Shown here: positions 1-64,000 of the stretch, one piece after another
Layout of the letters: each line of letters begins with the position of its first letter
Numbering within the stretch: position 1 is the first letter of the stretch
Assembly (NCBI GenBank): GCA_007674295.1
Contig: CM017450.1
Location: 62,001-126,000 of the forward strand
Origin: Antonospora locustae
Taxonomy: Eukaryota > Microsporidia
DNA length: 64,000 nt
Reading direction: 5' to 3'
The notes under the pieces: generated by a model
Told to the model about the DNA's origin: nothing
Database searches by the model: none
The model's input: only the letters and a program-made list of their open reading frames with translations
Translations under genes and position numbers: made by a program

Positions 1-779
1 TCACACATCAATAGAGTGCTAGTTCATTTAACGTGTTTCTTGTAAATTGAATGTGTAAGCACTGACTTACTGTGTGCGACTTTACTATGTTGGGAAAATG
101 TCTCTTCATCTAGTTGGTTGTGCGCATGAAAAAGCAATTATATCTTCTGAGTCCCTGCCGAAGCCCTGCAAATACAATGCCAATGAAACAGACTTGGAAT
201 TGCAGTAGTTAAACACGTCTGTCTATCCAGGCTAGCCCTAGTTGAATGTTAGTCGGTTTCAAATGTTAAAAAGTCTCCATTCGTAGTTCACTACCGCGTG
301 GTGTTATGTACCACAACTCTGCGCTGCCTTCTGGAAACATCTATATTTGTTATTTATACAAAGGCTCGACCAGGCATAACTGTTATTTTGTATCTCAACA
401 ATAAATATACGATCTTGTCTGAAATAAATCTGTTCGCTGTCAGACACATACATGTGCACTGAAGCCGCTATTTTACATTTTTCTATTGAAGTATTTTAGT
501 TTTATGTTGTTACAGACATGCGATTATGAGGTTTGTTTATGGTTTTATATCGACCTGTACTTTGCTCATAATTTGTCCCCCAAGGCTCAATTCTAAAACA
601 TACTTTTCTAGCCTCAAGATATAAAGTAGGCGAATACAGACATTTCACATGCTGTTCCTGTTATCTGTCGTACCTTTTGTGTTTGCTACGAGGTTCCAAA
701 TTATGCAATACGATAGAAACGCAAAGGTTACACGTTATCTCACAACCATTGAGGTGGTTATGTAAGACTTGTAACTGCA
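1..779. other. Gene-poor left flank
   Basis: No open reading frame, tRNA or recognisable repeat stands out on either strand in these 779 bases. The stretch is AT-rich with scattered stops in all frames. It is the longest unexplained gap in an otherwise densely packed window, so it may hold an unrecognised RNA gene, decayed sequence upstream of the lectin-like ORF, or plain spacer. Confidence 0.5.
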
Positions 780-1142
780 ATGGACCTGGCTGATGATCCA
801 AGGCTCTCCAAAACATTCGACATTAGCAGAAATATGTCAGAAGCAACCATAACACATGATGACGTTGGTCTTTCCAAGGATATATATGGTCCTGCTATCT
901 CTCACTATCCCTTGACCGATAGCAGGCCGGAGTTTAAATGGAATATCATCAAAAAGGGAGAAAATCTTTACATGCTAAAGACGCCTGACGGTCTTTGTGC
1001 GAAAAACATTGAAATTTCTTATGGTGACGTCATAGGACTTTGTCTTCAAGTGAGAAACTGCGATGATAACGATCCTACGCAGCTCTTTGAGATTATACCA
1101 GAAATGACAGGTCTAGGTCCATTTTACGGACATTTTCCATAA
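780..1142 (+). CDS. Hypothetical protein, possible partial beta-trefoil (ricin-B-like) domain
   Basis: A 120-residue ORF with no signal peptide or membrane segment. Residues about 58-110 carry a repeat-like pattern (LYMLKTPDGLCAKN, then LCLQVRNCDDNDPTQLFEI) that resembles one lobe of a ricin-B/beta-trefoil lectin, where a Q-x-W/F motif follows a Cys and an N/D-rich turn. One lobe is far short of a full three-lobe trefoil, so the gene may be a remnant or the resemblance may be chance. There is no CCC block directly before the ATG. It sits beside the gene-poor left flank. Coding status is uncertain. Confidence 0.45.
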   Translation: MDLADDPRLSKTFDISRNMSEATITHDDVGLSKDIYGPAISHYPLTDSRPEFKWNIIKKGENLYMLKTPDGLCAKNIEISYGDVIGLCLQVRNCDDNDPTQLFEIIPEMTGLGPFYGHFP

Positions 1143-1316
1143 AGACACTTCCATGATTATTTTGTGGTGCCGCTGCCGTTGTTAGGAGAATATTAATACT
1201 ACTTATAAGGATTTTAGTATATTCATTACTATCAGAACAAAATCTTTAAAGAGATACACAGTGGCTGAAGCTATCTGGGCCTTTTGTGAAGAGACTTTGT
1301 GTAGAAAACATCTTTA

Positions 1317-2069
1317 TCATCTTGATGTGCTTGGATACGGTTGGAGCACTGGATCAAAACTAGTTTGCATACACTGTTTCGAGTTGCAAGAGTCACTTGT
1401 TCTTGAGCTCACTTTTAGACAAGTGTTGTGCCTGCTTTTCAGCAAGATGATGACCTCGTAAAAAAAAATGACTGCAATAGTGATACCTGCATATAAGAAA
1501 AGCCTCTGCTGCTCTGTCATTTCGTTAAGAAATGGATATGGCCACCTGTTGTTGACCTTTGCAGTTTCTCTGCAGAGACAATAGTAGAAGATGGCAAACA
1601 GCACAAAAACAATGAGGTGCAGCTTGCTTTTCTCGATGTTCCGTTCGTATATTTCAAGAATAAGAGCAGTTAGTGGAAACAGATGGAGACAGAGGTCTGA
1701 AAAAAGCGAAGCTGCTATTTTGTTTTGCACAAACTCTGCTGGGCGGAGCTTTTCTGGATGGAGCAAGTGAAGGGGCCAGTACAACAGGAATATTATGATC
1801 TCCAGAGGAAGTGTTACTATCAAGAGAAATAAATACGTGCTTCTTATCCACTTTCTGACATCATTCATTGGCTGTGTATCACTAGGTCGCTGAAAGAGTC
1901 CCAGCATAAGAGTGGCGATTGTCAGAAGTAGACCCTGTGTCGTAAGAAATAGATATTTTCCAACCAACAGACCGCTTGTGTACTCTACTATTTCACGAGG
2001 GGCACTGTAGTCTGAGTATCCATATAAACAGAATGCAAGAAACAATATCTTCGTGAACACTTTGGTCAT
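1317..2069 (-). CDS. AIG1/FAR-17a family membrane protein, copy 1
   Basis: A 250-residue polytopic membrane protein of the androgen-induced gene 1 (AIG1/ADTRP, FAR-17a) family. In animals these are atypical threonine hydrolases acting on fatty-acid esters of hydroxy fatty acids, with a catalytic Thr and His. Visible here are FLTTQG with Thr43 in the second hydrophobic segment, HLFPLTALILE with His129, and the family signature RWPYPFLNEM near residue 175. About six hydrophobic segments are present. The start chosen is the ATG at 2069, preceded by AAAACCCC; an in-frame upstream ATG would overlap the next gene. Directly adjacent is a diverged second copy on the same strand. Family assignment is good; the substrate is inferred only. 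Confidence 0.75.
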   Translation of the reverse strand: MTKVFTKILFLAFCLYGYSDYSAPREIVEYTSGLLVGKYLFLTTQGLLLTIATLMLGLFQRPSDTQPMNDVRKWIRSTYLFLLIVTLPLEIIIFLLYWPLHLLHPEKLRPAEFVQNKIAASLFSDLCLHLFPLTALILEIYERNIEKSKLHLIVFVLFAIFYYCLCRETAKVNNRWPYPFLNEMTEQQRLFLYAGITIAVIFFYEVIILLKSRHNTCLKVSSRTSDSCNSKQCMQTSFDPVLQPYPSTSR

Positions 2070-2149
2070 GGGGTTTTGCTTTATTGACATTTCTTGCACA
2101 ATTGTAGCTTCCAGGATGCATACTTGTACATTAGCTTTGACCACAGATA

Positions 2150-2866
2150 TTACACGCAAGCATCACTTGCTGCTATCGGCGTATCCTTGTACTTTCTGCT
2201 CTCATCTGCCTTCAGAGCCTTTCTCAATCTTTCCTGCATAAATATAAACACCTCAATGCTAGTCTGACCAAGAGCCATAAAACATGCAAAAACAGCTATT
2301 CGCACGTGCTCAGACATGTTGTCCATAAACGAATATTGCCACCTTCCATGGATCGCAGCTAGCTTTCTGGAAAACAGGTAGTAAAGGAGTGCAACAATCA
2401 AAAGTAGCACGTGGTGTATGTATGAACGTTGTGGTCTTGCCATCCATCCCTCGTGTAAGGCGAAAAAAAGAGGAAACACATGCATTGCAAGCTGCTTCGC
2501 TGCAGAATTGTCATATCCAGCCATCTTGAGCTTTATGCTAGTGACGTGTCTTGGATCAATTGTATACAGTGTCCAAAAGCCTATAGTGATTATTGTCTCG
2601 AGTCCAACCGAATTAAGTGCCAGAAGAGTGTGTGCCTTACCTGTAAAATTGCATACCCTCTTAGACTTTAGCATATCGCTAATTATCATGAAAAGCCCTA
2701 CAAGGAGAGATGCAAACGTCAGCACCAGACCAATATTTGTTATGTAGACCATACTATATGGAAAGTTGTATCTTTCGTTAGCCAGGCTCTGAGGAAGCTT
2801 ACGTGGAGAAAGAGCATAAACGCACACGCCCAACCCCATAAAACGTATTAAAGACGTAACTAGCAT
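2150..2866 (-). CDS. AIG1/FAR-17a family membrane protein, copy 2
   Basis: A 238-residue paralogue of the downstream gene on the same strand, separated from it by about 80 bp. It has the same architecture: hydrophobic segments throughout, YITNIG with Thr43, HVFPLFFALHE with His129, and RWQYSFMDNMSE matching the family's WPYPFL signature. The supposed catalytic Thr and His fall at identical residue numbers in both copies although the sequences are otherwise quite different, which argues for retained enzyme activity after an old tandem duplication. The C-terminal tail is charged and probably cytosolic. CCC lies about 10 bases before the ATG. Confidence 0.72.
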   Translation of the reverse strand: MLVTSLIRFMGLGVCVYALSPRKLPQSLANERYNFPYSMVYITNIGLVLTFASLLVGLFMIISDMLKSKRVCNFTGKAHTLLALNSVGLETIITIGFWTLYTIDPRHVTSIKLKMAGYDNSAAKQLAMHVFPLFFALHEGWMARPQRSYIHHVLLLIVALLYYLFSRKLAAIHGRWQYSFMDNMSEHVRIAVFACFMALGQTSIEVFIFMQERLRKALKADESRKYKDTPIAASDACV

Positions 2867-2869
2867 ATA

Positions 2870-3241
2870 TCAAAGGGCTAATTATTCTCATGCATTTTAC
2901 GACTTATAGCCAAGTTTGTTTACTCATTACGTAACCAGATCACGAAAAAAGCATGATACACATTGAACGATTCGTAGAATTGAAACATCTGATTATGTAT
3001 GTCATGCCTTTGGCAGAGTACAGCCGGTTGCATAAACACAGGTTGTGCAATCGCGATCTCTCACAAAAAAGAGATTGCGTGCCAAGTCTTAGATAAACTA
3101 AATGCACTAGCAGGAGCAGCAGTGTTCTACAAACATATTTTACCCGTGACCAGTACATAGCCGCATACTAGATGGGCAATTTGTTGCAACCTTGACATGA
3201 GTCTGTGTCAAAATTGATACTACACACTACCCAGCATTAAA
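2870..3241. other. Intergenic gap with a hairpin
   Basis: A divergent promoter region between the AIG1-like pair and TFB5. It contains a short inverted repeat (3052-3079, described separately). A 72-codon minus-strand ORF at 2940-3158 has no recognisable features and is not accepted as a gene. A CCC block lies just before the TFB5 start. Confidence 0.4.
3052..3079. repeat. Inverted repeat, 10-bp stem with 8-base loop
   Basis: cgcgatctct at 3052-3061 and agagattgcg at 3070-3079 can pair along ten positions with one G-T wobble, leaving an A-rich 8-base loop. It lies in a gene-free gap, not at a gene 3' end, so terminator function is not evident. Confidence 0.5.
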
Positions 3242-3454
3242 ATGGTCAAAGCGGTGAAGGGATGCTTAATCAAAACTGAGCCTAGCATACGGGAGATAAT
3301 TTTAAAAATAGGTGAGGACGAGAACTTTGTGATTGAAGATATAAACGATGAAATGCTTTTTGTTGACTCGAGATGCAAGGACACATTGAAAGAAAAGGTA
3401 GATAAGATACTGTCATCAATGACAAAAAGAACAGAAGGGCATGGCGGTAGCTGA
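3242..3454 (+). CDS. TFB5: TFIIH subunit Tfb5 (TTDA/GTF2H5)
   Basis: A 70-residue protein, the size expected for Tfb5, the smallest subunit of transcription and repair factor TFIIH. The N-terminus KAVKGCLIKTEPSIREIIL follows the family pattern (ARKG, two-residue hydrophobic, then CDPSIK-L-IL), and the centre VIEDINDEMLFVD matches its second beta-alpha unit. Tfb5 stabilises TFIIH by pairing with the C-terminal domain of Tfb2, whose gene is at 13.6-14.8 kb in this window. CCC lies 9 bases before the ATG, giving a very short predicted 5' leader. Confidence 0.9.
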   Translation: MVKAVKGCLIKTEPSIREIILKIGEDENFVIEDINDEMLFVDSRCKDTLKEKVDKILSSMTKRTEGHGGS

Positions 3455-3577
3455 AAAGTAAACAACAAAAAGCTTCTTTGAATTTTCTGCGATATTCTTT
3501 GCTATCGCAGTAGCGAAATATTCTGCATAAAGGCAGAGTTGTCGGGGTTCCCAAGTGCTGCTAGTGCAAGAAGCTTT

Positions 3578-4066
3578 ATGATCAGAATTGAGCAAATACG
3601 CGACTATGTACAGATCGTAAACATACACAGTCTTTTCAAAAGAATTTTGCCGGAGCAGTACAGCCACTTTATGCTTGCCGAAATGTTTGTAAGGTCAAGA
3701 GAGTATATTTTCATGGCGTTCTATGAAGCAGAGATAATTGGATCGGTAGTAGGAAAGACAGAGAACACCAACGGATACATTGCCATGCTTGGTGTGGATG
3801 AGTGCTATCGAAACAGGGGTGTGGGAAAGTCACTTGTATGGTGTTGTGTTGAAAAAATGCGCGAAAAAGGCTTGATGTCTGTTTATCTCGAAGCAGAGAC
3901 AAGTAACTATGCTGCGATCTCTTTATACGAGAAGCTGGGGTTTAAAAAGACAATGTTTCTGGACCGTTACTACGTTGACTTGAGTCCTGCATACAAGCTT
4001 GAGATGATGCTCAGCGGTACTGATGAAGACCAAGACAGCGTGCATCAGAACGAAAAGAACAGATGA
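3578..4066 (+). CDS. MAK3: NatC N-terminal acetyltransferase catalytic subunit (Naa30/Mak3)
   Basis: A 162-residue GNAT-fold acetyltransferase. The N-terminal segment LFKRILPEQYSHFM matches the Naa30 substrate-loop motif (L-S-E-P-Y-S). The acetyl-CoA pyrophosphate loop is RNRGVGKSLV (about residues 84-93), preceded by GYIAMLGVDE. ETSNYAAISLYEKLGF and the RYYVDLSPAYKLEM stretch near the C-terminus match the family's ALRLYENLGF and RYYLNGVDA-RL regions. It should acetylate nascent chains starting with Met plus a bulky hydrophobic residue, with Mak10 and Mak31 as partners. The ATG at 3578 was chosen because homology begins right after it. Confidence 0.85.
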   Translation: MIRIEQIRDYVQIVNIHSLFKRILPEQYSHFMLAEMFVRSREYIFMAFYEAEIIGSVVGKTENTNGYIAMLGVDECYRNRGVGKSLVWCCVEKMREKGLMSVYLEAETSNYAAISLYEKLGFKKTMFLDRYYVDLSPAYKLEMMLSGTDEDQDSVHQNEKNR

Positions 4067-4154
4067 CTGTTAGAAATGCAAATTGCTAGAGCAATATCTC
4101 TGCAGAGAGGCACAGCGTGGGTTTTCATAAAAACAAATCAGTTTGTACCGTTCA

Positions 4155-5204
4155 ATGACTGACAGAGAAGCAGAAACAAACAATATTACATTGCAGATAC
4201 TTGAAAAAATGCACTCTATATCTCTTCTTGAGGACATGGCTGGAAAGACAGTACACTGCTACATTGGAGAAGACACATTGGATTTTTTCGACAACATTAT
4301 GATGGAAATAAAAACAGGAGACAGAAAGATTTTCAAGGTGCTTCATAAGCTTTACAAGAAAGAAACAAACCATCTAGAAAGGCTGTTCTTTGGCTTTTTG
4401 AGTGGATGTAAGGTCCGGGGCTTCTCCTTTGTGTGCCGCCTTTACCTCTATTTCAGGTACCCAAAGGCCTTCAGACCCCTAATACTTGCATACAAACAGC
4501 ATGAGTCGCCTCGCGACGCCCTTTTGAACATTCTCTTTCTTGCAAAGCACGAGAATGTGAAGTGCAGCGCAGACTTTGTTGCAAAGCTCTTCGCAGAACT
4601 AAGACATAAGGACATGTGCATGATGCTTATGCATTTTCACGACATTCTCGACACAGAAACATATGTACGCTTTCTTAACGGCTTGGACAGAAGAGAATAT
4701 GCATGTGCTGTTTCTGAATTGGATGATGCAATCATGTATCCTCTGGTAGCAAGGAAAATTCTTTTTGCAGACATCAGAGAATGCATACTGCTTATGAACA
4801 ACATGCGACCCATCGAGAACTGTACATTGTATACTCACATGGTAGGAGCCTTCATAGAAGAGTACCAGAAGGATTATGACTTTGGAATCTTCGTACACTT
4901 TGTGGATCTTTTTCGTGTCATTCTTCTGAAGGATAAGTACAAGTACGAGGTGATTTTTGGGTGGCTTCGGTGCTTTATTCTGCACAAACGTTTTGAGGAC
5001 TTTCTGAGGGTCTTTCTGAATATCAAAAATTGCGGCCACTCGGAGATGTGTGTTTATTCCAGCTTTTACAGCTGTATTGTCCAGTATAAAAAACAGAACA
5101 TACTTAGTTTTAAAAGCTTTGCCGAAAGATGCAAAGACACAGAGGACACAAACAAGTTTGCAAGCATTCCGCTAAGGAACCTGTGTTCCGAATACAGGTT
5201 CTGA
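4155..5204 (+). CDS. Hypothetical protein, all-alpha repeat-like
   Basis: A 349-residue protein that I do not recognise. It is rich in predicted amphipathic helices with Phe, Leu, Tyr and Cys, and has no signal peptide, clear membrane span or catalytic motif. The spacing of helices in residues about 60-330 is compatible with an alpha-solenoid of TPR, HEAT or PPR-like type. The ATG at 4155 is the first in frame. No CCC block precedes it. It lies 88 bp after MAK3 and 81 bp before NSE1 on the same strand. Confidence 0.75.
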   Translation: MTDREAETNNITLQILEKMHSISLLEDMAGKTVHCYIGEDTLDFFDNIMMEIKTGDRKIFKVLHKLYKKETNHLERLFFGFLSGCKVRGFSFVCRLYLYFRYPKAFRPLILAYKQHESPRDALLNILFLAKHENVKCSADFVAKLFAELRHKDMCMMLMHFHDILDTETYVRFLNGLDRREYACAVSELDDAIMYPLVARKILFADIRECILLMNNMRPIENCTLYTHMVGAFIEEYQKDYDFGIFVHFVDLFRVILLKDKYKYEVIFGWLRCFILHKRFEDFLRVFLNIKNCGHSEMCVYSSFYSCIVQYKKQNILSFKSFAERCKDTEDTNKFASIPLRNLCSEYRF

Positions 5205-5285
5205 GCGAACAGCAGAGAGTCAACATGCTGTGCATTGAGATGCAGCTGCCATAATAAAAGCCTCTTATTTTTGCATCCCTACTAC

Positions 5286-5774
5286 ATGGATGAAAGCGAC
5301 GTTCTGTATGAGCTGCTTTCTAGAGGCATTGCTCCTTACAGCGGAGAAAGCATTTCTTCCATGAACAAGAAGCTTCGCAACTTGAAATATGAAGCTATCC
5401 TCTGGTTTGATAAGTCGTGCATAGTTCTTAGAGACCTGGATGCGTCAGAAGGATCAGGATTTTTCTGGCGGCCACAGCTTCTATCCGAAGCCATCAAAGT
5501 AATCGAAGACATGGTTAAGGACGAGCTTGATATATCCAAGACAGATGGCGATGTGCTAAATGCTCTTGAGGAAGAGCAGTGGATTGAGAAGAACAGCAAC
5601 GGATATGAACTAGGGAAGCGGTTTTTAGTGCAGAACAGTGAATACCTGCTATCTGCTAGCAAGAGATATAAAAAATGCAGCTTCTGTGATATTATTGTGA
5701 AAGACACATTCAGTCATGCGTACTGCGAGAACTTATACAAAAATGAGATTCAGCACCAGAAGGAAATGTTTTAA
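5286..5774 (+). CDS. NSE1: SMC5/6 complex subunit Nse1, with shortened RING-like end
   Basis: A 162-residue protein. It matches Nse1 in its winged-helix part: LLSRGIAPYS at the N-terminus, then LEEEQWIEKNSNGYELGKR (residues 94-112), which is the family's W-x(6)-G-x-Y-x-L-G-x-R signature, followed by SEYLL and CSFC at 131-134. Family members continue into a full C4HC3 RING-like domain; here only C131, C134, H144 and C147 remain before a short tail, so at most one zinc site could form. Nse1 partners Nse3 and Nse4 in the DNA-repair complex. The ATG is preceded by CCC nine bases upstream. Confidence 0.75.
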   Translation: MDESDVLYELLSRGIAPYSGESISSMNKKLRNLKYEAILWFDKSCIVLRDLDASEGSGFFWRPQLLSEAIKVIEDMVKDELDISKTDGDVLNALEEEQWIEKNSNGYELGKRFLVQNSEYLLSASKRYKKCSFCDIIVKDTFSHAYCENLYKNEIQHQKEMF

Positions 5775-5944
5775 ACGGTTGGATACCTGTCAAGGCAGAA
5801 GGAAAGCTGTGCTGCAGAGATTCTTCTAAGTTTAATGCGCGTTGCAAGCTATTACTTTCGAAACTCTGTTTTCGCAAACAATACTTTGTGCGATAACCGG
5901 AACATGTAGCCTCGCTTTGTTATTTTTGGCGAAGCAGAGACCCC

Positions 5945-6619
5945 ATGGAAGAGTACGAGGGCGGATTCATACAATCATCTCCAAAACGTGAGTTCACTGG
6001 TGTTAGAACACTTCGGAATCTTACTGTTGCGCAGATAAACAAGATCGAAACTGAGGACTCGTCCACCATTTACAAGATTGACAATGCGGAGGTGACAAAC
6101 ATCGTGTTTATTGGGTGGGTGAGAGAGAGTAAGCAAACACAGACCGGAACCATCTTTACTGTTGAGGACGGAACTGGGTCGGCTAGGTGCACGTTCTGGC
6201 CCAACTCGCTTGTTGAAGAGGAGCAAGCCGGGTTCATAGCTGTTGGCAATCTCTTGAGACTTGTAGGGTCTCTCAGGCTTTACGATGGCAAAAAAAGCAT
6301 TCACACGACACATCTGTCCGTAGTCGAGGACTACAACTATATCTCATTCCACTTTTTGAGCTGCGTCCAACAGCATCTTCACTACACCAACAGGCTCAGA
6401 GGTGGAACTATGAAAGAGGAGAAGATGTCAAGAATTCTTGAAGATGTTCTGGAATGCTTTCGCTGCAATCAAGACGAAAACGGACTGCACGTAGACATTG
6501 TTGTAAGAATGTTATCGAACAAGTATCAGGAAAAAGATGTGAAGGCGGCTGTTGATACGCTACTGAATGACTGTCACTTATTCAGTGTCGAAGGTCAGGA
6601 ATATAAAACCACGATCTGA
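5945..6619 (+). CDS. RFA2: Replication protein A 32-kDa subunit
   Basis: A 224-residue ssDNA-binding subunit. After a short N-terminal tail with Ser/Gly (phosphorylation region in relatives) comes the OB fold at about 25-140: LRNLTVAQIN, VTNIVFIGWVR, TIFTVEDGTGSARCTFWP and LLRLVGSLRLYDGKKSI, closely following RPA32. A helical and winged-helix region (about 155-224) ends in the usual protein-interaction domain. It acts with RPA70 and RPA14 in replication and repair. GAGACCCC stands directly before the ATG. Confidence 0.93.
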   Translation: MEEYEGGFIQSSPKREFTGVRTLRNLTVAQINKIETEDSSTIYKIDNAEVTNIVFIGWVRESKQTQTGTIFTVEDGTGSARCTFWPNSLVEEEQAGFIAVGNLLRLVGSLRLYDGKKSIHTTHLSVVEDYNYISFHFLSCVQQHLHYTNRLRGGTMKEEKMSRILEDVLECFRCNQDENGLHVDIVVRMLSNKYQEKDVKAAVDTLLNDCHLFSVEGQEYKTTI

Positions 6620-6832
6620 GATATGTTGTTCTGGTCGGGATCTTGTCTGAATTGAAAGTAGTGCCTAAACCAGAAAGCGGTCCTCTAGAAGAGATGTACT
6701 AGCAATCAATATTTATTATGAGGCATTCATGATCCATGCGGACACATTCAATGTGTTTTCAAAATGGCTACCTTCTTATGTTCTGAAATAAAAATGCACA
6801 GAGTTTTTGATCGGGGTTTCTCGATGCAACAC

Positions 6833-7354
6833 TCACTTGTGTCTATTCTTTAGCCTTTGGTATGCATCGCTGTCAAACACGCTTGCTCTATTCAGTATTG
6901 CATCTATTTTGCTCTTGTTTGTCTTCTCTTCCTTCAGAAACTTGCGTTTTATCTGTTTTCTCGTTTTGTGAGGAAAAAGTTCGCTTATCAAAGTAAACTC
7001 AAGCCCGCAGATCATCAGAGCCTCGTAAAACAGTTTGTTGTCGTCCTCTGTCCAATGTGTCTTTCCCCGAGCTTTCTTGAACGTTGCGGATGTAACAATA
7101 GTGTCGGAATCATCTGAAATCTCACAGACACTTGGGCTCCTCGTGTCTGTGTACATGGACGTTTCGTCAAGTACTATTCGTCCGTCTTGTACGGTGAGCA
7201 TGTTAATATGGTCAGAACACGTCTCGGGGGCTGCTAAATCAGCGCATCTACGCTTTTTTTTGCGAAAATTTGCGTTTTTCAGATAATGAGAAAGCTTTTT
7301 GTCCATAAGGGCTGCACGCTCATCTGTGTTGTTGGTTTCTGTGACTTTGCACAT
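6833..7354 (-). CDS. BDP1: TFIIIB subunit Bdp1 (TFIIIB''), minimal
   Basis: A 173-residue protein whose C-terminal part is the Bdp1 SANT domain: W-T-E-D-D-N-K-L-F-Y-E-A-L, then GLEFTLISELFPHKTRKQIKRKF and a KEEKTNKSKIDAIL continuation, as in yeast and human Bdp1. Bdp1 joins TBP and Brf1 on tRNA and 5S promoters. Yeast Bdp1 is close to 600 residues, so only the essential core and an acidic linker are kept. No CCC block precedes the ATG. Confidence 0.88.
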   Translation of the reverse strand: MCKVTETNNTDERAALMDKKLSHYLKNANFRKKKRRCADLAAPETCSDHINMLTVQDGRIVLDETSMYTDTRSPSVCEISDDSDTIVTSATFKKARGKTHWTEDDNKLFYEALMICGLEFTLISELFPHKTRKQIKRKFLKEEKTNKSKIDAILNRASVFDSDAYQRLKNRHK

Positions 7355-7403
7355 TCAAAAATGAGACAACAGATATCTGCCGTGCATGCATACATGACTT
7401 TCT

Positions 7404-9503
7404 TCACACATCTACGCTGTTGTCCTCTGTTTCGTCTCTGGTATCTGTATCCAGCGGCTCGTAGTTCTTGCGGTAGAAAGTTTCCTGGAACGGAAGCCTC
7501 ACGTATTTCATAGCCTTAAGCTGATTACAGTTGTTCAGATGCTCGTGCTCCACACGGACAAGGAGCCACAGGAACCTCCTCAGCACCTCTCCAAGGAGAC
7601 AGGCATGCGCATCAAGTCCAAGATATGCCTTGTATGCCCAGAGAAACCTCAAAAACACATTGATTATCACTATGGCTACATATGCAGGAATTGGGTAGAG
7701 ATATCTTGGTCTCAGAATGTTCCAGTCAACAAACAAGTCCCAGTAAAGTGAATATGACGACGAAATCATACAAACAGTTGTGCATATGTGCTGTCTGTAC
7801 CTGCATTTGAGTTGGTAATGTCCTAATAAGGTGCTCATCATTGATATGGTGTACTTGGCTCCATTATACACATGGACCATGAGACTCTCGTCAAAGTATC
7901 GTCTTGCACACTGTAGCACCCTTATGAGCCCAGGCCATATCATGATGATATAAAGATAGCTGTTCGGACTAGTTCCGTTTGACTTTAAGAACAGCCTGAT
8001 TCCCACAACAAAGGACTGAAAAACATCGGCAAGAAAGAAATGTTTGAACTTTACCGAAAAAAAGGGCGCGGATACTACCTTGAAAAGAGAACCGATAAGA
8101 GAGTACCTGCTGAGTCTGTAAAGAATATTCATGGGAAAGGCTATTATGAGTACGAGAATGAAAACTATGTAGGATCTGTATTTCTTGTATAGGTAAAAGA
8201 CAGTGGTCTGGTGCACAAGCACCATCATAGAGGAGAGCAGAAGAAATGTCCCATTGTCAAGCTTGGAAGCGTGGTTGAAGTTAAATATATAGTTATAATT
8301 TATGCTGTACGCCTTAAATACAAACAGACATCCTCCAAAAAGGAAAGACCCAAGCTGTACAGCGAGAACAGACACATAGTAGTCAGCAGCATCCTCTGCA
8401 ACGCTTTTGACCAGATGAAAGTGAAACACAACAGAGAGTGCAATAACTACTCCTGTAAGAAATATTGCCATCTGGCTTGGTCTTTCCTTTCTGTTTATTC
8501 TCTTCAAAATTATCCGTGCTTTCTCAGGATTGTTTCTGTAGTACTTCATCTGGTATGTAAGAGATGCCTCCTTTGCAACCTGGTCTATGTCACGCGATAC
8601 GTTGAAATAGCTGCGCTCAACTAGAGGCATCAGAATGTGTGTTATGTTTCTTCCCTTTGCTTTGTCATACTTGTAGAGGATCTTTTTAAACCCAAGCAGA
8701 TTCAGGTTTCTGTATTTTATTATCTGCTTCAGGTCTGCTATGTAATCCAGCAGTGCTCGCTCGTTCATGTTTTTGTCGTAGCGCTTTGCAAATATGTTGT
8801 CCTTAAATATGCGATTTTTCTGCGCAGTCACTATACCTTTCCATCCCTTTCTTGGTCTTTCTCTTGGCTTCCTCCTTCCACTCTGCTTCAAAAAGTCCCC
8901 CTCAGATGCAAGATCTCCATAGTTTACATCGTCTATCTCTATAATCACGTCCTCGGCCTCTTGCAGATGCCCCTCACACCGCACACCGGGCTTGGTGAGT
9001 GTACGTGTGTTTTCGTTTTCGCACACATTTGATATTGTGGTAACAGTGTTTATGCACAAAGGTTTTGGTGCTGTGTTGCTGCTCTCTACAAGCATGCTGT
9101 ATGGATGCAGATACTCAACCGCGTTAGTCGCGATCTCCGTGCTGCTGCTGTATTCGCTGCTGCTTGAGCTTGATGGTAGAACAGAGTCGTGGTTTGTGTC
9201 TGTCGCAGCGTTTTGTGTATAGCATCTTTTCGATGTGTATGCGCTGCTGTTTTCATGGACACCCTCTGGCTCGCTGTAGTAGCGCTTTTTCTTGCTTTCT
9301 GGCTCGCAGATCACAAGCCGCTTTGCATTTACAATCTCCTTTTCAGCATATATGAAAAACTCCTCTATCTTTGTCAGCTCATGCTTGAAAGCATATATAA
9401 ACATCTTTTCGTTGTCAAACAGAGACTCAAGATAGTCGTAGCGTATGTACCATGCCTTCCATTCGGATATGCGCTCTTTGTTGAGCTTTCGAGAGTACCC
9501 CAT
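7404..9503 (-). CDS. SPX-EXS phosphate exporter (XPR1/SYG1 family)
   Basis: A 699-residue membrane protein. The N-terminus GYSRKLNKERISEWKAWYI is the first SPX helix; the inositol-pyrophosphate-binding helix is seen as KKILYKYDKAKGRN (about residues 275-290). A long low-complexity acidic and Ser-rich insert separates the SPX helices. About eight membrane segments follow, then the EXS domain. Relatives export inorganic phosphate at the plasma membrane or Golgi when SPX senses inositol pyrophosphates. The start at 9503 places the SPX domain at residue 1 as in all relatives; its ATG shares bases with the divergent small gene at 9502. The promoter must therefore lie inside that gene. Confidence 0.88.
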   Translation of the reverse strand: MGYSRKLNKERISEWKAWYIRYDYLESLFDNEKMFIYAFKHELTKIEEFFIYAEKEIVNAKRLVICEPESKKKRYYSEPEGVHENSSAYTSKRCYTQNAATDTNHDSVLPSSSSSSEYSSSTEIATNAVEYLHPYSMLVESSNTAPKPLCINTVTTISNVCENENTRTLTKPGVRCEGHLQEAEDVIIEIDDVNYGDLASEGDFLKQSGRRKPRERPRKGWKGIVTAQKNRIFKDNIFAKRYDKNMNERALLDYIADLKQIIKYRNLNLLGFKKILYKYDKAKGRNITHILMPLVERSYFNVSRDIDQVAKEASLTYQMKYYRNNPEKARIILKRINRKERPSQMAIFLTGVVIALSVVFHFHLVKSVAEDAADYYVSVLAVQLGSFLFGGCLFVFKAYSINYNYIFNFNHASKLDNGTFLLLSSMMVLVHQTTVFYLYKKYRSYIVFILVLIIAFPMNILYRLSRYSLIGSLFKVVSAPFFSVKFKHFFLADVFQSFVVGIRLFLKSNGTSPNSYLYIIMIWPGLIRVLQCARRYFDESLMVHVYNGAKYTISMMSTLLGHYQLKCRYRQHICTTVCMISSSYSLYWDLFVDWNILRPRYLYPIPAYVAIVIINVFLRFLWAYKAYLGLDAHACLLGEVLRRFLWLLVRVEHEHLNNCNQLKAMKYVRLPFQETFYRKNYEPLDTDTRDETEDNSVDV

Positions 9504-9504
9504 G
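9501..9504. promoter_or_regulatory. Shared start CATG of two divergent genes
   Basis: The palindrome CATG carries ATG on both strands: plus 9502-9504 for the 48-residue gene and minus 9503-9501 for the SPX-EXS gene. If both starts are right, each promoter and any 5' leader lie within the other gene's coding sequence. Confidence 0.5.
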
Positions 9505-9648
9505 GAGACTAATTTTTTTGAGTCTTTAAAGACCACTGACGCGGAGATTGAGAGAATGCACAGTAACATCGACAGGCTATGCGAGCAGTACAGACGTATT
9601 GAAATGTTCATGCGAATGCAGGCTAGTTTCATAAGTAAGAGACAATAA
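9502..9648 (+). CDS. Small coiled-coil protein, 48 residues
   Basis: A 48-codon ORF whose ATG overlaps the SPX-EXS start codon on the other strand (CATG at 9501-9504). It is preceded by GTACCCC, the usual promoter and start context here. The protein is hydrophilic with a heptad pattern (I15, M18, I21, L24, Y28, I31) typical of a single coiled-coil helix such as a small kinetochore or SNARE-type subunit. Specific identity is unknown. Because it overlaps only two bases of coding DNA of its neighbour and has a good start context, I consider it probably real. Confidence 0.5.
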   Translation: METNFFESLKTTDAEIERMHSNIDRLCEQYRRIEMFMRMQASFISKRQ

Positions 9649-9832
9649 TTACGCAATGTAAAATAAATCGTGTTGTGTCTTTGTCTTCAAGCAAAGCAGC
9701 CTAGAAATTGTGTGCCAATAACCAGACAATATCTGTTCATTTGTAGCTTTCAGCGGTGTTCTGGCTCAGGTGTACATGTAAGCATGCTGCATCTCTTCTT
9801 GCTGATAAATACGGAGATTTTCTTCACGAAAA

Positions 9833-9904
9833 GCGTAAATAGTATAGTGGTAAGTATCTCTGCCTTCCAAGCAGATGACCCGGGTTCGAGTCCCGGTTTA
9901 CGCA
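9833..9904 (+). tRNA. tRNA-Gly (UCC)
   Basis: A 72-base cloverleaf. The acceptor stem gcgtaaa pairs perfectly with tttacgc, the discriminator is A, the anticodon stem tctgc/gcaga encloses the loop cttccaa with anticodon TCC, and the T arm has the GGTTCGAGTCC box B. There is no intron. Four Ts follow immediately as the Pol III stop. Confidence 0.95.
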
Positions 9905-9908
9905 TTTT
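9905..9908 (+). terminator. Pol III T-run after tRNA-Gly
   Basis: TTTT begins right after the discriminator base of tRNA-Gly, as expected for RNA polymerase III termination. Confidence 0.75.
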
Positions 9909-9944
9909 GAAAACATTTATTTTCAACACGAAAACGTGCCTTGC

Positions 9945-10943
9945 ATGGAAGTGGTAAAAGAACGTGAAAGAGAGTCGAAGATGCTTGTAGAGTACCTCCG
10001 AAATTTCGTAGAGGATGGGCACGGCTCTGTTGTTTACATAAGTGGTGTTCCGGGCTCTGGAAAAACGTACACTGTACGACAAATTCTGTGTAGAATGTTT
10101 CCAGAGTACGTGTGTATAAACTGTGCAGAAGTAGGAAGCAGAAAAAGCAACATATACAAACTCATATACATAGGCATTCGATGCATAAAGAAAAAAAGTG
10201 GAAGCTATCTGGAGAGCATCAGCTCTCACCTTAGCCAGTGCAGAGAGCTGCACTGCATGTTCATAGACGAGATAGACATGCTGATGAATAGAAAGCAGGA
10301 CATTCTATACAACATATTTGAGCTTCCATACATCAGAGACTCAAGGCTCATGATTCTAGCGGTCTCAAATACAATGAACCTCCCAGAGAAGTTCTTTGAT
10401 TCAAAGGTTTGCAGCCGCATTGGCAGCAACAGAATCAACTTCAAACCATACACGCCATCCCAGCTTCTCTCAATCACACCGCAAGAAACACGATTTCAGC
10501 GTGGATCTATTGAGTTAGCCACAAAGCGCATAGGTGCAATAAGCGGCGACGCACGAAGGTTGTTTAACGTTATCGAGAGAGCCAAGGAGTCTCCCAAAAA
10601 GATAATCACGATGCACGATGTTGACGAAACGATGCAGACTATGTACAAGCCACTTTATTATATGTTTCTGAAGAGTCTTTCCACTTATCAGAAGCTTGTG
10701 CTGTTTGTCCTAGGCTTTGACGGAAGAGCAAAGACATCGGACGTGTACCAAAGATTGAAAATGCGCTGCAGACTGAAAGGTCTTCAAGCACTAGGGTTTT
10801 TTGACTTTCTGGATGTTTTGCACACACTCCACAAACACCAGATTCTGGAGCTCCGGCGTAGCATGAGCGAGATTCGACTTGTGCTCCTACCACAGGAGAT
10901 TCACAATGCACTGAAACATGACAAAGAATATAATGCATTTTAA
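9945..10943 (+). CDS. ORC1: Origin recognition complex subunit 1
   Basis: A 332-residue AAA+ ATPase. It has Walker A GVPGSGKTYT (about residues 37-46), Walker B MFIDEIDML (about 106-114), KQDILYNIFELPYI, sensor-1 AVSNTMNLPEKFF and the arginine-finger region SRIGSNRINF, all characteristic of Orc1 rather than Cdc6. A winged-helix domain forms the C-terminal third. The N-terminal BAH domain and disordered region of yeast Orc1 (914 residues) are absent. It binds ATP in the hexameric origin complex; ORC4 lies at 17 kb. The start is the first ATG after tRNA-Gly. Confidence 0.92.
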   Translation: MEVVKERERESKMLVEYLRNFVEDGHGSVVYISGVPGSGKTYTVRQILCRMFPEYVCINCAEVGSRKSNIYKLIYIGIRCIKKKSGSYLESISSHLSQCRELHCMFIDEIDMLMNRKQDILYNIFELPYIRDSRLMILAVSNTMNLPEKFFDSKVCSRIGSNRINFKPYTPSQLLSITPQETRFQRGSIELATKRIGAISGDARRLFNVIERAKESPKKIITMHDVDETMQTMYKPLYYMFLKSLSTYQKLVLFVLGFDGRAKTSDVYQRLKMRCRLKGLQALGFFDFLDVLHTLHKHQILELRRSMSEIRLVLLPQEIHNALKHDKEYNAF

Positions 10944-11044
10944 AAAGTGTGTGCTACGAGTTCTGTCGTTGTTAGTTGCAAATAGGTCTGTTATCTTTAT
11001 TTTGTATCTGAGGAGGCATCAGGTCACGTAGCATGCAGGTATGT

Positions 11045-13366
11045 TTAGGAGTCCCAATTGAGATGGGCTACCTTTCTTAGCTCCTTGAGACGTAGAAGCA
11101 GGGACTCGTAAACATCAAAGAAGGTCCTGTGTTCTCTTAGTGCGCTTCTGTGCACTCTTATAAGGCCCATGAAGAACCTAGAAACAACGACGAGGTTCTT
11201 GCTATTCCACGCCTTCATTGTGTCTGCCAACAGAAATGCTGTATGCGTATCTACGGATGACAGAAATTTGTCGAGCTCTGCAAAGTCTATGCTATCAACC
11301 AGCTCGTAAAGCTCTGTGCAGAGTCTCTCGAACTCCCTGTCATCTCCTTTGTAGCGAATAGAGTGCATTTTGTCCAGTAGGCCATGGAATTTGCTGAGCT
11401 GGCTTGTGTTGCAGACATTAATTGTTCTAACAAGTCCGCATTCTTCGCTCTCGTCGCTTTCGTTTTCAAGCAACATCTCGTATCTCTCCATTTTATACAG
11501 ACACACTGAGTAGAAGCTGCTGCACACGAGCAGGTCGTTCTTTAGCCGAACTAAAATAGGATGTTCCATTTTAAAGCTTTTTAGCAAAGAGTGCTTTCTG
11601 TAGTACTTTATATTGTCTGCTGCACACAGAAAGATGTCGTTTTTCAGAAATTGTATGCTCCTGGTGTTTTCATGAAACGTCTTCAAGCACTCTCCAAAAT
11701 CAAGACCCCACAGCTTTACAAGCTTGTCCATGCCACACGACAAAAGTCTCTTTGAATCTGGGGAAAAGTCAAAAAAAGACACTGGCAGCGAGTGGCCATA
11801 AAGTTTGAACCTTAGGTTAAACGTGTAAAAGTCGTACACATATATACGTGTATCATACAAAGCAACACCAACCATCTTGTTTGTGTCCGATATCCTTGCA
11901 TAGCTTATTTCTTCTGCAAACTCCTCACTTCTTATTTCGTGCAGAAGCAATTCTGTGTTTGCAGCATCTTTATCTTTCTTTGATGACTTGTCTGTGTCGC
12001 AGGCTTTCTTTATTGCATACATTCGAAGAACATTTCCACCTGTCACGGCAAGTGTGTCACTGCTGCACTGCAATGACTTGCATTGGCCGATGTCTTTTCT
12101 GAACATCATCTCTCCGCTTTCGCTAGAATAGGACTTGATACCCTCATCGTCTCCAATCAAGACCATTCCTTTCAGAATAGCGAGACTAGTGGATGGATTC
12201 TCTAGCTGCATGCTCATTCGCTTGGTAATTTTGCTTTTTTTGACCTCCCAGCATATGCATCTGTATCTTGACAGTGTAAACACTAGCTTTCTTGCTTTGC
12301 TGCAGAGCACATCAAGCCCAATAATCTCTGATTCATGGTATTCTATGGCTCTGAATGTATCTCGCTTAACATTAAAAATCTTAACAGTGTTTTCACGCTC
12401 TAGCATAACCACCTCATCGCCAATCAAGTCAAGTCTATAAAAGGTATTTTTCTTTCTAAATAGCTCCTGAATTCCAAGCCTTTTCTCCTTAAAAGATCCC
12501 GTGGCAGAGTATTCCAATGTAAACAGTCGCCTGCTGCTCAGGACATAAATCCTGTTTTCTCTGCGTCTGATGTCCCTAAGGCCCTTTTCCACACATATTG
12601 CCGTACCACTCGCGTCGTTGACCTCCATTTTAAAATTGCGCACAACTTCCTGCCGTATGTTCTCATCATACATCTTGCATTGCATCTTTGAAGTGTTTTC
12701 ACTGTGCTCTGCAGGTGACACACTGCCCAGTTCTTTCATTTTGCATTTTGAATCAAGCTCATGATACACAACCTGACCGTTATCGTAGAAAATCACTAGA
12801 AAACTATGCAGAACTTCTAGTTTCCATACAGAATTTTGAAGCATTACAAAGTCTCTCTGAACGAGACTTTCCATATCCCACACCTTGATTACCTTTTCCC
12901 GTGTGCAGACAAAAATCATACCAAACGACACTCCTAAACCTACTATTGATGCCTCGTTGTTGAGTCTGGCCTTAATTTCCTCGGAAGCGGTGTCGTAAAC
13001 ATATATGCACTTATGCACAGTGATGAGCAGCAGGCCTTCGCAAAAGATCATTTCCCCAACAGGCCTGTTCTCCAGCCTGACTTGGCTTTTTATGCTAAAG
13101 TCCGAATCGTATATTTTTACGGTGCCACCATCGCTCCCGACTGCGATGTTGAGCAACGGGTCCTCATAAGCGCACAAAGAAGTAACTCTATCTGACTTAA
13201 ACACGTTTACATGTGTGCTTTCCAATGTTCTTATGTTCCACAAGTACACTCTTCTGTCAAATGAGACGTAGGCTCTTCCGTCGTAACACACGAGCACACT
13301 TTTTCTGTTGCATATCTCACCGGCAACGTTCACATAAGCGTAATCTGGAACAAAGTCCATATGCAT
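11045..13366 (-). CDS. UTP12: U3 snoRNP WD40 protein Utp12/Dip2 (WDR3)
   Basis: A 773-residue protein made of two tandem WD40 propellers plus a C-terminal helical domain. The diagnostic stretch is LYGHSLPVSFFDFSPDSK followed by DKLVKLWGLDFGECLKTFH, which matches Dip2/Utp12 very closely. The final ~150 residues form the Utp12 C-terminal domain that tetramerises with Pwp2 and Utp13 partners. It acts in the UTP-B part of the small-subunit processome in the nucleolus. The gene is shorter than yeast DIP2 (943 residues), with diverged early blades. GCCCCA precedes the ATG. Confidence 0.9.
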   Translation of the reverse strand: MHMDFVPDYAYVNVAGEICNRKSVLVCYDGRAYVSFDRRVYLWNIRTLESTHVNVFKSDRVTSLCAYEDPLLNIAVGSDGGTVKIYDSDFSIKSQVRLENRPVGEMIFCEGLLLITVHKCIYVYDTASEEIKARLNNEASIVGLGVSFGMIFVCTREKVIKVWDMESLVQRDFVMLQNSVWKLEVLHSFLVIFYDNGQVVYHELDSKCKMKELGSVSPAEHSENTSKMQCKMYDENIRQEVVRNFKMEVNDASGTAICVEKGLRDIRRRENRIYVLSSRRLFTLEYSATGSFKEKRLGIQELFRKKNTFYRLDLIGDEVVMLERENTVKIFNVKRDTFRAIEYHESEIIGLDVLCSKARKLVFTLSRYRCICWEVKKSKITKRMSMQLENPSTSLAILKGMVLIGDDEGIKSYSSESGEMMFRKDIGQCKSLQCSSDTLAVTGGNVLRMYAIKKACDTDKSSKKDKDAANTELLLHEIRSEEFAEEISYARISDTNKMVGVALYDTRIYVYDFYTFNLRFKLYGHSLPVSFFDFSPDSKRLLSCGMDKLVKLWGLDFGECLKTFHENTRSIQFLKNDIFLCAADNIKYYRKHSLLKSFKMEHPILVRLKNDLLVCSSFYSVCLYKMERYEMLLENESDESEECGLVRTINVCNTSQLSKFHGLLDKMHSIRYKGDDREFERLCTELYELVDSIDFAELDKFLSSVDTHTAFLLADTMKAWNSKNLVVVSRFFMGLIRVHRSALREHRTFFDVYESLLLRLKELRKVAHLNWDS

Positions 13367-13593
13367 TGGGGCTTTGTGTATTTTGAAAGTTGGGTAATAA
13401 GCAACAAAATTTCAGCCCCAATGTACTGCAGAACAGTGCATATGACAAACACGAAAATTGGGTGACTGTCTGCATTTGCACCACAGTCAAATGTTTTCTG
13501 ACATTTTGAGCTAACTTTTACTAGACATTTGCAGCTCATGTCTCTGCAGCATGCGTACACGAGTGTCAGCTTATTTGTGCAGCAAAGTCTACA

Positions 13594-14799
13594 TCAAATG
13601 TTTTTCCTAACAAACTCCTTCACAATCGAATGATGCTCTACTTTTACCATAATCATTCTTCTTTTTTCGTCGTAGTCGATCAGAAAGTCGTTTTCTTGGC
13701 ACAAGCTAAGAACTTTTTTGAAGTCAGCAAAATTTAAGAAGTTTGTGTAGAGGTATGCATCCATGATCTTCATGCGGGTTCTCTGCGACTCCCATATGAA
13801 TATAAGCTCGCAGACTGCCTCTGGAAGCGAGCGCGAGTAGGAGTCCAAATAGTGAACTATCTGCTTTGCTGTTATTCCTCTGCTGAACGCCCTGTTGATA
13901 TTTTCTTCGCTAATAACACCAACAACCAGGAATGAGAGCATGAGATCGATCTTGCAAAAAAGTGAGAGAATGGACAGTTCGTACTTGGACGTTGTGTATG
14001 CGTATATTTTGTGATTTGTCTCAACAATCAGGAACTTGTTGAGCTCTGCAACCTTGTTTTCAAAAAGAATGTTGAAGTCGTTCTTCAGAAAGATTACTTT
14101 GTCACATACAATGTCAACAAGCCCAAGCCTGGAAAAGAACTCCAGAATCCTTCTTGGCAATGATGTTCTGTAGCATGTGTTTTTTCGCCTGTGGGAGAGC
14201 TCTGCTATGCACAGAAGGTAAAGCTCTTTATCTTGTATCGTTGAAGCCGCAAGCTGGAGTCCGTATATCAGCAGCAGCCACATCTGGTCCTTACGCGTCT
14301 TCAGGAGAAACTCAAAGCCTTTGTGCGTTATGTTACGTGCTGCATCAATGAGCTCACCGTGCAACAGAATGTTTATTGTCTCTGCGCTTGAGCCTTTCGG
14401 CTCCACAATGCTCTGCAGAATTTCCTCGAACCTTCTGAACTCGTGCACATTGTGTAAGTCGTTTGTCTCAGCAAAGAGGTTCTGCATCGTCATTGTCCCA
14501 AAACCTTTGATTAGTGAACTGCGGAAGGCGGAGTCCAGGTATATGTTCTGCCCCCTTTTCTCCAAGAGACGCAGTGATCTCAGTGACTTTATTGCTTGGA
14601 CAAGTTCTTTTGTACCTCTTATGGCGGTTATGTTTACTGCACTGTGAAGCAAGTCAAACACAAAGGATACGGTGTACTCTGGCAGAAGCTTCAGCAGAAA
14701 CGTGCTGAACACTGGGTTTCGATAGAGCTTTTCGGAAAAAGTTACGTTCTGTGTCTCAAGAAGAGAAAGCAGATCAGCGGGTTGTGAATTCAGTGGCAT
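13594..14799 (-). CDS. TFB2: TFIIH subunit Tfb2 (p52)
   Basis: A 401-residue TFIIH core subunit. The N-terminal winged-helix region (LYRNPVFSTFLLKLLP) and the middle segment QMWLLLIYGLQLA and ELYLLCIAELS fit p52; GITAKQIVHYLDS near residue 290 is the family's conserved GITAEQII-FL motif. The C-terminal domain (about 330-401) is the dimer partner of Tfb5, encoded at 3.2 kb. p52 anchors the XPB helicase and stimulates its ATPase. AACCC abuts the ATG. Confidence 0.9.
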   Translation of the reverse strand: MPLNSQPADLLSLLETQNVTFSEKLYRNPVFSTFLLKLLPEYTVSFVFDLLHSAVNITAIRGTKELVQAIKSLRSLRLLEKRGQNIYLDSAFRSSLIKGFGTMTMQNLFAETNDLHNVHEFRRFEEILQSIVEPKGSSAETINILLHGELIDAARNITHKGFEFLLKTRKDQMWLLLIYGLQLAASTIQDKELYLLCIAELSHRRKNTCYRTSLPRRILEFFSRLGLVDIVCDKVIFLKNDFNILFENKVAELNKFLIVETNHKIYAYTTSKYELSILSLFCKIDLMLSFLVVGVISEENINRAFSRGITAKQIVHYLDSYSRSLPEAVCELIFIWESQRTRMKIMDAYLYTNFLNFADFKKVLSLCQENDFLIDYDEKRRMIMVKVEHHSIVKEFVRKNI

Positions 14800-14938
14800 G
14801 GGTTTTTTCTATGACAAATGCATTTTTGCTCTATGTACAATCTGTTGCATATAGAGAACTGTGTTGGACACAAATTGCATGTCAGGCGAGTTAGGGATTA
14901 TTGAAAAGCATAAATTTGTGTCTGCGATATCACTACTT

Positions 14939-16813
14939 CTACAAGTATCCTTGTGAATAGTACTGAAACTGATCGTATATGTTTGTTGCCCTGCTGTTTA
15001 CGCTTAGGTCAATCAGACTAAAAATGTATTTCTCCACATCCTGGTTGCACATCTCTAGCTTGAACCTATCGCGGAAGTTGCAAAGCGAGTTTCTGTTTAT
15101 GCAACGTAGCTGCGAGTTCTCTAGAAGAACTTCTACAATTCTGCAAAGTCTATCAGAGTGCTTGCGAAGCGCCAAGAATCCATCGCAGAACAGCTTTCTG
15201 AATTTTTCTAGATCGCCACCCAGCAGCTCTGCATATTCAGGTGCAAACTTGAAAGGTGCCTTCTCCACGTTATAGAATCCAGGATGTTCACCCATTATAA
15301 ATCCAAAGTCCACGTGAATAATGTGGCCCTCATTGTCCACCATTATGTTTCCATTGTGCCTGTCCTTGACCTGCAGAAAAAAGGTTACGAGGGAATAGCC
15401 TACTAGTGAGCATAAGAAGTTTTTTTTTGCCCTCTCCTTATCCAAGAACGTTTCGTTGTAGTAAGTTTTAAGAGTAAAACCCTTTCGTGCGCTGTTCTTT
15501 TTCTTGATTGCATGCACAGAGCACACGTTTGTTATAGTCTCCACAACACCAGAACTGCTGCCAACAAGATATATTCCGTAGTTCTTGATCCAGATGTCCT
15601 GCTTCTCTTCACCCCAGACTCTTTTCATCTCTGTAAGAAGCTGATAGGCAACAAGCTCTTGTTTGAAATCTGTGCCTGACTTCACAATGAAGGACACGAT
15701 GTTGTATTTCCTCAACGACTGAAATTTCGAGGTCCTTCTGATTGTCTCCTTTCTCTCGTCCCAGGAAATACGTCGCTGCATCTCCTTTTCTGAGATTGCT
15801 CCTAGGTTTTCTATTATGCTTTCGCGGATTGCCCTTGACTCTGCCGGACTTTCCCTTAAGAGAGGCGTTAGTTGGCTTAGCAGAAAAATTGCTGTCTGCA
15901 TTTCAGGCTGGATTCCATGTTTGACTCTCACTGTTTCGTCTGCAACCTCCATCACAAGCACGAAAGGCGAGTTTGATGCCGAATCGAGGACGAAGGAGTG
16001 TTCGATACAGAGACTCAGCACGTAGCTACGGCTGTAAAAAGGCAGTATAATCTCTGAAGGAAGGCTCTTTTGCAGTTCGTTAAGCTCAATCTCAAGCCCC
16101 TTCTGCTGAATGTGCTTTGGTAACCTTCGTAGCCGCGCTGTTATTTCTACAAGCTCGTTCAGAAATATCAGACTCTTGTTAAAATCGAGTCTCCTGTCGA
16201 GTGTTTTCACGTCAAGACTCTTTTCTGCAGACAATGCATTTTCCAAGGATCTGAAGACACTCTCAAAACCATTCAGTCTTGCCGCCAGAACATCAGAGAC
16301 AAGCCACGACAGTGCCTTTACGAAGTATACAAGAAGGCCCTCCAATGTCAGAAAGCCAACACCTACCCTTCTCAGCGGTCTTGTTCTGCACCTAAGGTAC
16401 CTGTGTCTCTGCCTTGTATTTCCATAGACGAACACCTGTCTGTTTCTCCTGTTCATCTCCAGAAGCCTGGAAAGCATATATCTGCAGTATTGTCTTTTCT
16501 GTTCGCACAAGCTGTCTAGATAGCTTCTTAAGTGAAAGAAGAGTGTTGCGGAAAGGCTCATGCACAACCTGCTTTTACGAAGAAGCATGCTAAGAATGGG
16601 AAAGCTCACTATGCTCTCTGAATTGTGAAACAAAATGTGTACAAGCTGCGGAACAACCTTCTCCACATCCCTTCTGTGCTCAATCTTTTTGCATATGTAC
16701 TGATGTATTCCTACAGTGGGATACCTGTGGAGATACGACACTGCCATCCACGTGTCGAAGTAAGGCGAGTTAAACAGCCTGTAGAGCCATATTTGGTGGG
16801 TGGTGGTGTTCAT
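14939..16813 (-). CDS. PIK1: Phosphatidylinositol 4-kinase, PI4K-beta/Pik1 type
   Basis: A 624-residue lipid kinase. The N-terminal LYRLFNSPYFDTWMAVSYL segment is the Pik1 unique region, and the helical lipid-kinase-unique domain follows. The kinase domain occupies about 380-624 with the catalytic loop VKDRHNGNIM and activation-loop start HVDFGFIMGEHPG. The C-terminus IYDQFQYYSQGYL matches the family's LYD-FQY-TNGI ending. It makes PI4P at the Golgi and in the nucleus; the Sac-domain phosphatase at 21.7 kb would counter it. Yeast Pik1 is 1066 residues, so linkers are lost. GCCCC abuts the ATG. Confidence 0.9.
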   Translation of the reverse strand: MNTTTHQIWLYRLFNSPYFDTWMAVSYLHRYPTVGIHQYICKKIEHRRDVEKVVPQLVHILFHNSESIVSFPILSMLLRKSRLCMSLSATLFFHLRSYLDSLCEQKRQYCRYMLSRLLEMNRRNRQVFVYGNTRQRHRYLRCRTRPLRRVGVGFLTLEGLLVYFVKALSWLVSDVLAARLNGFESVFRSLENALSAEKSLDVKTLDRRLDFNKSLIFLNELVEITARLRRLPKHIQQKGLEIELNELQKSLPSEIILPFYSRSYVLSLCIEHSFVLDSASNSPFVLVMEVADETVRVKHGIQPEMQTAIFLLSQLTPLLRESPAESRAIRESIIENLGAISEKEMQRRISWDERKETIRRTSKFQSLRKYNIVSFIVKSGTDFKQELVAYQLLTEMKRVWGEEKQDIWIKNYGIYLVGSSSGVVETITNVCSVHAIKKKNSARKGFTLKTYYNETFLDKERAKKNFLCSLVGYSLVTFFLQVKDRHNGNIMVDNEGHIIHVDFGFIMGEHPGFYNVEKAPFKFAPEYAELLGGDLEKFRKLFCDGFLALRKHSDRLCRIVEVLLENSQLRCINRNSLCNFRDRFKLEMCNQDVEKYIFSLIDLSVNSRATNIYDQFQYYSQGYL

Positions 16814-16870
16814 GGGGCTGCATACAACTTGTTATTTTTGTTTGGTATAATCAACGCATGTCTAGCAAAT

Positions 16871-16943
16871 GCGGCGATAGCTCAGCTGGGAGAGCGTTAG
16901 ACTGAAGATCTAAATGTCGTGGGTTCGATCCCCACTCACCGCA
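16871..16943 (+). tRNA. tRNA-Phe (GAA)
   Basis: A 73-base cloverleaf with anticodon loop ctgaaga (anticodon GAA), D arm AGCTCAGCTGGGAGAGC, T arm GTGGG-TTCGATC-CCCAC and discriminator A. The acceptor stem gcggcga/tcaccgc pairs except for C5 against A68, which is unusual. No intron is present. Confidence 0.93.
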
Positions 16944-16952
16944 TCCGCAACC

Positions 16953-16957
16953 TTTTT
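16953..16957 (+). terminator. Pol III T-run after tRNA-Phe
   Basis: A run of five Ts begins 10 bases after the tRNA-Phe 3' end; it is the first run of four or more Ts downstream. Confidence 0.6.
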
Positions 16958-16986
16958 CCACAAGATTCTGGTGGCGCAAGGGCACA

Positions 16987-17793
16987 ATGGAGGACGAAAT
17001 GAAGGCTGCTGTAATATCAAGCGAATACACAGAGCAAATAAGGGAGATAAGACACCATGTGGAGCGTAAGTGTGGACACTTTGTTTTGTGTTACATGGAC
17101 GAGTGGGTGCTGGCAGCAATTTTCTCCCATCTTGAGAACGTGGTAGGAAAACATTTTGTTGAGATTAGAAACAGCGGAGCTGCTTTCCACAGGCAGCACA
17201 CAGATGCAGTATTTGTTGCACGCATAGACAAACTGAAAGGCAGTAAACAACAGGCTGCAGTATACACTCTTCTGGAGAGCAGCATGAAAGACATAAACCT
17301 GGTTCTTCTTACACACTCGTGCATGACTATAGATAGTCTTGAGAGACGCATCAGGTCAAGACTCAACCACCGCATTGTTTTCCTTCCGTATCTCAGCACT
17401 GCTGCTGCAAGTATGCTTCTTGGTGGTGCACAGCCACCTCCAGTGCCTTCCTGCAACGCAATTTTACGAGAACATCTTATACGCAAACACCGCATTGCCA
17501 AATATGAGCTTTATGACCTTTATCGAATATTGAGCCCGCTGCACCTAGCACTGATGATTCTGTGTGCCAGCAAGCGCATCAGACACACAAATGTAGTCGA
17601 GGAGTTTAGAAAGTTCACCACAAAGTGCAGAGAGCTCAGAAACACGCCAAGCACGAACATACTATGTTCCTATTTCGACATTATGGACAGTGGCGCTATG
17701 GATAACTGCAATCGTTTTTTGTTTGACATAGAGGAGCTGAAGTTTTTTATTCGGAAGGAGGCGCCTTTTTACATAAGAAGCCTCTTAAAGTAA
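16987..17793 (+). CDS. ORC4: Origin recognition complex subunit 4, P-loop-less
   Basis: A 268-residue protein. DSLERRIRSRLNHRIVFLPY matches the Orc4 segment that ends its AAA+ domain (LEKRVKSRFSHR), preceded by VLLTHSCMTI at the sensor-1 strand. The C-terminal winged helix contains LSPLHLALMIL, a strong Orc4 signature. No GxxGxGKT Walker A motif exists and the acidic Walker B is replaced by VARIDKLKG. Orc4 normally binds ATP; here it probably has a structural and DNA-binding role with Orc1. It is about half the length of yeast Orc4 (529). Confidence 0.78.
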   Translation: MEDEMKAAVISSEYTEQIREIRHHVERKCGHFVLCYMDEWVLAAIFSHLENVVGKHFVEIRNSGAAFHRQHTDAVFVARIDKLKGSKQQAAVYTLLESSMKDINLVLLTHSCMTIDSLERRIRSRLNHRIVFLPYLSTAAASMLLGGAQPPPVPSCNAILREHLIRKHRIAKYELYDLYRILSPLHLALMILCASKRIRHTNVVEEFRKFTTKCRELRNTPSTNILCSYFDIMDSGAMDNCNRFLFDIEELKFFIRKEAPFYIRSLLK

Positions 17794-17906
17794 ACATCAG
17801 CTTCTTTCTTTTCGACCTGCTTTCTGAACACTTTTCAAACTTGTGGTGTAGAAGCGCATCTCGTATATTTTGCATGGTAGACGTTTATATAAGAAAGCAG
17901 GACATC

Positions 17907-18224
17907 TCATGCGTTTTCAAAGGCGATTCTTGCGGTTTCTATAAACATCTGTTCTTTCTTCTCAAGGTACCTCCTTTCTTCCTTATACTTGTTGGCTCTC
18001 TGTGTCTCTATGTAGTCCTGCAACGTTATGAACTCTTTGAGAAACCTATCCTTTCCCACAAGCTTTCTAAGAAGCAGAAACGCCCTCTGGACGTGCTCCT
18101 CTTGTGCAATTCCTATGTCCTCACACAGCAGATAAAGAACTCTAAGCCCGCTTATGTCGTGGCTCTCTCTTTCCTTTGTGTTTATTGGAGGTGGAATGAT
18201 CATCTCGGTGTTTGTTTTGATCAT
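17907..18224 (-). CDS. Hypothetical protein, 105 residues
   Basis: A short acidic-then-basic protein of unknown family. Residues about 24-60 (ISGLRVLYLLCEDIGIAQ and on) look like packed helices, and residues 70-105 form one long charged helix, possibly a coiled coil. It has no signal peptide or cysteine motif. It is divergent from FEN1, with about 200 bp between the starts. Length, helix pattern and isolation on its strand support coding. Confidence 0.6.
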   Translation of the reverse strand: MIKTNTEMIIPPPINTKERESHDISGLRVLYLLCEDIGIAQEEHVQRAFLLLRKLVGKDRFLKEFITLQDYIETQRANKYKEERRYLEKKEQMFIETARIAFENA

Positions 18225-18427
18225 TTTATCTTTTTTAAACCTTATCTAATTGGACAGTATATTCAAAAACGAACAGAAATATAAGTCAGTGCTCGCACTT
18301 GCTTGCATACTTCAAGTTCCCCGAACTAGAACCGTAACAGGTGCTGGATATAGCTGGTGGCTAGTACAACATGTACGTGCATTTGAGCCCGACTTCTCTG
18401 CTTTGAGTGGCAAATCACCCAACCCTG

Positions 18428-19468
18428 ATGGGAATAGCACAGTTGAGCAAGCTCATTCAAGAGAACACAAAGCGTGGCTATAAGGAGAGGCCACTAGCAT
18501 ACTACGCCAACAAGAAGGTAGCGATAGACGCACCAATGGCTATTTACCAGTTTCTCATTGCAATAAGATCCGATGACGGCGTTTTGGGCATTGGCGAAAA
18601 AACAACAAGCCATCTTGTCGGGATGTTCTACAGAACAATAAGCATGGTTGAGGCAGGCCTACAGCCTGTATACGTGTTTGATGGCATAGCACCCGATCTG
18701 AAGCTTGGCGAGCTTCTGAAGCGTAGAGTACGCAGAGAAGTAGCTCATGAGAAGTATGAGGAAGCCAGAGTAATAGGTGACCTAGAAAAAATGATCATGT
18801 ATGAGAAGAGACAGGCTAAGGTGTGTGCAGAGCACATAGAAGATTGCAAGGCTCTTTTGGAGCTGATGGGCATTCCAATGATTGTTGCTCCGAGTGAGGC
18901 TGAGGCATACTGTGCACTTCTTGTGAAAAAGAAACTGGTAGATGCCGTTGCAAGCGAAGACATGGATGCATTAGCGTTTGGTGCACCAATTCTTCTGCGA
19001 AACGTGACAGCATCCAAGGCAAAGAAGGTTCCTGTTCGAGAATACAACCTTACACATGTCCTTGAGGACCTTGGGCTAACACAAAACGAGTTTATTGACT
19101 TGTGCATCTTGCTTGGATGCGACTTCTGCGAGGGCATCAGAGGTGTTGGGCCAAAAACAGCCCTGGCGCTTGTGAAGGAATTCAGGTCCATTGATGCTAT
19201 TATAGAGCACAAGAAAAACTTAGGTGTTCCAGACAACTGGAATTATAAGAAGGCTAGGCTTATATTTCAGAACCTGGCGAACGATGATGTGACAAGCATT
19301 GACGGAATAAAATGGGACAGCGTATGTCCTGCAGCAATCAAGAGCTTTCTGGTCAACAAGCATGGATTTAGCGAGGACAGAGTTGCAAAAGGGCTTGAGA
19401 GGTTTTTTGCGTCCAGAAAAAGAGGGACACAGCGTACTCTCGATAGCTTCTTTCGGAGCAAGAATTAA
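18428..19468 (+). CDS. RAD27: Flap endonuclease 1
   Basis: A 346-residue structure-specific nuclease that removes RNA/DNA flaps in Okazaki-fragment processing and long-patch repair. The start MGIAQLSKLI is the classic FEN1 N-terminus (the initiator Gly reaches the active site). Metal ligands are visible in AIDAPMAIYQFL, VYVFDG, PSEAEAYC, ASEDMDALAFG and LGCDFCEGIRGVGPKTA. The C-terminus carries a PCNA-interacting PIP box, QRTLDSFF. Length is typical though the basic tail is short. AACCCTG precedes the ATG. Confidence 0.96.
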   Translation: MGIAQLSKLIQENTKRGYKERPLAYYANKKVAIDAPMAIYQFLIAIRSDDGVLGIGEKTTSHLVGMFYRTISMVEAGLQPVYVFDGIAPDLKLGELLKRRVRREVAHEKYEEARVIGDLEKMIMYEKRQAKVCAEHIEDCKALLELMGIPMIVAPSEAEAYCALLVKKKLVDAVASEDMDALAFGAPILLRNVTASKAKKVPVREYNLTHVLEDLGLTQNEFIDLCILLGCDFCEGIRGVGPKTALALVKEFRSIDAIIEHKKNLGVPDNWNYKKARLIFQNLANDDVTSIDGIKWDSVCPAAIKSFLVNKHGFSEDRVAKGLERFFASRKRGTQRTLDSFFRSKN

Positions 19469-19586
19469 GCATCTGCCTGTTTTGCGTCTTTGTACTCAGT
19501 GCATAAGCCTCTACACACCTGCTTTGCAATGCTGATAACTCAAAACATGTGTCTGAGCATGATGCAGGCCCATGGTAAGATGATCG

Positions 19587-20009
19587 TCACCAGTACAGGT
19601 CACCTTGTGCCGTGCTGAATGCAAAGTCTAACGGACCTATGTTTATGAAGCCGTCCTTGAAGCTGCACTTCCATTTGTTTTTACTCTTCGTGACCTTTAC
19701 ATAAAGACACATCAAATAGTTGTAGCATGCTTCGTCATACACGGACTCGGAGGAATTAGAAACACTTTCGTCCATGGTTGATTCGTCGTTTTTTTCTATG
19801 TAACCGTTTTCATCAATGTGAACGGCAACGCTTTCCTTCAGTTCGTTGATTTTTGTAAGATCAGTATACTCGCTTATCCTTTCAAACCATGCTCTTCGAA
19901 GCTCCTCGATGACAGAAGACTCTATGTTTGTGTACAAAGATTCTTCCTCCAGACTCTTTGTCACATCGTCGATCACAGTCCTGTACACTCTCGTTATTTC
20001 GTAGTTCAT
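19587..20009 (-). CDS. TOA1: TFIIA large subunit
   Basis: A 140-residue protein with the two conserved ends of TFIIA-alpha/beta joined by a short acidic linker. N-terminal helices VYRTVIDDV and IEELRRAWFERI form the four-helix bundle with Toa2. The C-terminal beta-barrel half reads LYVKVTKSKNKWKCSFKDG and ends FAFSTAQGDLYW, matching the family's KVTR-KNKWK and KAQG-F-W. It stabilises TBP on DNA. Yeast Toa1 is 286 residues. AACCCCTA precedes the ATG; 78 bp separate it from divergent CBP80. Confidence 0.93.
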   Translation of the reverse strand: MNYEITRVYRTVIDDVTKSLEEESLYTNIESSVIEELRRAWFERISEYTDLTKINELKESVAVHIDENGYIEKNDESTMDESVSNSSESVYDEACYNYLMCLYVKVTKSKNKWKCSFKDGFINIGPLDFAFSTAQGDLYW

Positions 20010-20087
20010 TAGGGGTTTGTTTATATATTTTGCAGCTACTTACTTTATAGCCAGTTCCCTCCTCATTAATATGCATGTAATGCCCTT

Positions 20088-21521
20088 ATGGAAAAGGAAA
20101 TCGTAAGACTGAGCAAAAAGAGCTTTAGAATTATCGTTGACGAGTTCAAGAAGGTATACACAACTACAAAACCTTGTCTGTTGGAGTCAGTCGTAGACTG
20201 CATCCTGTTCATGCCGCAGAGTCACAGAATAATATCGGAATTTGTTGCAGAAGCCTGTCTTTTTAACAAGACCTTCCATCATGACTTTGTCACGATGCTT
20301 GGGACACTTGTTATCAGTGATGCATGTTCTTTTTTATCGCTTATGGTTGTTTTGAATCACCTTGAGATCAAAGGTGTAATTGACAAAGGCACTGTAAGTC
20401 ACTTTACCAAAGAACTCAGTCTAGATACATTTACTGAGTTTGTGACTTTTCTTGCAACATGCAGTGTAGCAGACGCACAGAGCCAGGAGGATCATGGTGA
20501 CACAGGTGCTGTTAGGGGCACAGAAGATACGGATGCAGAAAGAAAGATCATACTGGGCGACGAAGGACCAGCCATGGAAACGCTTGCTACAGATGCCGTA
20601 GGAAATTTGGACGGCCCGAGGCCATTTATACTTTTCAAAATTGACCAGGTGCTTCGAGAGGACATCAAAAACACAATAAGCAAATTTAACACACTAAAGC
20701 ACAAGTACAGGAAAATGAACTACCACTGCTTAGTAGCACAGCAGCTAATATCAAACCTCCATTTTAACATCAACGAATGCATCTGCCAACTTTCTTGTTA
20801 CTTTGAGTCTGAAGACATTGTTCAGTTGGTATATGCTATTCTAGTAACTGCGGAAACTATGGATCAAGTTGACCTGATCTTGTTGGTTCTATCTCTTGCA
20901 AAGGAGAAAGGGTTTTTGAAAGAACTGTATCCTCTTATTGATTTTACAAACAGAACACACAGGACACTGTACTGCTTCATATTTGAACAGTACTACAACC
21001 AGGCATCCGCACAGAAGAGCTACTACGACATGAGCTCTACATATAATCCCTCATTCTCGCGGGAGGAGGCTGAGCTCTTCAAAGGCATGGTCTATGGAGA
21101 AATAGTCAATGAGATGAGAAAATATTCGTCAAAAGAGGACCTGGAGCTCTTTTTTGGCATTCGCATTGATGAAAGTGAAATTGAAATAACCGAGGAAGCT
21201 TTTCAGCTGCAAGACATTTTGAATGAGCACAAGGAGCCACAGATGGAGCAACGGGACTTCTTTCATAACTTCTGCCTCATAGGCTCACCATCAATATCAC
21301 ATTTTCTTGTCAACCTTGAGGCAAATGCAAGATTATTTGACTTAAATGATGCTGCGCAAAGGCTTTTTTGCGAGGTCTTTCAGGTGGTTTTCAAAGACAA
21401 AAGAGTGTTTCGAGACGTCCTTTGTGGCAAGTTTTTGAAATTTGGTGTTGTAAGCCCCAATGTTGCCAAGGAATTCCCTGCACTATTTGGCACGTACAAA
21501 ATGCAACAGCATGTATCTTAA
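20088..21521 (+). CDS. Nuclear cap-binding protein large subunit, reduced (CBP80/Cbc1-like)
   Basis: A 477-residue all-helical protein. Two regions match CBP80: VLREDIKNTISKFN with NYHCLVAQQLISNLHF (the second MIF4G-like domain) and, near the C-terminus, GSPSISHFLVNLEANARLF with an F-x-V-x-K pattern leading to GKFLKFGVVSPNVA, aligned with the family's SHSFSALAKF and DKMIR-QIVD-AAVANW. CBP80 pairs with CBP20, whose clear gene is at 51.2 kb. At half the usual length (about 790) most of the first MIF4G domain would be eroded. GCCCTT precedes the ATG. Confidence 0.6.
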   Translation: MEKEIVRLSKKSFRIIVDEFKKVYTTTKPCLLESVVDCILFMPQSHRIISEFVAEACLFNKTFHHDFVTMLGTLVISDACSFLSLMVVLNHLEIKGVIDKGTVSHFTKELSLDTFTEFVTFLATCSVADAQSQEDHGDTGAVRGTEDTDAERKIILGDEGPAMETLATDAVGNLDGPRPFILFKIDQVLREDIKNTISKFNTLKHKYRKMNYHCLVAQQLISNLHFNINECICQLSCYFESEDIVQLVYAILVTAETMDQVDLILLVLSLAKEKGFLKELYPLIDFTNRTHRTLYCFIFEQYYNQASAQKSYYDMSSTYNPSFSREEAELFKGMVYGEIVNEMRKYSSKEDLELFFGIRIDESEIEITEEAFQLQDILNEHKEPQMEQRDFFHNFCLIGSPSISHFLVNLEANARLFDLNDAAQRLFCEVFQVVFKDKRVFRDVLCGKFLKFGVVSPNVAKEFPALFGTYKMQQHVS

Positions 21522-21673
21522 TGTTCATTAAAACTCGTTTATTTTGTAACAGACTTCACAAGGCCTTGGCAGGAGTCTTTCTACTTATTTGCATACCATG
21601 TCTTTGCATTTCCTGCATGTCTCGATAATAAAGCTATATACTGCGAGTCCTGCGGCTCTGTATTTGTGTTTCC

Positions 21674-23311
21674 TCACTCAAGCTTTGCTTTGGCAGGTTT
21701 GTTCATGAAGTCCGACGCTGTATAGAAAAGATAGAGCATAAATCCTATCGAAATTGACATCTCAACCGCAGCCTCAAATGCATTTTCATGAGCTCCAGTG
21801 GCATGTCTGAAGAATGAAACACATATGAATACTATTAGAAACAGACAGAGATTGCTTCGTAGAAACTCACTCTTTCGATTTTCAACGACCATCGTTTGTC
21901 CAGTAACCATTTCATATGCGCTTTGCATAGATCTATGTCTAAAGCGGTTGATGATGTATCTCTTGCATGTGAAAACCAAGTCTCTCAGAAGACCAGACTT
22001 GCTGTTTTTACCGGTCAAAACAATCTGAGACTTGATAGAGGGTGTTCCTGAGTACTGAATTGACAGTGTATTTCCATTTCCATACCACATTTTCTTGAAA
22101 ACACTCTCAATATGCTCACTGAAGTCAATTCCTAGTATTTCCAGCTGAGTTTTTAGAGCAATGCATCCTATGATAAACTGTGCCACGTTTGTTCGATCCA
22201 GTGTATCAATACAATTGGTCCTAATGACACCTGGCTGTGCACCGAAGGATGAAATATGTCTTTCGACAACACTCGCTATGCTGTGCTCAAATTTCATCAT
22301 AGCATCTCTATGGGTGCCTAATCGCTCTTCTTCAAAGTCAAAATGCATAAAATTCTTCTTTTTTCTTTCCAGCTCTCGAATATACGTAAGAGTTATATTC
22401 TTTTCATAGTATTCCGTTCTTGTGAGGTTTAGGTAAAACACTTCTCCATAAGTCTCTCTCAACTTCTTGTGTGTAATGTCCAGAATATCTGCTGGACTGT
22501 CTACAATGTATTTTGGATTGTACCAAAAGTTCACTTTGTGCCGCCATTTGAGCGGAATGGAGCCGCGTATCTGGACATACGCCAGCTCCTTTCCATCTTT
22601 TGCAACGTACTGTGTAGTCTCAACAAAGTTTGACACGTGTCCATTGTCGTCGGCACCTCTGCTAAGGAATCTGACTCCTGCGCGATATCTAGATCTTCTT
22701 GATACAAGGACCAAGTCAAGGCCATTCAGCCTCTGGCTTTCAAAATAGCCATGAATGGACCTCAACCCAAACGCCTCTAGACCACTTTCAAGCTTTCCAA
22801 GATCATCAAGAAGAACCTTGTTAAACACAAAGCTTGCGGTTGCTCTGCGAAACCTGCTTTCATGTATCGGAAAGTCACTAAAGTAGCTTCCAGGAAGGCT
22901 GAAAAAGTGGTTTAGCAGCATATGCTCGTAAGAATCGTTGTTATCACCTGCTAGTACACTGACTGCGTGCTGAAGGACAGCGTGTGATTCCTTCGCGTCA
23001 TGGCCTCTGTACTTTACAAGCCTGATGCCTTTTATTTCATAAACAGGCACGCAATGGACTTCTCCTGCATTACGTGCTTCGCAAACGCATATTAAATAGC
23101 TCCCGTACCTTAGATTGATACTTCCATACAAACCAAAAATCTCGAAGGTCTGCTTTGTATGCATTTCCGAGTTTCTGCTCGCTATTTGCTTTGTAATTAC
23201 AGACTTGTAGTGTCCTACTTTGTCCTGTATCGTCACATGTGCATCATCCTCAATCACAATGAATTTCTTTTCTATTTTCCTTTCTGCTGGACTTTCTTTA
23301 TTGATTTCCAT
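21674..23311 (-). CDS. Sac-domain phosphoinositide phosphatase
   Basis: A 545-residue phosphatase with the catalytic P-loop RTNCIDTLDRTN (CX5R) near residue 370. The context after the loop (VAQFIIGCIAL, then GNTLSIQYSGT) is closer to Fig4/plant SAC types than to yeast Sac1. However the C-terminus has two hydrophobic segments (about 475-530) and ends KAKLE, a KxKxx dilysine ER-retrieval signal like that of human SAC1. I infer an ER/Golgi PI4P phosphatase opposing PIK1. The first in-frame ATG is 23311; no CCC block is seen before it, so the start is less certain. Confidence 0.85.
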   Translation of the reverse strand: MEINKESPAERKIEKKFIVIEDDAHVTIQDKVGHYKSVITKQIASRNSEMHTKQTFEIFGLYGSINLRYGSYLICVCEARNAGEVHCVPVYEIKGIRLVKYRGHDAKESHAVLQHAVSVLAGDNNDSYEHMLLNHFFSLPGSYFSDFPIHESRFRRATASFVFNKVLLDDLGKLESGLEAFGLRSIHGYFESQRLNGLDLVLVSRRSRYRAGVRFLSRGADDNGHVSNFVETTQYVAKDGKELAYVQIRGSIPLKWRHKVNFWYNPKYIVDSPADILDITHKKLRETYGEVFYLNLTRTEYYEKNITLTYIRELERKKKNFMHFDFEEERLGTHRDAMMKFEHSIASVVERHISSFGAQPGVIRTNCIDTLDRTNVAQFIIGCIALKTQLEILGIDFSEHIESVFKKMWYGNGNTLSIQYSGTPSIKSQIVLTGKNSKSGLLRDLVFTCKRYIINRFRHRSMQSAYEMVTGQTMVVENRKSEFLRSNLCLFLIVFICVSFFRHATGAHENAFEAAVEMSISIGFMLYLFYTASDFMNKPAKAKLE

Positions 23312-23406
23312 CCCCCTTCTGTGTTCAGCATTTTTGCATGCTACCGAAGCAAGCAAGGCAGCACATCCTTCTGACGCAGGCTAGCAAAAGAACAAGTCCC
23401 TGACCC

Positions 23407-23658
23407 ATGGCAGATGAAGACCACACGCGTACGCTTTGTGTAGACGAAATAGACATACTAATAGAGAAATCTAGAGTAAAGAGCCGCATAGAAGCTCTGG
23501 AGAAGATGGAAACACCTAGAGTGTTGGTGCAGCAGAGCCGCTCTGTATTGATCTTTGAGGACCGTGCAAGAATGCTAAGAGAAGAAAGAGCTCGTAGAAT
23601 GCGAATTGAGAAGAAGCTTCTTCATACAGCAAAGCGAAATAAAGTCGCAGGTGCATAA
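23407..23658 (+). CDS. Hypothetical basic coiled-coil protein, 83 residues
   Basis: A small, highly charged protein with Arg/Glu-rich helices (RARMLREERARRMRIEKK) and no known motif. TGACCC directly before the ATG is the strong start context of this genome and supports coding. Its divergent neighbour is the Sac-domain gene, about 95 bp away. Confidence 0.6.
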   Translation: MADEDHTRTLCVDEIDILIEKSRVKSRIEALEKMETPRVLVQQSRSVLIFEDRARMLREERARRMRIEKKLLHTAKRNKVAGA

Positions 23659-23802
23659 TGTCTTGGCTTAGCTAGATGATATTAAAGACAAACTTGCTTA
23701 AAGATTTAACCAGTTGTGCCAGGTTCAAAAGCAGAAGCATGTAAGGTGCATTTCGAATACACGCAAAGTGGACATGCTGCGTCCGCAGAGTTTGCAAGAA
23801 CC

Positions 23803-24723
23803 CTACTTAAGAGGCTCGCAAGAAACATTTCTGTTCACAAGCCTGAGGTTGTTTTCAGTGTCTGTAAAAAATAAATGCTCTTTTCTGATTTTATCTACGA
23901 GCCACTCACCGCTTTTAACCAGATCAACTCTGCCTCTCTCTGTGAAAAACCCGTTCTCTCTTCCTATCGACTCCAGAAACTCGTCTACTGTGCTAAAATC
24001 AGGCACTTTGTATTTTATAAGCAGCTCCATCTTGTTGAATATGCCAGCCAGTGCGGCGATGCAGCTTCTGTAGTTTAGCTTTGTTATTCTCTGCGTTTCT
24101 CTCAGAACACTCTGGGGACTGTCGCTACTATCTGTGACAACTCTATCAACCATAAAACTTGTGCAAAGTTCGAGGCCTGCAAGATGCTTCTCCTGAAAGT
24201 CTGCATTTGCAGCTACAAGCACAGATAGTTGAGGTTTTCCAAGCGAGGAAAGCACTCTATCTATTGCACTGACATCTGTATCTGCAAGCGCATTGTCGCG
24301 TGCCATCCATGATTCTAGAATACATGCTGGCACGTGGGATGTGTTGTAATATATCTTATGGTGTGGCCTGTTTATAGTGCTGCTGATTCTTGATATGTCA
24401 TCTGAGCTACTTCCTTGCGGATCACGAGAGTCAACAAACTCTAGAACAATATCCGATTCCTTTATGCGTGCCTCTAAGGACATCTCCCTCTTGTCGATGC
24501 ATGCAGATAAATGCAGCAGCTGTCTGTGCTTTGTGTCCTTTTTGATTTTCTCCAAAAGTGCCTTTTCCTCCTCTGTGTAGAATATGCTTGGTGGGGCAGT
24601 CCTTGCCTGCGCATTTTTCCTCATTTCCCTTCTCTTTTTTCTGCTGCGCTCGCGCGTCTTCTTTGCTATTTTTTCTCTCTTTCGAATTGGAATTCGCTTG
24701 CTCTTTCTATTTTTTACAACCAT
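23803..24723 (-). CDS. Nucleolar NUG1/GNL3-like protein with lost GTPase motifs
   Basis: A 306-residue protein. The basic N-terminus (KSKRIPIRKREKIAKKTRER) and ESDIVLEFVDSRDPQG (residues 89-104) fit the circularly permuted GTPases Nug1/GNL3. The C-terminal domain (KYKVPDFSTVDEFLESIGRE, then GEWLVDKI) fits too. Yet the G4 NKxD site is NTSH (127-130), the P-loop site is AANADFQEKH (171-180) and the DxxG site is lost. Relatives bind GTP during 60S ribosome assembly; this copy should not. It reads as a continuous ORF with an ACGTGCCC start context, so it is not a broken gene. Confidence 0.75.
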   Translation of the reverse strand: MVVKNRKSKRIPIRKREKIAKKTRERSRKKRREMRKNAQARTAPPSIFYTEEEKALLEKIKKDTKHRQLLHLSACIDKREMSLEARIKESDIVLEFVDSRDPQGSSSDDISRISSTINRPHHKIYYNTSHVPACILESWMARDNALADTDVSAIDRVLSSLGKPQLSVLVAANADFQEKHLAGLELCTSFMVDRVVTDSSDSPQSVLRETQRITKLNYRSCIAALAGIFNKMELLIKYKVPDFSTVDEFLESIGRENGFFTERGRVDLVKSGEWLVDKIRKEHLFFTDTENNLRLVNRNVSCEPLK

Positions 24724-24820
24724 GGGCACGTGCAAGAAGAAGAAAACGTAGCCTTACCAGCATAGGCAAACTCTGTCTTGTCTCAAAGGGTCTATCCGGA
24801 AAGCACAGACTTTCGTTGGT

Positions 24821-26026
24821 CTAGCCAAGATCCTTTCTCAGATCATAGACAAGATCGGCAGCAGACTTTTCTCTTCTTATTCTTGTAACCAGCTCCTTAA
24901 CAATTTTTTTGTAGCCAGAAAGCTCTGCACATACCTCTCTGTTTTTTTTTACACAGACATCGCACTCGCTGCGAAGCCTTCTCGTCTCCTCATCATATAT
25001 CTTCTTCAAGGACTCTGCAAGTGACCTTGCCCTTTCTAGGAGACGCTCTGCCTCTTCGTGGTCCAGAGATTCTGTGCTGTTCTTTTCAGCCCTGTACCTT
25101 TCGTGCATAAACACGAGATCCTGCTTTAACACTCGTATTATGTTCTTCATCATGCATATCTGCTCGTACTTCTTTTTGTTGCTCAGCTCTGACTCATTGT
25201 TTTTGTCTTGCAAGCTTCTAATTTCCTCATTCCTTTGTTCAAGCTCTCTTTTCAAGGCAGAAATCGTACTTTTGAGTCTCTTTGTTTCAAACTGATCGTC
25301 TACGCAGCTCCATATACGACTCTGTCTTCCATACACAGAGCTCTCCATGCCGCCATGTGTTTCACGCTCAGACATCGGCATATATCCGAGGCTCGGGGTT
25401 GAGCCAGAAAACGGCTCTACAGATATCTCCTTGGCGTCGTCCATAACTCCTGCACTATCTTGAACAGGCATCTCACCTTTCTCTATCGCGCAGTCTCCCC
25501 AGGAATCTTCGGCACACGTACCTTCAAATGCTTCCTTGTCTGGTGTGTCGCAACGCTGCTGAGGAATTTCAATGAGAGAGGTGACATCCACTTCCTCGTT
25601 GATCTCCCATGCAGGGGCCATAGGCTCCTTTACTATGCTCTCCAAAATCAGCTGCTCGTTTGCCATCGAAAACTCCTGTACTGCGTCTTCCGCACTCAGC
25701 AGTATCTTGCTTCTGCAACTACTGCTATACAGTCCTCTGCTGTAGTTGTCTTTCCCTTTCCTCAACTTTGCATCCAGCTCCCCGCCTTTGTCGGACAGCT
25801 CCTTCTCAACGTTGTTGAGTACTACTGTGCTCACCTCTGCGGGCTGCTCTTCCATCTTGCTAAGCGAAGGCGTCACTCCGTTGTTTTTTTCCAGGGTTTT
25901 CCAGACAAGCGACGCCTTTCGAACTCTTTTTCGGCCAGGTTCAAGACAGGGCGACTCGACTTTTGACGAATGTGGCTTTCTTGGTGTAGTTAGCTCCACT
26001 GACGATTTGGGATCTGTACTCTCCAT
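24821..26026 (-). CDS. Coiled-coil protein of unknown role
   Basis: A 401-residue protein. The first ~230 residues are low-complexity, Ser/Glu-rich and probably disordered, with a TPRK(P)-type Ser/Thr-Pro site near residue 14 that could be a CDK target. Residues about 240-400 form a long coiled coil (KRLKSTISALKRELEQRNEE onward). This layout is common in spindle-pole, kinetochore and nuclear-pore proteins but no family is recognised. AGCCCACG precedes the ATG. Confidence 0.75.
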   Translation of the reverse strand: MESTDPKSSVELTTPRKPHSSKVESPCLEPGRKRVRKASLVWKTLEKNNGVTPSLSKMEEQPAEVSTVVLNNVEKELSDKGGELDAKLRKGKDNYSRGLYSSSCRSKILLSAEDAVQEFSMANEQLILESIVKEPMAPAWEINEEVDVTSLIEIPQQRCDTPDKEAFEGTCAEDSWGDCAIEKGEMPVQDSAGVMDDAKEISVEPFSGSTPSLGYMPMSERETHGGMESSVYGRQSRIWSCVDDQFETKRLKSTISALKRELEQRNEEIRSLQDKNNESELSNKKKYEQICMMKNIIRVLKQDLVFMHERYRAEKNSTESLDHEEAERLLERARSLAESLKKIYDEETRRLRSECDVCVKKNREVCAELSGYKKIVKELVTRIRREKSAADLVYDLRKDLG

Positions 26027-26261
26027 CGTGGGCTATGGATTATTAAATTTATTGAATCCAGAGCTTTACAACACAACCACACAGTGCCCTTGTGAGAGAC
26101 CCTGAAAAGGCCCAGCGACATGCCAGAGCTTCTGTCACTTAAGACAAGCACGCACAGAGTCTACGCGTGTGCGGCATAGATAAACACGGTTTGCCTGGTA
26201 CGAAACAGATTTGCACTGTAACTTGCGCATGATATAGAAAGATAGCGACAAATAATAATGT

Positions 26262-26660
26262 CTACTCAACGTGAGGGTCTTCAAAAAGCCTGTTTATCAT
26301 CTCCTGTGTGGGATATGGCGGCTTGAAGGCACGAGATCTCTCATATCCGTAGGGCGGCTCTCTCACACAGCTGATCCTCGCTGCTTGTGCAAAAAACACA
26401 TCAGGATCCACATCAACAACAGTTCTGTCATTGCTTGCCTTTATTTGACGATCAATATCTATCAAGCGTCTGTACTCTTCGTTTGCAAACGTGAAGATTC
26501 TTTTCTTTAGCAACCCTAAGATACCTTCGTCACATACTTGCTGCACAAGATCAACTTTTTTGGCTTGCACCACAACTTCGTGGATGCTTGCATTGTCGTC
26601 AAGGTACTTTTCCAGCAGAGCAAGAAAGGTCTCAGACTCTCTATCGAAAATAACATCCAT
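26262..26660 (-). CDS. MED4: Mediator complex subunit 4
   Basis: A 132-residue protein. The C-terminal half FFAQAARISCVREPP followed by FKPPYPTQEMINR matches the Med4 signature (A-R-I-S-x-T-x-A-P-P, then RPPYPTEEMM). The N-terminal half is helical, as expected for the part that pairs with Med9 and other middle-module subunits. Yeast Med4 is 284 residues. AAACCC abuts the ATG. The divergent start of the ERB1-like gene lies 60 bp away. Confidence 0.75.
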   Translation of the reverse strand: MDVIFDRESETFLALLEKYLDDNASIHEVVVQAKKVDLVQQVCDEGILGLLKKRIFTFANEEYRRLIDIDRQIKASNDRTVVDVDPDVFFAQAARISCVREPPYGYERSRAFKPPYPTQEMINRLFEDPHVE

Positions 26661-26720
26661 GGGTTTGTGTAAGAAGTGTGCCTACTACACACGGTCTGTG
26701 TTGGTGATGCAAGCCCCTGA

Positions 26721-28049
26721 ATGGACAGAATAGACAAGTTTCTCAAGACACGGCCATCTAAGTCAAGGCGGCTAATTCGAGTGGGCAGCAGGGAGGTTGT
26801 GATAACAAAGGAGGATGTGAAGAAGGTCAGAAGATACGTAAACAGAGAGTGTCTTGATAATATAGACCTGCACACACCATGTAACACGGCATACAGCAGA
26901 GTCCCAGGAGAGGCAGTTGTAAAGCAGAAAAAAGACATCTCGCTTGCAATGCAGGAGCGGGACATAAAGAAAATGCTTTCAAAGAAGAAGCACATGCACA
27001 CAGCCAAGAAAAATTCGTACGAGTGGGTGCTGGCAGAGTGTGCTGGCGGAGATGAATTTGTCAATCTAGAGAGGTATAACTCGAGCATGCATATCAGCGA
27101 ACATGCATTTAGCAAAGATGCGCTTGCATGCTACTATAAAGAGCTTGAGCTTATGTATTCAAGGCCGAAGGAGAAGACACGGCGCGTGACGGCAGACAGG
27201 CTTGATATTGACACTCCGTACCCTCGTAGAGAAGCAAAAGCCATAGCTTCTGAGCCCTTTGCCGCTCTACACAGAGGCTGGGGACTTGTGGTAGATAAAG
27301 CTGCATGTAGATACAGCGCTATGGATGTTAGAAGAGGAATTGCAGTGCAGAGTGCAGATGGAGGACGTGTCTGTGCAGTTGGAGACAACATCTTTGCCTT
27401 GGTGCACGGAGTCGTTATAGAAAAGCCACTTTTTGGCGAAACAGTGGTGTTCCATGGGGTGTCTGTGGCGGATGACGTTGCTAGTGTGTATGTGTCCAGA
27501 GAAGTACATATGCATTCGATGTCAGTGGATGAAAGAATCCTCGACTTTGTGGTCAGTAACGAGAGCATTGTGCTGGCCACAAAGAGATGTGTCATTTTGC
27601 ACAGCATACAGACGGGAAGGTCGCGGAGATTTCGATTCTGTAGGCTACAAAAGATGGCTCTAAAAAGCGGCTCGCTGTATGTGCTCTCGCAAGACATTCT
27701 CTACCGCGTCGACTTTCAGAGTCCTGGAAAGGAAATTGTGTGTACAGGTGTGAACACCTTTTCCGCAGGAAGTGTCATTGTGGTTGCTTCTGGCGAAAAC
27801 GTGGTCGTGTGTGGAAGACGAATGTACCAGGGAAGTCTAGTTCGAGACGTCCTTGCACATCAAACCCTGCCGATCTTCTGTGCAGCGACTGCCAACGAGC
27901 TGCGTGTGTTCTACTACAAGAGAGATGAGAGCACAATACAAGTAAGACTGTGCAGAAGAATACAGGGGCTGTTTTCAGGCATGGTGTTTCACGAAAAATA
28001 CCACTGGCTCTATGCACATAGAGAAGGCCTGCTGAGACTACACGTATGA
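26721..28049 (+). CDS. Ribosome-biogenesis WD40 protein, reduced Erb1/BOP1-like
   Basis: A 442-residue protein with a basic, helical N-terminal part and a C-terminal beta-rich part. The last ~90 residues fit Erb1: VRDVLAHQTLPIFCAA, RLCRRIQG and MVFHEKYHWLYAHREGLLRL, which align with its AFHRKLPLFASG, KRLRGH and VVWHP-EPWLF-AGADG segments. An upstream EKTRRVTADRLDIDTPYP stretch could be its KLPSPRDLKPFP linker. WD and GH signatures are mostly worn away and the BOP1NT domain is hard to see. Erb1 acts with Ytm1 and Nop7 in 60S assembly. GCCCCTGA precedes the ATG. Confidence 0.55.
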   Translation: MDRIDKFLKTRPSKSRRLIRVGSREVVITKEDVKKVRRYVNRECLDNIDLHTPCNTAYSRVPGEAVVKQKKDISLAMQERDIKKMLSKKKHMHTAKKNSYEWVLAECAGGDEFVNLERYNSSMHISEHAFSKDALACYYKELELMYSRPKEKTRRVTADRLDIDTPYPRREAKAIASEPFAALHRGWGLVVDKAACRYSAMDVRRGIAVQSADGGRVCAVGDNIFALVHGVVIEKPLFGETVVFHGVSVADDVASVYVSREVHMHSMSVDERILDFVVSNESIVLATKRCVILHSIQTGRSRRFRFCRLQKMALKSGSLYVLSQDILYRVDFQSPGKEIVCTGVNTFSAGSVIVVASGENVVVCGRRMYQGSLVRDVLAHQTLPIFCAATANELRVFYYKRDESTIQVRLCRRIQGLFSGMVFHEKYHWLYAHREGLLRLHV

Positions 28050-28068
28050 GAAGCAGCCAGCCCTAGAC

Positions 28069-28980
28069 ATGATTAGCCATGGAAAAAAAAGGCAGAGTGT
28101 AGAGAAACAGAAGGACGATACAGCAAGCCTTGTTGTGCTTATGGCGAACCGTAGAGATAGGGAGATGCTAAAGGCACTGGTGCAAATTGTGCCGGACGAC
28201 TATTATGCGTGGCATGTTCTCTCGGAGTCCAGAGACAGCGCCTTTCTGCATGTCAGCGAGTGTGCTCTTGCATCAAATCCAAAATCGTATCCTGCATGGC
28301 ATCATCGTCTTCTCTGTGTGCAAGCAACTGCGACAGACAAGGCTCTGTGCAGGGAGGAGAGACTTACACGGCTTCTCATCAACCATGATTCACGAAACTT
28401 CCATGCATGGGCGTACCGCCGTGCCCTTGGTCTTAGTGTAATTCGAGACGTCTTCAACTACTCGTGCATGCACGACCTCATTGTGCGCGGTCACGATCTC
28501 AATGCGGCTGCACTGGTTGCTACAGACCCGTACTTTGAGGGCGGCCACAACTTGTTCCGTTTTCGGTGCGAAAACTTTCTCCATCTGAAGGTATTTTGCA
28601 CACGTATGAGCCTAAACTTTCCTCGACCCTTCAAAGGACGCGTTATCGTTGATGGCCAGAAGCGCGACCTAGAGCATCCGGTTTTAGTGTGCTGGTTTCA
28701 ACACAGAGGCTCAGAAACACCTCATGTCTATTTAGACGATAAGAAGTTTCTTGCACAGAGTTTTGTGTACAATGTGAGCTTTCTTGACGACCTTATCCAT
28801 ATCGACCCAGAATGCGCGCTTCTGTATCTGTCAAAACTCTGGTGCACAACAAACAGGGCGCCTTTGATATCCAAGCTTTGCGAGCTGGATGAGCTCAGAC
28901 AGAATTGGTATAGGAGCCTGTACGACAGCAGCTTCCGCATTTTGAGGCTTGTTGAAGTGCACACACTTGCGTCCAGATGA
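28069..28980 (+). CDS. BET4: Rab geranylgeranyltransferase alpha subunit
   Basis: A 303-residue protein. The N-terminus ISHGKKRQ matches the Bet4/RabGGTA start (M-H-G-x-K-R). Prenyltransferase-alpha repeats are seen as NPKSYPAWHHRLL and DSRNFHAWAYRR, the family's P-K-S-Y-x-x-W-x-H-R pattern. With Bet2 it attaches geranylgeranyl groups to Rab GTPases delivered by REP. No LRR or Ig-like insert is present, as in fungi. It starts 19 bp after the ERB1-like stop on the same strand, with CCC seven bases before the ATG. Confidence 0.85.
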   Translation: MISHGKKRQSVEKQKDDTASLVVLMANRRDREMLKALVQIVPDDYYAWHVLSESRDSAFLHVSECALASNPKSYPAWHHRLLCVQATATDKALCREERLTRLLINHDSRNFHAWAYRRALGLSVIRDVFNYSCMHDLIVRGHDLNAAALVATDPYFEGGHNLFRFRCENFLHLKVFCTRMSLNFPRPFKGRVIVDGQKRDLEHPVLVCWFQHRGSETPHVYLDDKKFLAQSFVYNVSFLDDLIHIDPECALLYLSKLWCTTNRAPLISKLCELDELRQNWYRSLYDSSFRILRLVEVHTLASR

Positions 28981-29073
28981 ATGTTTATTAACCATATTGT
29001 AAGCAGCACAAAGCTGATATGTTTTCGAAAGGACTTGCGGGCGTATGAATAAAGTCTGCCCTGACAGAGGCGC

Positions 29074-29526
29074 TCACTTCACCAGATTGCTCAACGCCTT
29101 GATGACGTCGTAGCTGTTCTCAGCAAGCGCCTTCTCTGCCTTATCCTGCGACACACCTGCTTGGCTCATAAGCAGCGCAACGTCATCCTGAGACGGCACT
29201 GCTTCTGCAAGTGACACCGGATCTCCGGGCTCCGCACCGCCACTCGATGATGCTGGCTCTGGAGCACTGGTGTACTTTTCTTGTATCTTTCTAAGTCTTT
29301 CAATATGCTCACGCAGTGCATGGATGTTGTAGCCATATCCTATGCTGCTGAACACAAAGACGGTATCGGTGCCGGGTACCTTGAACACAACAGGATTTGA
29401 AATTGCAAACCTCTCTGTTCTTCTGGTGAAGCTAGCACCCACTACACCGTCCACGCGCTCCATCTTGAGCTTTGTCTCAAGGACTGCATGCACCGCCCTT
29501 TCCTGTTCTGTTAATTCCCGCTGCAT
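29074..29526 (-). CDS. EGD2: Nascent polypeptide-associated complex alpha subunit
   Basis: A 150-residue ribosome-associated chaperone subunit. The NAC domain (about 18-65) is recognisable from ERVDGVVGASFTRRTERFAISNPVVFK and a following TDTVFVF strand, and a UBA domain closes the protein (SQAGVSQDKAEKALAENSYDVIKAL). It dimerises with Btt1/Egd1 near the ribosome exit tunnel. The ORF stays open upstream across the antisense of tRNA-Ala, but the true start is the ATG at 29526, with CAGCCC directly before it. Confidence 0.88.
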   Translation of the reverse strand: MQRELTEQERAVHAVLETKLKMERVDGVVGASFTRRTERFAISNPVVFKVPGTDTVFVFSSIGYGYNIHALREHIERLRKIQEKYTSAPEPASSSGGAEPGDPVSLAEAVPSQDDVALLMSQAGVSQDKAEKALAENSYDVIKALSNLVK

Positions 29527-29592
29527 GGGCTGCACCTTTGCCCCGCAAAAGAAGCATCTGGGCACACATGTATGATGTCTGCCACGTGCAGC

Positions 29593-29664
29593 GGGGACAT
29601 AGCTCAGTGGCAGAGCGCCTGATTTGCATTCAGGAGGTCGAGGGTTCAACTCCCTCTGTCTCCA
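29593..29664 (+). tRNA. tRNA-Ala (UGC)
   Basis: A 72-base cloverleaf. Acceptor ggggaca/tgtctcc includes the G3-U70 wobble, the alanine identity element. The anticodon loop is tttgcat (anticodon TGC), with box A AGCTCAGTGGC and box B AGGGTTCAACTCCCT. There is no intron. TTTT follows the discriminator A. Confidence 0.96.
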
Positions 29665-29668
29665 TTTT
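29665..29668 (+). terminator. Pol III T-run after tRNA-Ala
   Basis: TTTT starts directly after the discriminator base of tRNA-Ala. Confidence 0.75.
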
Positions 29669-30072
29669 CTATGTCTCGCACCCTGCACAGACATCTCTCA
29701 TCAAATCATCTTACGGGTCTTTGTGGAAGAAAAGTCTGTGCATGCAGCGGGAAAGGTCTGAATGTGCAACAACAACCACTGCTGAAGTCACCGCGAGCGT
29801 GCACAAAGTTTCTCTCTTATAAAGCGCTTTTAATAGCTAAAAAGTCAGTTAGCGAAGCTGATATGCTCTGCAGCCTGTTTTGCGCTTAGAAGTATCTAGC
29901 AGCACAAATTAACTATTGCTTGAGCAAAGCCTTGCAACTGTGTTGTCCCGCTTACACATCATTGCTTGGCTTTCATGCTTGTTTTCCATTGCCTTTTCGC
30001 AGCATTCATACGTGGCAGCTTCTGTTTCTTTCTTCATGCAGCTTTACTGAACGATGCAGAATGTGCTGCTGG
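29669..30072. other. Gap between tRNA-Ala and beta-tubulin 3' end
   Basis: About 400 bases with only short, unconvincing ORFs. No further tRNA box A/B pair or other known RNA motif was spotted. Confidence 0.4.
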
Positions 30073-31395
30073 CTAGTCTCTCAAATTAAGATCGTCGTTA
30101 TCATCCATTGTGTTACTTTGATACTGCTGATATTCAATGACCAGGTCATTAAGATTAGACTCTGCCTCGGTGAACTCCATCTCGTCCATGCCCTCGCCAG
30201 TGTACCAGTGCAGAAAGGCTTTTCGCCTGAACATGACAGAAAATTGATCTGAAATTCTCTTGAAAAGCTCCTGTATGGACGTTGAGTTTCCAATGAAAGT
30301 TGCTGACATGTCGAGACCACTGGGAGGGATGTCGCACACTGCTGTTTTGACATTGTTGGGGATCCACTCAACAAAATGCGCTGAGTTTCTTGTCTGGACC
30401 TGCAGCATCTGCTCGTCAACATCCTTCATGCTTATCTTTCCCCTGAAAACAGCAGCCACAGTCAGATACCTTCCGTGCCGCGGGTCTGACGCTGCCATCA
30501 TGTTTTTTGAGTCAAACATCTGGCTTGTAAGTTCTGAGACGGAATATGTTCTGTACTGCGACGTTCCCTGTGCTATCAGCGGTGCGAACCCCACAATAAA
30601 GAAGTGCAGTCTGGGGAAGGGCACCATGTTGACTGCAAGCTTTCTCAGATCGGCATTCAGCTGGCCAGGAAACCTCAGACATGTTGTGACGCCGCTCATC
30701 ACCAAGGAGACTAAATGGTTAAGCTCGCCATATCCAGGAGTGCTAAGCTTCAGAGTCCTAAAGCAGATGTCGTACAGAGCCTCATTGTCGATGCAGAACG
30801 TCTCGTCTGCGTTTTCAACGAGCTGATGTATGGAGAGCGTTGCGTTGTATGGTTCCACAACGGTATCGCTCACCTTTGGCGAAGGGACAACTGAAAACGT
30901 ACACATCATTCGGTCAGGATACTCTTCTCTTATTTTGGAGATAAGCAGTGTTCCCATTCCAGCACCGGTGCCTCCCCCAAGCGAATGCGTGAACTGAAAC
31001 CCTTGCAAGCAGTCAGAGCTCTCGGCCTCCTTTCTGACCACGTCCAGCACAGAGTCTATCAGCTCTGCGCCCTCTGTGTAGTGGCCCTTAGCCCAGTTGT
31101 TTCCTGCACCCGATTGTCCAAAAATGAAGTTGTCTGGCCTGAAGAGCCTTCCCAGCGGCCCTGCTCGGACAGAGTCCATTGTACCTGGCTCGAGATCAAT
31201 CAGTACCGCACGGGGCACGTATTTGCTTGAGGAGGCCTCGTTGTAATAAACATTGATTCTCTCAAGCTGGTTTGAAGAGTGTCCAACAAAGTGGCCCTCG
31301 TTGTTTATGCCGTGTTCTTCGCTAATGACCTCCCAGAACTTGGACCCAACCTGGTTGCCGCACTGTCCTGTTTGCAGATGAATAATCTCTCTCAT
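30073..31395 (-). CDS. TUB2: Beta-tubulin
   Basis: A 440-residue beta-tubulin starting with [15 protein letters not shown]. The nucleotide loop [10 protein letters not shown], the GE-region and the acidic tail ([11 protein letters not shown]) are intact. Residues tied to benzimidazole binding are His6, Cys165, Phe167, Glu198, Phe200, Cys239 and Arg241; Cys165 is the usual microsporidian state and the set resembles drug-sensitive species. The mRNA-autoregulatory N-terminus M-R-E-I is present. TTTTTACCCCACA stands before the ATG, one of the clearest CCC promoters in the window. Confidence 0.98.
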
Positions 31396-31408
31396 TGTGG
31401 GGTAAAAA
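31396..31408 (-). promoter_or_regulatory. CCC-type promoter of beta-tubulin
   Basis: On the minus strand the sequence TTTTTACCCCACA ends immediately before the ATG. The same T/A-rich block plus CCCC plus ACA precedes the P5B ATPase start (TTATACCCCACA). This fits the short-leader microsporidian promoter signature. Confidence 0.65.
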
Positions 31409-31657
31409 TTTTGTTGGAGGTAGAACAAGAAGGAGCCCGCTGTTTCCTCAGAGCATGCATTCTAGTGCATACAGCTTGGCATGGTGCTGCAAGTGCATCA
31501 GCCTGCAGATGATAATTGAGCAGAGGGCCAGAGTTACAGATTATGTGTGTTTAAAGCTCTCTGTAGTGCAACTGCACTTGTACGTTCTATTTGCAGTGAC
31601 ACTTCAGTGCAGCTGTGGTTCCGAACCCGGCTAAAATGTCAGCACTGCCACCCTAGC

Positions 31658-34600
31658 ATGGAAATTCAGGAATGTCTCCTGCTCAAAAGCAGCGAAGAAG
31701 CATCTTCAAAGACGTGCATCCGCTTCTTTGTATACGAACCAAATGTGTGCAGAAAAATAGAACTGATTACAAGGTTAGTTGGTGATCTGAAGTCCATTGC
31801 GATAATCTGCGAGGGACCGTCCAAGTTGAGAGCAAAGCTTCTAAACTATCCAAAGTGCCTCACCTACAAGGATAGGGCTGAAAACAAATACCGTGTTCTT
31901 GTATTTGAAGACTGCAGAACATACGCCGAAATAAAAGCTGCTGAGGAGTACGCAGGCGCAGGTTTTCGGATTCTAGCATTTACCGACCATCCTTCGCTGT
32001 TTCTTGAGTACAGCAGGAGATCAATTAGAGCTCTATGCTCTATGCACACGCAAGTAGCGTTTTATAAAAACGTATTTGAAAAAAGCAAGCTCGTCTTCTA
32101 CAGGTGCAAGGGCAGAAGCTTGCTGAGCACACGGCAATCCGTTGCACAGACAATAGGGGAGACAGATGTGTTAGGGGCTGCAAGCGACGGCTGCCAAAGA
32201 ACAGAGATGTGTGTATGCAGTGTCTGCGCAGGCGATACGAGAGACATTGTTGAGGTCTATACAAATAACAACGATTTCAGAAAGACAGCATACATATCTC
32301 ACAAACTCAGAAGACTTGAAAGGATTATTGAGCTGCTTGGTGACACGTTTGTGGTGATGGTATCAAGCCAGGAGAGAACAAGCATATTACTAGCTAATCT
32401 ATACGGTGGCAAGCACGTAAAGACTGTATCGGGGCTTATCAGAACAGAGAGAATGATATTTGCCACTTTTGCTTACCTACGTGACAATGAACAGGAAACG
32501 CTGTGGACCTGTTCTATTGCAGGCATGCATGTCTATTTTGTTTACTTTGACTTTGACTTTTACTGTTTAGGAGAAAACAGGTTTTTGCTTCTACCAGAGA
32601 AGGATAGGGAGAAGCTCCTTGAGTTAATTATGCTCGAAGAGCAAATCGTCTTGAACAGTGGTGACTGTACGATGGACATGCAGAAGAGCACCAAAAGAGA
32701 TGATGTCCTGCCCGTAATGTCTTATGCACTGTGGACAGAAAGCCACGGCAAAGATGCTTTCAGAGACTCTGTAACAAAAAGTAATGAGCCTTCTGTGTTT
32801 CAGAAGAGGAACGCCATACGAGAAGATGCCTGCACTCGACATACGGGCAAAAGAGAGAAACAGGAAGCTTTGATTGAAGTTGATGCAGACATCGACAGTT
32901 CTATTTTGTCATCACACTGGGTTGTACCATCAAAGAGGCTCATTGGTGCTGGAAAAAGGAAAAGACTGCTTATCAGAGACGAAGACGTACTTTCAAGGGT
33001 TGGAATAGTGCATGCTAAAGTGCAAACACCATTGCGAATCCTAAGTCTTACTGCGTCTGCCTGCACACGTGCTCTGCAAATTTCTATGCTCAAGTTGGGG
33101 AATGTTTCATCTCATTCTACATTTAGCGATGCAATTCTGCTTTCAGATGCAGGAACATTTTGTTTGCAAAACGGAAACATCAGCATTATGTATGTTGCAA
33201 ACGGACGGACTTACAAGCTTGTGCTGTCACTTTTGGACCTGGATCCGTTTGTATTTGTGCACTCGGCGCCCGAAGAAGAATGGACTTACTTGACGATGAC
33301 AACTAAGAACTTCTTCAAGATACTTTGTCTCAATGAAGAAGAAGGTTGCTGGAAGAGAATGTCAATCAAAAACATGCCCGAGTGCAGAGACAGGTATGAT
33401 GTTCAGTTTAGAACAAAGTTCGAAGTAGCTGGTGTACTGAGAGACCACTTTGCGTCTTTTGCTTTAATGTACTCCTCTCTTGCAGAGTGCAGCGCCGGAT
33501 TGACGTTACAAGAAGTAAGAACGATGTGCAGACACCTTTCCTTTGAAGAGTACTATTACTTAGAATGCTTTCTAACGCAGAAAGGCAGATTTGTGGCAAA
33601 CAGAATGACCGCAGAGGATCTGAAGTGTATCAACAGCTTCGGCTTTATTAATGTGATAAAGAGACTGGATCGTGTTGTAGACTGCAGATTTGTGGATATC
33701 AGCAGCAAAATAGAAAGTATACTAAGCACCACTGAATGCAGAGGTGGACAAAAAGCAGAAGACACGGCGATGTATGGAAGAAACATTCACAACTCAGGTG
33801 AGAGTATCGCCTTGGTGAAGAGCGCAATACACACACCTTTCAGAGTATTTTATCTCTATCCTTCACTAACAGGGTCGAACAGAGTGCTTCGTGAGTTTGA
33901 CGAAGACAAGTTCATTCGAGTGGGGTTTAGAGAGGAAAATATGGTTGATAGAATTGCTAGAGCAGGCTCGCAGGACAACACTGAAGTGTTTGAACATTAC
34001 AGGTTTCTACTTAGAGATGGCATGTACGTTGGAAGAAGAAAGTTTTTCTTTCTGGCAATGAGCTCGAGCCAGATGAAACTGCACAATGCGTGGTTTGTCA
34101 CGCCATACATTGTGAGGGGGACACTGGTGGGGCCTGATTTTATTCGCTCGTGGATGGGCGACTTTTCCGCAATAAGGAACATAGGAAAATATGCTGTAAG
34201 GCTGGGACAGGTTCTAAGCACAACAAGAAAGACATTTCCCATAGCCAGGCACAGAGAAGTGAATGACATTGCCAGAAATGGTTACACATTTAGCGATGGA
34301 ATAGGCATGGTAAACAGAGCAACCGCAGAAAGAATTTCGTCATGCCTGCGACTTGCAACAACACCTTCTGTATTTCAGATCAGGTTTGCAGGATACAAGG
34401 GAACTGTATCCGTCTGCAACATGCAAGATGATCTTGTTCTGAGGCCTAGCATGAGGAAATTTGAGTCGAAACACAGCATGCTGGAGATTGTTGCGCATTC
34501 GCAGAGAATCCCATTCTATATGAACAGACAGTTCATAATGATTCTTGAGTCTCTGGGCGTGCACTGGAGCGTGTTTGTCAATATGCACGACTACCATGTG

Positions 34601-37591
34601 TTAAAGACTCTCAGAAAAAATGGCTTTGTGAACAAAAACTTTTTGCATGCCAGAAGAACAAAGGCTTGTGCGGGAGAGGGTATGTCAAACAGCACGTCTG
34701 AAGTCTCTAGTGGCCCAAATGGGGGAGACAGCGAATGTGTTATTTCCTCTATCGCAGAGATGGCATTCCTTTTGGAAGGAGCATCGAGGCTCTGCCGAGA
34801 AAGGTCCTTCGCCTGCATAGGCTGCACGTTTTCTGAGTTGAGAGACAGATCGCGAGTTTTTGTGAGCAGGGGAAGAACGCTGATGGGTGTTTTGGACGAA
34901 GCGGGTGTTCTAGAGGAAGATGAGGTGTTTGTGATGAGTAGAATAAACGAGGAAGACGACATTATAGATGATATGGTTAATGTTCGCGGGGAATATCTTG
35001 TTGTAAATACGACTGCAATCATCGTAAAAAACCCATGCCTACATCCAGGCGACCTGAGGATTGTCAAGGCAGTTGACGTTCCAGAGCTCTACCATCTAAA
35101 AGAGTGTGTTGTGTTCAGCCAAAAGGGGGCAAGACCGGTGTTTAACATGTGCTCTGGATCCGACCTCGATGGTGATATGTATGCAATATCCTGGGATCGT
35201 AGACTTGTGCCACCCGTGTCTGCCGACTCATACGCATATGCAGATGTTGTTGCGTTGCACAAGGAATTTGTTTTGATGACAGATGTTGCGAACTTCTACG
35301 CAAGATACATGCAGGACGATCAAATTGGGCTTATATCAAACGCACATCTTGTTTTCTCGGATATGTCCGAGGACGGCGTCAGAAGCAAAGAAGCGTTGAG
35401 ACTAGCAACTCTTTTTAACATGGGAATTGACTTTGCCAAGACAGGATATGTGGCAACACTTCCGTTTGACCTTTTCCCAAAGTTCGCACCTGATTACATG
35501 GAGATTTGTGGGGGTAGAAGATACCTGAGCATAAAGGCAATTGGAAAGCTATACCGCAGAACATCCTACCTGGTCTTTCCTGAATATGCATTTTGCAACT
35601 GTACACAGTGTTTGTGTTCGAGCGAAAAAATCAATTATCCGGACGCCGTGGAAAGATACATGACCGAAGGCTGTGAAGTGGCAGAGAGATACGGAAGTGG
35701 TGAATTAAAAACTCTTAGAAAATACAAGAAGGAGTTGGCATGCAACGAGGCGCGGGCCCTTGCGTGGCACAAGGCTGGTGCAGAGAGAAGTGGCCACTCG
35801 CTTTTTCCATTTCTTGTGGAAGAATTTGTGGACGTGAGTAAGTACATCTGCAGAGAAGAGGGAAGTGACATTTTGAAAAATATGTTGCAGATGTTCAACA
35901 TTCCTCACGAACATTTTGTTCTGAATGAAAGCATAATTTGTGTTGACTATGTACATAGCAAAAAGCTAGATGAGATCAGGGCTTATGCTCGGAAGTGCCT
36001 TCAAGCACAAAAGACCCATGTCTTTCAGGACAACTTTGCATATTTGAGCATTTCTGGAACGTCAGTGGTGCTTGTAAAAGCACAGAGACTGGCCCGCATT
36101 CAAGAGGCAATAATACCTAGCATATATAAGGTACTCAGTGAGTTGTTTGTGATTCTTTTGTCGATGAAGTTTATTTCTGTGGCAGACTTTGACAACGCGC
36201 TTAGCTTTGTTGAGTTTATCATAGAATCAATGATGAGCAGTCTCACAAAAGAGCATCTGGTTGAGGTGCTTGTGAAAATCTCTTCTGACTTCTATTCAGC
36301 AGAGAAGTTCAATCTGAGCAATTCGTTCAAGGAATTTCTTTTGTTTGGTATTGGCTCTGAGTGTCATTTGAAGACAAGCACCGACCTCTTAGTGCTAGGA
36401 CAGTACGCGCCATCTACAGCAGTGGGCGGCCAGCCTGTTGTGCACAGCAGAATGCAGAGAGAACTTTCTCTTGAGCACCGCTCCAACTCGCTCCTAGCTG
36501 CTGCCCTGCTACTTTCAACGCCTCTGAGTCTAAGATACAAGCTACGGATCTCCCAAATTGTATCTAGATGCCACGCTTTTGACGTCTGCAGCAAGAGCGT
36601 CGTACGAGAAAAAAACATACATATATGCAGACAGAACGAGATTGTTGTGATTGGAATGTTTGACCACAACGACGAAGTGTACCTCACTCTCTTCAAGGAA
36701 ATACGGCCAGCAAAGCACAAGGAGTCGCATGCACTCGTTCCTGACCTTTTGAACTTTGGGTCCTCGTCAGTATTAATATACAAAGACCACCTGAGAAAAT
36801 TTGTAATGGGCCATCTCCAGTACAGCATGTCTTCAGTATATGTTAGAATAACTCTAGGAGTGCTCTATCTCTACGACGTACCTTTGCATTACAGAAACAA
36901 CAATATCAGCATCAAAGACCTCAAATCACTTGCTAGTTTTGAAAGAACGGGGCACTTGAAGGCTTGTTTTCAAAAGGGAATTTCCTTTTCTGTAGAATGT
37001 AACGACCACCAGCTTGCTGAGCTTGGGCTCCGCAAAAAAGGTAGGGAAAGGTGCTATGTTCTGCGCCTTCGCAAGGAAAAGACACTGTATACAGTATACA
37101 CAGACCACAATGGAGTAGCAGAAAAGATCGTTGCAGGCCGCAAGACGCAGGGGCACTGTCTTTTCGTAAGGCCAAATACTAAAACGAGATGCGACTTGAA
37201 TGTTGAGGTGATACAAGAGAATGTGTTATCGCTTTCGTGTCTTCCCGAAGAACTGGGCTTTCTTTCTGCCGGAAGTATTTTGTATATGCAAGGAAAGAGA
37301 TGCGTGTTGAATTCAGTTTGTTCTGAGTTCAGTGATGTAAAGCTAACGATGTGCACATACTTGACTGCATTTTGTGGCCAGGACGTCGAAATTCGGCTGG
37401 GACAGGCCCGTAAGTTCTTTGGAGCAGAATGCACTGAGTATGATGCATACAATTTCATGGAGTCACTGAACTTTCAGAGCCAATGCACATCGTCTAAACG
37501 CAGAGATGCAGAGAGTGCTTTTGAGCATTTGTGGAAGAGCCTCTGCCTTCTTAATGATATCATCTCTGCAGTAAGTAAGACTCAGCCTTGA
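31658..37591 (+). CDS. Giant RNA-dependent RNA polymerase with eroded helicase-like N-terminus
   Basis: A 1977-residue cellular RdRP of the RNA-silencing class (QDE-1/Rdp1/RDR family). The core spans about residues 620-1370: LSFEEYYYLECFL, then YLYPSLTGSNRVLREF, and the catalytic loop GSDLDGDMYAISWD with DLDGD at 1169-1173. Residues 1-360 look like a worn Dicer/RIG-I helicase: VLVFEDCRTYAE for the DExH box, RILAFTDHPS for motif III, HKLRRLERIIELLGD opening the second lobe, and a KDREKLLELIMLEEQ ending; no GKT Walker A is seen. The last ~600 residues are unassigned. Fungal RdRPs are usually 1200-1400 residues. CACCCTAGC precedes the ATG. Confidence 0.92.
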   Translation: MEIQECLLLKSSEEASSKTCIRFFVYEPNVCRKIELITRLVGDLKSIAIICEGPSKLRAKLLNYPKCLTYKDRAENKYRVLVFEDCRTYAEIKAAEEYAGAGFRILAFTDHPSLFLEYSRRSIRALCSMHTQVAFYKNVFEKSKLVFYRCKGRSLLSTRQSVAQTIGETDVLGAASDGCQRTEMCVCSVCAGDTRDIVEVYTNNNDFRKTAYISHKLRRLERIIELLGDTFVVMVSSQERTSILLANLYGGKHVKTVSGLIRTERMIFATFAYLRDNEQETLWTCSIAGMHVYFVYFDFDFYCLGENRFLLLPEKDREKLLELIMLEEQIVLNSGDCTMDMQKSTKRDDVLPVMSYALWTESHGKDAFRDSVTKSNEPSVFQKRNAIREDACTRHTGKREKQEALIEVDADIDSSILSSHWVVPSKRLIGAGKRKRLLIRDEDVLSRVGIVHAKVQTPLRILSLTASACTRALQISMLKLGNVSSHSTFSDAILLSDAGTFCLQNGNISIMYVANGRTYKLVLSLLDLDPFVFVHSAPEEEWTYLTMTTKNFFKILCLNEEEGCWKRMSIKNMPECRDRYDVQFRTKFEVAGVLRDHFASFALMYSSLAECSAGLTLQEVRTMCRHLSFEEYYYLECFLTQKGRFVANRMTAEDLKCINSFGFINVIKRLDRVVDCRFVDISSKIESILSTTECRGGQKAEDTAMYGRNIHNSGESIALVKSAIHTPFRVFYLYPSLTGSNRVLREFDEDKFIRVGFREENMVDRIARAGSQDNTEVFEHYRFLLRDGMYVGRRKFFFLAMSSSQMKLHNAWFVTPYIVRGTLVGPDFIRSWMGDFSAIRNIGKYAVRLGQVLSTTRKTFPIARHREVNDIARNGYTFSDGIGMVNRATAERISSCLRLATTPSVFQIRFAGYKGTVSVCNMQDDLVLRPSMRKFESKHSMLEIVAHSQRIPFYMNRQFIMILESLGVHWSVFVNMHDYHVLKTLRKNGFVNKNFLHARRTKACAGEGMSNSTSEVSSGPNGGDSECVISSIAEMAFLLEGASRLCRERSFACIGCTFSELRDRSRVFVSRGRTLMGVLDEAGVLEEDEVFVMSRINEEDDIIDDMVNVRGEYLVVNTTAIIVKNPCLHPGDLRIVKAVDVPELYHLKECVVFSQKGARPVFNMCSGSDLDGDMYAISWDRRLVPPVSADSYAYADVVALHKEFVLMTDVANFYARYMQDDQIGLISNAHLVFSDMSEDGVRSKEALRLATLFNMGIDFAKTGYVATLPFDLFPKFAPDYMEICGGRRYLSIKAIGKLYRRTSYLVFPEYAFCNCTQCLCSSEKINYPDAVERYMTEGCEVAERYGSGELKTLRKYKKELACNEARALAWHKAGAERSGHSLFPFLVEEFVDVSKYICREEGSDILKNMLQMFNIPHEHFVLNESIICVDYVHSKKLDEIRAYARKCLQAQKTHVFQDNFAYLSISGTSVVLVKAQRLARIQEAIIPSIYKVLSELFVILLSMKFISVADFDNALSFVEFIIESMMSSLTKEHLVEVLVKISSDFYSAEKFNLSNSFKEFLLFGIGSECHLKTSTDLLVLGQYAPSTAVGGQPVVHSRMQRELSLEHRSNSLLAAALLLSTPLSLRYKLRISQIVSRCHAFDVCSKSVVREKNIHICRQNEIVVIGMFDHNDEVYLTLFKEIRPAKHKESHALVPDLLNFGSSSVLIYKDHLRKFVMGHLQYSMSSVYVRITLGVLYLYDVPLHYRNNNISIKDLKSLASFERTGHLKACFQKGISFSVECNDHQLAELGLRKKGRERCYVLRLRKEKTLYTVYTDHNGVAEKIVAGRKTQGHCLFVRPNTKTRCDLNVEVIQENVLSLSCLPEELGFLSAGSILYMQGKRCVLNSVCSEFSDVKLTMCTYLTAFCGQDVEIRLGQARKFFGAECTEYDAYNFMESLNFQSQCTSSKRRDAESAFEHLWKSLCLLNDIISAVSKTQP

Positions 37592-37856
37592 AAACATGAG
37601 TCTTGTTGCTACGTAGTTCCCTAGCGTGGAGCTGTCTTCTACATGGTTTTGCGACACAAGCATGCACAAACAGCGTACGGTATGTACATGAAGGACTTAT
37701 GTCTATGCACTGACGGGGGCAGAGCATACTGAAATAATAAGTCCTTCTCAGAACAGAAATGCCTAAATGGGCATCAATGCGCTCAATTCCATCTGTTTTT
37801 CATTTTTGAGTGAAACATAAACAGGAAATTGTTATTATTTCAAAAACAAATATTCC

Positions 37857-38267
37857 ATGGGAGAGCTGGTGTTGGTGCTAAGTGTTGAAAATGACATAAT
37901 ATACAGGTTTGAGAGAGACATATCCGACGATGAGGAGTACTGTAAAAAATACTTGCTTGCGTACTCCTCACTTGACATTCTAGACGACATTCTTCTAGCA
38001 ACTAATAAAGACTTTTTGTATTCCATAAACAAGCAAGTTGCCACAGTGTCAGTTGTGCTGATGCGCTCTGGCCTTCGAGTGATGCTTGTCACTGAGAATC
38101 GGAGTCGAGACGATATTCAACGCATAGGAGAACGCACATCAGAGGTTGTGAAGGAATTTGTTCTTGGAGAGTGGAGCGATTATGACAACATGATTGTGTC
38201 AGACAAGCTGGACAGATATCTCGAGAAACTCATGAGCCAAAGAACACAGAGCTTCTATGATTTGTGA
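37857..38267 (+). CDS. TRS20: TRAPP complex subunit Trs20 (TRAPPC2/sedlin)
   Basis: A 136-residue longin-fold protein of normal family length. The pattern YLLAYSSLDILDDILLATNKDFLYSIN matches sedlin's FI-H-ALD-VDE--W-TN--YLK-VD. The later MRSGLRVMLVT and final ISDKLD-like VSDKLDRYLEKL also fit. TRAPP tethers ER-to-Golgi and Golgi vesicles and activates Ypt1. No clear CCC block precedes the ATG. Confidence 0.85.
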   Translation: MGELVLVLSVENDIIYRFERDISDDEEYCKKYLLAYSSLDILDDILLATNKDFLYSINKQVATVSVVLMRSGLRVMLVTENRSRDDIQRIGERTSEVVKEFVLGEWSDYDNMIVSDKLDRYLEKLMSQRTQSFYDL

Positions 38268-38386
38268 TTTATTTGCTTCTATTTATTAGCGTGTACGAGG
38301 TTTGCAGCTTCTGTCTGCTTGTACATCTGCCCTGGTTGTTATGCAGGAAATGTGTCAAAGCGCAGAGATATTTAATAAGCACGGTC

Positions 38387-41300
38387 CTAGTGCTCAAGCT
38401 CATCCCAAAACTCATCTGCATGCTCCTCCTTGTTTTCCTTGCAGCCCCATGCCTTTACAAAGCGCCAAAGACATACTGTGCACAGAGCATTTGCAGCTAT
38501 AAGTGCCACCAATGTTCGCATGCCATACTTGCCCTTAAAGACAACAAACTCGTACTTTGAGGTAAGATACAGCAGAAGATCAGGTCTAAAGTGGTTGCTA
38601 AGAAGCAGAGCTCCGGTATATAAAACCAACAGAAGCCAGGTCCCCAAAAATGCTTTTTTTTGAAGTTTTGGTTCTCTGTGTGGCGATCCCTCGGTCACAA
38701 TGAATCCCAAAGTGTACACCTGGAAACATGACACAAAAAACATTGCAGTAATTAGCTCTGACTCTGTGGAAAATCCGTCGAATCGCCCTGGAGAGGACTT
38801 GAAAAAAGCAATTGTTGAGGTACAAAACAGTGTCTGTATGACTAGATTTCCAAGAAAAAACACTATCGACTTGCTGTCCACAAGTGTGGGCTCCACCTCG
38901 ATGCTGGACAACATTTTGGCAGACTTGAACTCCGACATGATGAATGTAAGGACCAGAACAGAAAAAATATCGAAATGGATTGTCTGAAAGTCGCTAAGAA
39001 ACTGCTTGAGAAATGAAAGAATAAGCAGGCTTCCAAGCTGTATCATTATGGTAAGAAGTATGAACTTGAACCGCGACATGGACCCAACAAGTGCAGCACG
39101 GCCCTCCCTGATAACACACATGACCGAACTTATGTCCATCACCTTGCTTGTAAAGCTAGACACAACACTTGTCTCGTTCCTTGCTAGTGCAATTCCGACC
39201 TCAGCACTCTTGAGCGCTCCGCAGTCATTAGCTCCATCACCACAGAACGCAGTGACATACCCCTTTTCTGTTAAGTCCTCGACAAGCATTTTCTTCTGAT
39301 CCGGATTCATTCGCGAAAACACAACAGCCTTTTCTAGAATAAACTCAAAGTACGTTTTTTCCTCTTTGAAGAATTCGTATTCTCTTCCCTCAATGGCAAT
39401 CACAAACTCGGAGTAGGAGACCTTATCTCGTCCCTTGTAGAGTGTTAGTCGAATCTTGTCAAATATAAATTCTTCGTTGCCAATGCACATCCACTCGGTG
39501 TCAAATATGTTTGTGGCCTCCTCGCTCAGAACAGGAAAGATCACCGGACACATCTCGTCAATAAGTCCCACTTCTCTCGCAACAGACACAGCGGTTAGAA
39601 TGTTGTCGCCTGTTGCCATTAGCGTCTTTATCCCTGCTCTGTTCAGTTCAGAAATGACGAAAGACGAAACAGGCTTTGGCTTGTTTGCAAACACAACAAG
39701 AGCAAGAAACACCAGCTCAGTCTCCAGCGAGTCTCGGCTGCACTCTGTTTTTGTGCTGTGGTGGACTTTTTCTGCATCTTCTGCAACAAGCTCTTTGTAT
39801 GCAAGTGATATAACTCTGTATCCGTCAAGAGCGTACTCTCGTACGTCTTCATCATAACTTGCGGGCAATGCGGAAAGAAGAGGCTTGATTGACTCTGGAG
39901 AGCCCTTTGTAAAAAGAAACCGTTTTGAGTCGTACTCAACCATGGCAGACATTCTCCTGAGCTTGTTGTCAAACTCAAACAGCCTTAATATTTTTGCGCT
40001 CCTGCGGCTTTCAGGCTCGCCATATTCTTTGCCATAAATGTCTACTTTCTCTCTGTCTTCGTCCATGACAGCCATCGAGAACTTGAACAACTTTGTGTCT
40101 AACGGGTCGCCAACAACATCGTCTCCCATCCTCACTGCACCGTGGCACACGCTAATTCCCAGTTTCATAAGCTCTCCGCACTCACCTATTCTGCTGTATG
40201 TCCTGTTCAGGTCGTCAAGCACATGCACATCAAGCCCCTCCTCTGTTATTGTGCCGGTTTTGTCAAAAAGCACCAAGTCCACCTGACCTGCAGAGTTGAT
40301 TCTTTCCTTGTCGTAGCAAAATATCCCCATGTCTCTAAGCCTCTTCTGTGCAATTGACGCTCCAAACAGAATTGCTGTCAGAAGAGACGGCGAAAGCGTA
40401 ACAAATAGCATGTCCAGCGAAATGTTCAGAGCATAGAGATTCCAGACTGTGAAGTTCGGGTTCAGGCTACAGAAGTACAGAAAGAGAAGACACGACATGG
40501 ACACTCCTGCAATTGCAAGAAAGATAACAATAGCCCTAGCCTCTTTGTAGAACTGAAAAATAGGTGGACGCGGTATCAGAATGCTGCGAAGCAGCTTTCC
40601 CTTTGTTGTTTCAAATCCAGTTGCTATCACAAGCCCGATTGCTTGATGTTGTGTGCTGTTAGTTATATGTGAGTCTATTCCATTCTCTTGAATGGTCTTT
40701 GCAGGGGCCCTGGGGCTTCCATGTGTCGAGTTGTCCTTTTTAAATAGCAGAGAGTTATGTACTCCGTCCATCTTTATACTTCTGCCCCTAGCGTTTGCAC
40801 GAAACAACTGATTCTCGCCAGAGCCTTCGTTTGGGCTGCTATCGTTAATTCCCGCTGCATTTGCTCTGGAGGCGCTCTGAGTAGCTTGTATGCCGGACTC
40901 AACTTCATTTTCCAGAGAAGTAGTTGCATCGCACGAATTTACACTCTCTTCGCTCAAAATCGCAGGTATGCATTCTACAGACGGCTTTTGCTTGGTTTTT
41001 ATCAAGTTCTTAACTCGCACAACCTTGTCTGACACGCTCACTCCATTTTTGATGGCACCGACATCCACTTCGCTGCCCTTACTTTTCAGAACAGTGGTGC
41101 CTGCAAAAACCAAGTTGTTTCCATCTGGCGACTTTGTGACCGGAATTGACTCACCCGTCAAAAATGACTCGTCTACAACCACCTCCCCCCTGAGAATCTT
41201 GCAGTCGCATGGAAAGTCTCGAAAGCACTCCAGCAATACTATGCTTCCTGGATACACATTGCTTGAGCTCATCTCCACCCACCTTCCTCTACTTAGTACC

Positions 41301-41935
41301 TTGACGCCTTTTACCTTCTTAGCCATCTCCATCAGCCCCCTCTCTGAAACCATCTCCGAGTAAATATCATTTGCAAGTTGATACATTGTGATGAAAAGCA
41401 AGATGGTAGCATACGCGCCGTATCCGGTGAGGTAGTAATTCAGAATGGATACTATGTTGATTGTACACAAAAGGCTGGCCACATTATCGTATATGATTTT
41501 TGGCAGAGATCTTGTTCTGATGTTGAACTCATTCTTTCCGTACAGAAGCTTCAGCTCTCCCATATCGTCCTTAGACCTTGCAAGTGCCTCCTGGAATGTC
41601 ATGTTTGTCAGATCGAAGTCTAGTGCAGGCTGCACGTACTTTTCTGCAATTGTGTCATATATATAACTGGAGTACTGTATCTCCACAAAGCGCATGTAGC
41701 CGTCGCATATAAACCTTTTCAGCCTCTCCGATGTGCACTTCACGTGCTTGATGCTGGTAATTGATTTTCTTCCGTACTGGTCTGTGATCAGTATATGCGT
41801 TGCCACTTTAAGCATACATCTTCTATAGAACATTCTGCTCTTTGGTAAGAATCTCGAATACCATCCCAAAAAAACTGGTCTTCGCCCTTCTATGACTATG
41901 TACTTCTGCTCTGGGATGGTAAGATGCTTTGCCAT
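38387..41935 (-). CDS. P5B-type P-type ATPase (Ypk9/ATP13A2 family)
   Basis: An 1182-residue transporter. Catalytic motifs are complete: LTGESIPVTK in the actuator domain, DKTGTITEEGLDVH at the phosphorylation site, MATGDN and FCGDGANDCGALK in the P and N domains. GEVVVDESFLTGES and GFETTKGKLLRSIL-P-P point to the P5B branch, which exports polyamines from lysosome-like compartments. Two oddities stand out: a Ser/Asn-rich insert of ~170 residues after the actuator motif, and TM4 reading SPSLLTA where P5B enzymes have PPALP. The start at 41935 follows TTATACCCCACA. Confidence 0.92.
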   Translation of the reverse strand: MAKHLTIPEQKYIVIEGRRPVFLGWYSRFLPKSRMFYRRCMLKVATHILITDQYGRKSITSIKHVKCTSERLKRFICDGYMRFVEIQYSSYIYDTIAEKYVQPALDFDLTNMTFQEALARSKDDMGELKLLYGKNEFNIRTRSLPKIIYDNVASLLCTINIVSILNYYLTGYGAYATILLFITMYQLANDIYSEMVSERGLMEMAKKVKGVKVLSRGRWVEMSSSNVYPGSIVLLECFRDFPCDCKILRGEVVVDESFLTGESIPVTKSPDGNNLVFAGTTVLKSKGSEVDVGAIKNGVSVSDKVVRVKNLIKTKQKPSVECIPAILSEESVNSCDATTSLENEVESGIQATQSASRANAAGINDSSPNEGSGENQLFRANARGRSIKMDGVHNSLLFKKDNSTHGSPRAPAKTIQENGIDSHITNSTQHQAIGLVIATGFETTKGKLLRSILIPRPPIFQFYKEARAIVIFLAIAGVSMSCLLFLYFCSLNPNFTVWNLYALNISLDMLFVTLSPSLLTAILFGASIAQKRLRDMGIFCYDKERINSAGQVDLVLFDKTGTITEEGLDVHVLDDLNRTYSRIGECGELMKLGISVCHGAVRMGDDVVGDPLDTKLFKFSMAVMDEDREKVDIYGKEYGEPESRRSAKILRLFEFDNKLRRMSAMVEYDSKRFLFTKGSPESIKPLLSALPASYDEDVREYALDGYRVISLAYKELVAEDAEKVHHSTKTECSRDSLETELVFLALVVFANKPKPVSSFVISELNRAGIKTLMATGDNILTAVSVAREVGLIDEMCPVIFPVLSEEATNIFDTEWMCIGNEEFIFDKIRLTLYKGRDKVSYSEFVIAIEGREYEFFKEEKTYFEFILEKAVVFSRMNPDQKKMLVEDLTEKGYVTAFCGDGANDCGALKSAEVGIALARNETSVVSSFTSKVMDISSVMCVIREGRAALVGSMSRFKFILLTIMIQLGSLLILSFLKQFLSDFQTIHFDIFSVLVLTFIMSEFKSAKMLSSIEVEPTLVDSKSIVFFLGNLVIQTLFCTSTIAFFKSSPGRFDGFSTESELITAMFFVSCFQVYTLGFIVTEGSPHREPKLQKKAFLGTWLLLVLYTGALLLSNHFRPDLLLYLTSKYEFVVFKGKYGMRTLVALIAANALCTVCLWRFVKAWGCKENKEEHADEFWDELEH

Positions 41936-42244
41936 TGTGGGGTATAATTTTTGCCACCAATTTTCATTTATCAATTCTCCTTTTGCATCTCAAATGCAGC
42001 TACAACGCGCCATTTGAAAACAAATGCACACACCGCATGTCTCCGGTCGTAGGACCTATTATTTTCACATGTATTCAGTTTGTAAAGCTTGAACATTTGA
42101 TTCTGAAATAGCTTGGGCACATTCTTATCTCATGTTTCCAAGCTCGATCACACAATGAGAAGGTCGGCCGTCTATAATGAACCATTAGTGAGTTTCGCTT
42201 TCTTGATTTGCAGTGTAGTGTAATTACAGTCTAAAAATGGCATC
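41936..42244. other. Gap between P5B ATPase start and URM1 end
   Basis: About 309 bases holding the ATPase promoter (AT-rich followed by CCCC next to its ATG). No other gene-like signal was found. Confidence 0.4.
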
Positions 42245-42535
42245 TCATCCGCCGTGCATTGTGGACAAAAAAAGAATGTTATTTCTGGCCGTAACTACTG
42301 CCTGCTCTCGTCCCAGTATTTCCCAATCGACCTCGTCAATGCAGCATAGTATTCCAGGCGCAAGCGACAGATCCTCTCTGAATAGTGTGTTTCTACTTTT
42401 TTCGTACCTTTGATACAGATATGATATAACGTCCCGCATACAGCGTATATCATTTGCTACAATATCCTCGTTCGATATTGTTAGAGTGGGTGTGTCAAAG
42501 TATATTTCAGCACCACTGGTGAACTCTAAGATCAT
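42245..42535 (-). CDS. URM1: Ubiquitin-related modifier 1
   Basis: A 96-residue protein, near the family length of ~99. It ends in the C-terminal STMHGG, the Urm1 STLHGG tail that is thiocarboxylated by Uba4. LAPGILCCIDEVDWEILG matches the Urm1 segment I-R-P-G-I-I-x-L-I-N-D-x-D-W-E-L-x-G. Urm1 donates sulfur for 2-thiolation of U34 in Lys, Glu and Gln tRNAs and can be conjugated to proteins. GGCCCCT lies directly before the ATG. Confidence 0.92.
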   Translation of the reverse strand: MILEFTSGAEIYFDTPTLTISNEDIVANDIRCMRDVISYLYQRYEKSRNTLFREDLSLAPGILCCIDEVDWEILGREQAVVTARNNILFLSTMHGG

Positions 42536-42623
42536 AGGGGCCTCGATTATTTTCGAAGTCAGTGGTATTGCAAGCTCAAACTAAGCCGGCGTTTACTCAA
42601 GAAGGCCCTATTTTTCACTAACG

Positions 42624-45600
42624 ATGCTGCTACCATATTTGCAAATATCACTGCAGCCCATGACACCAGAGGAGCTCCGTGTATTTCGCAGTGCTGGTTG
42701 CAGGTTTCTACAGGAGCATGTACATTGCGATGTGGATGCACTCAAAGCCCAGTTTCTGGAATCAAAGTGTACAGAAACGTTTTTGCTGGTTCGTGAAGCC
42801 ATCAAGAAAAAAAGAGACGACAACCTTGTGATGCGAATTGTAGACTCGGACCATCTGGCACTTGTTGTTGGCGAATACATGCTCAAGTACGATATTCCAG
42901 CCGAGTTCATGCTGAATTTTCCCAAGCACGTACCATACATATTCTTGACGTACACAACCGTCCATAACATCTTTTTAAGCCACTTTGAGACTACTTTCGT
43001 TGATTTTGCAGGCTTTGGAATTTTGAAGGTTCTGTTGGACTCTAATCTCGACCAGGAGCGCTTGAAAAGCGCAGTATTAAGATGTACATGTAGAGTTGAG
43101 GGAATTGAAGAGGCCATTACAAAGCACGAGAGGTTCAGAGAAAAAACATTTCTGCAGAAGATATCACACATGATACTCCCCATGTACTCAGATGTTATGC
43201 TGCGCATTCATGGCATTCTTTCAGAGTACAACTTTTGTCTAGACTCTATGCAAGCATACCTGCTGCTGAAATCTGCTCTCAGAGACAGCAGATGCCGTAT
43301 TGACTTTGTGCAGTATCTTGCTGAGAAGCTTGAGCCTGGGTATGCTGCTGAGTACAAGGACATCGAAGAAACTCTTATCGTATTGCGCTCAAAATATCGC
43401 ATCTTGTTAACACATGTTGTGGCAGTGCTTTCAGACTCTATAGAGAAGCACTATCTTCTGACCTGCGAAGAGCGTACACTCTGTCCAAATAGCTGCATAC
43501 CATTACTACACAGCTGCATGTGTGTGGACATGTGCAGCCACTTTCAGAACAATTCTTGCACTGAAGGCCGCATAAATGGGTTCTACTTTTCCCTTCGTGA
43601 CAGAAACTATGCAACCTCCTTGATAGAAAAGTTCTTAAGCCAGGAGGCTCCCGTCGACAGTGTTCAGGGCATTGTGTTTCGAGAACAGATCCTATGCTTC
43701 ATGAGATACGCGCTTGAAAAACGAGAGCTGGGCATGTACTTTTGTAGAATACTCAGATTTAAAGACAAGGAGCTTACTCTGTGTGCCCTCGTTATGCTTT
43801 CTGACAACATCTTCTTTAGAAGATTGCGGGATGTTGAGGTGCTGCTTCCTGTTCAAGGAAAGAAAATGGAGGTAGAGTTGATGGACATCTACAGACTCAT
43901 CATGAGCGGAAACATGCAGGATGTATACTCGCCGCCTGAAAGCAGCATGTGCAGTACAGGACATGTAAATGGCTTTTACATGAGTACTTTCATTGATTAC
44001 GTTATCTACAAAGAGAGTGTTGCAGTGCTTCTCCAGGTAGAGGTGTTTGACATTGCCGAACACCATCACAAGCTGACCTCTACCGTGCTGGAAAAGTACA
44101 TTGAGAACAGAGATGTGGGTGACGCTTTCATCGAGATGCATTTTGAAAGATACAAGGAGATAATACTGAGGGCTATGCTTAGGAAAAAGCAGATAATTCA
44201 AAGCTACCAAGTGGTGATTCCCTGCTTCAAGGGAGTACTGAGGGACATGGCATTTAAGTGCGTTGTCAGAGAAGAGCTGTATCGAATAACGAAAAGCCCC
44301 AAGGAGGCTGCAAGGGCTACGCTGAGTGAAAGAGAAGCCATTATAGTTTTTGAGTATCTCAGAAGCTCTGAAGAGCTAGAAGATGGCTCTCGAAGAAAGC
44401 GAGAATGCAGAAACGCCATAAGTCAGCTCGTAAGAAAGTGCAACCTACTTTCAACAGGAAGTTATGCAGATGTGCATCTTAACATGAGTAATGCAGATAA
44501 CATACACAACGCACTGCGTGCATGCAGTGAAGAAAGCACAAATGCAGAAAGGGATGCTTTTAGACTAAAACTCACAAAGAAAAGTCACAAAGACGCAGAA
44601 AAAATAAAGGAAAACATGGCCAAAACGAATTCTGTGGTTCAGCAAGATGTTATGAATGCGTTTGCAAACGCATTGGAAAGCGGAGTGGTGGAAGATCGCG
44701 TTTTAGAAGAGATTGCTGCAGAAATAACGAAGTACAGGCACGAAATAGGGTTTTTGATATGCTCTATGCTCAAGAAAAAGAGGCAACTGGAAAGCATGGC
44801 ACTTGTTTTCTCAGCACTTCTGAATAGACTAGAGCCAAGTGCCTCAACATTTTACATCAGAAACATACTCTCGCACTCTAGCGAGTCGATGTTTGTAAAA
44901 GGGTCCATGAGGTTTGTAGAACTTCTATTATGCAATTTAAATAAGATAGAAACTGAGGCTGCAAGGTTGTTTATAAGGGCCAATCGATATGCAAAAAGCT
45001 TCAAGTTTCTTGAGCACATATTTCAGAAGATAAACTATGCAGATATGATGAAGTGTCTACAGACATTGAAGTGCAAGATGAAGAAGGATATGATTTCGCA
45101 TATCTGTGGGGGCATATCTTCCTGTGCAAGCACGAACCTAGAGAAAGAAGAACGCATATCTTTTCTAAAGGGCATGATTGCAGACCTCATCAAGGACAAC
45201 AACGAGCTGATAAAGATTATTGGATTGAGGCTGCTAGGCCAAAACATGCTCACAAATAACAGTCTCTCTGCAGCAAAGAGCAATGTGCATGGGCCAAGCG
45301 ACACTTGTGAGTTATCTGCATATAGTGAAAGCCCTTTCAGTCACAGGGAGCTGTTAGACGTTTCAAATGAAGCATCTGAGCTGTTGAACTCAAGCGATGA
45401 ATTTGTAGTAACAGAGGCCCTGGACGTGCTTAAGATGGCTGTTTTTTTTTCGAGCACCTTAAATTGCAAGGCTTTTGATCTTCTGTACCGGCGTGCCAAG
45501 CTTGACAATATTGGCAGAATATGCATAAATATTTTGGACATCGGTGCTCTAGAGAAGACACAACTAGACAAGCTTTTTCAGATGTTCTATCTTGACCCTC

Positions 45601-46118
45601 TGTCCTTTATTGATGTACTGCCCAGGCTCAAGGCGTTTGGATACGAACCAACTAGGGAAATGATCAACGAGCTAATTTTTCTTATGCCAAAGATCTTCTG
45701 CAACGAAAAGCGTATGATTGTATACAAAGTGATAAGCGACAATGTTGACTCAACATACATAGATGCAATTTTGAATGCAGCTTCTGCAAACAACTTGAAC
45801 TCGCAGCTTGTTCTAATATCTCTGCTGGAAAGAATCACGCCACATGTTGACATGAAGATGTTTATAAGGCTGTGCACGATTATTCCAACAGACAGGCGGT
45901 TGGCTATAAGAGTGTTAAGAGTTCTGGAGAATAAAACGAGAGGATGGTCGGTGCCCGAGAAGTGGATGGTGGAGAAGCTTGACATGTTGATGGTGTGGAT
46001 ATACCCGCTCCAGATGGAAGACAAATGCTATTACGAGCAGTTATGTGCACGTGTGAGAGTTAAAGACCCGGAAGTATGTGCTGCAGTGAAAGACTACTAC
46101 GCTAGAAAGTGTGCATAA
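42624..46118 (+). CDS. Large alpha-solenoid protein of unknown function
   Basis: A 1164-residue protein that I do not recognise. It is built of repeated amphipathic helix pairs in the HEAT/ARM style, with no membrane segment, zinc motif or catalytic signature. A charged linker (about 640-670, KKSHKDAEKIKENMAK) separates two solenoid halves. By size and fold it could be a scaffold in ribosome assembly, nuclear pore, coat or chromosome-condensation complexes, but no diagnostic motif decides. An alternative start is the second ATG at 42660. Confidence 0.85.
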   Translation: MLLPYLQISLQPMTPEELRVFRSAGCRFLQEHVHCDVDALKAQFLESKCTETFLLVREAIKKKRDDNLVMRIVDSDHLALVVGEYMLKYDIPAEFMLNFPKHVPYIFLTYTTVHNIFLSHFETTFVDFAGFGILKVLLDSNLDQERLKSAVLRCTCRVEGIEEAITKHERFREKTFLQKISHMILPMYSDVMLRIHGILSEYNFCLDSMQAYLLLKSALRDSRCRIDFVQYLAEKLEPGYAAEYKDIEETLIVLRSKYRILLTHVVAVLSDSIEKHYLLTCEERTLCPNSCIPLLHSCMCVDMCSHFQNNSCTEGRINGFYFSLRDRNYATSLIEKFLSQEAPVDSVQGIVFREQILCFMRYALEKRELGMYFCRILRFKDKELTLCALVMLSDNIFFRRLRDVEVLLPVQGKKMEVELMDIYRLIMSGNMQDVYSPPESSMCSTGHVNGFYMSTFIDYVIYKESVAVLLQVEVFDIAEHHHKLTSTVLEKYIENRDVGDAFIEMHFERYKEIILRAMLRKKQIIQSYQVVIPCFKGVLRDMAFKCVVREELYRITKSPKEAARATLSEREAIIVFEYLRSSEELEDGSRRKRECRNAISQLVRKCNLLSTGSYADVHLNMSNADNIHNALRACSEESTNAERDAFRLKLTKKSHKDAEKIKENMAKTNSVVQQDVMNAFANALESGVVEDRVLEEIAAEITKYRHEIGFLICSMLKKKRQLESMALVFSALLNRLEPSASTFYIRNILSHSSESMFVKGSMRFVELLLCNLNKIETEAARLFIRANRYAKSFKFLEHIFQKINYADMMKCLQTLKCKMKKDMISHICGGISSCASTNLEKEERISFLKGMIADLIKDNNELIKIIGLRLLGQNMLTNNSLSAAKSNVHGPSDTCELSAYSESPFSHRELLDVSNEASELLNSSDEFVVTEALDVLKMAVFFSSTLNCKAFDLLYRRAKLDNIGRICINILDIGALEKTQLDKLFQMFYLDPLSFIDVLPRLKAFGYEPTREMINELIFLMPKIFCNEKRMIVYKVISDNVDSTYIDAILNAASANNLNSQLVLISLLERITPHVDMKMFIRLCTIIPTDRRLAIRVLRVLENKTRGWSVPEKWMVEKLDMLMVWIYPLQMEDKCYYEQLCARVRVKDPEVCAAVKDYYARKCA

Positions 46119-46313
46119 AGTAAATAGCTCCAGATGATTCCCCTGCTTTACTATTTTCAGTATCAGGCCACAAATGCAAGAAGCCTTAGAAGTAAATATG
46201 CTGCAACCATCGATGGTTACACTTGCTCAAAAATGATCCTTGACAGTGCGATGCCTTTGCAGACATTTCCTGTATGTATTAGCGTAATGCACTAAATCTA
46301 ACACCACATTTAT

Positions 46314-46796
46314 CTATGCATTGTGCGCGATGTGTGTGGTCTGAGAGCCATTATTGCAATTCTCAGATTGGTTATCTGTAGCATGAAGTCTTGAATGCTG
46401 TCTCAGGCTTTTTCCGCTTGCATATACTCCCTTGCAAACGCTGCACTGATGTACTTTTATCTTTCTTTGTTTATGTCTTTCCAAATGCTTATCCAAACAT
46501 CTTCTTTTCTGGTACACCTTGTCACACATGTAGCAGATATGCACTGCACTACAGTCTCCATGCCTCACGAGCTTGTCTTTTGTTGCAAAAGACCGTGCAC
46601 AGTGTGTACACTGAAACTTCTTTGGATAATGTGATTTCATGTGGACGCTGAGATGTGATCTCTTGAAATACGCCTTTGTGCAGAGACTGCAGTGAAATGT
46701 TCGTGTGTTTGTGTGGACACATATGTGCTCCTGAAGTAAAGATGGCCTGGAAAACGCCTTGGAGCAATTTTCAAACACACATCTGTATTTCTTCAT
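46314..46796 (-). CDS. C2H2 zinc-finger protein, TFIIIA-like
   Basis: A 160-residue protein with five C2H2 fingers in tandem. Finger 1 (YRCVFENCSKAFSRPSLLQEH) and finger 2 with KRSHLSVHMKSH resemble the first two fingers of yeast TFIIIA, which bind the 5S rRNA gene. TFIIIA has nine fingers, so this would be a shortened form. Finger 4 (HICYMCDKVYQKRRCLDKH) is intact; the tail is Asn/Gln-rich. It could instead be another sequence-specific regulator. GAGCCC abuts the ATG. Confidence 0.6.
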   Translation of the reverse strand: MKKYRCVFENCSKAFSRPSLLQEHICVHTNTRTFHCSLCTKAYFKRSHLSVHMKSHYPKKFQCTHCARSFATKDKLVRHGDCSAVHICYMCDKVYQKRRCLDKHLERHKQRKIKVHQCSVCKGVYASGKSLRQHSRLHATDNQSENCNNGSQTTHIAHNA

Positions 46797-46883
46797 GGGC
46801 TCTTATCAGGGTCCGCGCTGCAAGAGCACTATCTGGGGCCTTTGTGCGCAGGAAATAAATATACAGAAAATTTGTTCACCAGA

Positions 46884-47000
46884 ATGGAGTCTGTAAGGGA
46901 GTTCAATGAGAAAGACAAAAGCATGTCTGATAGAAAAACACTTCGAGACCTGAAGCAAAGATGCCTTGACATGGTTTTAGAGCTCTATGGCAGAAAATGA
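46884..47000 (+). CDS. Possible 38-residue protein
   Basis: A short ORF (ATG 46884, stop 46998-47000) in the gap between the zinc-finger gene and the 72-residue gene. The product is charged and helical (KTLRDLKQRCLDMVLELYG). There is no homology that I can name. It could be a tiny subunit of a complex or a chance ORF; the preceding context is TTCACCAGA, only partly like the CCC signature. Confidence 0.3.
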   Translation: MESVREFNEKDKSMSDRKTLRDLKQRCLDMVLELYGRK

Positions 47001-47075
47001 TGCAGGATGCAGCAGGCGGACACTGCACTATCACTCTACTCAAACGTTGTACAAACACTTGTCTATAATAAACAC

Positions 47076-47294
47076 CTAACTTATGATGTTCATGCTCTGT
47101 TTCAAAAGACGAAATTCATCCTTGAGTCTTCTAAAGTCGTCGTCTGGAAACTTTGTATCAAGGAGATTTGCCATTTTTCCAACAATACGCTCCACCATCT
47201 CCTTGAGAATCTTCCTCTGGTAGTTGTTTTCCATAACCTTTTCAAGAATTGCCAGCGACTCCTCCCTGTATTGTTTGTTCTTCGATGCAAGCAT
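47076..47294 (-). CDS. Hypothetical helical protein, 72 residues
   Basis: A small, charged, helical protein starting MLASKNKQYREESL, with heptad-like spacing in KILKEMVERIVGKMANLL. The ORF is open further upstream, but the ATG at 47294 is favoured because GCTGCCCAGAA lies directly before it and the extension would overlap the divergent small gene. Function unknown. Confidence 0.55.
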   Translation of the reverse strand: MLASKNKQYREESLAILEKVMENNYQRKILKEMVERIVGKMANLLDTKFPDDDFRRLKDEFRLLKQSMNIIS

Positions 47295-47376
47295 TTCTGG
47301 GCAGCGAATTTTAGCATAGAAACCTTGGTGTGGTGCTGTGCAGTGTAATTTTATCTGTGTATGCGGCAGGGTTACA

Positions 47377-47592
47377 ATGGCAGCGGTGCAGGCCTCAATG
47401 TCTGAAGAAGACAAGAGTGACAGTAGTGCAGTAGTCAGAGTTAACAAGCACCTGTCAATCGAATGCTGCATGCGTGACAAATATCTTGTAGAGCTGTGCG
47501 ACAACGTGTATGTAGAGATGACAAGCGAGGAGGTCGACAGCTTCAGAAAAACAGAACTCTACCTGACGTTTTTATGTCATAAGCAGACATAG
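47377..47592 (+). CDS. Hypothetical protein, 71 residues
   Basis: A small acidic protein starting MAAVQASMSEEDKSD. Residues 25-71 (HLSIECCMRDKYLVELCDNV onward) look like a compact alpha/beta domain with three cysteines. It is divergent from the 72-residue gene, with 82 bp between the starts. No CCC block is seen on its strand. Coding is likely but not certain. Confidence 0.45.
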   Translation: MAAVQASMSEEDKSDSSAVVRVNKHLSIECCMRDKYLVELCDNVYVEMTSEEVDSFRKTELYLTFLCHKQT

Positions 47593-47878
47593 CTTATAGC
47601 CAAAGATGGATTTTTTGCCAAACTATAGAACACGCATGCCTTCACGAAGGTCCGGGTCCTGTTTTGAATACAAGAGCACACAACAGATTAAGCGACTTAA
47701 AAAGAAAATTTAGGCCATAAAGTGTACTGTATACAAATACAGCAGACCGCCATCTTTCCGGAATGCTCTAACACATGAATGTTAACAGAAGTGTTGCCTA
47801 AAAAATGCAGCAGAAACAGCATCGCACTGGTAGACAGTCCTAAACTAGAATGAAGTAAAACGGTCCGCTGCAAAGCTT

Positions 47879-49405
47879 TTATTCACACTTCACATCTTTT
47901 ATGGGAACAGAGGATTTAAACTTCTTGAGTCCTAGAGTGAAGTACTCCTTTATCTTTTCCTTTGCATCCTGAGTCTTGATAATCTCATAGGCCATTCCGT
48001 TTTTGACCTTTCTTCGCAGAACAAATCCCTCGTTCACAAGACGATTGACTGTGTTTCTTGCGTAGTTGTGGCTTATACCAATTCTTTGTGAGAGCCAGGA
48101 CACGCTTTCGAGATTTTCGTTGTATATGATGCTGAGTGTGCGCCTGAATATTGCAAGGTTTCTGTACAGATAGAGCGACTTGGCATCCTTTTCTGTGCAC
48201 AGGATGCACACGTACTTGCCCGTAGGTATTCTCCTGTCTGTGTTGGTGAAGAACCCACAGCAGACAGTGTGCAGCCATGAGTTGCACATGTCGCAGTACA
48301 GCATGTCTGAGTCCGAGATGTTGATGTTGCAGATACACCTAACCTCATCTCTCTTCGCCTTTGGTCTCAACTGGGCATTCAGGGAAGATATCTTGTTCTT
48401 CTGCGCAGCAGCCTTTTTCTGTACACCAGGTGTATCCTCATGCTCTTCTTTTTGGGATACGGAGCTCTTCTTCTGGAGGCGACATGCAGGGACGACTTCC
48501 TTTATACATCTCTGACTGTATGCGTCCTTGCTGCATGCATCTCTGAGTGCAGTTTCATCGTATCCCATGTAAGCTGCCTTACTGTCACCCATGTAATGTG
48601 CATCTGCTTGTGGGCCCCGTATATCCATATCCTGATGCACATTTAAAACACTTGCAGCGATGCTTCTATTCGTGCTGGACACTGAATTACATTCTGTCTT
48701 CTGGCTGAAGTATTCTGAGGGGGCACTGTGCATACCTTGTGTGCTGGCAAGCAGTTGTGAGTTGCACGCGCTCTGCTGGCTCACAGGCACTTGCGAACTT
48801 GCTCTGCGAGCATTCTTGTCGAAAAGGCTGCTGATAAACGCAGTGGCACAGCCCTGCTCAACTCTGAACGAGTTTAGATCCAGCTTAAGGGGCTCTGTCT
48901 CAAACAGAAATTGGTGGTTTGTGGATGCCTTGAAGCCTTCTGGTTCGTAATCGTAGGGCGTCTTTTCGTTGTAGAACAGTTTTAGAGTTATGAACTTTCT
49001 GGGCGGAAGAGGCTCAAGAGTCTGTGTCAGAAGCGACAGTGTTCTGATCATCTGAAATATGGAGTTCTGTGTTTCCTTATCGTAGCTGAACTCCAGTGTA
49101 TATGTCTCGCTGACCTTCTCGGGGCTAGCCTCGTCAAGGTATACTGCAAGCACAAGCTTTCGCAGATACCTCTTCTGAAATGCATCCTTCACACTAACCT
49201 TGTACCAACTGATAAACAGCGACGAGTTTGGACATGCCGGTGTGAGAATCTTTGCCTCCACAGTGTCAATACTCTTAGTTGCAAAGTACGAACTTGGAAA
49301 GAAGTTCCTGAGGTATGAGATAGTACTGAAGAGAATCTCAAGAGTCTCTGTTATCTCCACCACAACCTGCTCTTTTGTTGTCATGACCACACTTTGCATT
49401 TGCAT
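47879..49405 (-). CDS. HOP1: Meiotic HORMA-domain protein Hop1, with PHD finger
   Basis: A 508-residue protein. The N-terminal HORMA domain (about 10-190) is seen from ISYLRNFFPSSYF, YTLEFSYD and FITLKLFYNEKTP. A disordered Gln/Ser-rich middle follows. A C4HC3 PHD finger runs from RCICNINISDSDMLYCDMCN to YVCILC (about 345-395), and a winged-helix-like domain with basic residues ends the protein. HORMA-PHD-winged-helix is the fungal Hop1 architecture of the meiotic chromosome axis, where it promotes interhomologue recombination. Start choice among ATG codons 1, 3 and 8 is open. Confidence 0.85.
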   Translation of the reverse strand: MQMQSVVMTTKEQVVVEITETLEILFSTISYLRNFFPSSYFATKSIDTVEAKILTPACPNSSLFISWYKVSVKDAFQKRYLRKLVLAVYLDEASPEKVSETYTLEFSYDKETQNSIFQMIRTLSLLTQTLEPLPPRKFITLKLFYNEKTPYDYEPEGFKASTNHQFLFETEPLKLDLNSFRVEQGCATAFISSLFDKNARRASSQVPVSQQSACNSQLLASTQGMHSAPSEYFSQKTECNSVSSTNRSIAASVLNVHQDMDIRGPQADAHYMGDSKAAYMGYDETALRDACSKDAYSQRCIKEVVPACRLQKKSSVSQKEEHEDTPGVQKKAAAQKNKISSLNAQLRPKAKRDEVRCICNINISDSDMLYCDMCNSWLHTVCCGFFTNTDRRIPTGKYVCILCTEKDAKSLYLYRNLAIFRRTLSIIYNENLESVSWLSQRIGISHNYARNTVNRLVNEGFVLRRKVKNGMAYEIIKTQDAKEKIKEYFTLGLKKFKSSVPIKDVKCE

Positions 49406-49475
49406 AAAAACGGCGTTTTTTTTAGTGTTTTCTTCAAAGCAAGTGCACTATAAGCTATGTGAAAGGCACCGCGCA

Positions 49476-51116
49476 TCATAGGCGGCTGCTCATCAGCTCA
49501 AGCTCTTTATCAGAAAATGGTCTGAAGAGCGGCTCAATTACCTCGCTGATAACATGCCCGCAGTTCAGAAGTTCAAATCTTTTGGGATATTTACCTGCAG
49601 GGACCACCATCATGTCAAATATCCTCTTGCTTGCACTGGGCGTAAATGGTTCTAGCACATGTCCGAGGTACAGAACCAGAGATGCAGCTATGCAGAATGC
49701 AGAGTCTCTTGTGCATGAACTGCTGCCTATGTAGGCTTGAATGTACTCGTTTCCAAGCCTTGCCATGTCTAAAACTGTTCTGACGCCATGTCGAATTTCC
49801 ACTTTCTCCATGTGTGCCAGATATGTGATATATAGGTCGTCGGCCTTTGATATGAAAGCACGGTCATCGTCCACAACTCTGTACTGAATTACACCGCCAA
49901 TTCTCTTTCTTATGTACTTGAGTACACGGTTGCAGAAGTTGCCAATGTTGTTTATAAGGTCGCTTGTAACACTTGTTTTAAAGTCAGAAAACGTGAAGTT
50001 TGAATCCTTGCTTTCAGGACGTATCTTCATCAGGTAGTATCGCCAGAAAGACGCTTCTCCGTAATTGTTTTCCAAGAGCTCGCTGCCGCTTATACCAACC
50101 TTTTTGCTTTTTGAGAACTTCTTGTCGTCAAATAAAAGATACTCGGTGCTTGAAATCACATCTACCAAGAAGTTGGTCATGTCAGATGCGATGCACATAC
50201 CAGGAAACAGTATGGAGTGAAATGCAACATTGTCCTTTCCCATGAACTGATATAGCTCGCATCTGCCCACAAAGTTTTCGTATGCATCTCCTAGGAGAGA
50301 CTTGGCAAACGAGATGTAGCCTATGGGTGCGTCAAACCATACATACAGAACCTTTTCCTCAAAGTCCTTTCTGGGAACAGGAACGCCCCACTTGAACTTC
50401 AGATCCCGTGTTATGCAGCGTGCATGCAGCTCTTTTTTAATCCATTCTCTTGCAATTTCTCTAGCGTTGTGAGACCATCTATCCATCTTCGCCTTTACAA
50501 AGTCTTCCAGCTGGCTACTCAGAAGATCCAGCTTGAAGAATATGTGCTTTGTCTGTCTCAACACAGGCTCACATTTGCAAATACTGCAGGCTGGACGCAC
50601 AAGCTCAACGGGCTTGAACACAGCACCACAAGTGTCGCACTGGTCTCCTCTTGCACCTGTGCTCGCACACCGAGGACACGTGCCACATACATATCTATCT
50701 GCAAGAAATATGGCACAATGCTCACAGTAAAGTTGTTCGCAAGCTTGATCCTCCATGTATCCGCGGCTCTCAACACACTTAAAGAAGTTAATTGTGTTTT
50801 CCAGATGACTTCTCTCTGTTGTACGTCCAAAGTAGTCAAACTCTATTTCAAACCAGTCGTATATCTTCTTGTGGAGCACGTGGTTTGTGTCACATATCTC
50901 CTGCGGGTGCTTGCCAGCCTCCAGCGCAGCCATCTCAATGGCGGTGCCAAACTCGTCTGTGCCGCAGATGTGCACAACGTTGTAGCCAAGCTTCTTGCAA
51001 AATCGAGAGTACACATCGGAGCTGAGCACACACCCCACAATGTTTCCCAGGTGAGGAAGGCTATTTACATATGGTAGTGCGCTGGTTATTATTCTATTTT
51101 TCCTCTCATCGGTCAT
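49476..51116 (-). CDS. MES1: Methionyl-tRNA synthetase, cytosolic
   Basis: A 546-residue class I synthetase. The HIGH-type site is in ALPYVNSLPHLGNIVG, the KMSKS-type loop is FSKSKKVG, and the connective peptide carries Cys-rich zinc knuckles (CGTCPRCASTGARGDQCDTC). WFDAPIGYISF and the anticodon-binding helix region (LINNIGNFCNRVLKYI) are intact. The appended N-terminal GST-like and C-terminal EMAP-like domains of other eukaryotes are absent. The start follows AAACCC; the ORF upstream overlaps CBP20 and is not used. Confidence 0.95.
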   Translation of the reverse strand: MTDERKNRIITSALPYVNSLPHLGNIVGCVLSSDVYSRFCKKLGYNVVHICGTDEFGTAIEMAALEAGKHPQEICDTNHVLHKKIYDWFEIEFDYFGRTTERSHLENTINFFKCVESRGYMEDQACEQLYCEHCAIFLADRYVCGTCPRCASTGARGDQCDTCGAVFKPVELVRPACSICKCEPVLRQTKHIFFKLDLLSSQLEDFVKAKMDRWSHNAREIAREWIKKELHARCITRDLKFKWGVPVPRKDFEEKVLYVWFDAPIGYISFAKSLLGDAYENFVGRCELYQFMGKDNVAFHSILFPGMCIASDMTNFLVDVISSTEYLLFDDKKFSKSKKVGISGSELLENNYGEASFWRYYLMKIRPESKDSNFTFSDFKTSVTSDLINNIGNFCNRVLKYIRKRIGGVIQYRVVDDDRAFISKADDLYITYLAHMEKVEIRHGVRTVLDMARLGNEYIQAYIGSSSCTRDSAFCIAASLVLYLGHVLEPFTPSASKRIFDMMVVPAGKYPKRFELLNCGHVISEVIEPLFRPFSDKELELMSSRL

Positions 51117-51180
51117 GGGTTTATTTACATCTGTTTCAGAGAGCGTACAGAGCATCTGCTGTGCACATTGGACACAGCCC
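51117..51180. promoter_or_regulatory. 64-bp divergent promoter, MetRS and CBP20
   Basis: Both genes start from this short interval, and each ATG is directly preceded by CCC on its own strand (AAACCC-ATG for MetRS, CAGCCC-ATG for CBP20). Confidence 0.6.
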
Positions 51181-51606
51181 ATGGTTCTAGAGAAGTACTT
51201 GCAAAGTAAAACAGAACTTTTTGCATACAGAGACAGGAAGTTTCAAGGCAGCGAGGAGGACTATGTGAATGCACTCCGAAACAGTAAGACCGTGTACATT
51301 GGCGGGCTTTCAACAAAGGTAGAGGAAGAGCGTCTTTGGGCTATATTTGGGCTGTGCGGCGAGATAAAAAGAATCATAATGGGAGTCAACAGATCGACTC
51401 TGTATCCCTGTGGATTTGCCTTTGTGGAGTATTATGACAGCTCTTGCGCGCAGAAGGCTTGTCTTTTCAACGGAATAAAGTTAAGTGGCAAGTACATAAA
51501 GGTTGATCTAGACTATGGGTTTCAGGAGGGCAGACAGTATGGAAGAGGCGTCTTTGGAGGGCAGTTTCGAGAAGACTATGCAAGGAGAAAGAGAATAAAG
51601 CGATAG
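51181..51606 (+). CDS. CBC2: Nuclear cap-binding protein small subunit (CBP20)
   Basis: A 141-residue RRM protein. RNP2 is TVYIGGLS and RNP1 is CGFAFVEYY; CGEIKRIIMGVNR and GFQEGRQYGRGVFGGQFREDY are near-identical to CBP20 cap-binding elements (the Tyr stack and the Arg-rich C-terminal tail). It binds the m7G cap in complex with CBP80, for which a reduced candidate is at 20 kb. The CAGCCC context sets the start; the ORF upstream is not used. Confidence 0.95.
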   Translation: MVLEKYLQSKTELFAYRDRKFQGSEEDYVNALRNSKTVYIGGLSTKVEEERLWAIFGLCGEIKRIIMGVNRSTLYPCGFAFVEYYDSSCAQKACLFNGIKLSGKYIKVDLDYGFQEGRQYGRGVFGGQFREDYARRKRIKR

Positions 51607-51695
51607 GCGGCATCTGTGCATGTCTCTTCTTTGCAGAGCTCCTGGTGCCTGATCTGTGGCTTGATGTGCAGAAACAGTCCACACCCATAGACAGC

Positions 51696-53672
51696 ATGGC
51701 TATTATCACATGCGTTGCAGCACACGTAGACCACGGAAAAACCACGCTTATGGACAGCATAGTTTCTGCCAGCGGCTCGATATCAAGGGCGTCTGCCGGC
51801 GAGCTGCGGTATCTTGACACAAGAGAGGACGAGCAGATGCGAGGCATTACTCTCAAGCTAAGTGCAGTTACAGTTGAAGGCAAGAACTCACATGTAATTA
51901 TAGACACACCGGGCCACGTTGATTTTGAGCACTTGGTGCAGAAGGCTGCAGTGCTTGCTGACAACTTTGTAGTTCTTATCGACGTGAACGAGGGAATAAC
52001 GCCCAGAATGTATGCGTTTGCTAACTATATGCAGGGTAAGAACACGGTGCTTGTGCTGAACAAGATCGACAAGGCGTGGCATAAAGAATTCGAAGAGTTC
52101 TACGGGCTTCTGTTAGATACACTAGCAAAGATGAACGGTCTTGCAAAGGCAGATATCTTTGATTGGAAGAAAAATAACGTAATTTTGGCGTGTTCAACCC
52201 TATGCAGCGGCATAAATTATGAAGTGTTTAATGACATTCTCTGCACAGAGATGAGGAGTAAAAACAGCCTTAGAAATGCCTCGATGTTTGTGTACACACT
52301 GAGACGCCGTATACAGACAGGCAATGTTGATGGAATCATAGCGAAGTACAATCTTAGAAAAAAAAGCGAAAAGCACATGTTCTCAAACATACTGCCTCTT
52401 GCAAACTGTGTGCTATCGTCCATTGAACACGTTGAAGCCTTCTCAGAGCATTACGTGCCTTGTACCCATTGTGCGGAGAGCATAGACGTAAGCAATCCAG
52501 AAGTCCTGCTTGGAATAACATCCTTCTGTGTACTTAGAGAGACAACAAGAATCTCTGCAGAGGATGTGCTTTTTGTAACAAGGCTTTTTGTAGGCACGCT
52601 AAAAGTTGGAGCAAGGGTGTTTTCTTGCACGAAAGCGGAGAACAGAGAGTGCATTGTAGAGAAGATCTTTTTATTTGGCGTGAATGATCTGATAGAAACA
52701 TCATGTGCAAGCAGCCCAGCATTGGTGTGTATAAAGGGATGTTTCCAAAAAAACTCGGTCATTAGCAGCACTCCGGTGTACTGCAGTTCCTTGCTTCCTG
52801 TGGAGAAGACTCCTTTTTTTCGGTCGAAAATTCGTCTTCGTGACATGAACCAACTGGAAGCTTTCAAGGCTGCACTGAAGACATTGTCATTCTCTGAGTC
52901 TCCGCTACGTGCAAAGCTCAACAAATACAGCGAGTTCGAGCTTGCATGCCAGGGGCAGGTCCATCTCGAAAAGATTGCAAAGGACCTAGAGGCTGCAGGG
53001 TTTTTTTTCGATGCGAGCGACTTTGAGCCCTTATTTGCAGAGGTGCCTACACTAAATGCCAGAAGAGTTCTTTGCTGTGAAACAGGCATGCTTAGTGTAG
53101 ACATTGAGCCTATAATGGCAGAAAGCAGCATATTTACAGTGAAGGGCATTAACGCCGACGTTGCAACCAGTGTGCTGAATCTATTTATGCGCAGCGGCCC
53201 TCTCATAGGAGAGAAAATATGCTTTTCCAAGATTACAGTTGAGGCCGACTACGAGCTGGACTCGTTCAGCTCTCTTAAGAAGATAATAAGTGATGTATTT
53301 CTTGAGACAGCACCTAAGATTGTGCCATTCTACTTTGCAAGCACGTGCTTTGTTTCAAAGGAGTACTTAGGGCAGGTATATTCGACATTGAGCAGATTCA
53401 ACTTTGTGATGGACAGTGATGAGTTTGATACTCGCAGCCAGTTCTTTGTGATAAGGTTTCTTATTCCACAGCTCCATTATGGCAAGTTTGTAGATGAGGT
53501 CCGAATAGCGACTCGGGGCACTGTTTACTTAGAGTTTTCTGAACATGGGTTTTACAACGACAAAAATGTTATCTTTAACAATCTAATCTGCCAGATCAGA
53601 AAAAGCAAGGGCCTTTTTGTAGAGGAGAAGCTGGTTACTGATCCAGAAAAGCAGAGAACATTGAAGAAGTGA
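51696..53672 (+). CDS. RIA1: EF-2-like GTPase EFL1/Ria1, shortened
   Basis: A 658-residue translational GTPase. G motifs are complete: AHVDHGKTTL (G1, residues ~10-19), RGITLK (G2), DTPGHVDF (G3) and NKID (G4). REDEQMRGITLKLSAV is the EFL1 form of switch I rather than that of EF-2. It releases Tif6 from late 60S subunits with Sdo1. Relatives are about 1100 residues; the usual insert between G domain and domain II and parts of domains III-V are reduced. The diphthamide histidine loop of EF-2 is not expected and not seen. CACACCCATAG precedes the ATG. Confidence 0.85.
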   Translation: MAIITCVAAHVDHGKTTLMDSIVSASGSISRASAGELRYLDTREDEQMRGITLKLSAVTVEGKNSHVIIDTPGHVDFEHLVQKAAVLADNFVVLIDVNEGITPRMYAFANYMQGKNTVLVLNKIDKAWHKEFEEFYGLLLDTLAKMNGLAKADIFDWKKNNVILACSTLCSGINYEVFNDILCTEMRSKNSLRNASMFVYTLRRRIQTGNVDGIIAKYNLRKKSEKHMFSNILPLANCVLSSIEHVEAFSEHYVPCTHCAESIDVSNPEVLLGITSFCVLRETTRISAEDVLFVTRLFVGTLKVGARVFSCTKAENRECIVEKIFLFGVNDLIETSCASSPALVCIKGCFQKNSVISSTPVYCSSLLPVEKTPFFRSKIRLRDMNQLEAFKAALKTLSFSESPLRAKLNKYSEFELACQGQVHLEKIAKDLEAAGFFFDASDFEPLFAEVPTLNARRVLCCETGMLSVDIEPIMAESSIFTVKGINADVATSVLNLFMRSGPLIGEKICFSKITVEADYELDSFSSLKKIISDVFLETAPKIVPFYFASTCFVSKEYLGQVYSTLSRFNFVMDSDEFDTRSQFFVIRFLIPQLHYGKFVDEVRIATRGTVYLEFSEHGFYNDKNVIFNNLICQIRKSKGLFVEEKLVTDPEKQRTLKK

Positions 53673-53777
53673 CACTGGCAGCATTCTGACTCTGCCCTCG
53701 GCACCATTTTGCACACAAGTAACTGCTTGAAAAGAAAGATAACCATTAAAGTTTATTCATAAAAGATACAAAATACA

Positions 53778-54521
53778 CTATACGATCCAAAGGTTATTAT
53801 AGTCCTCTGACATAACAAACATCGTATAAAAGAACAGAAACACCATCTTGCAAAGGGGTCTCACCACGCCCTCAAATCTTCTGTTAACCTTGATGCGCGT
53901 AGAGTTCAGAGACCGCAGTGTCAGAATGATGGTTAGAATGACGGCAACCTCTATGTTATTTAGTGCAATCAGGCACAGAATGACAGAAAGCTTTAGAAAG
54001 AGTTCCTTCTGGAATATGGACAGCACTCTTTTGATGTCCCTGAATATTCTTGGTCTTGTACTTCTGTGAACCACAAGGTAGGTCTTTCCGTTTCTCTTCA
54101 CAATACTTTTCCTATTCACAGCTACTTTTATCTTTTTTTCGTCGTCATTGTCTTTGTCGTCGCACTTTCTGTGGCTTACACTGCTTTTTTCCATGTAGAA
54201 TTCTACTTTGGTGCCATCATCTGCAACTCTTTGCGCATCAAGAAACTCATTCATTTCGAGATGCAGACAGACTTGGCTTTTTGACACAAAAGCAGAAACA
54301 GGTGCATCCTCGGTTATCGCCTTCTTATTGTAAAAGACACGAAAGCGGAGTGCCTCTTTCTCCAGATTTGTGCTGATACCAGGATAGGTGTTCCCGGGGG
54401 TGCTTTCTTTTCTGTATGAAATAACGAGCTGTTTCTTCAAGTCAAGAATGGTCACGTGTTCAGAAAGTTCGCTTTCGAGAAAGATGTTTTCGTTCATGTC
54501 CCTTACCACAACTTTGACCAT
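53778..54521 (-). CDS. Ubiquitin-like domain membrane protein (HERP/Usa1-like)
   Basis: A 247-residue protein. Residues 1-95 read as a ubiquitin-like fold (VKVVVRDMNENIFLESEL, ILDLKKQL, RFRVFYNKKAITEDA, VCLHLEM). A charged linker follows and then two to three hydrophobic segments (about 185-240), giving an N-cytosolic, C-anchored layout like HERP or yeast Usa1, scaffolds of the Hrd1 ER-associated degradation ligase. That function is inferred from architecture only. TACCCCTT precedes the ATG. Confidence 0.6.
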   Translation of the reverse strand: MVKVVVRDMNENIFLESELSEHVTILDLKKQLVISYRKESTPGNTYPGISTNLEKEALRFRVFYNKKAITEDAPVSAFVSKSQVCLHLEMNEFLDAQRVADDGTKVEFYMEKSSVSHRKCDDKDNDDEKKIKVAVNRKSIVKRNGKTYLVVHRSTRPRIFRDIKRVLSIFQKELFLKLSVILCLIALNNIEVAVILTIILTLRSLNSTRIKVNRRFEGVVRPLCKMVFLFFYTMFVMSEDYNNLWIV

Positions 54522-54754
54522 AAGGGGTACCTTTGCAGCCTTTTATCTCTTTTATTCAAGACCAATAGCTCAAAAGGGGATGCTTCCTCTGCTCTTGGAA
54601 TATATTTTACCCCGATTTCATTGGCTACTTTCCGCTCGGGCCTATCAGCGCAAATCTCTTTTTCGAACACTACAATCGGTGCTCTCCTTGTCTGTGACCT
54701 ACGTATCCAGCACAGCATTCATGTGGAATCTACAGCCCATCTGCCCAGCATTTC

Positions 54755-55105
54755 ATGGTCAGAACAAAATATCGCTATGCGGTGCTGAAATACCATTTTG
54801 AAGATGCAAAGAAGTACGAAATAGCACCGCTTACGTTCATAGACATCTTGAAAGACCTTGTACACAAGAACTACGGAGAAGTAGGCCTTGCAAAACTAGG
54901 TAGCATACTTGTTGTCGAAAATTCACCATCGGCCAACCTCATTCTTTTTAGGGCAGCCCGATGCTCCTTTGGCAACGTGAAAGACTCCATCGAGAGATGC
55001 CATTACCTTGGCAGCCACCTGTGCAAGCTGGACATTGTTTTTGTATCTGGATGCGTAAAGAATGCAAGAAAAAAGATGGCAGAATGTCTGAAGCGAATGG
55101 GCTAG
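54755..55105 (+). CDS. POP5: RNase P/MRP protein subunit Pop5
   Basis: A 116-residue protein. It opens MVRTKYRYAVLKY like Pop5 (MVR-K-RY-LFE), has GEVGLAKLGSILVVE for the family's GD-G-A-----L-VKY segment, then LILFRAARCSF and a VSGCVKNARKKM ending equivalent to VSGTI-K-E. Pop5 binds the RNA of RNase P and RNase MRP, which mature tRNA 5' ends and rRNA. It is slightly shorter than yeast Pop5 (173). CTGCCCAGCA lies upstream of the ATG. Confidence 0.82.
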   Translation: MVRTKYRYAVLKYHFEDAKKYEIAPLTFIDILKDLVHKNYGEVGLAKLGSILVVENSPSANLILFRAARCSFGNVKDSIERCHYLGSHLCKLDIVFVSGCVKNARKKMAECLKRMG

Positions 55106-55289
55106 ACACGGCACAAGCGATACTCGTGTTGTATAGTGTGCAGTGCATTCATAGCAAGACACAATCTTCTTCTATCCAAGCACTCTATTAAGAGCCGTTT
55201 ATTTATGATTTTACTTTAGTAATCACGCCGCAGCACTGGATACATAGATTCTCACTCCTTGACAGGGCACATGTCTTCGTTTCGAGAGG

Positions 55290-56120
55290 CTACCATTGTG
55301 TAATAAAAGACATTTTGTATCCACATATTTCTATGCCTATGTTGTTTCTTACCAAGATATCGTATATTTTGTCCATAAAATAGCGGTTTACATGCTCCTT
55401 GTCACAAAAGGTTCTGGCAGTTTCCTTCATCCCCACTTTCAGCGCATCTCTTGCTGTTATTCTGTTGTTTTCTCTTGTGCACAGCGTTGTCTTAAAGAAG
55501 AACTTCACTTCATATTTTGTACTCCTGTGTTCAAACAGAAAGACACTTTTTCTCTCGAAAAACAACCAAAAGTATTCAAAGATGAGGGCAGTGTCCTGCA
55601 CATTCCACACAATCGCGTTGTAGAAGATCTTGCAGGGGCCGTTTACACAGCCAAGTGACTTTTTGCAGCAGACAGGAACTGTACAACTTTCTGTATAAAA
55701 ATAGAAGTCAGATGTGAATGCACACTGGTCTCTTATAAACATCTTTCGGCCCAGAAGAACGTTGTTCTCGCTTTGGCAACAAGTCCAGCAGTCGAGAAGC
55801 TCTTCCCAGCCCTCTCGCGGAAAAGACTTGGATGAGTCAATCTGAAAGCTTGCACCATGGATGCACCTTATGGTCAGAATGAGAGCATTCAAATTTAATT
55901 TTGTCCTTGTGCATCTTTCTGGCATATACAATGGCACTCCAGTGTACACAGAGAAGTCTCCAATATTTTCCCTCGTCATCGAGCCTAGACACAGATATTC
56001 CTTTGCATCGCTAAAACTATCTGCATAGTATATGTACATCCTGTTTACGCTGCTTGCATACTCGCACATCATCATGGGTTTGTTCCAGAGAAGTCTGCTG
56101 CAGCTGCGGCTTGCGGCCAT
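55290..56120 (-). CDS. IPA1/UBE3D-like (HECT_2 family) protein
   Basis: A 276-residue Cys-rich protein. The centre carries WEELLDCWTCC, then LLGRKMFIRDQCAF, and CCKKSLGC with IFYNAIVW. This order (W-x-E-L-x-D-x-W-x-C-H, L-x-G-x-x-x-F, then C-x2-C-x3-LG) is that of the HECT_2 family, which includes human UBE3D and yeast Ipa1, a protein needed for mRNA 3'-end cleavage and polyadenylation. Assignment rests on a modest motif match. The ATG at 56120 leaves only 27 bp to the divergent NSR1-like start. Confidence 0.55.
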   Translation of the reverse strand: MAASRSCSRLLWNKPMMMCEYASSVNRMYIYYADSFSDAKEYLCLGSMTRENIGDFSVYTGVPLYMPERCTRTKLNLNALILTIRCIHGASFQIDSSKSFPREGWEELLDCWTCCQSENNVLLGRKMFIRDQCAFTSDFYFYTESCTVPVCCKKSLGCVNGPCKIFYNAIVWNVQDTALIFEYFWLFFERKSVFLFEHRSTKYEVKFFFKTTLCTRENNRITARDALKVGMKETARTFCDKEHVNRYFMDKIYDILVRNNIGIEICGYKMSFITQW

Positions 56121-56147
56121 TTCATAATAAAATTTTTTAACCCTAAA
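56121..56147. promoter_or_regulatory. 27-bp divergent promoter, IPA1-like and NSR1-like
   Basis: AT-rich, containing AAATTTTTTAACCC on the plus strand just ahead of the NSR1-like ATG. It is too short for two separate promoters. Confidence 0.55.
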
Positions 56148-57413
56148 ATGTCGGTTAAGAAAGAAGCTAAGCCAAGGATGCACACTGATGCTGGGAAGGA
56201 TGCAGAGACTAAACAAACATGTAGAGACGTTGGTGTTGAGAATGCTGTAGATGCGGATGCACAGTGCGCAACACAGGACCCATCTGCAGATGGCATGGAC
56301 AAAGATGAGAGTAACAACAGTTCCAGCAGCGAAGACAAGAATATCAGCGAAGAGATGCAGCAGGTTGAAGAGCTTATAAGAGAAGAAGAGGAGAGAACCG
56401 AGACGAGCAGTGTAGACGACTCTGAGGAGGATGTTGAAGATGAGGAAGGCTCTGCAGAATGCTCAAGCAGCAGCGGTTCAAATGACGTCGAGGCAGAAGA
56501 TGATAAAGCAGGCAGCAGAGACACACGAAAAGAGGACGACGACGGTCTTAGTGTTTTTATAAAGGGCTTTGGCTGTGAAATTACAGAGTCCGCGCTCAGA
56601 AACGAAATGAGCAAGTATGGAACAGTTAAAGGTGTCAGAATGCCTAAGGACAGGAAGACGGGAAAACCCAAGGGGTTTGCTTATGTTGATTTTGGTGAGA
56701 AGAAGGCTGTGCAGAAAGTGCTGAAGCTGAAGAGCATCATGGGCTTGGAAGTAGTGGTTGACAAGCCACGTCCAATGATCCGGCGAGAAAAGCTTGTTAC
56801 GGTGTTCGTAAAGAATCTGCCATATGAATGCACTGAGAATGCGATAAAAGAGTACTTTGGCAAGTTTGGTGAGATTCACAACGTGCGCATGCCAAGAGAC
56901 GACAACAAAAGGGTCAAAGGCTTTGCGTTTGTGGAAGTTGTTGGAAGAGACGGATACGAGAAGATCCTGAAAAGCACACATGTCTTCGAGGACAGAAAGC
57001 TGCTGGTCAGCGAGTGCTTGAAGGGCGGAAGAGGACGAAGCAATGATGGCGGGCGCGGAAATGATGACTCAAGAAGGCATTTTGACTCTGAAGGCCCTAC
57101 AAAAAGATTCAAGAGAAACGCTCGAGAAGAGGAGTCGGAAGACAACGACAGCAGCGAAGAGCAACAAGAAAAAAGATGCAGCGCAAGAAGAGAGGATCGC
57201 AGAGACGCAAGAAAGAGCTCCAGAGACAAGCAGGACAGTGACAGCTCTGAGTTTGAGAATGCAGGAAAAAACCGTCAGGAACGTGACCACAATAGAGGTG
57301 ACAGGAGAAACAACAAGCTTGATAGAAAAGGAAATGACTTCCACAAAAAGACAGCTAAAAACGCAAAGAGCTCAAGAAACAACAAGATTGTCTTTGACAG
57401 TGATAGCGACTAA
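56148..57413 (+). CDS. Two-RRM nucleolar protein, Nsr1/nucleolin-like
   Basis: A 421-residue protein. An acidic Ser/Glu N-terminal region (1-125) is followed by two RRMs: LSVFIKGFG with GKPKGFAYVDF (about 130-205) and VTVFVKNLP with VKGFAFVEV (about 220-290). The tail is rich in Arg, Asp, Ser and Asn rather than RGG. This is the nucleolin/Nsr1 layout used in pre-rRNA processing; an Rbm-type splicing factor is the alternative. TTAACCCTAAA precedes the ATG. Confidence 0.7.
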   Translation: MSVKKEAKPRMHTDAGKDAETKQTCRDVGVENAVDADAQCATQDPSADGMDKDESNNSSSSEDKNISEEMQQVEELIREEEERTETSSVDDSEEDVEDEEGSAECSSSSGSNDVEAEDDKAGSRDTRKEDDDGLSVFIKGFGCEITESALRNEMSKYGTVKGVRMPKDRKTGKPKGFAYVDFGEKKAVQKVLKLKSIMGLEVVVDKPRPMIRREKLVTVFVKNLPYECTENAIKEYFGKFGEIHNVRMPRDDNKRVKGFAFVEVVGRDGYEKILKSTHVFEDRKLLVSECLKGGRGRSNDGGRGNDDSRRHFDSEGPTKRFKRNAREEESEDNDSSEEQQEKRCSARREDRRDARKSSRDKQDSDSSEFENAGKNRQERDHNRGDRRNNKLDRKGNDFHKKTAKNAKSSRNNKIVFDSDSD

Positions 57414-57570
57414 TGACTTGCATGCTGTGGATGTTTGAAAAGAAGTAATTGATTTTGCTCACGAAAATAAACATCTCATTGCACAACTATTTACTTCTTC
57501 GATACAAAGAGCATACAGCACTATGACTGCAGAGAAGCCATATAATGCTTTCAGTGATCGCAAGAAAAGT

Positions 57571-57912
57571 TTAATTATTGTCTGCAGCATTTGTCTGCTT
57601 CTTGCCTAGGAGAAGCTGCTCCTCTGCGCTCAGAAACGCATCCAGAATGCGGTTTTCCAGACATGACCCACAGAGGTTTCCGCCGTATGTTCTTGCTACC
57701 GTTCTTTGCGACTTTCTCAGCCGTGCAAACGCAGCTGGCCTGCATATGTCTATGCCTCTGAGCTTGGAACGACACTTGACACACTTTGGTACTCTTCCGG
57801 GCTTTTTCTTTGGAATGTACACTCTCCTGTTTCCAGGCGTACGTCTTATCTTTTTCTGGTTGCTGGCGTTGTTGTAGGTTCTTCTTCCCCTGTGTGTCAA
57901 GTGCTGCACCAT
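57571..57912 (-). CDS. RPL34: 60S ribosomal protein eL34
   Basis: A 113-residue ribosomal protein. MVQHLTHRGRRTYNNASN and RRTPGNRRVYIPKKK are diagnostic, and paired cysteines (CVKC and CGSC) form the zinc site. RTYGGNLCGSCLENRI matches the family's AYGG--C--CV--RI. Length is normal. Lys/Arg-rich and nucleolar or ribosomal in location. CTAGCCCCAC precedes the ATG; the divergent RRP44 start is about 110 bp away. Confidence 0.96.
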   Translation of the reverse strand: MVQHLTHRGRRTYNNASNQKKIRRTPGNRRVYIPKKKPGRVPKCVKCRSKLRGIDICRPAAFARLRKSQRTVARTYGGNLCGSCLENRILDAFLSAEEQLLLGKKQTNAADNN

Positions 57913-58025
57913 GTGGGGCTAGAATTTGCATTCCAAGTCACCGTCTCTTCGCACACCAGTGCCTCTGCAGCACCCTAGCGCCTGCAAAGTACAAATACGA
58001 AGCGGCGAGCAGCTGTCCAAGCAGT

Positions 58026-60890
58026 ATGAAGGGAAGCCGTGCCGGGGCTCGTGTTCTGATTAAATTCACCCACATGATACACACAAGGCGCATCAACAAC
58101 CGTCTGAGAATGACGACTAGCTATGTGCACACATACACACGTGTTCAGCCGTGTGGGTTTCCGTGCTGCACACAGGAATCAATATTCACGTCCACTCATG
58201 TTGCAATTCCTAGTGCCTCGTATCTGCTGAGCACGCTTCCAGATAGACCGCTGCTGGTGCTGCAAAGCACGTTGCGGGAGCTCAAGGCAAGGTCGGCTTC
58301 CCAGTACCGAAAGGTGCGCGCGATGAAAGACAAGGTGTTTGTGTTTCTGAACGACTTTCATCCGCAGACAGCTTTGCGCAGCGAAGACATGCTGGGTGAT
58401 GCATCTCCATACAGCATTCTCGAGGAAAAGGCCCTTGAGTTTTACCGAAAACATCTGCCGAACCACACATTTGAGAAAATCGACTGTGCTGTTGAGCATC
58501 CTGTGTATGAAGAATACATGGACAACCTAGATTTTGAGGCTTTGCGAGGCAATGTCCACAGAGGTAAGCTCCACACAAGGCAGTTTGAGGCACATGAAGG
58601 CGTTGTTATTTCAAATGGCAAGCGCATAGTGATATGTGGAGAGCAAGACATGAACCGTGCGCTCAATGGAGACATAGTGTATGCCAAGATAAAGCACATG
58701 CATGCAAAAGAAGAGACTGTGTCCTGCGATGCATCGCAGGAAGCCAGCTTTGATGAGCGAGATTTTGCATTTTTGAAAGAGGAGAACAAGGCTGATACAG
58801 GCGCCACGAGTCTGATTTGTGGAAGAATTGTTGGAATCTACAGAAGAAGGCATCAGGAGCTAGTTGGGACGTTAGTGGAGAGCTCTGGAAGTGATACAGA
58901 CCCACAGATGGTGCTTGTGTCATCCATGGACAGGAGAATTCCTCCTGTTCGCATCAGAACAAGCAGTGTGGATGATTTAGAAGGAAAGCGTATAGTCTTC
59001 AGAATAGTGGGATGGGAGCGAGATAGTCTGAACCCGCAGGGGCAGTACCAAAGGACGCTTGGTTGTGTCGGGGACCTTGACTGCGAGGTGAAGAGCCTTC
59101 TGCTGCTGAGTGGAATATCACAGACAGATGAGTACTTTCGGCCCTCAATGTTCAAAATGTCACTCCAGGAAATGGTCAGCGGCAACGAGAGTGGCTCTGT
59201 TGCAGTGAATGCAGAGGACCTTCAGTGCATGCTAGAGATTGCCAGACAGGCAAGGGTAACAAGGCCCACGGATGAGTTCGGTCCGCTGGAGCTGGAGAAA
59301 GTGTCTTCTGCGCTATGCACACACTTTCGCTCCCTCTTGAGCTTAGGTACCAGGGAAGACCACCGATCATCACTTGTCTTTAGCATTGATCCGCCCTTCT
59401 GCACAGACATTGACGATGCGTTGCATATAAAGGTTCAGAATACAGGCTACGAGATAGGCATTCACATAGCAGATGTGTCTCATTTTGTGAGGAAAATGTC
59501 AGTGATAGATCGCGAAGCAAAGAAGAGAGGAACAACAGTATACCTGATAGACAGGCGAATTGAGATGCTCCCGGTATTTCTGAGTAGCGACATATGCTCT
59601 CTCAAAAGCGGAGAAGAGAGATGCACCATGAGTGTGCTCATAGACATGGACTTTGAGTACAACATAAGACATGCAAGTGTGAAAAGATGCATGGTCAAGC
59701 CTGCATTTTCGTTTACCTACGAGCAGGCACAGAGAATCCTAGATGAAAGCAGAGACTGCACAGTAGAAAGGATGCTCTACAAGTGTAAGTTCTGTAGAAA
59801 AGCCAGTGGTGGTGCTGTGCACGAAGTTCGGGAAAATGTCTGTGCAGCTGGGCTTGAAGGTGCGAGTCTTGTAGAGGAGTACCACGCTGCATTCAGGTCA
59901 AGCCTGGCATCTAGCGAATGTACTTGCAAGAACAAGGACTACGAGGCAGCATCTACTAAGCTGAAGGTTGCGGTTCGTTCGTCTCTTGTGGAAATGAACA
60001 AAATAGCTAAGGTACTAAGAGCACGGCGGTTCGAAAAAGGCGCACTTGACCTGTCCATGGTCCCATCCATGGATGCAAACCACTTGGTAGAGGAGTACAT
60101 GTTGCTGGCAAACATGTGCGTTGCGAAGATAATGCTGAAGAGTGGCATGCCAGCGCTTCTGCGTGTTCATCCTGAGATGTCAGCGGAGTCTCTTTCCGTT
60201 CTGAAAACATTGGGTCTTAACACAGACAACCTAAGCGAATGCATCAAGGACAAGGACATTGAGAAGATCATTGTGACACGCTGCACAAGCCAGGCAACAT
60301 ACAAGTGCTCGGAAAGCACGGGTGACTACAGACACTATGGCTTGGCTGTTTCTGAGTACACGCACTTTACATCGCCAATAAGACGGTATGCAGACGTTGT
60401 GGTTCATCGCATTCTCTCTGAGATGATGAAAGCAGGAAGCGTCTTCATTGCACTTGGACATAATGGCGAGAGCTTCTGTGCAGACAGAAATCCGTTTTCA
60501 GACAGCAAGCAGCAGTCTGCCTCCGATAGTACGGGCTTTGACTATGTCGCAAAAGGATTCAAGTCAGGGTGGTATGAGAGGTCTGAGCTTGATGAAATAT
60601 GCGCGAGCATCAATACTGCAACACGAAGTGCCAAAATAGCTGCCAGAGAGGTTGAACGACTCTTTGCATACTACAGGCTGAAAGAGGCCTGCTATGAAGC
60701 CGTGGTTATTGGTGTGGAAAAAGACAGAATCCAAGTCTACATCGAACAGCTTGGCATTGACGAGAGCATTTTTGTACGCGGCCCGTACTCCATAATGGAT
60801 AGGATTTCTGTCTCTGTGAAGAAGGATGATCAGCTGTTCTTCATGGAACGAAGATTTAATGTGGAGATTATCGGGGTTTTTGGCACTTAA
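58026..60890 (+). CDS. DIS3: Exosome exoribonuclease Rrp44/Dis3, PIN site degenerate
   Basis: A 954-residue RNase II-family enzyme. A short Cys cluster (CGFPCC, 43-48) and a PIN domain (about 55-145) come first, then two cold-shock folds, the RNB domain (about 435-780) and an S1 fold. The RNB site is intact: DPPFCTDIDD at 455-464 supplies all four acidic residues, and YTHFTSPIRRYADVVVHR is canonical. In the PIN domain the DTN motif is replaced by SAS (63-65) and the NDRND motif by GDASP (124-128), so its endonuclease should be dead. The start at 58026 is the first ATG outside eL34. Confidence 0.93.
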   Translation: MKGSRAGARVLIKFTHMIHTRRINNRLRMTTSYVHTYTRVQPCGFPCCTQESIFTSTHVAIPSASYLLSTLPDRPLLVLQSTLRELKARSASQYRKVRAMKDKVFVFLNDFHPQTALRSEDMLGDASPYSILEEKALEFYRKHLPNHTFEKIDCAVEHPVYEEYMDNLDFEALRGNVHRGKLHTRQFEAHEGVVISNGKRIVICGEQDMNRALNGDIVYAKIKHMHAKEETVSCDASQEASFDERDFAFLKEENKADTGATSLICGRIVGIYRRRHQELVGTLVESSGSDTDPQMVLVSSMDRRIPPVRIRTSSVDDLEGKRIVFRIVGWERDSLNPQGQYQRTLGCVGDLDCEVKSLLLLSGISQTDEYFRPSMFKMSLQEMVSGNESGSVAVNAEDLQCMLEIARQARVTRPTDEFGPLELEKVSSALCTHFRSLLSLGTREDHRSSLVFSIDPPFCTDIDDALHIKVQNTGYEIGIHIADVSHFVRKMSVIDREAKKRGTTVYLIDRRIEMLPVFLSSDICSLKSGEERCTMSVLIDMDFEYNIRHASVKRCMVKPAFSFTYEQAQRILDESRDCTVERMLYKCKFCRKASGGAVHEVRENVCAAGLEGASLVEEYHAAFRSSLASSECTCKNKDYEAASTKLKVAVRSSLVEMNKIAKVLRARRFEKGALDLSMVPSMDANHLVEEYMLLANMCVAKIMLKSGMPALLRVHPEMSAESLSVLKTLGLNTDNLSECIKDKDIEKIIVTRCTSQATYKCSESTGDYRHYGLAVSEYTHFTSPIRRYADVVVHRILSEMMKAGSVFIALGHNGESFCADRNPFSDSKQQSASDSTGFDYVAKGFKSGWYERSELDEICASINTATRSAKIAAREVERLFAYYRLKEACYEAVVIGVEKDRIQVYIEQLGIDESIFVRGPYSIMDRISVSVKKDDQLFFMERRFNVEIIGVFGT

Positions 60891-60927
60891 CCCACTTCTT
60901 CTCGAATAAACAGCATGCATCAGTCAG

Positions 60928-61227
60928 CTATCGTTTCCTCTTTTTCAGAAAGTGCGTCAAGACCGAGCATTTTCTTCTGGGAACACCCAGCTTACTCATA
61001 CACAGCTCTACGCCTCGGTCAAAGACCGTGGTGGTCTGGTTTGCAGGCACCCATTGAAAGCACTTTTCGAGCAAAACGCCGTTTCTGTACACTTGGATGC
61101 CTTCCACAGTCTTTCTGGTGCAGTTTATGCCCCGTATGATGGTCTCGTCTGCGTCCAGGTTGCAGTACTCTACCTTGATCTTGCCGACGTGTGTGCTGTA
61201 GAATGGTATGATGTGGCACTCCTTCAT
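60928..61227 (-). CDS. Hypothetical protein, 99 residues
   Basis: A small basic protein of no known family. It reads as a beta-rich core (KIKVEYCNLDADETII, GIQVYRNGVLL) ending in a Lys/Arg tail (HFLKKRKR) that could be a nuclear localisation signal. GATCCC abuts the ATG, the strong start context here. Only 21 bp separate its start from the divergent GID9 start. Confidence 0.65.
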   Translation of the reverse strand: MKECHIIPFYSTHVGKIKVEYCNLDADETIIRGINCTRKTVEGIQVYRNGVLLEKCFQWVPANQTTTVFDRGVELCMSKLGVPRRKCSVLTHFLKKRKR

Positions 61228-61248
61228 GGGATCGTTTGATATTTACAC
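61228..61248. promoter_or_regulatory. 21-bp divergent promoter
   Basis: The whole intergenic interval between two divergent ATGs. It contains CCC next to the minus-strand start and an AT-rich run, and is the shortest divergent spacer in the window apart from the shared CATG. Confidence 0.5.
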
Positions 61249-62286
61249 ATGAGCCCAGATGTTGCAAGCATAAAGCGGCTGTTCCGAATGCAAGCATGCA
61301 AATACCATGTGGACAACAGCATGCACAGCTTGCTCTCTAGAGAACTTCTGCAGGATGGCAAGCCCCCGATGGAGTTTAGCCACATACAGACAACAAAGCG
61401 ATACCTGCAATGCAAGTCCTTTCAGAAGCTCATGGAGAAGTTGTTTTTACACTACAACACGGGAAAGATAAACAAAAACGAGATGCTTGTTAAGCTTTCG
61501 AAGCTTCGGAGCCTTGTGAAGACACTGTCCTCTGACCTGAAGGCGCACACAAACATAATCCACTCGCGAGACGGCCTTGATGCACAGAACTTCTTCATTC
61601 TCGAGCACCTGAACTACAACTTCATGTTCCGCACTTCTGCGGCGTTTGAGAAAAAGCACAACCTTGCAGCAGTGAGCGACACACAATTCTTCAGGGAAAT
61701 AAAGGATATGCAGGAGGAAATTGCTAACGGAGACTGCAATAGGGCGCTTTCGTACTGCAGGGAAAACAAGGTCCACTTAAAGGAGATGTTTTCGAAACTC
61801 GAGACAAAACTGCGCATAATCGAGTTTGTGAAGATCTGCGGGCGCGACAAGAGTCGAGCAATGGAGTATGCGCGCGAGTTCTTCAAAAAGGAGAGAGAGT
61901 CTGTGAGGCACCACCTAATATCCCTAATAGAAAGAGAGGAGCACATCGATGCAAAGAAGATTGCGTGTGATTTCGCAAGCAGCGTGTACAAGCTCTATAA
62001 TATAAATGACAGATTATCAAAGAGACTTGAATTTGGGACGATTGCATTCAAAACGTCTCTATGCGCGGACAGAAAAAGCCTGGAGTGTCCTGGATGTACA
62101 TTTTCAAAGTACACGAGGATGACCAACCGCGTGGAGAACAGCGAGATCGTGTGCGAAGGCTCGCACATTGTGCTTGACTCGTCCAACCAAGCGTTTGCCG
62201 ACGAGACGGGGAAGGTCTATGGGCGGAAGTACATCATAGAGTCGGGAATAACATTGAAGGACCCCAAGATATGCTACTTTGTGTAG
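61249..62286 (+). CDS. FYV10: GID/CTLH ubiquitin-ligase subunit Gid9/Fyv10 (MAEA)
   Basis: A 345-residue protein. A helical N-terminus leads to LisH/CTLH-like and CRA regions (about 120-260; DMQEEIANGDCNRALSYCRENK is typical CTLH). The C-terminal RING-like part has LECPGC (280-285), SEIVCEGS and GKVYGRKYII, matching MAEA's CPVC, S-LVC and NG-VYGYNSL. The last CPRT-type cysteine is missing and the end ICYFV mimics MAEA's KVYIM. The complex polyubiquitinates N-degron proteins; Rmd5 is its partner. Confidence 0.78.
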   Translation: MSPDVASIKRLFRMQACKYHVDNSMHSLLSRELLQDGKPPMEFSHIQTTKRYLQCKSFQKLMEKLFLHYNTGKINKNEMLVKLSKLRSLVKTLSSDLKAHTNIIHSRDGLDAQNFFILEHLNYNFMFRTSAAFEKKHNLAAVSDTQFFREIKDMQEEIANGDCNRALSYCRENKVHLKEMFSKLETKLRIIEFVKICGRDKSRAMEYAREFFKKERESVRHHLISLIEREEHIDAKKIACDFASSVYKLYNINDRLSKRLEFGTIAFKTSLCADRKSLECPGCTFSKYTRMTNRVENSEIVCEGSHIVLDSSNQAFADETGKVYGRKYIIESGITLKDPKICYFV

Positions 62287-62519
62287 AACATCGTGCCAGA
62301 ACGCCTTCATATGCAAGAGTAAGATGCAATAAAATCAGTGTTAACAGGACGGGGCTGTGCTTTCTTCGTGTAGGCTTTCGGCTCTCTGTGCATCTCAAAG
62401 CATACAGACAGCATCGTCTGCTTCCCACCATACTGCGCTGCAGCTTACAAAGACAGGCTTACAGAAGGGCATATGGTGCGGTTTAGTGTATAGTTTCTTT
62501 ATTTATACCCAAGAAGGAA

Positions 62520-62924
62520 TTATTGTCTTTGACGGTTGTTTTTCAGCTTCTTTCTGTCTGCACAGTCGTTTGTACGTATCTTGAACTTAGTGAAAAGCAC
62601 CCCATCTTTGTAGTTTATGTCGCTGGATGTGACTTTTGTGCTCTTCGTGCGCCTTTGGCTGTTATCTATAAGTGTTCCGCGAAGAGGGCCAGGCTCTCTC
62701 AGCACACCGCTTTTCATCTTGATTTTGCGTCCTGTGCGTTTTCGCATTGTATCATGCGTGTTCTTACGCACATCGTGCACCTTCGGTGCAACTTCAGCAT
62801 GCCACGTCCCGTTCTCTCTGTTCCACGGGACATGGGCATCACCAGTTTCCTTATAGTACACATCCCATATTTTCCTTATCATGTATATAAACAAACCAAC
62901 TGCCTCATCATCTTTTCTCGACAT
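62520..62924 (-). CDS. Hypothetical basic protein, 134 residues
   Basis: A Lys/Arg/Asn-rich, probably nuclear or nucleolar protein with a hydrophobic-aromatic N-terminal segment (VGLFIYMIRKIWDVYYKE) and a basic disordered tail (DRKKLKNNRQRQ). It has no recognised domain. The 237-bp region upstream is very AT-rich. Supported by length and isolation from other genes. Confidence 0.6.
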   Translation of the reverse strand: MSRKDDEAVGLFIYMIRKIWDVYYKETGDAHVPWNRENGTWHAEVAPKVHDVRKNTHDTMRKRTGRKIKMKSGVLREPGPLRGTLIDNSQRRTKSTKVTSSDINYKDGVLFTKFKIRTNDCADRKKLKNNRQRQ

Positions 62925-63161
62925 TCGAAGCGTGTGAAAAAAATTTTATTTTAGTGTTTGATAAATTTTCCGTTTTTAGAAAACTTTTGTATGATAATCG
63001 TGTTTGTTAAAAAATTTTACCACAGTACAAATATGGCAGGACAGTCTTACTTGTTGCATGCAGCATATCGCAGGCACACTTCAGAGAGACTACATTTCGT
63101 CTAGCACCGTGCTAATGCATAGAAACAGCGATACCTGCAAGGTGTAACGCACTTAGTGGTC

Positions 63162-64000
63162 TCATTCTATCGACGTGCAGATATTCGCATACGCAAGCCA
63201 CCAGGGGCTCTTTTCTCGCTTCTTATCTGCGTCAAAGTCTTCCATACATGTGTCAATGTCGGTGAAAGTTATGGACCGCCCCTTTATTCCAATCAGCCCG
63301 AAGAGAGAGTCACTGTTGTGGGGCACAATGCCCTCGCTGTCCATATCTAGAATTATGTCGATCGCTTTTATTCCCAGAAGCGTTGCGTTGATTCTGTCAA
63401 GCGGACTTGGATTTGCACCTTCCTGTATGTGGCCGAGGACACAATACCTTGTGTTGAACCTGCCGTCGCCGTCCGTCTCAAGTAGCTTAGAAAAGGCGTC
63501 CGTGCTCACAGAATAGAATGTCTTTTCGTTTCTTATAAGGAGAATCCCGGGTCTTGGGCTCCCAACAAACCGCTGTTTGAGTCTCCTTGCAGTCTCGCTC
63601 AGATGGCCAATCAGATACTTCCGCTCAGGTATAAACGATGCAAATGCACCCGATGCAATTCCACCCATGACAGCAAGATAACCGCAGTTTCCACCGTGAA
63701 TCTCCAATACAAAGACAGTGTCCTTAATAGACGTGCTGCTCAAGCGCAGAACTTCGCTTACACGCGTTATGCAGTTTAGTGCTGTGTCGCTTCCGACACA
63801 CACCTCTGTGTGCGGCAGGTTGTTTGACGCAGTTGCCGGGACAAGAATGATCTTGACCGCAACACTGTGCTTCGCAAAGAGCTTCTTTAGACTTGCAATT
63901 GAAAACAGAGCCTCAGTACCTCCAACAACGATAAGTGCATCAAGTCTGTGCTCTCTAATTTTCTTGTAGATTCGCCGAGTGTCTTCCCGCCTCGGAATTC
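63162..64000 (-). CDS. PFK1: ATP-dependent 6-phosphofructokinase, C-terminal half, cut by window edge
   Basis: The reading frame is open to base 64000 and the 5' part lies outside. Visible are VVGGTEALFSI, VPATASNNLPHTEVCVGSD followed by TALNCITR, GGNCGYLAVMGGIASGA and YCVLGHIQEGANPSPLDR. GGTEA in place of GGDGS shows that this is the allosteric C-terminal half of a duplicated eukaryotic PFK; the catalytic half should lie upstream. The enzyme commits glucose to glycolysis, the main ATP source of microsporidia outside the host. Confidence 0.92.
   Translation of the reverse strand, partial: IPRREDTRRIYKKIREHRLDALIVVGGTEALFSIASLKKLFAKHSVAVKIILVPATASNNLPHTEVCVGSDTALNCITRVSEVLRLSSTSIKDTVFVLEIHGGNCGYLAVMGGIASGAFASFIPERKYLIGHLSETARRLKQRFVGSPRPGILLIRNEKTFYSVSTDAFSKLLETDGDGRFNTRYCVLGHIQEGANPSPLDRINATLLGIKAIDIILDMDSEGIVPHNSDSLFGLIGIKGRSITFTDIDTCMEDFDADKKREKSPWWLAYANICTSIE

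What the first reader, a model, noticed from the sequence alone, without database searches (positions are those of the whole stretch)
31658..37591. Giant RdRP fused to an eroded Dicer/RIG-I-type helicase
Residues 620-1370 are a clear RNA-silencing RdRP with DLDGD at 1169-1173. Upstream, residues 1-360 keep the order of helicase landmarks (FEDC for DExH, ILAFTDHPS for the TAS box, HKLRRLERIIELL for lobe 2, and a Dicer-like KDREKLLELIMLEEQ end) but lack Walker A. Helicase-RdRP fusions are known in Dictyostelium (RrpA/RrpB); one in a microsporidian, with a dead helicase, would be unusual and implies an active RNAi route, possibly against RNA elements.
Basis: partly seen in the sequence, partly recalled or inferred. 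Interest (0 to 1): 0.85.

Follow-up and report, generated by a model that had tools for sequence, protein, structure and literature searches.

The report
Silencing polymerase with a dead helicase
A tiny parasite related to fungi copies RNA for gene silencing with an enzyme that still carries the shell of a helicase motor whose engine parts are gone; its sampled relatives carry the same shell, so RNA silencing there probably runs without that motor.

Summary
Window 31658-37591 (+) is one 1977-residue frame with an RNA-silencing RdRP core (726-1301, DLDGD at 1169-1173). Residues 20-336 are predicted, from microsporidian sequences only, as two RecA-like lobes; SF2 helicases are the best solved matches. 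A 14-sequence microsporidian profile aligns over the whole helicase of intact helicase-RdRPs (score 69, P 4e-8; best of 200 permuted controls 21.7). The single sequence alone gives no signal.

The module looks dead: 0 of 14 microsporidian proteins with a readable N-terminus keep a Walker A; motifs II and VI are lost too. In RdRP trees the sampled microsporidian enzymes are one clade next to helicase-RdRP fusions, so a working fusion was probably inherited and its motor lost in their ancestor. The lobes are better conserved than the linkers beside them.

The genome has one Argonaute and one Dicer with catalytic signatures; the Dicer shows no detectable helicase, and limited searches found no other Dicer-class helicase. 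Likely role: an ATP-free RNA-binding or docking platform. That role is inferred, not shown.

The parts
31658..37591 (+). single open frame for the 1977-aa pseudo-helicase-RdRP fusion (stop codon included)
   Evidence: translation; same architecture in P0002, 71% identical over its whole length
31715..32107 (+). RecA-like lobe 1 (residues 20-150), degenerate
   Evidence: AlphaFold elements E22-26 H30-41 ... E80-83 H89-100 E104-109; 69% identical to P0002; coordinates
31721..31756 (+). remnant of motif I (residues 22-33): strand and Y-x-P kept, GxGKT loop lost
   Evidence: alignments; 0 of 14 microsporidian proteins match G.GK[ST] before the core
31895..31921 (+). remnant of motif II/DExH (residues 80-88)
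   Evidence: alignments
31976..31999 (+). remnant of motif III (residues 107-114); proline 112 is invariant in alignments A1 and A3, nearly invariant in A2
32108..32293 (+). low-confidence stretch between the lobes (residues 151-212), where intact relatives have a longer insert
   Evidence: pLDDT under 50 for 153-211; 31% identical to P0002; shorter than the intact relatives in the profile alignment
32294..32665 (+). RecA-like lobe 2 (residues 213-336) with motif IV and V remnants, motif VI segment shortened
   Evidence: 64% identical to P0002
33056..33739 (+). RDR-type N-terminal domain (residues 467-694)
33833..35560 (+). RdRP catalytic core (residues 726-1301)
   Evidence: PF05183 E 1.4e-146; RDR2 chains E about 3e-87
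35162..35176 (+). catalytic DLDGD (residues 1169-1173)
   Evidence: present in 15 of 15 microsporidian and 16 of 16 helicase-RdRP proteins examined there
35594..35611 (+). CxCxxC just behind the core (residues 1313-1318), possible metal-binding knuckle
   Evidence: 11 of 15 microsporidian proteins, 0 of 16 helicase-RdRP relatives

Best explanation
The gene encodes the only RNA-silencing RdRP found in this genome, descended from a helicase-RdRP fusion whose SF2 motor died in the ancestor of the sampled Microsporidia but whose two-lobed fold was kept. Shown by computation: the fusion, the predicted RecA-like lobes, the loss of the ATP-site and arginine motifs, the occurrence across the microsporidian clade, the tree position, and a Dicer and an Argonaute in the same genome. 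Inferred: the RdRP turns target RNA into dsRNA; the dead helicase acts without ATP as a platform that holds RNA or docks a partner such as Dicer, which itself has no recognisable helicase; Dicer dices the dsRNA and Argonaute uses the small RNAs. I put the anatomy and origin at about 0.85, the platform role at about 0.45, and Dicer as the docked partner at about 0.2.
Confidence: 0.72

Rival explanations
1. The N-terminal lobes are a relic in slow decay with no function; only the RdRP part matters.
For: All ATPase motifs are gone, the segment evolves faster than the core (64-69% against 80% identity), and its length differs between genera.
Against: The lobes are better conserved than the stretches beside them (31% and 50%), with no gap in lobe 2 and one in lobe 1 against P0002, and an alignable N-terminus is kept in the 14 readable microsporidian proteins.
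Confidence: 0.25
2. The region is an unrelated P-loop or Rossmann-like domain, not a former SF2 helicase.
Against: Colinear profile match over both lobes in the same position relative to the RdRP, above 200 permuted controls; SF2 proteins fill the Foldseek top ranks; the tree puts these proteins beside helicase-RdRPs.
Confidence: 0.08
3. The lobes still bind and hydrolyse ATP through a diverged site.
For: Some enzymes work with altered Walker motifs (recalled); the fold around the site is predicted intact.
Against: Motifs I, II and VI are all lost, not only one, throughout the microsporidian rows examined.
Confidence: 0.04
4. The fusion is an assembly or gene-model artefact; two separate genes or transcripts exist.
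For: No transcript data were available here.
Against: One uninterrupted frame; the same architecture in 13 other proteins of the microsporidian clade.
Confidence: 0.02

Closest known systems
Helicase-RdRP fusions: Dictyostelium RdRPs, peronosporomycete, Hydra and Nematostella RDRs; here P0031 Paramicrosporidium saccamoebae, P0079 and others
   Same: Order of parts (helicase, RDR N-domain, RdRP core), tree position, and a Dicer without recognisable helicase in the same genome, as reported for Dictyostelium and others (PMC4791657, PMC4894637, passages)
   Different: Intact members keep Walker A, DExH and motif VI; here all three are lost and the inter-lobe stretch is shorter, so the motor cannot be expected to work
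Dicer / RIG-I / LGP2 / MDA5 class of SF2 helicases
   Different: No ATPase motifs; no confidently modelled Hel2i insert
XPF helicase-like domain (docks SLX4; PMC5510004, passages)
   Different: DNA repair nuclease partner, not an RdRP; likeness of role is an analogy only
Plant RDR1/RDR2/RDR6-type and QDE-1 RdRPs
   Same: PF05183 core; RDR2 also shares the N-domain fold
   Different: No helicase domain in the Pfam lists of the plant RDRs shown; plant rows fall outside the helicase-RdRP group; QDE-1 was not placed in a tree

Membership tests
Eukaryotic RNA-silencing RdRP (PF05183) | RdRP domain over the curated cut-off | tested here: met
   490 bits against cut-off 23.8
Eukaryotic RNA-silencing RdRP (PF05183) | catalytic DxDGD | tested here: met
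   DLDGD 1169-1173
Eukaryotic RNA-silencing RdRP (PF05183) | RNA polymerase activity, role in silencing | not testable with these tools
   needs purified protein or small RNA data
Helicase-RdRP fusion (Dictyostelium type) | N-terminal two-lobed SF2 fold ahead of the RdRP | tested here: met
   predicted, not solved:
Helicase-RdRP fusion (Dictyostelium type) | RdRP core groups with other helicase-RdRPs | tested here: met
   99* group with 28 of 34 labelled helicase-RdRPs; 100/99* split from plants and animals, where the other six were left out; no sequence named Dictyostelium was in the trees
Helicase-RdRP fusion (Dictyostelium type) | intact motifs I, II and VI | tested here: not met
Active Dicer/RIG-I class helicase | Walker A GxGK[ST] | tested here: not met
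   0 of 14 microsporidian proteins, this one included
Active Dicer/RIG-I class helicase | DExH box at motif II | tested here: not met
   aligned position reads FEDC here and no DExH in the other 13 readable rows; two chance DE.H matches lie far downstream in P0012 and P0013
Active Dicer/RIG-I class helicase | Hel2i insert between the lobes | tested here: inconclusive
   153-211 modelled with pLDDT under 50
Active Dicer/RIG-I class helicase | ATPase stimulated by dsRNA | not testable with these tools
   needs biochemistry

The most novel reading that the evidence does not exclude
In Microsporidia that keep RNAi, the pathway runs with no Dicer-class helicase motor at all: both the RdRP and the Dicer have lost theirs, and the RdRP's dead helicase was repurposed in the common ancestor as an ATP-free RNA clamp or docking platform that couples dsRNA synthesis to dicing.
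Probability: 0.35. Interest if true: 0.72.

Novelty: new variant of a known kind. Interest (0 to 1): 0.52.

Why it matters
Helicases are thought to drive substrate choice and movement along dsRNA in Dicer-type pathways (recalled). A lineage in which the RdRP's motor is dead and, in this genome, the Dicer shows none either, while the catalytic signatures of RdRP, Dicer and Argonaute are present, is a natural test of what that motor is for. It also offers an explanation for the N-terminal parts of microsporidian RdRPs that Pfam leaves blank. And a 3.17-Mb genome with the full set, whose only reverse-transcriptase hit is telomerase and which gave no hit for four transposon families (one of them without a working control), does not fit the published trend that microsporidia with RNAi have larger genomes and more transposons (PMC4435813, PMC7313128, passages).

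Tried and rejected
Rejected: unrelated fold, artefactual fusion, live ATPase (see rivals). Single-sequence HMM searches for a helicase in the RdRP N-terminus and in the Dicer N-terminus gave no signal above shuffles, so that the Dicer's first 500 residues were once a helicase rests only on position before the weak Dicer_dimer hit (E 6.7e-4, below the cut-off) and on reports that microsporidian Dicers are reduced or have incomplete helicases (PMC3486916, PMC12663654, passages). The alignment-based protein search gave only 2 hits and no new microsporidian relative. A plasmid search gave nothing. Search for other Dicer-class helicases was limited: P0079 against the genome had one candidate scored, a plant Dicer five (besides the RdRP and the Dicer only weak matches, E 3e-7 to 3e-4); of 21 Helicase_C places I read nine loci, whose best score with the intact-helicase HMM was 35 bits against 312 for a plant Dicer; the other 12 places were not read. 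The piggyBac search is uninformative, since no control rang. No tool names the species; size and contig number fit what I recall of Antonospora (Paranosema) locustae, unverified.

Papers: passages only of PMC12663654, PMC7313128, PMC4791657, PMC3486916, PMC4435813, PMC5697631, PMC3749934, PMC10393165, PMC4290597, PMC4894637 and PMC5510004. RNAi in Microsporidia, including fragments of an RdRP in Spraguea (PMC3749934), is already in print. No paper describing a degenerate helicase in microsporidian RdRPs stood out in the titles and abstract starts listed by searches; most of those lists were cut at their length limits and most subscription papers are not held.

Rows dropped: P0003 and P0005 (N-terminally short) and P0177 (a piece without the N-terminus) before the 14-protein motif count; the 14 aligned rows are P0001-P0013 and P0015 instead, without P0164 and P0167. 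P0141, P0144 and P0177 before the first tree; 16 long-branch or near-duplicate rows before the second, among them one microsporidian (P0010) and six helicase-RdRPs (P0146, P0148, P0150, P0153, P0157, P0175), the same six that lay outside the group. Of 31 non-microsporidian proteins of the group 10 lack G.GK[ST] and 3 lack motif VI by pattern; several of these start behind motif I. One of 14 microsporidian proteins (P0004) matches the motif VI pattern, outside the aligned place. Microsporidian identity of unnamed proteins is inferred from the tree; named ones are Dictyocoela, Binucleata, Pancytospora, Vavraia, Conglomerata, Gurleya and Edhazardia.

Script faults: the score reader skipped E-values in lower-case notation; would have stopped on a skipped one and did not, could have hidden outliers, so I rely. 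In one search the real value was not read for the same reason and is given. A first motif VI pattern was wrong and was replaced.

Full report

Is the first sixth a helicase remnant? By one sequence alone, no: no Pfam hit at E<=5, and an HMM of 23 intact helicase-RdRP helicases gives -0.2 bits, a score reached by 55 of the 857 shuffles reported of 1000 made. P0001 and P0002 together do not match either (P 0.068). By family, yes. Twelve microsporidian N-termini match the intact helicases in two colinear pieces, lobe 1 P 0.002 and lobe 2 P 1.2e-4. With 14 sequences the match is one alignment over 345 columns, score 69.05, P 4.1e-8, from ahead of Walker A to the last helix of lobe 2. Control: 200 profiles with match columns permuted and insert columns kept score at most 21.7; three decoy profiles from other regions of the same family give P 0.32-0.79. 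The match is sensitive to treatment: with insert columns stripped it falls to 33.95 over 50 columns (150 shuffles at most 21.5), and for 12 sequences to 42.7 over 118 columns. Two of 100 shuffles of all columns scored 131 and 134, over 4 and 8 columns at the profile's end, an end artefact.

Is it dead? At motif I the strand and a Y-x-P are kept (the Y-x-P in 13 of 14 rows), the GxGKT loop is not: 0 of 14 microsporidian proteins with a readable N-terminus match G.GK[ST] before the core, against 21 of 31 other proteins of the group. Motif II is not DExH in any of the 14 aligned rows. In the alignment the motif VI segment is shortened in 13 of 14 microsporidian rows and without motif in all 14; by pattern it is present in 28 of 31 other proteins of the group and in 1 of 14 microsporidian ones, there outside the aligned place. 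The stretch between the lobes is shorter than in intact relatives.

Where it comes from. In a tree of 79 RdRP cores the 16 microsporidian proteins form one clade (100), inside a 47-row group (99*) with 28 helicase-RdRPs and three further proteins: P0151 keeps a G.GK[ST] and P0154 a DECH upstream of the core, and P0152 starts at the core. Six of 34 helicase-RdRPs lie outside that group: two coral proteins, a liverwort, an oomycete, a Paratrimastix and one unnamed (labels). A careful tree of 63 rows, with those six left out, again gives one microsporidian clade and separates microsporidia plus helicase-RdRPs from plants plus animals (100/99*). Roots are for drawing only, and the exact sister of the microsporidian clade is open. 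Paramicrosporidium saccamoebae (P0031), a close relative of Microsporidia (recalled), has DEVH and QSRGRAR; its model lacks Walker A. Helicase-RdRPs are published for Dictyostelium, oomycetes, Hydra and Nematostella (PMC4791657, passages). So the likeliest history is inheritance of a working fusion and loss of the motor before the sampled microsporidia diverged.

Is it kept for something? Against P0002, identity is 69% in lobe 1, 64% in lobe 2, 31% between the lobes, 50% in the next linker, 80% in the core. That pattern speaks for constraint on the fold, but no dN/dS was possible. XPF offers a precedent of use: its helicase-like domain binds SLX4 and is needed for crosslink repair (PMC5510004, passages). 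I take an ATP-free RNA or protein platform as most likely, with a decaying relic as the main rival.

The pathway around it. In the genome (3,170,203 bases, 17 contigs) I found one RdRP, one Argonaute with N, PAZ, MID and Piwi matches and one Dicer of up to 1287 residues with two RNase III domains. Signatures of the four RNase III catalytic patches and of the Piwi DEDH set are present (motif assignment recalled). The Dicer has no Pfam helicase and its Dicer_dimer match is weak. Genome searches with P0079 and a plant Dicer found no Dicer-class helicase, but few candidates were scored, and of 21 Helicase_C places I read nine loci, none Dicer-like. In Dictyostelium too the Dicers lack a helicase and the RdRPs carry one (PMC4894637, passages). 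The one reverse-transcriptase hit is telomerase; rve, IS1595/Merlin-type and DDE_3 gave 0 hits with working controls, piggyBac 0 hits without a ringing control. RNAi-bearing microsporidia are reported to have larger genomes (PMC4435813) and more transposons (PMC7313128), so this one stands apart.

If the species is Antonospora locustae (recalled from genome size, not verified), dsRNA injection into infected locusts lowered a parasite transcript about 26-fold (PMC5697631, abstract and passages), which fits an active route but could involve the host.

Verdict. It is a derived variant of a known architecture shared across the sampled microsporidia rather than a singular fusion, with a plausible but untested platform role.

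Noticed in passing
window 35594-35611: CxCxxC directly behind the RdRP core in 11 of 15 microsporidian RdRPs and 0 of 16 helicase-RdRP relatives; possible metal-binding addition.
   Followed up: partly
window 47879-49405 (-): HORMA domain plus PHD finger in one 508-residue protein, a meiosis-type (Hop1-like, recalled) architecture in a compact parasite genome.
   Followed up: no
G000 C2:248851-249855 and C3:256141-257145: Two ResIII plus Helicase_C genes with identical scores and frame length (725 aa) on different contigs; the C2 copy lies about 18 kb from the contig end. Probably a recent segmental copy of one gene.
   Followed up: no
window 42624-46118 (+): 1164-residue frame without any Pfam match at E<=0.001.
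   Followed up: no
P0131: A helicase-RdRP filed under the rotifer Brachionus calyciflorus groups with unnamed helicase-RdRPs, far from the bdelloid RdRPs; perhaps a parasite contaminant of that record.
   Followed up: partly
G000 as a whole: RdRP, Dicer and Argonaute all present in a 3.17-Mb genome whose only RVT_1 hit is telomerase; what the pathway is kept for is open.
   Followed up: partly
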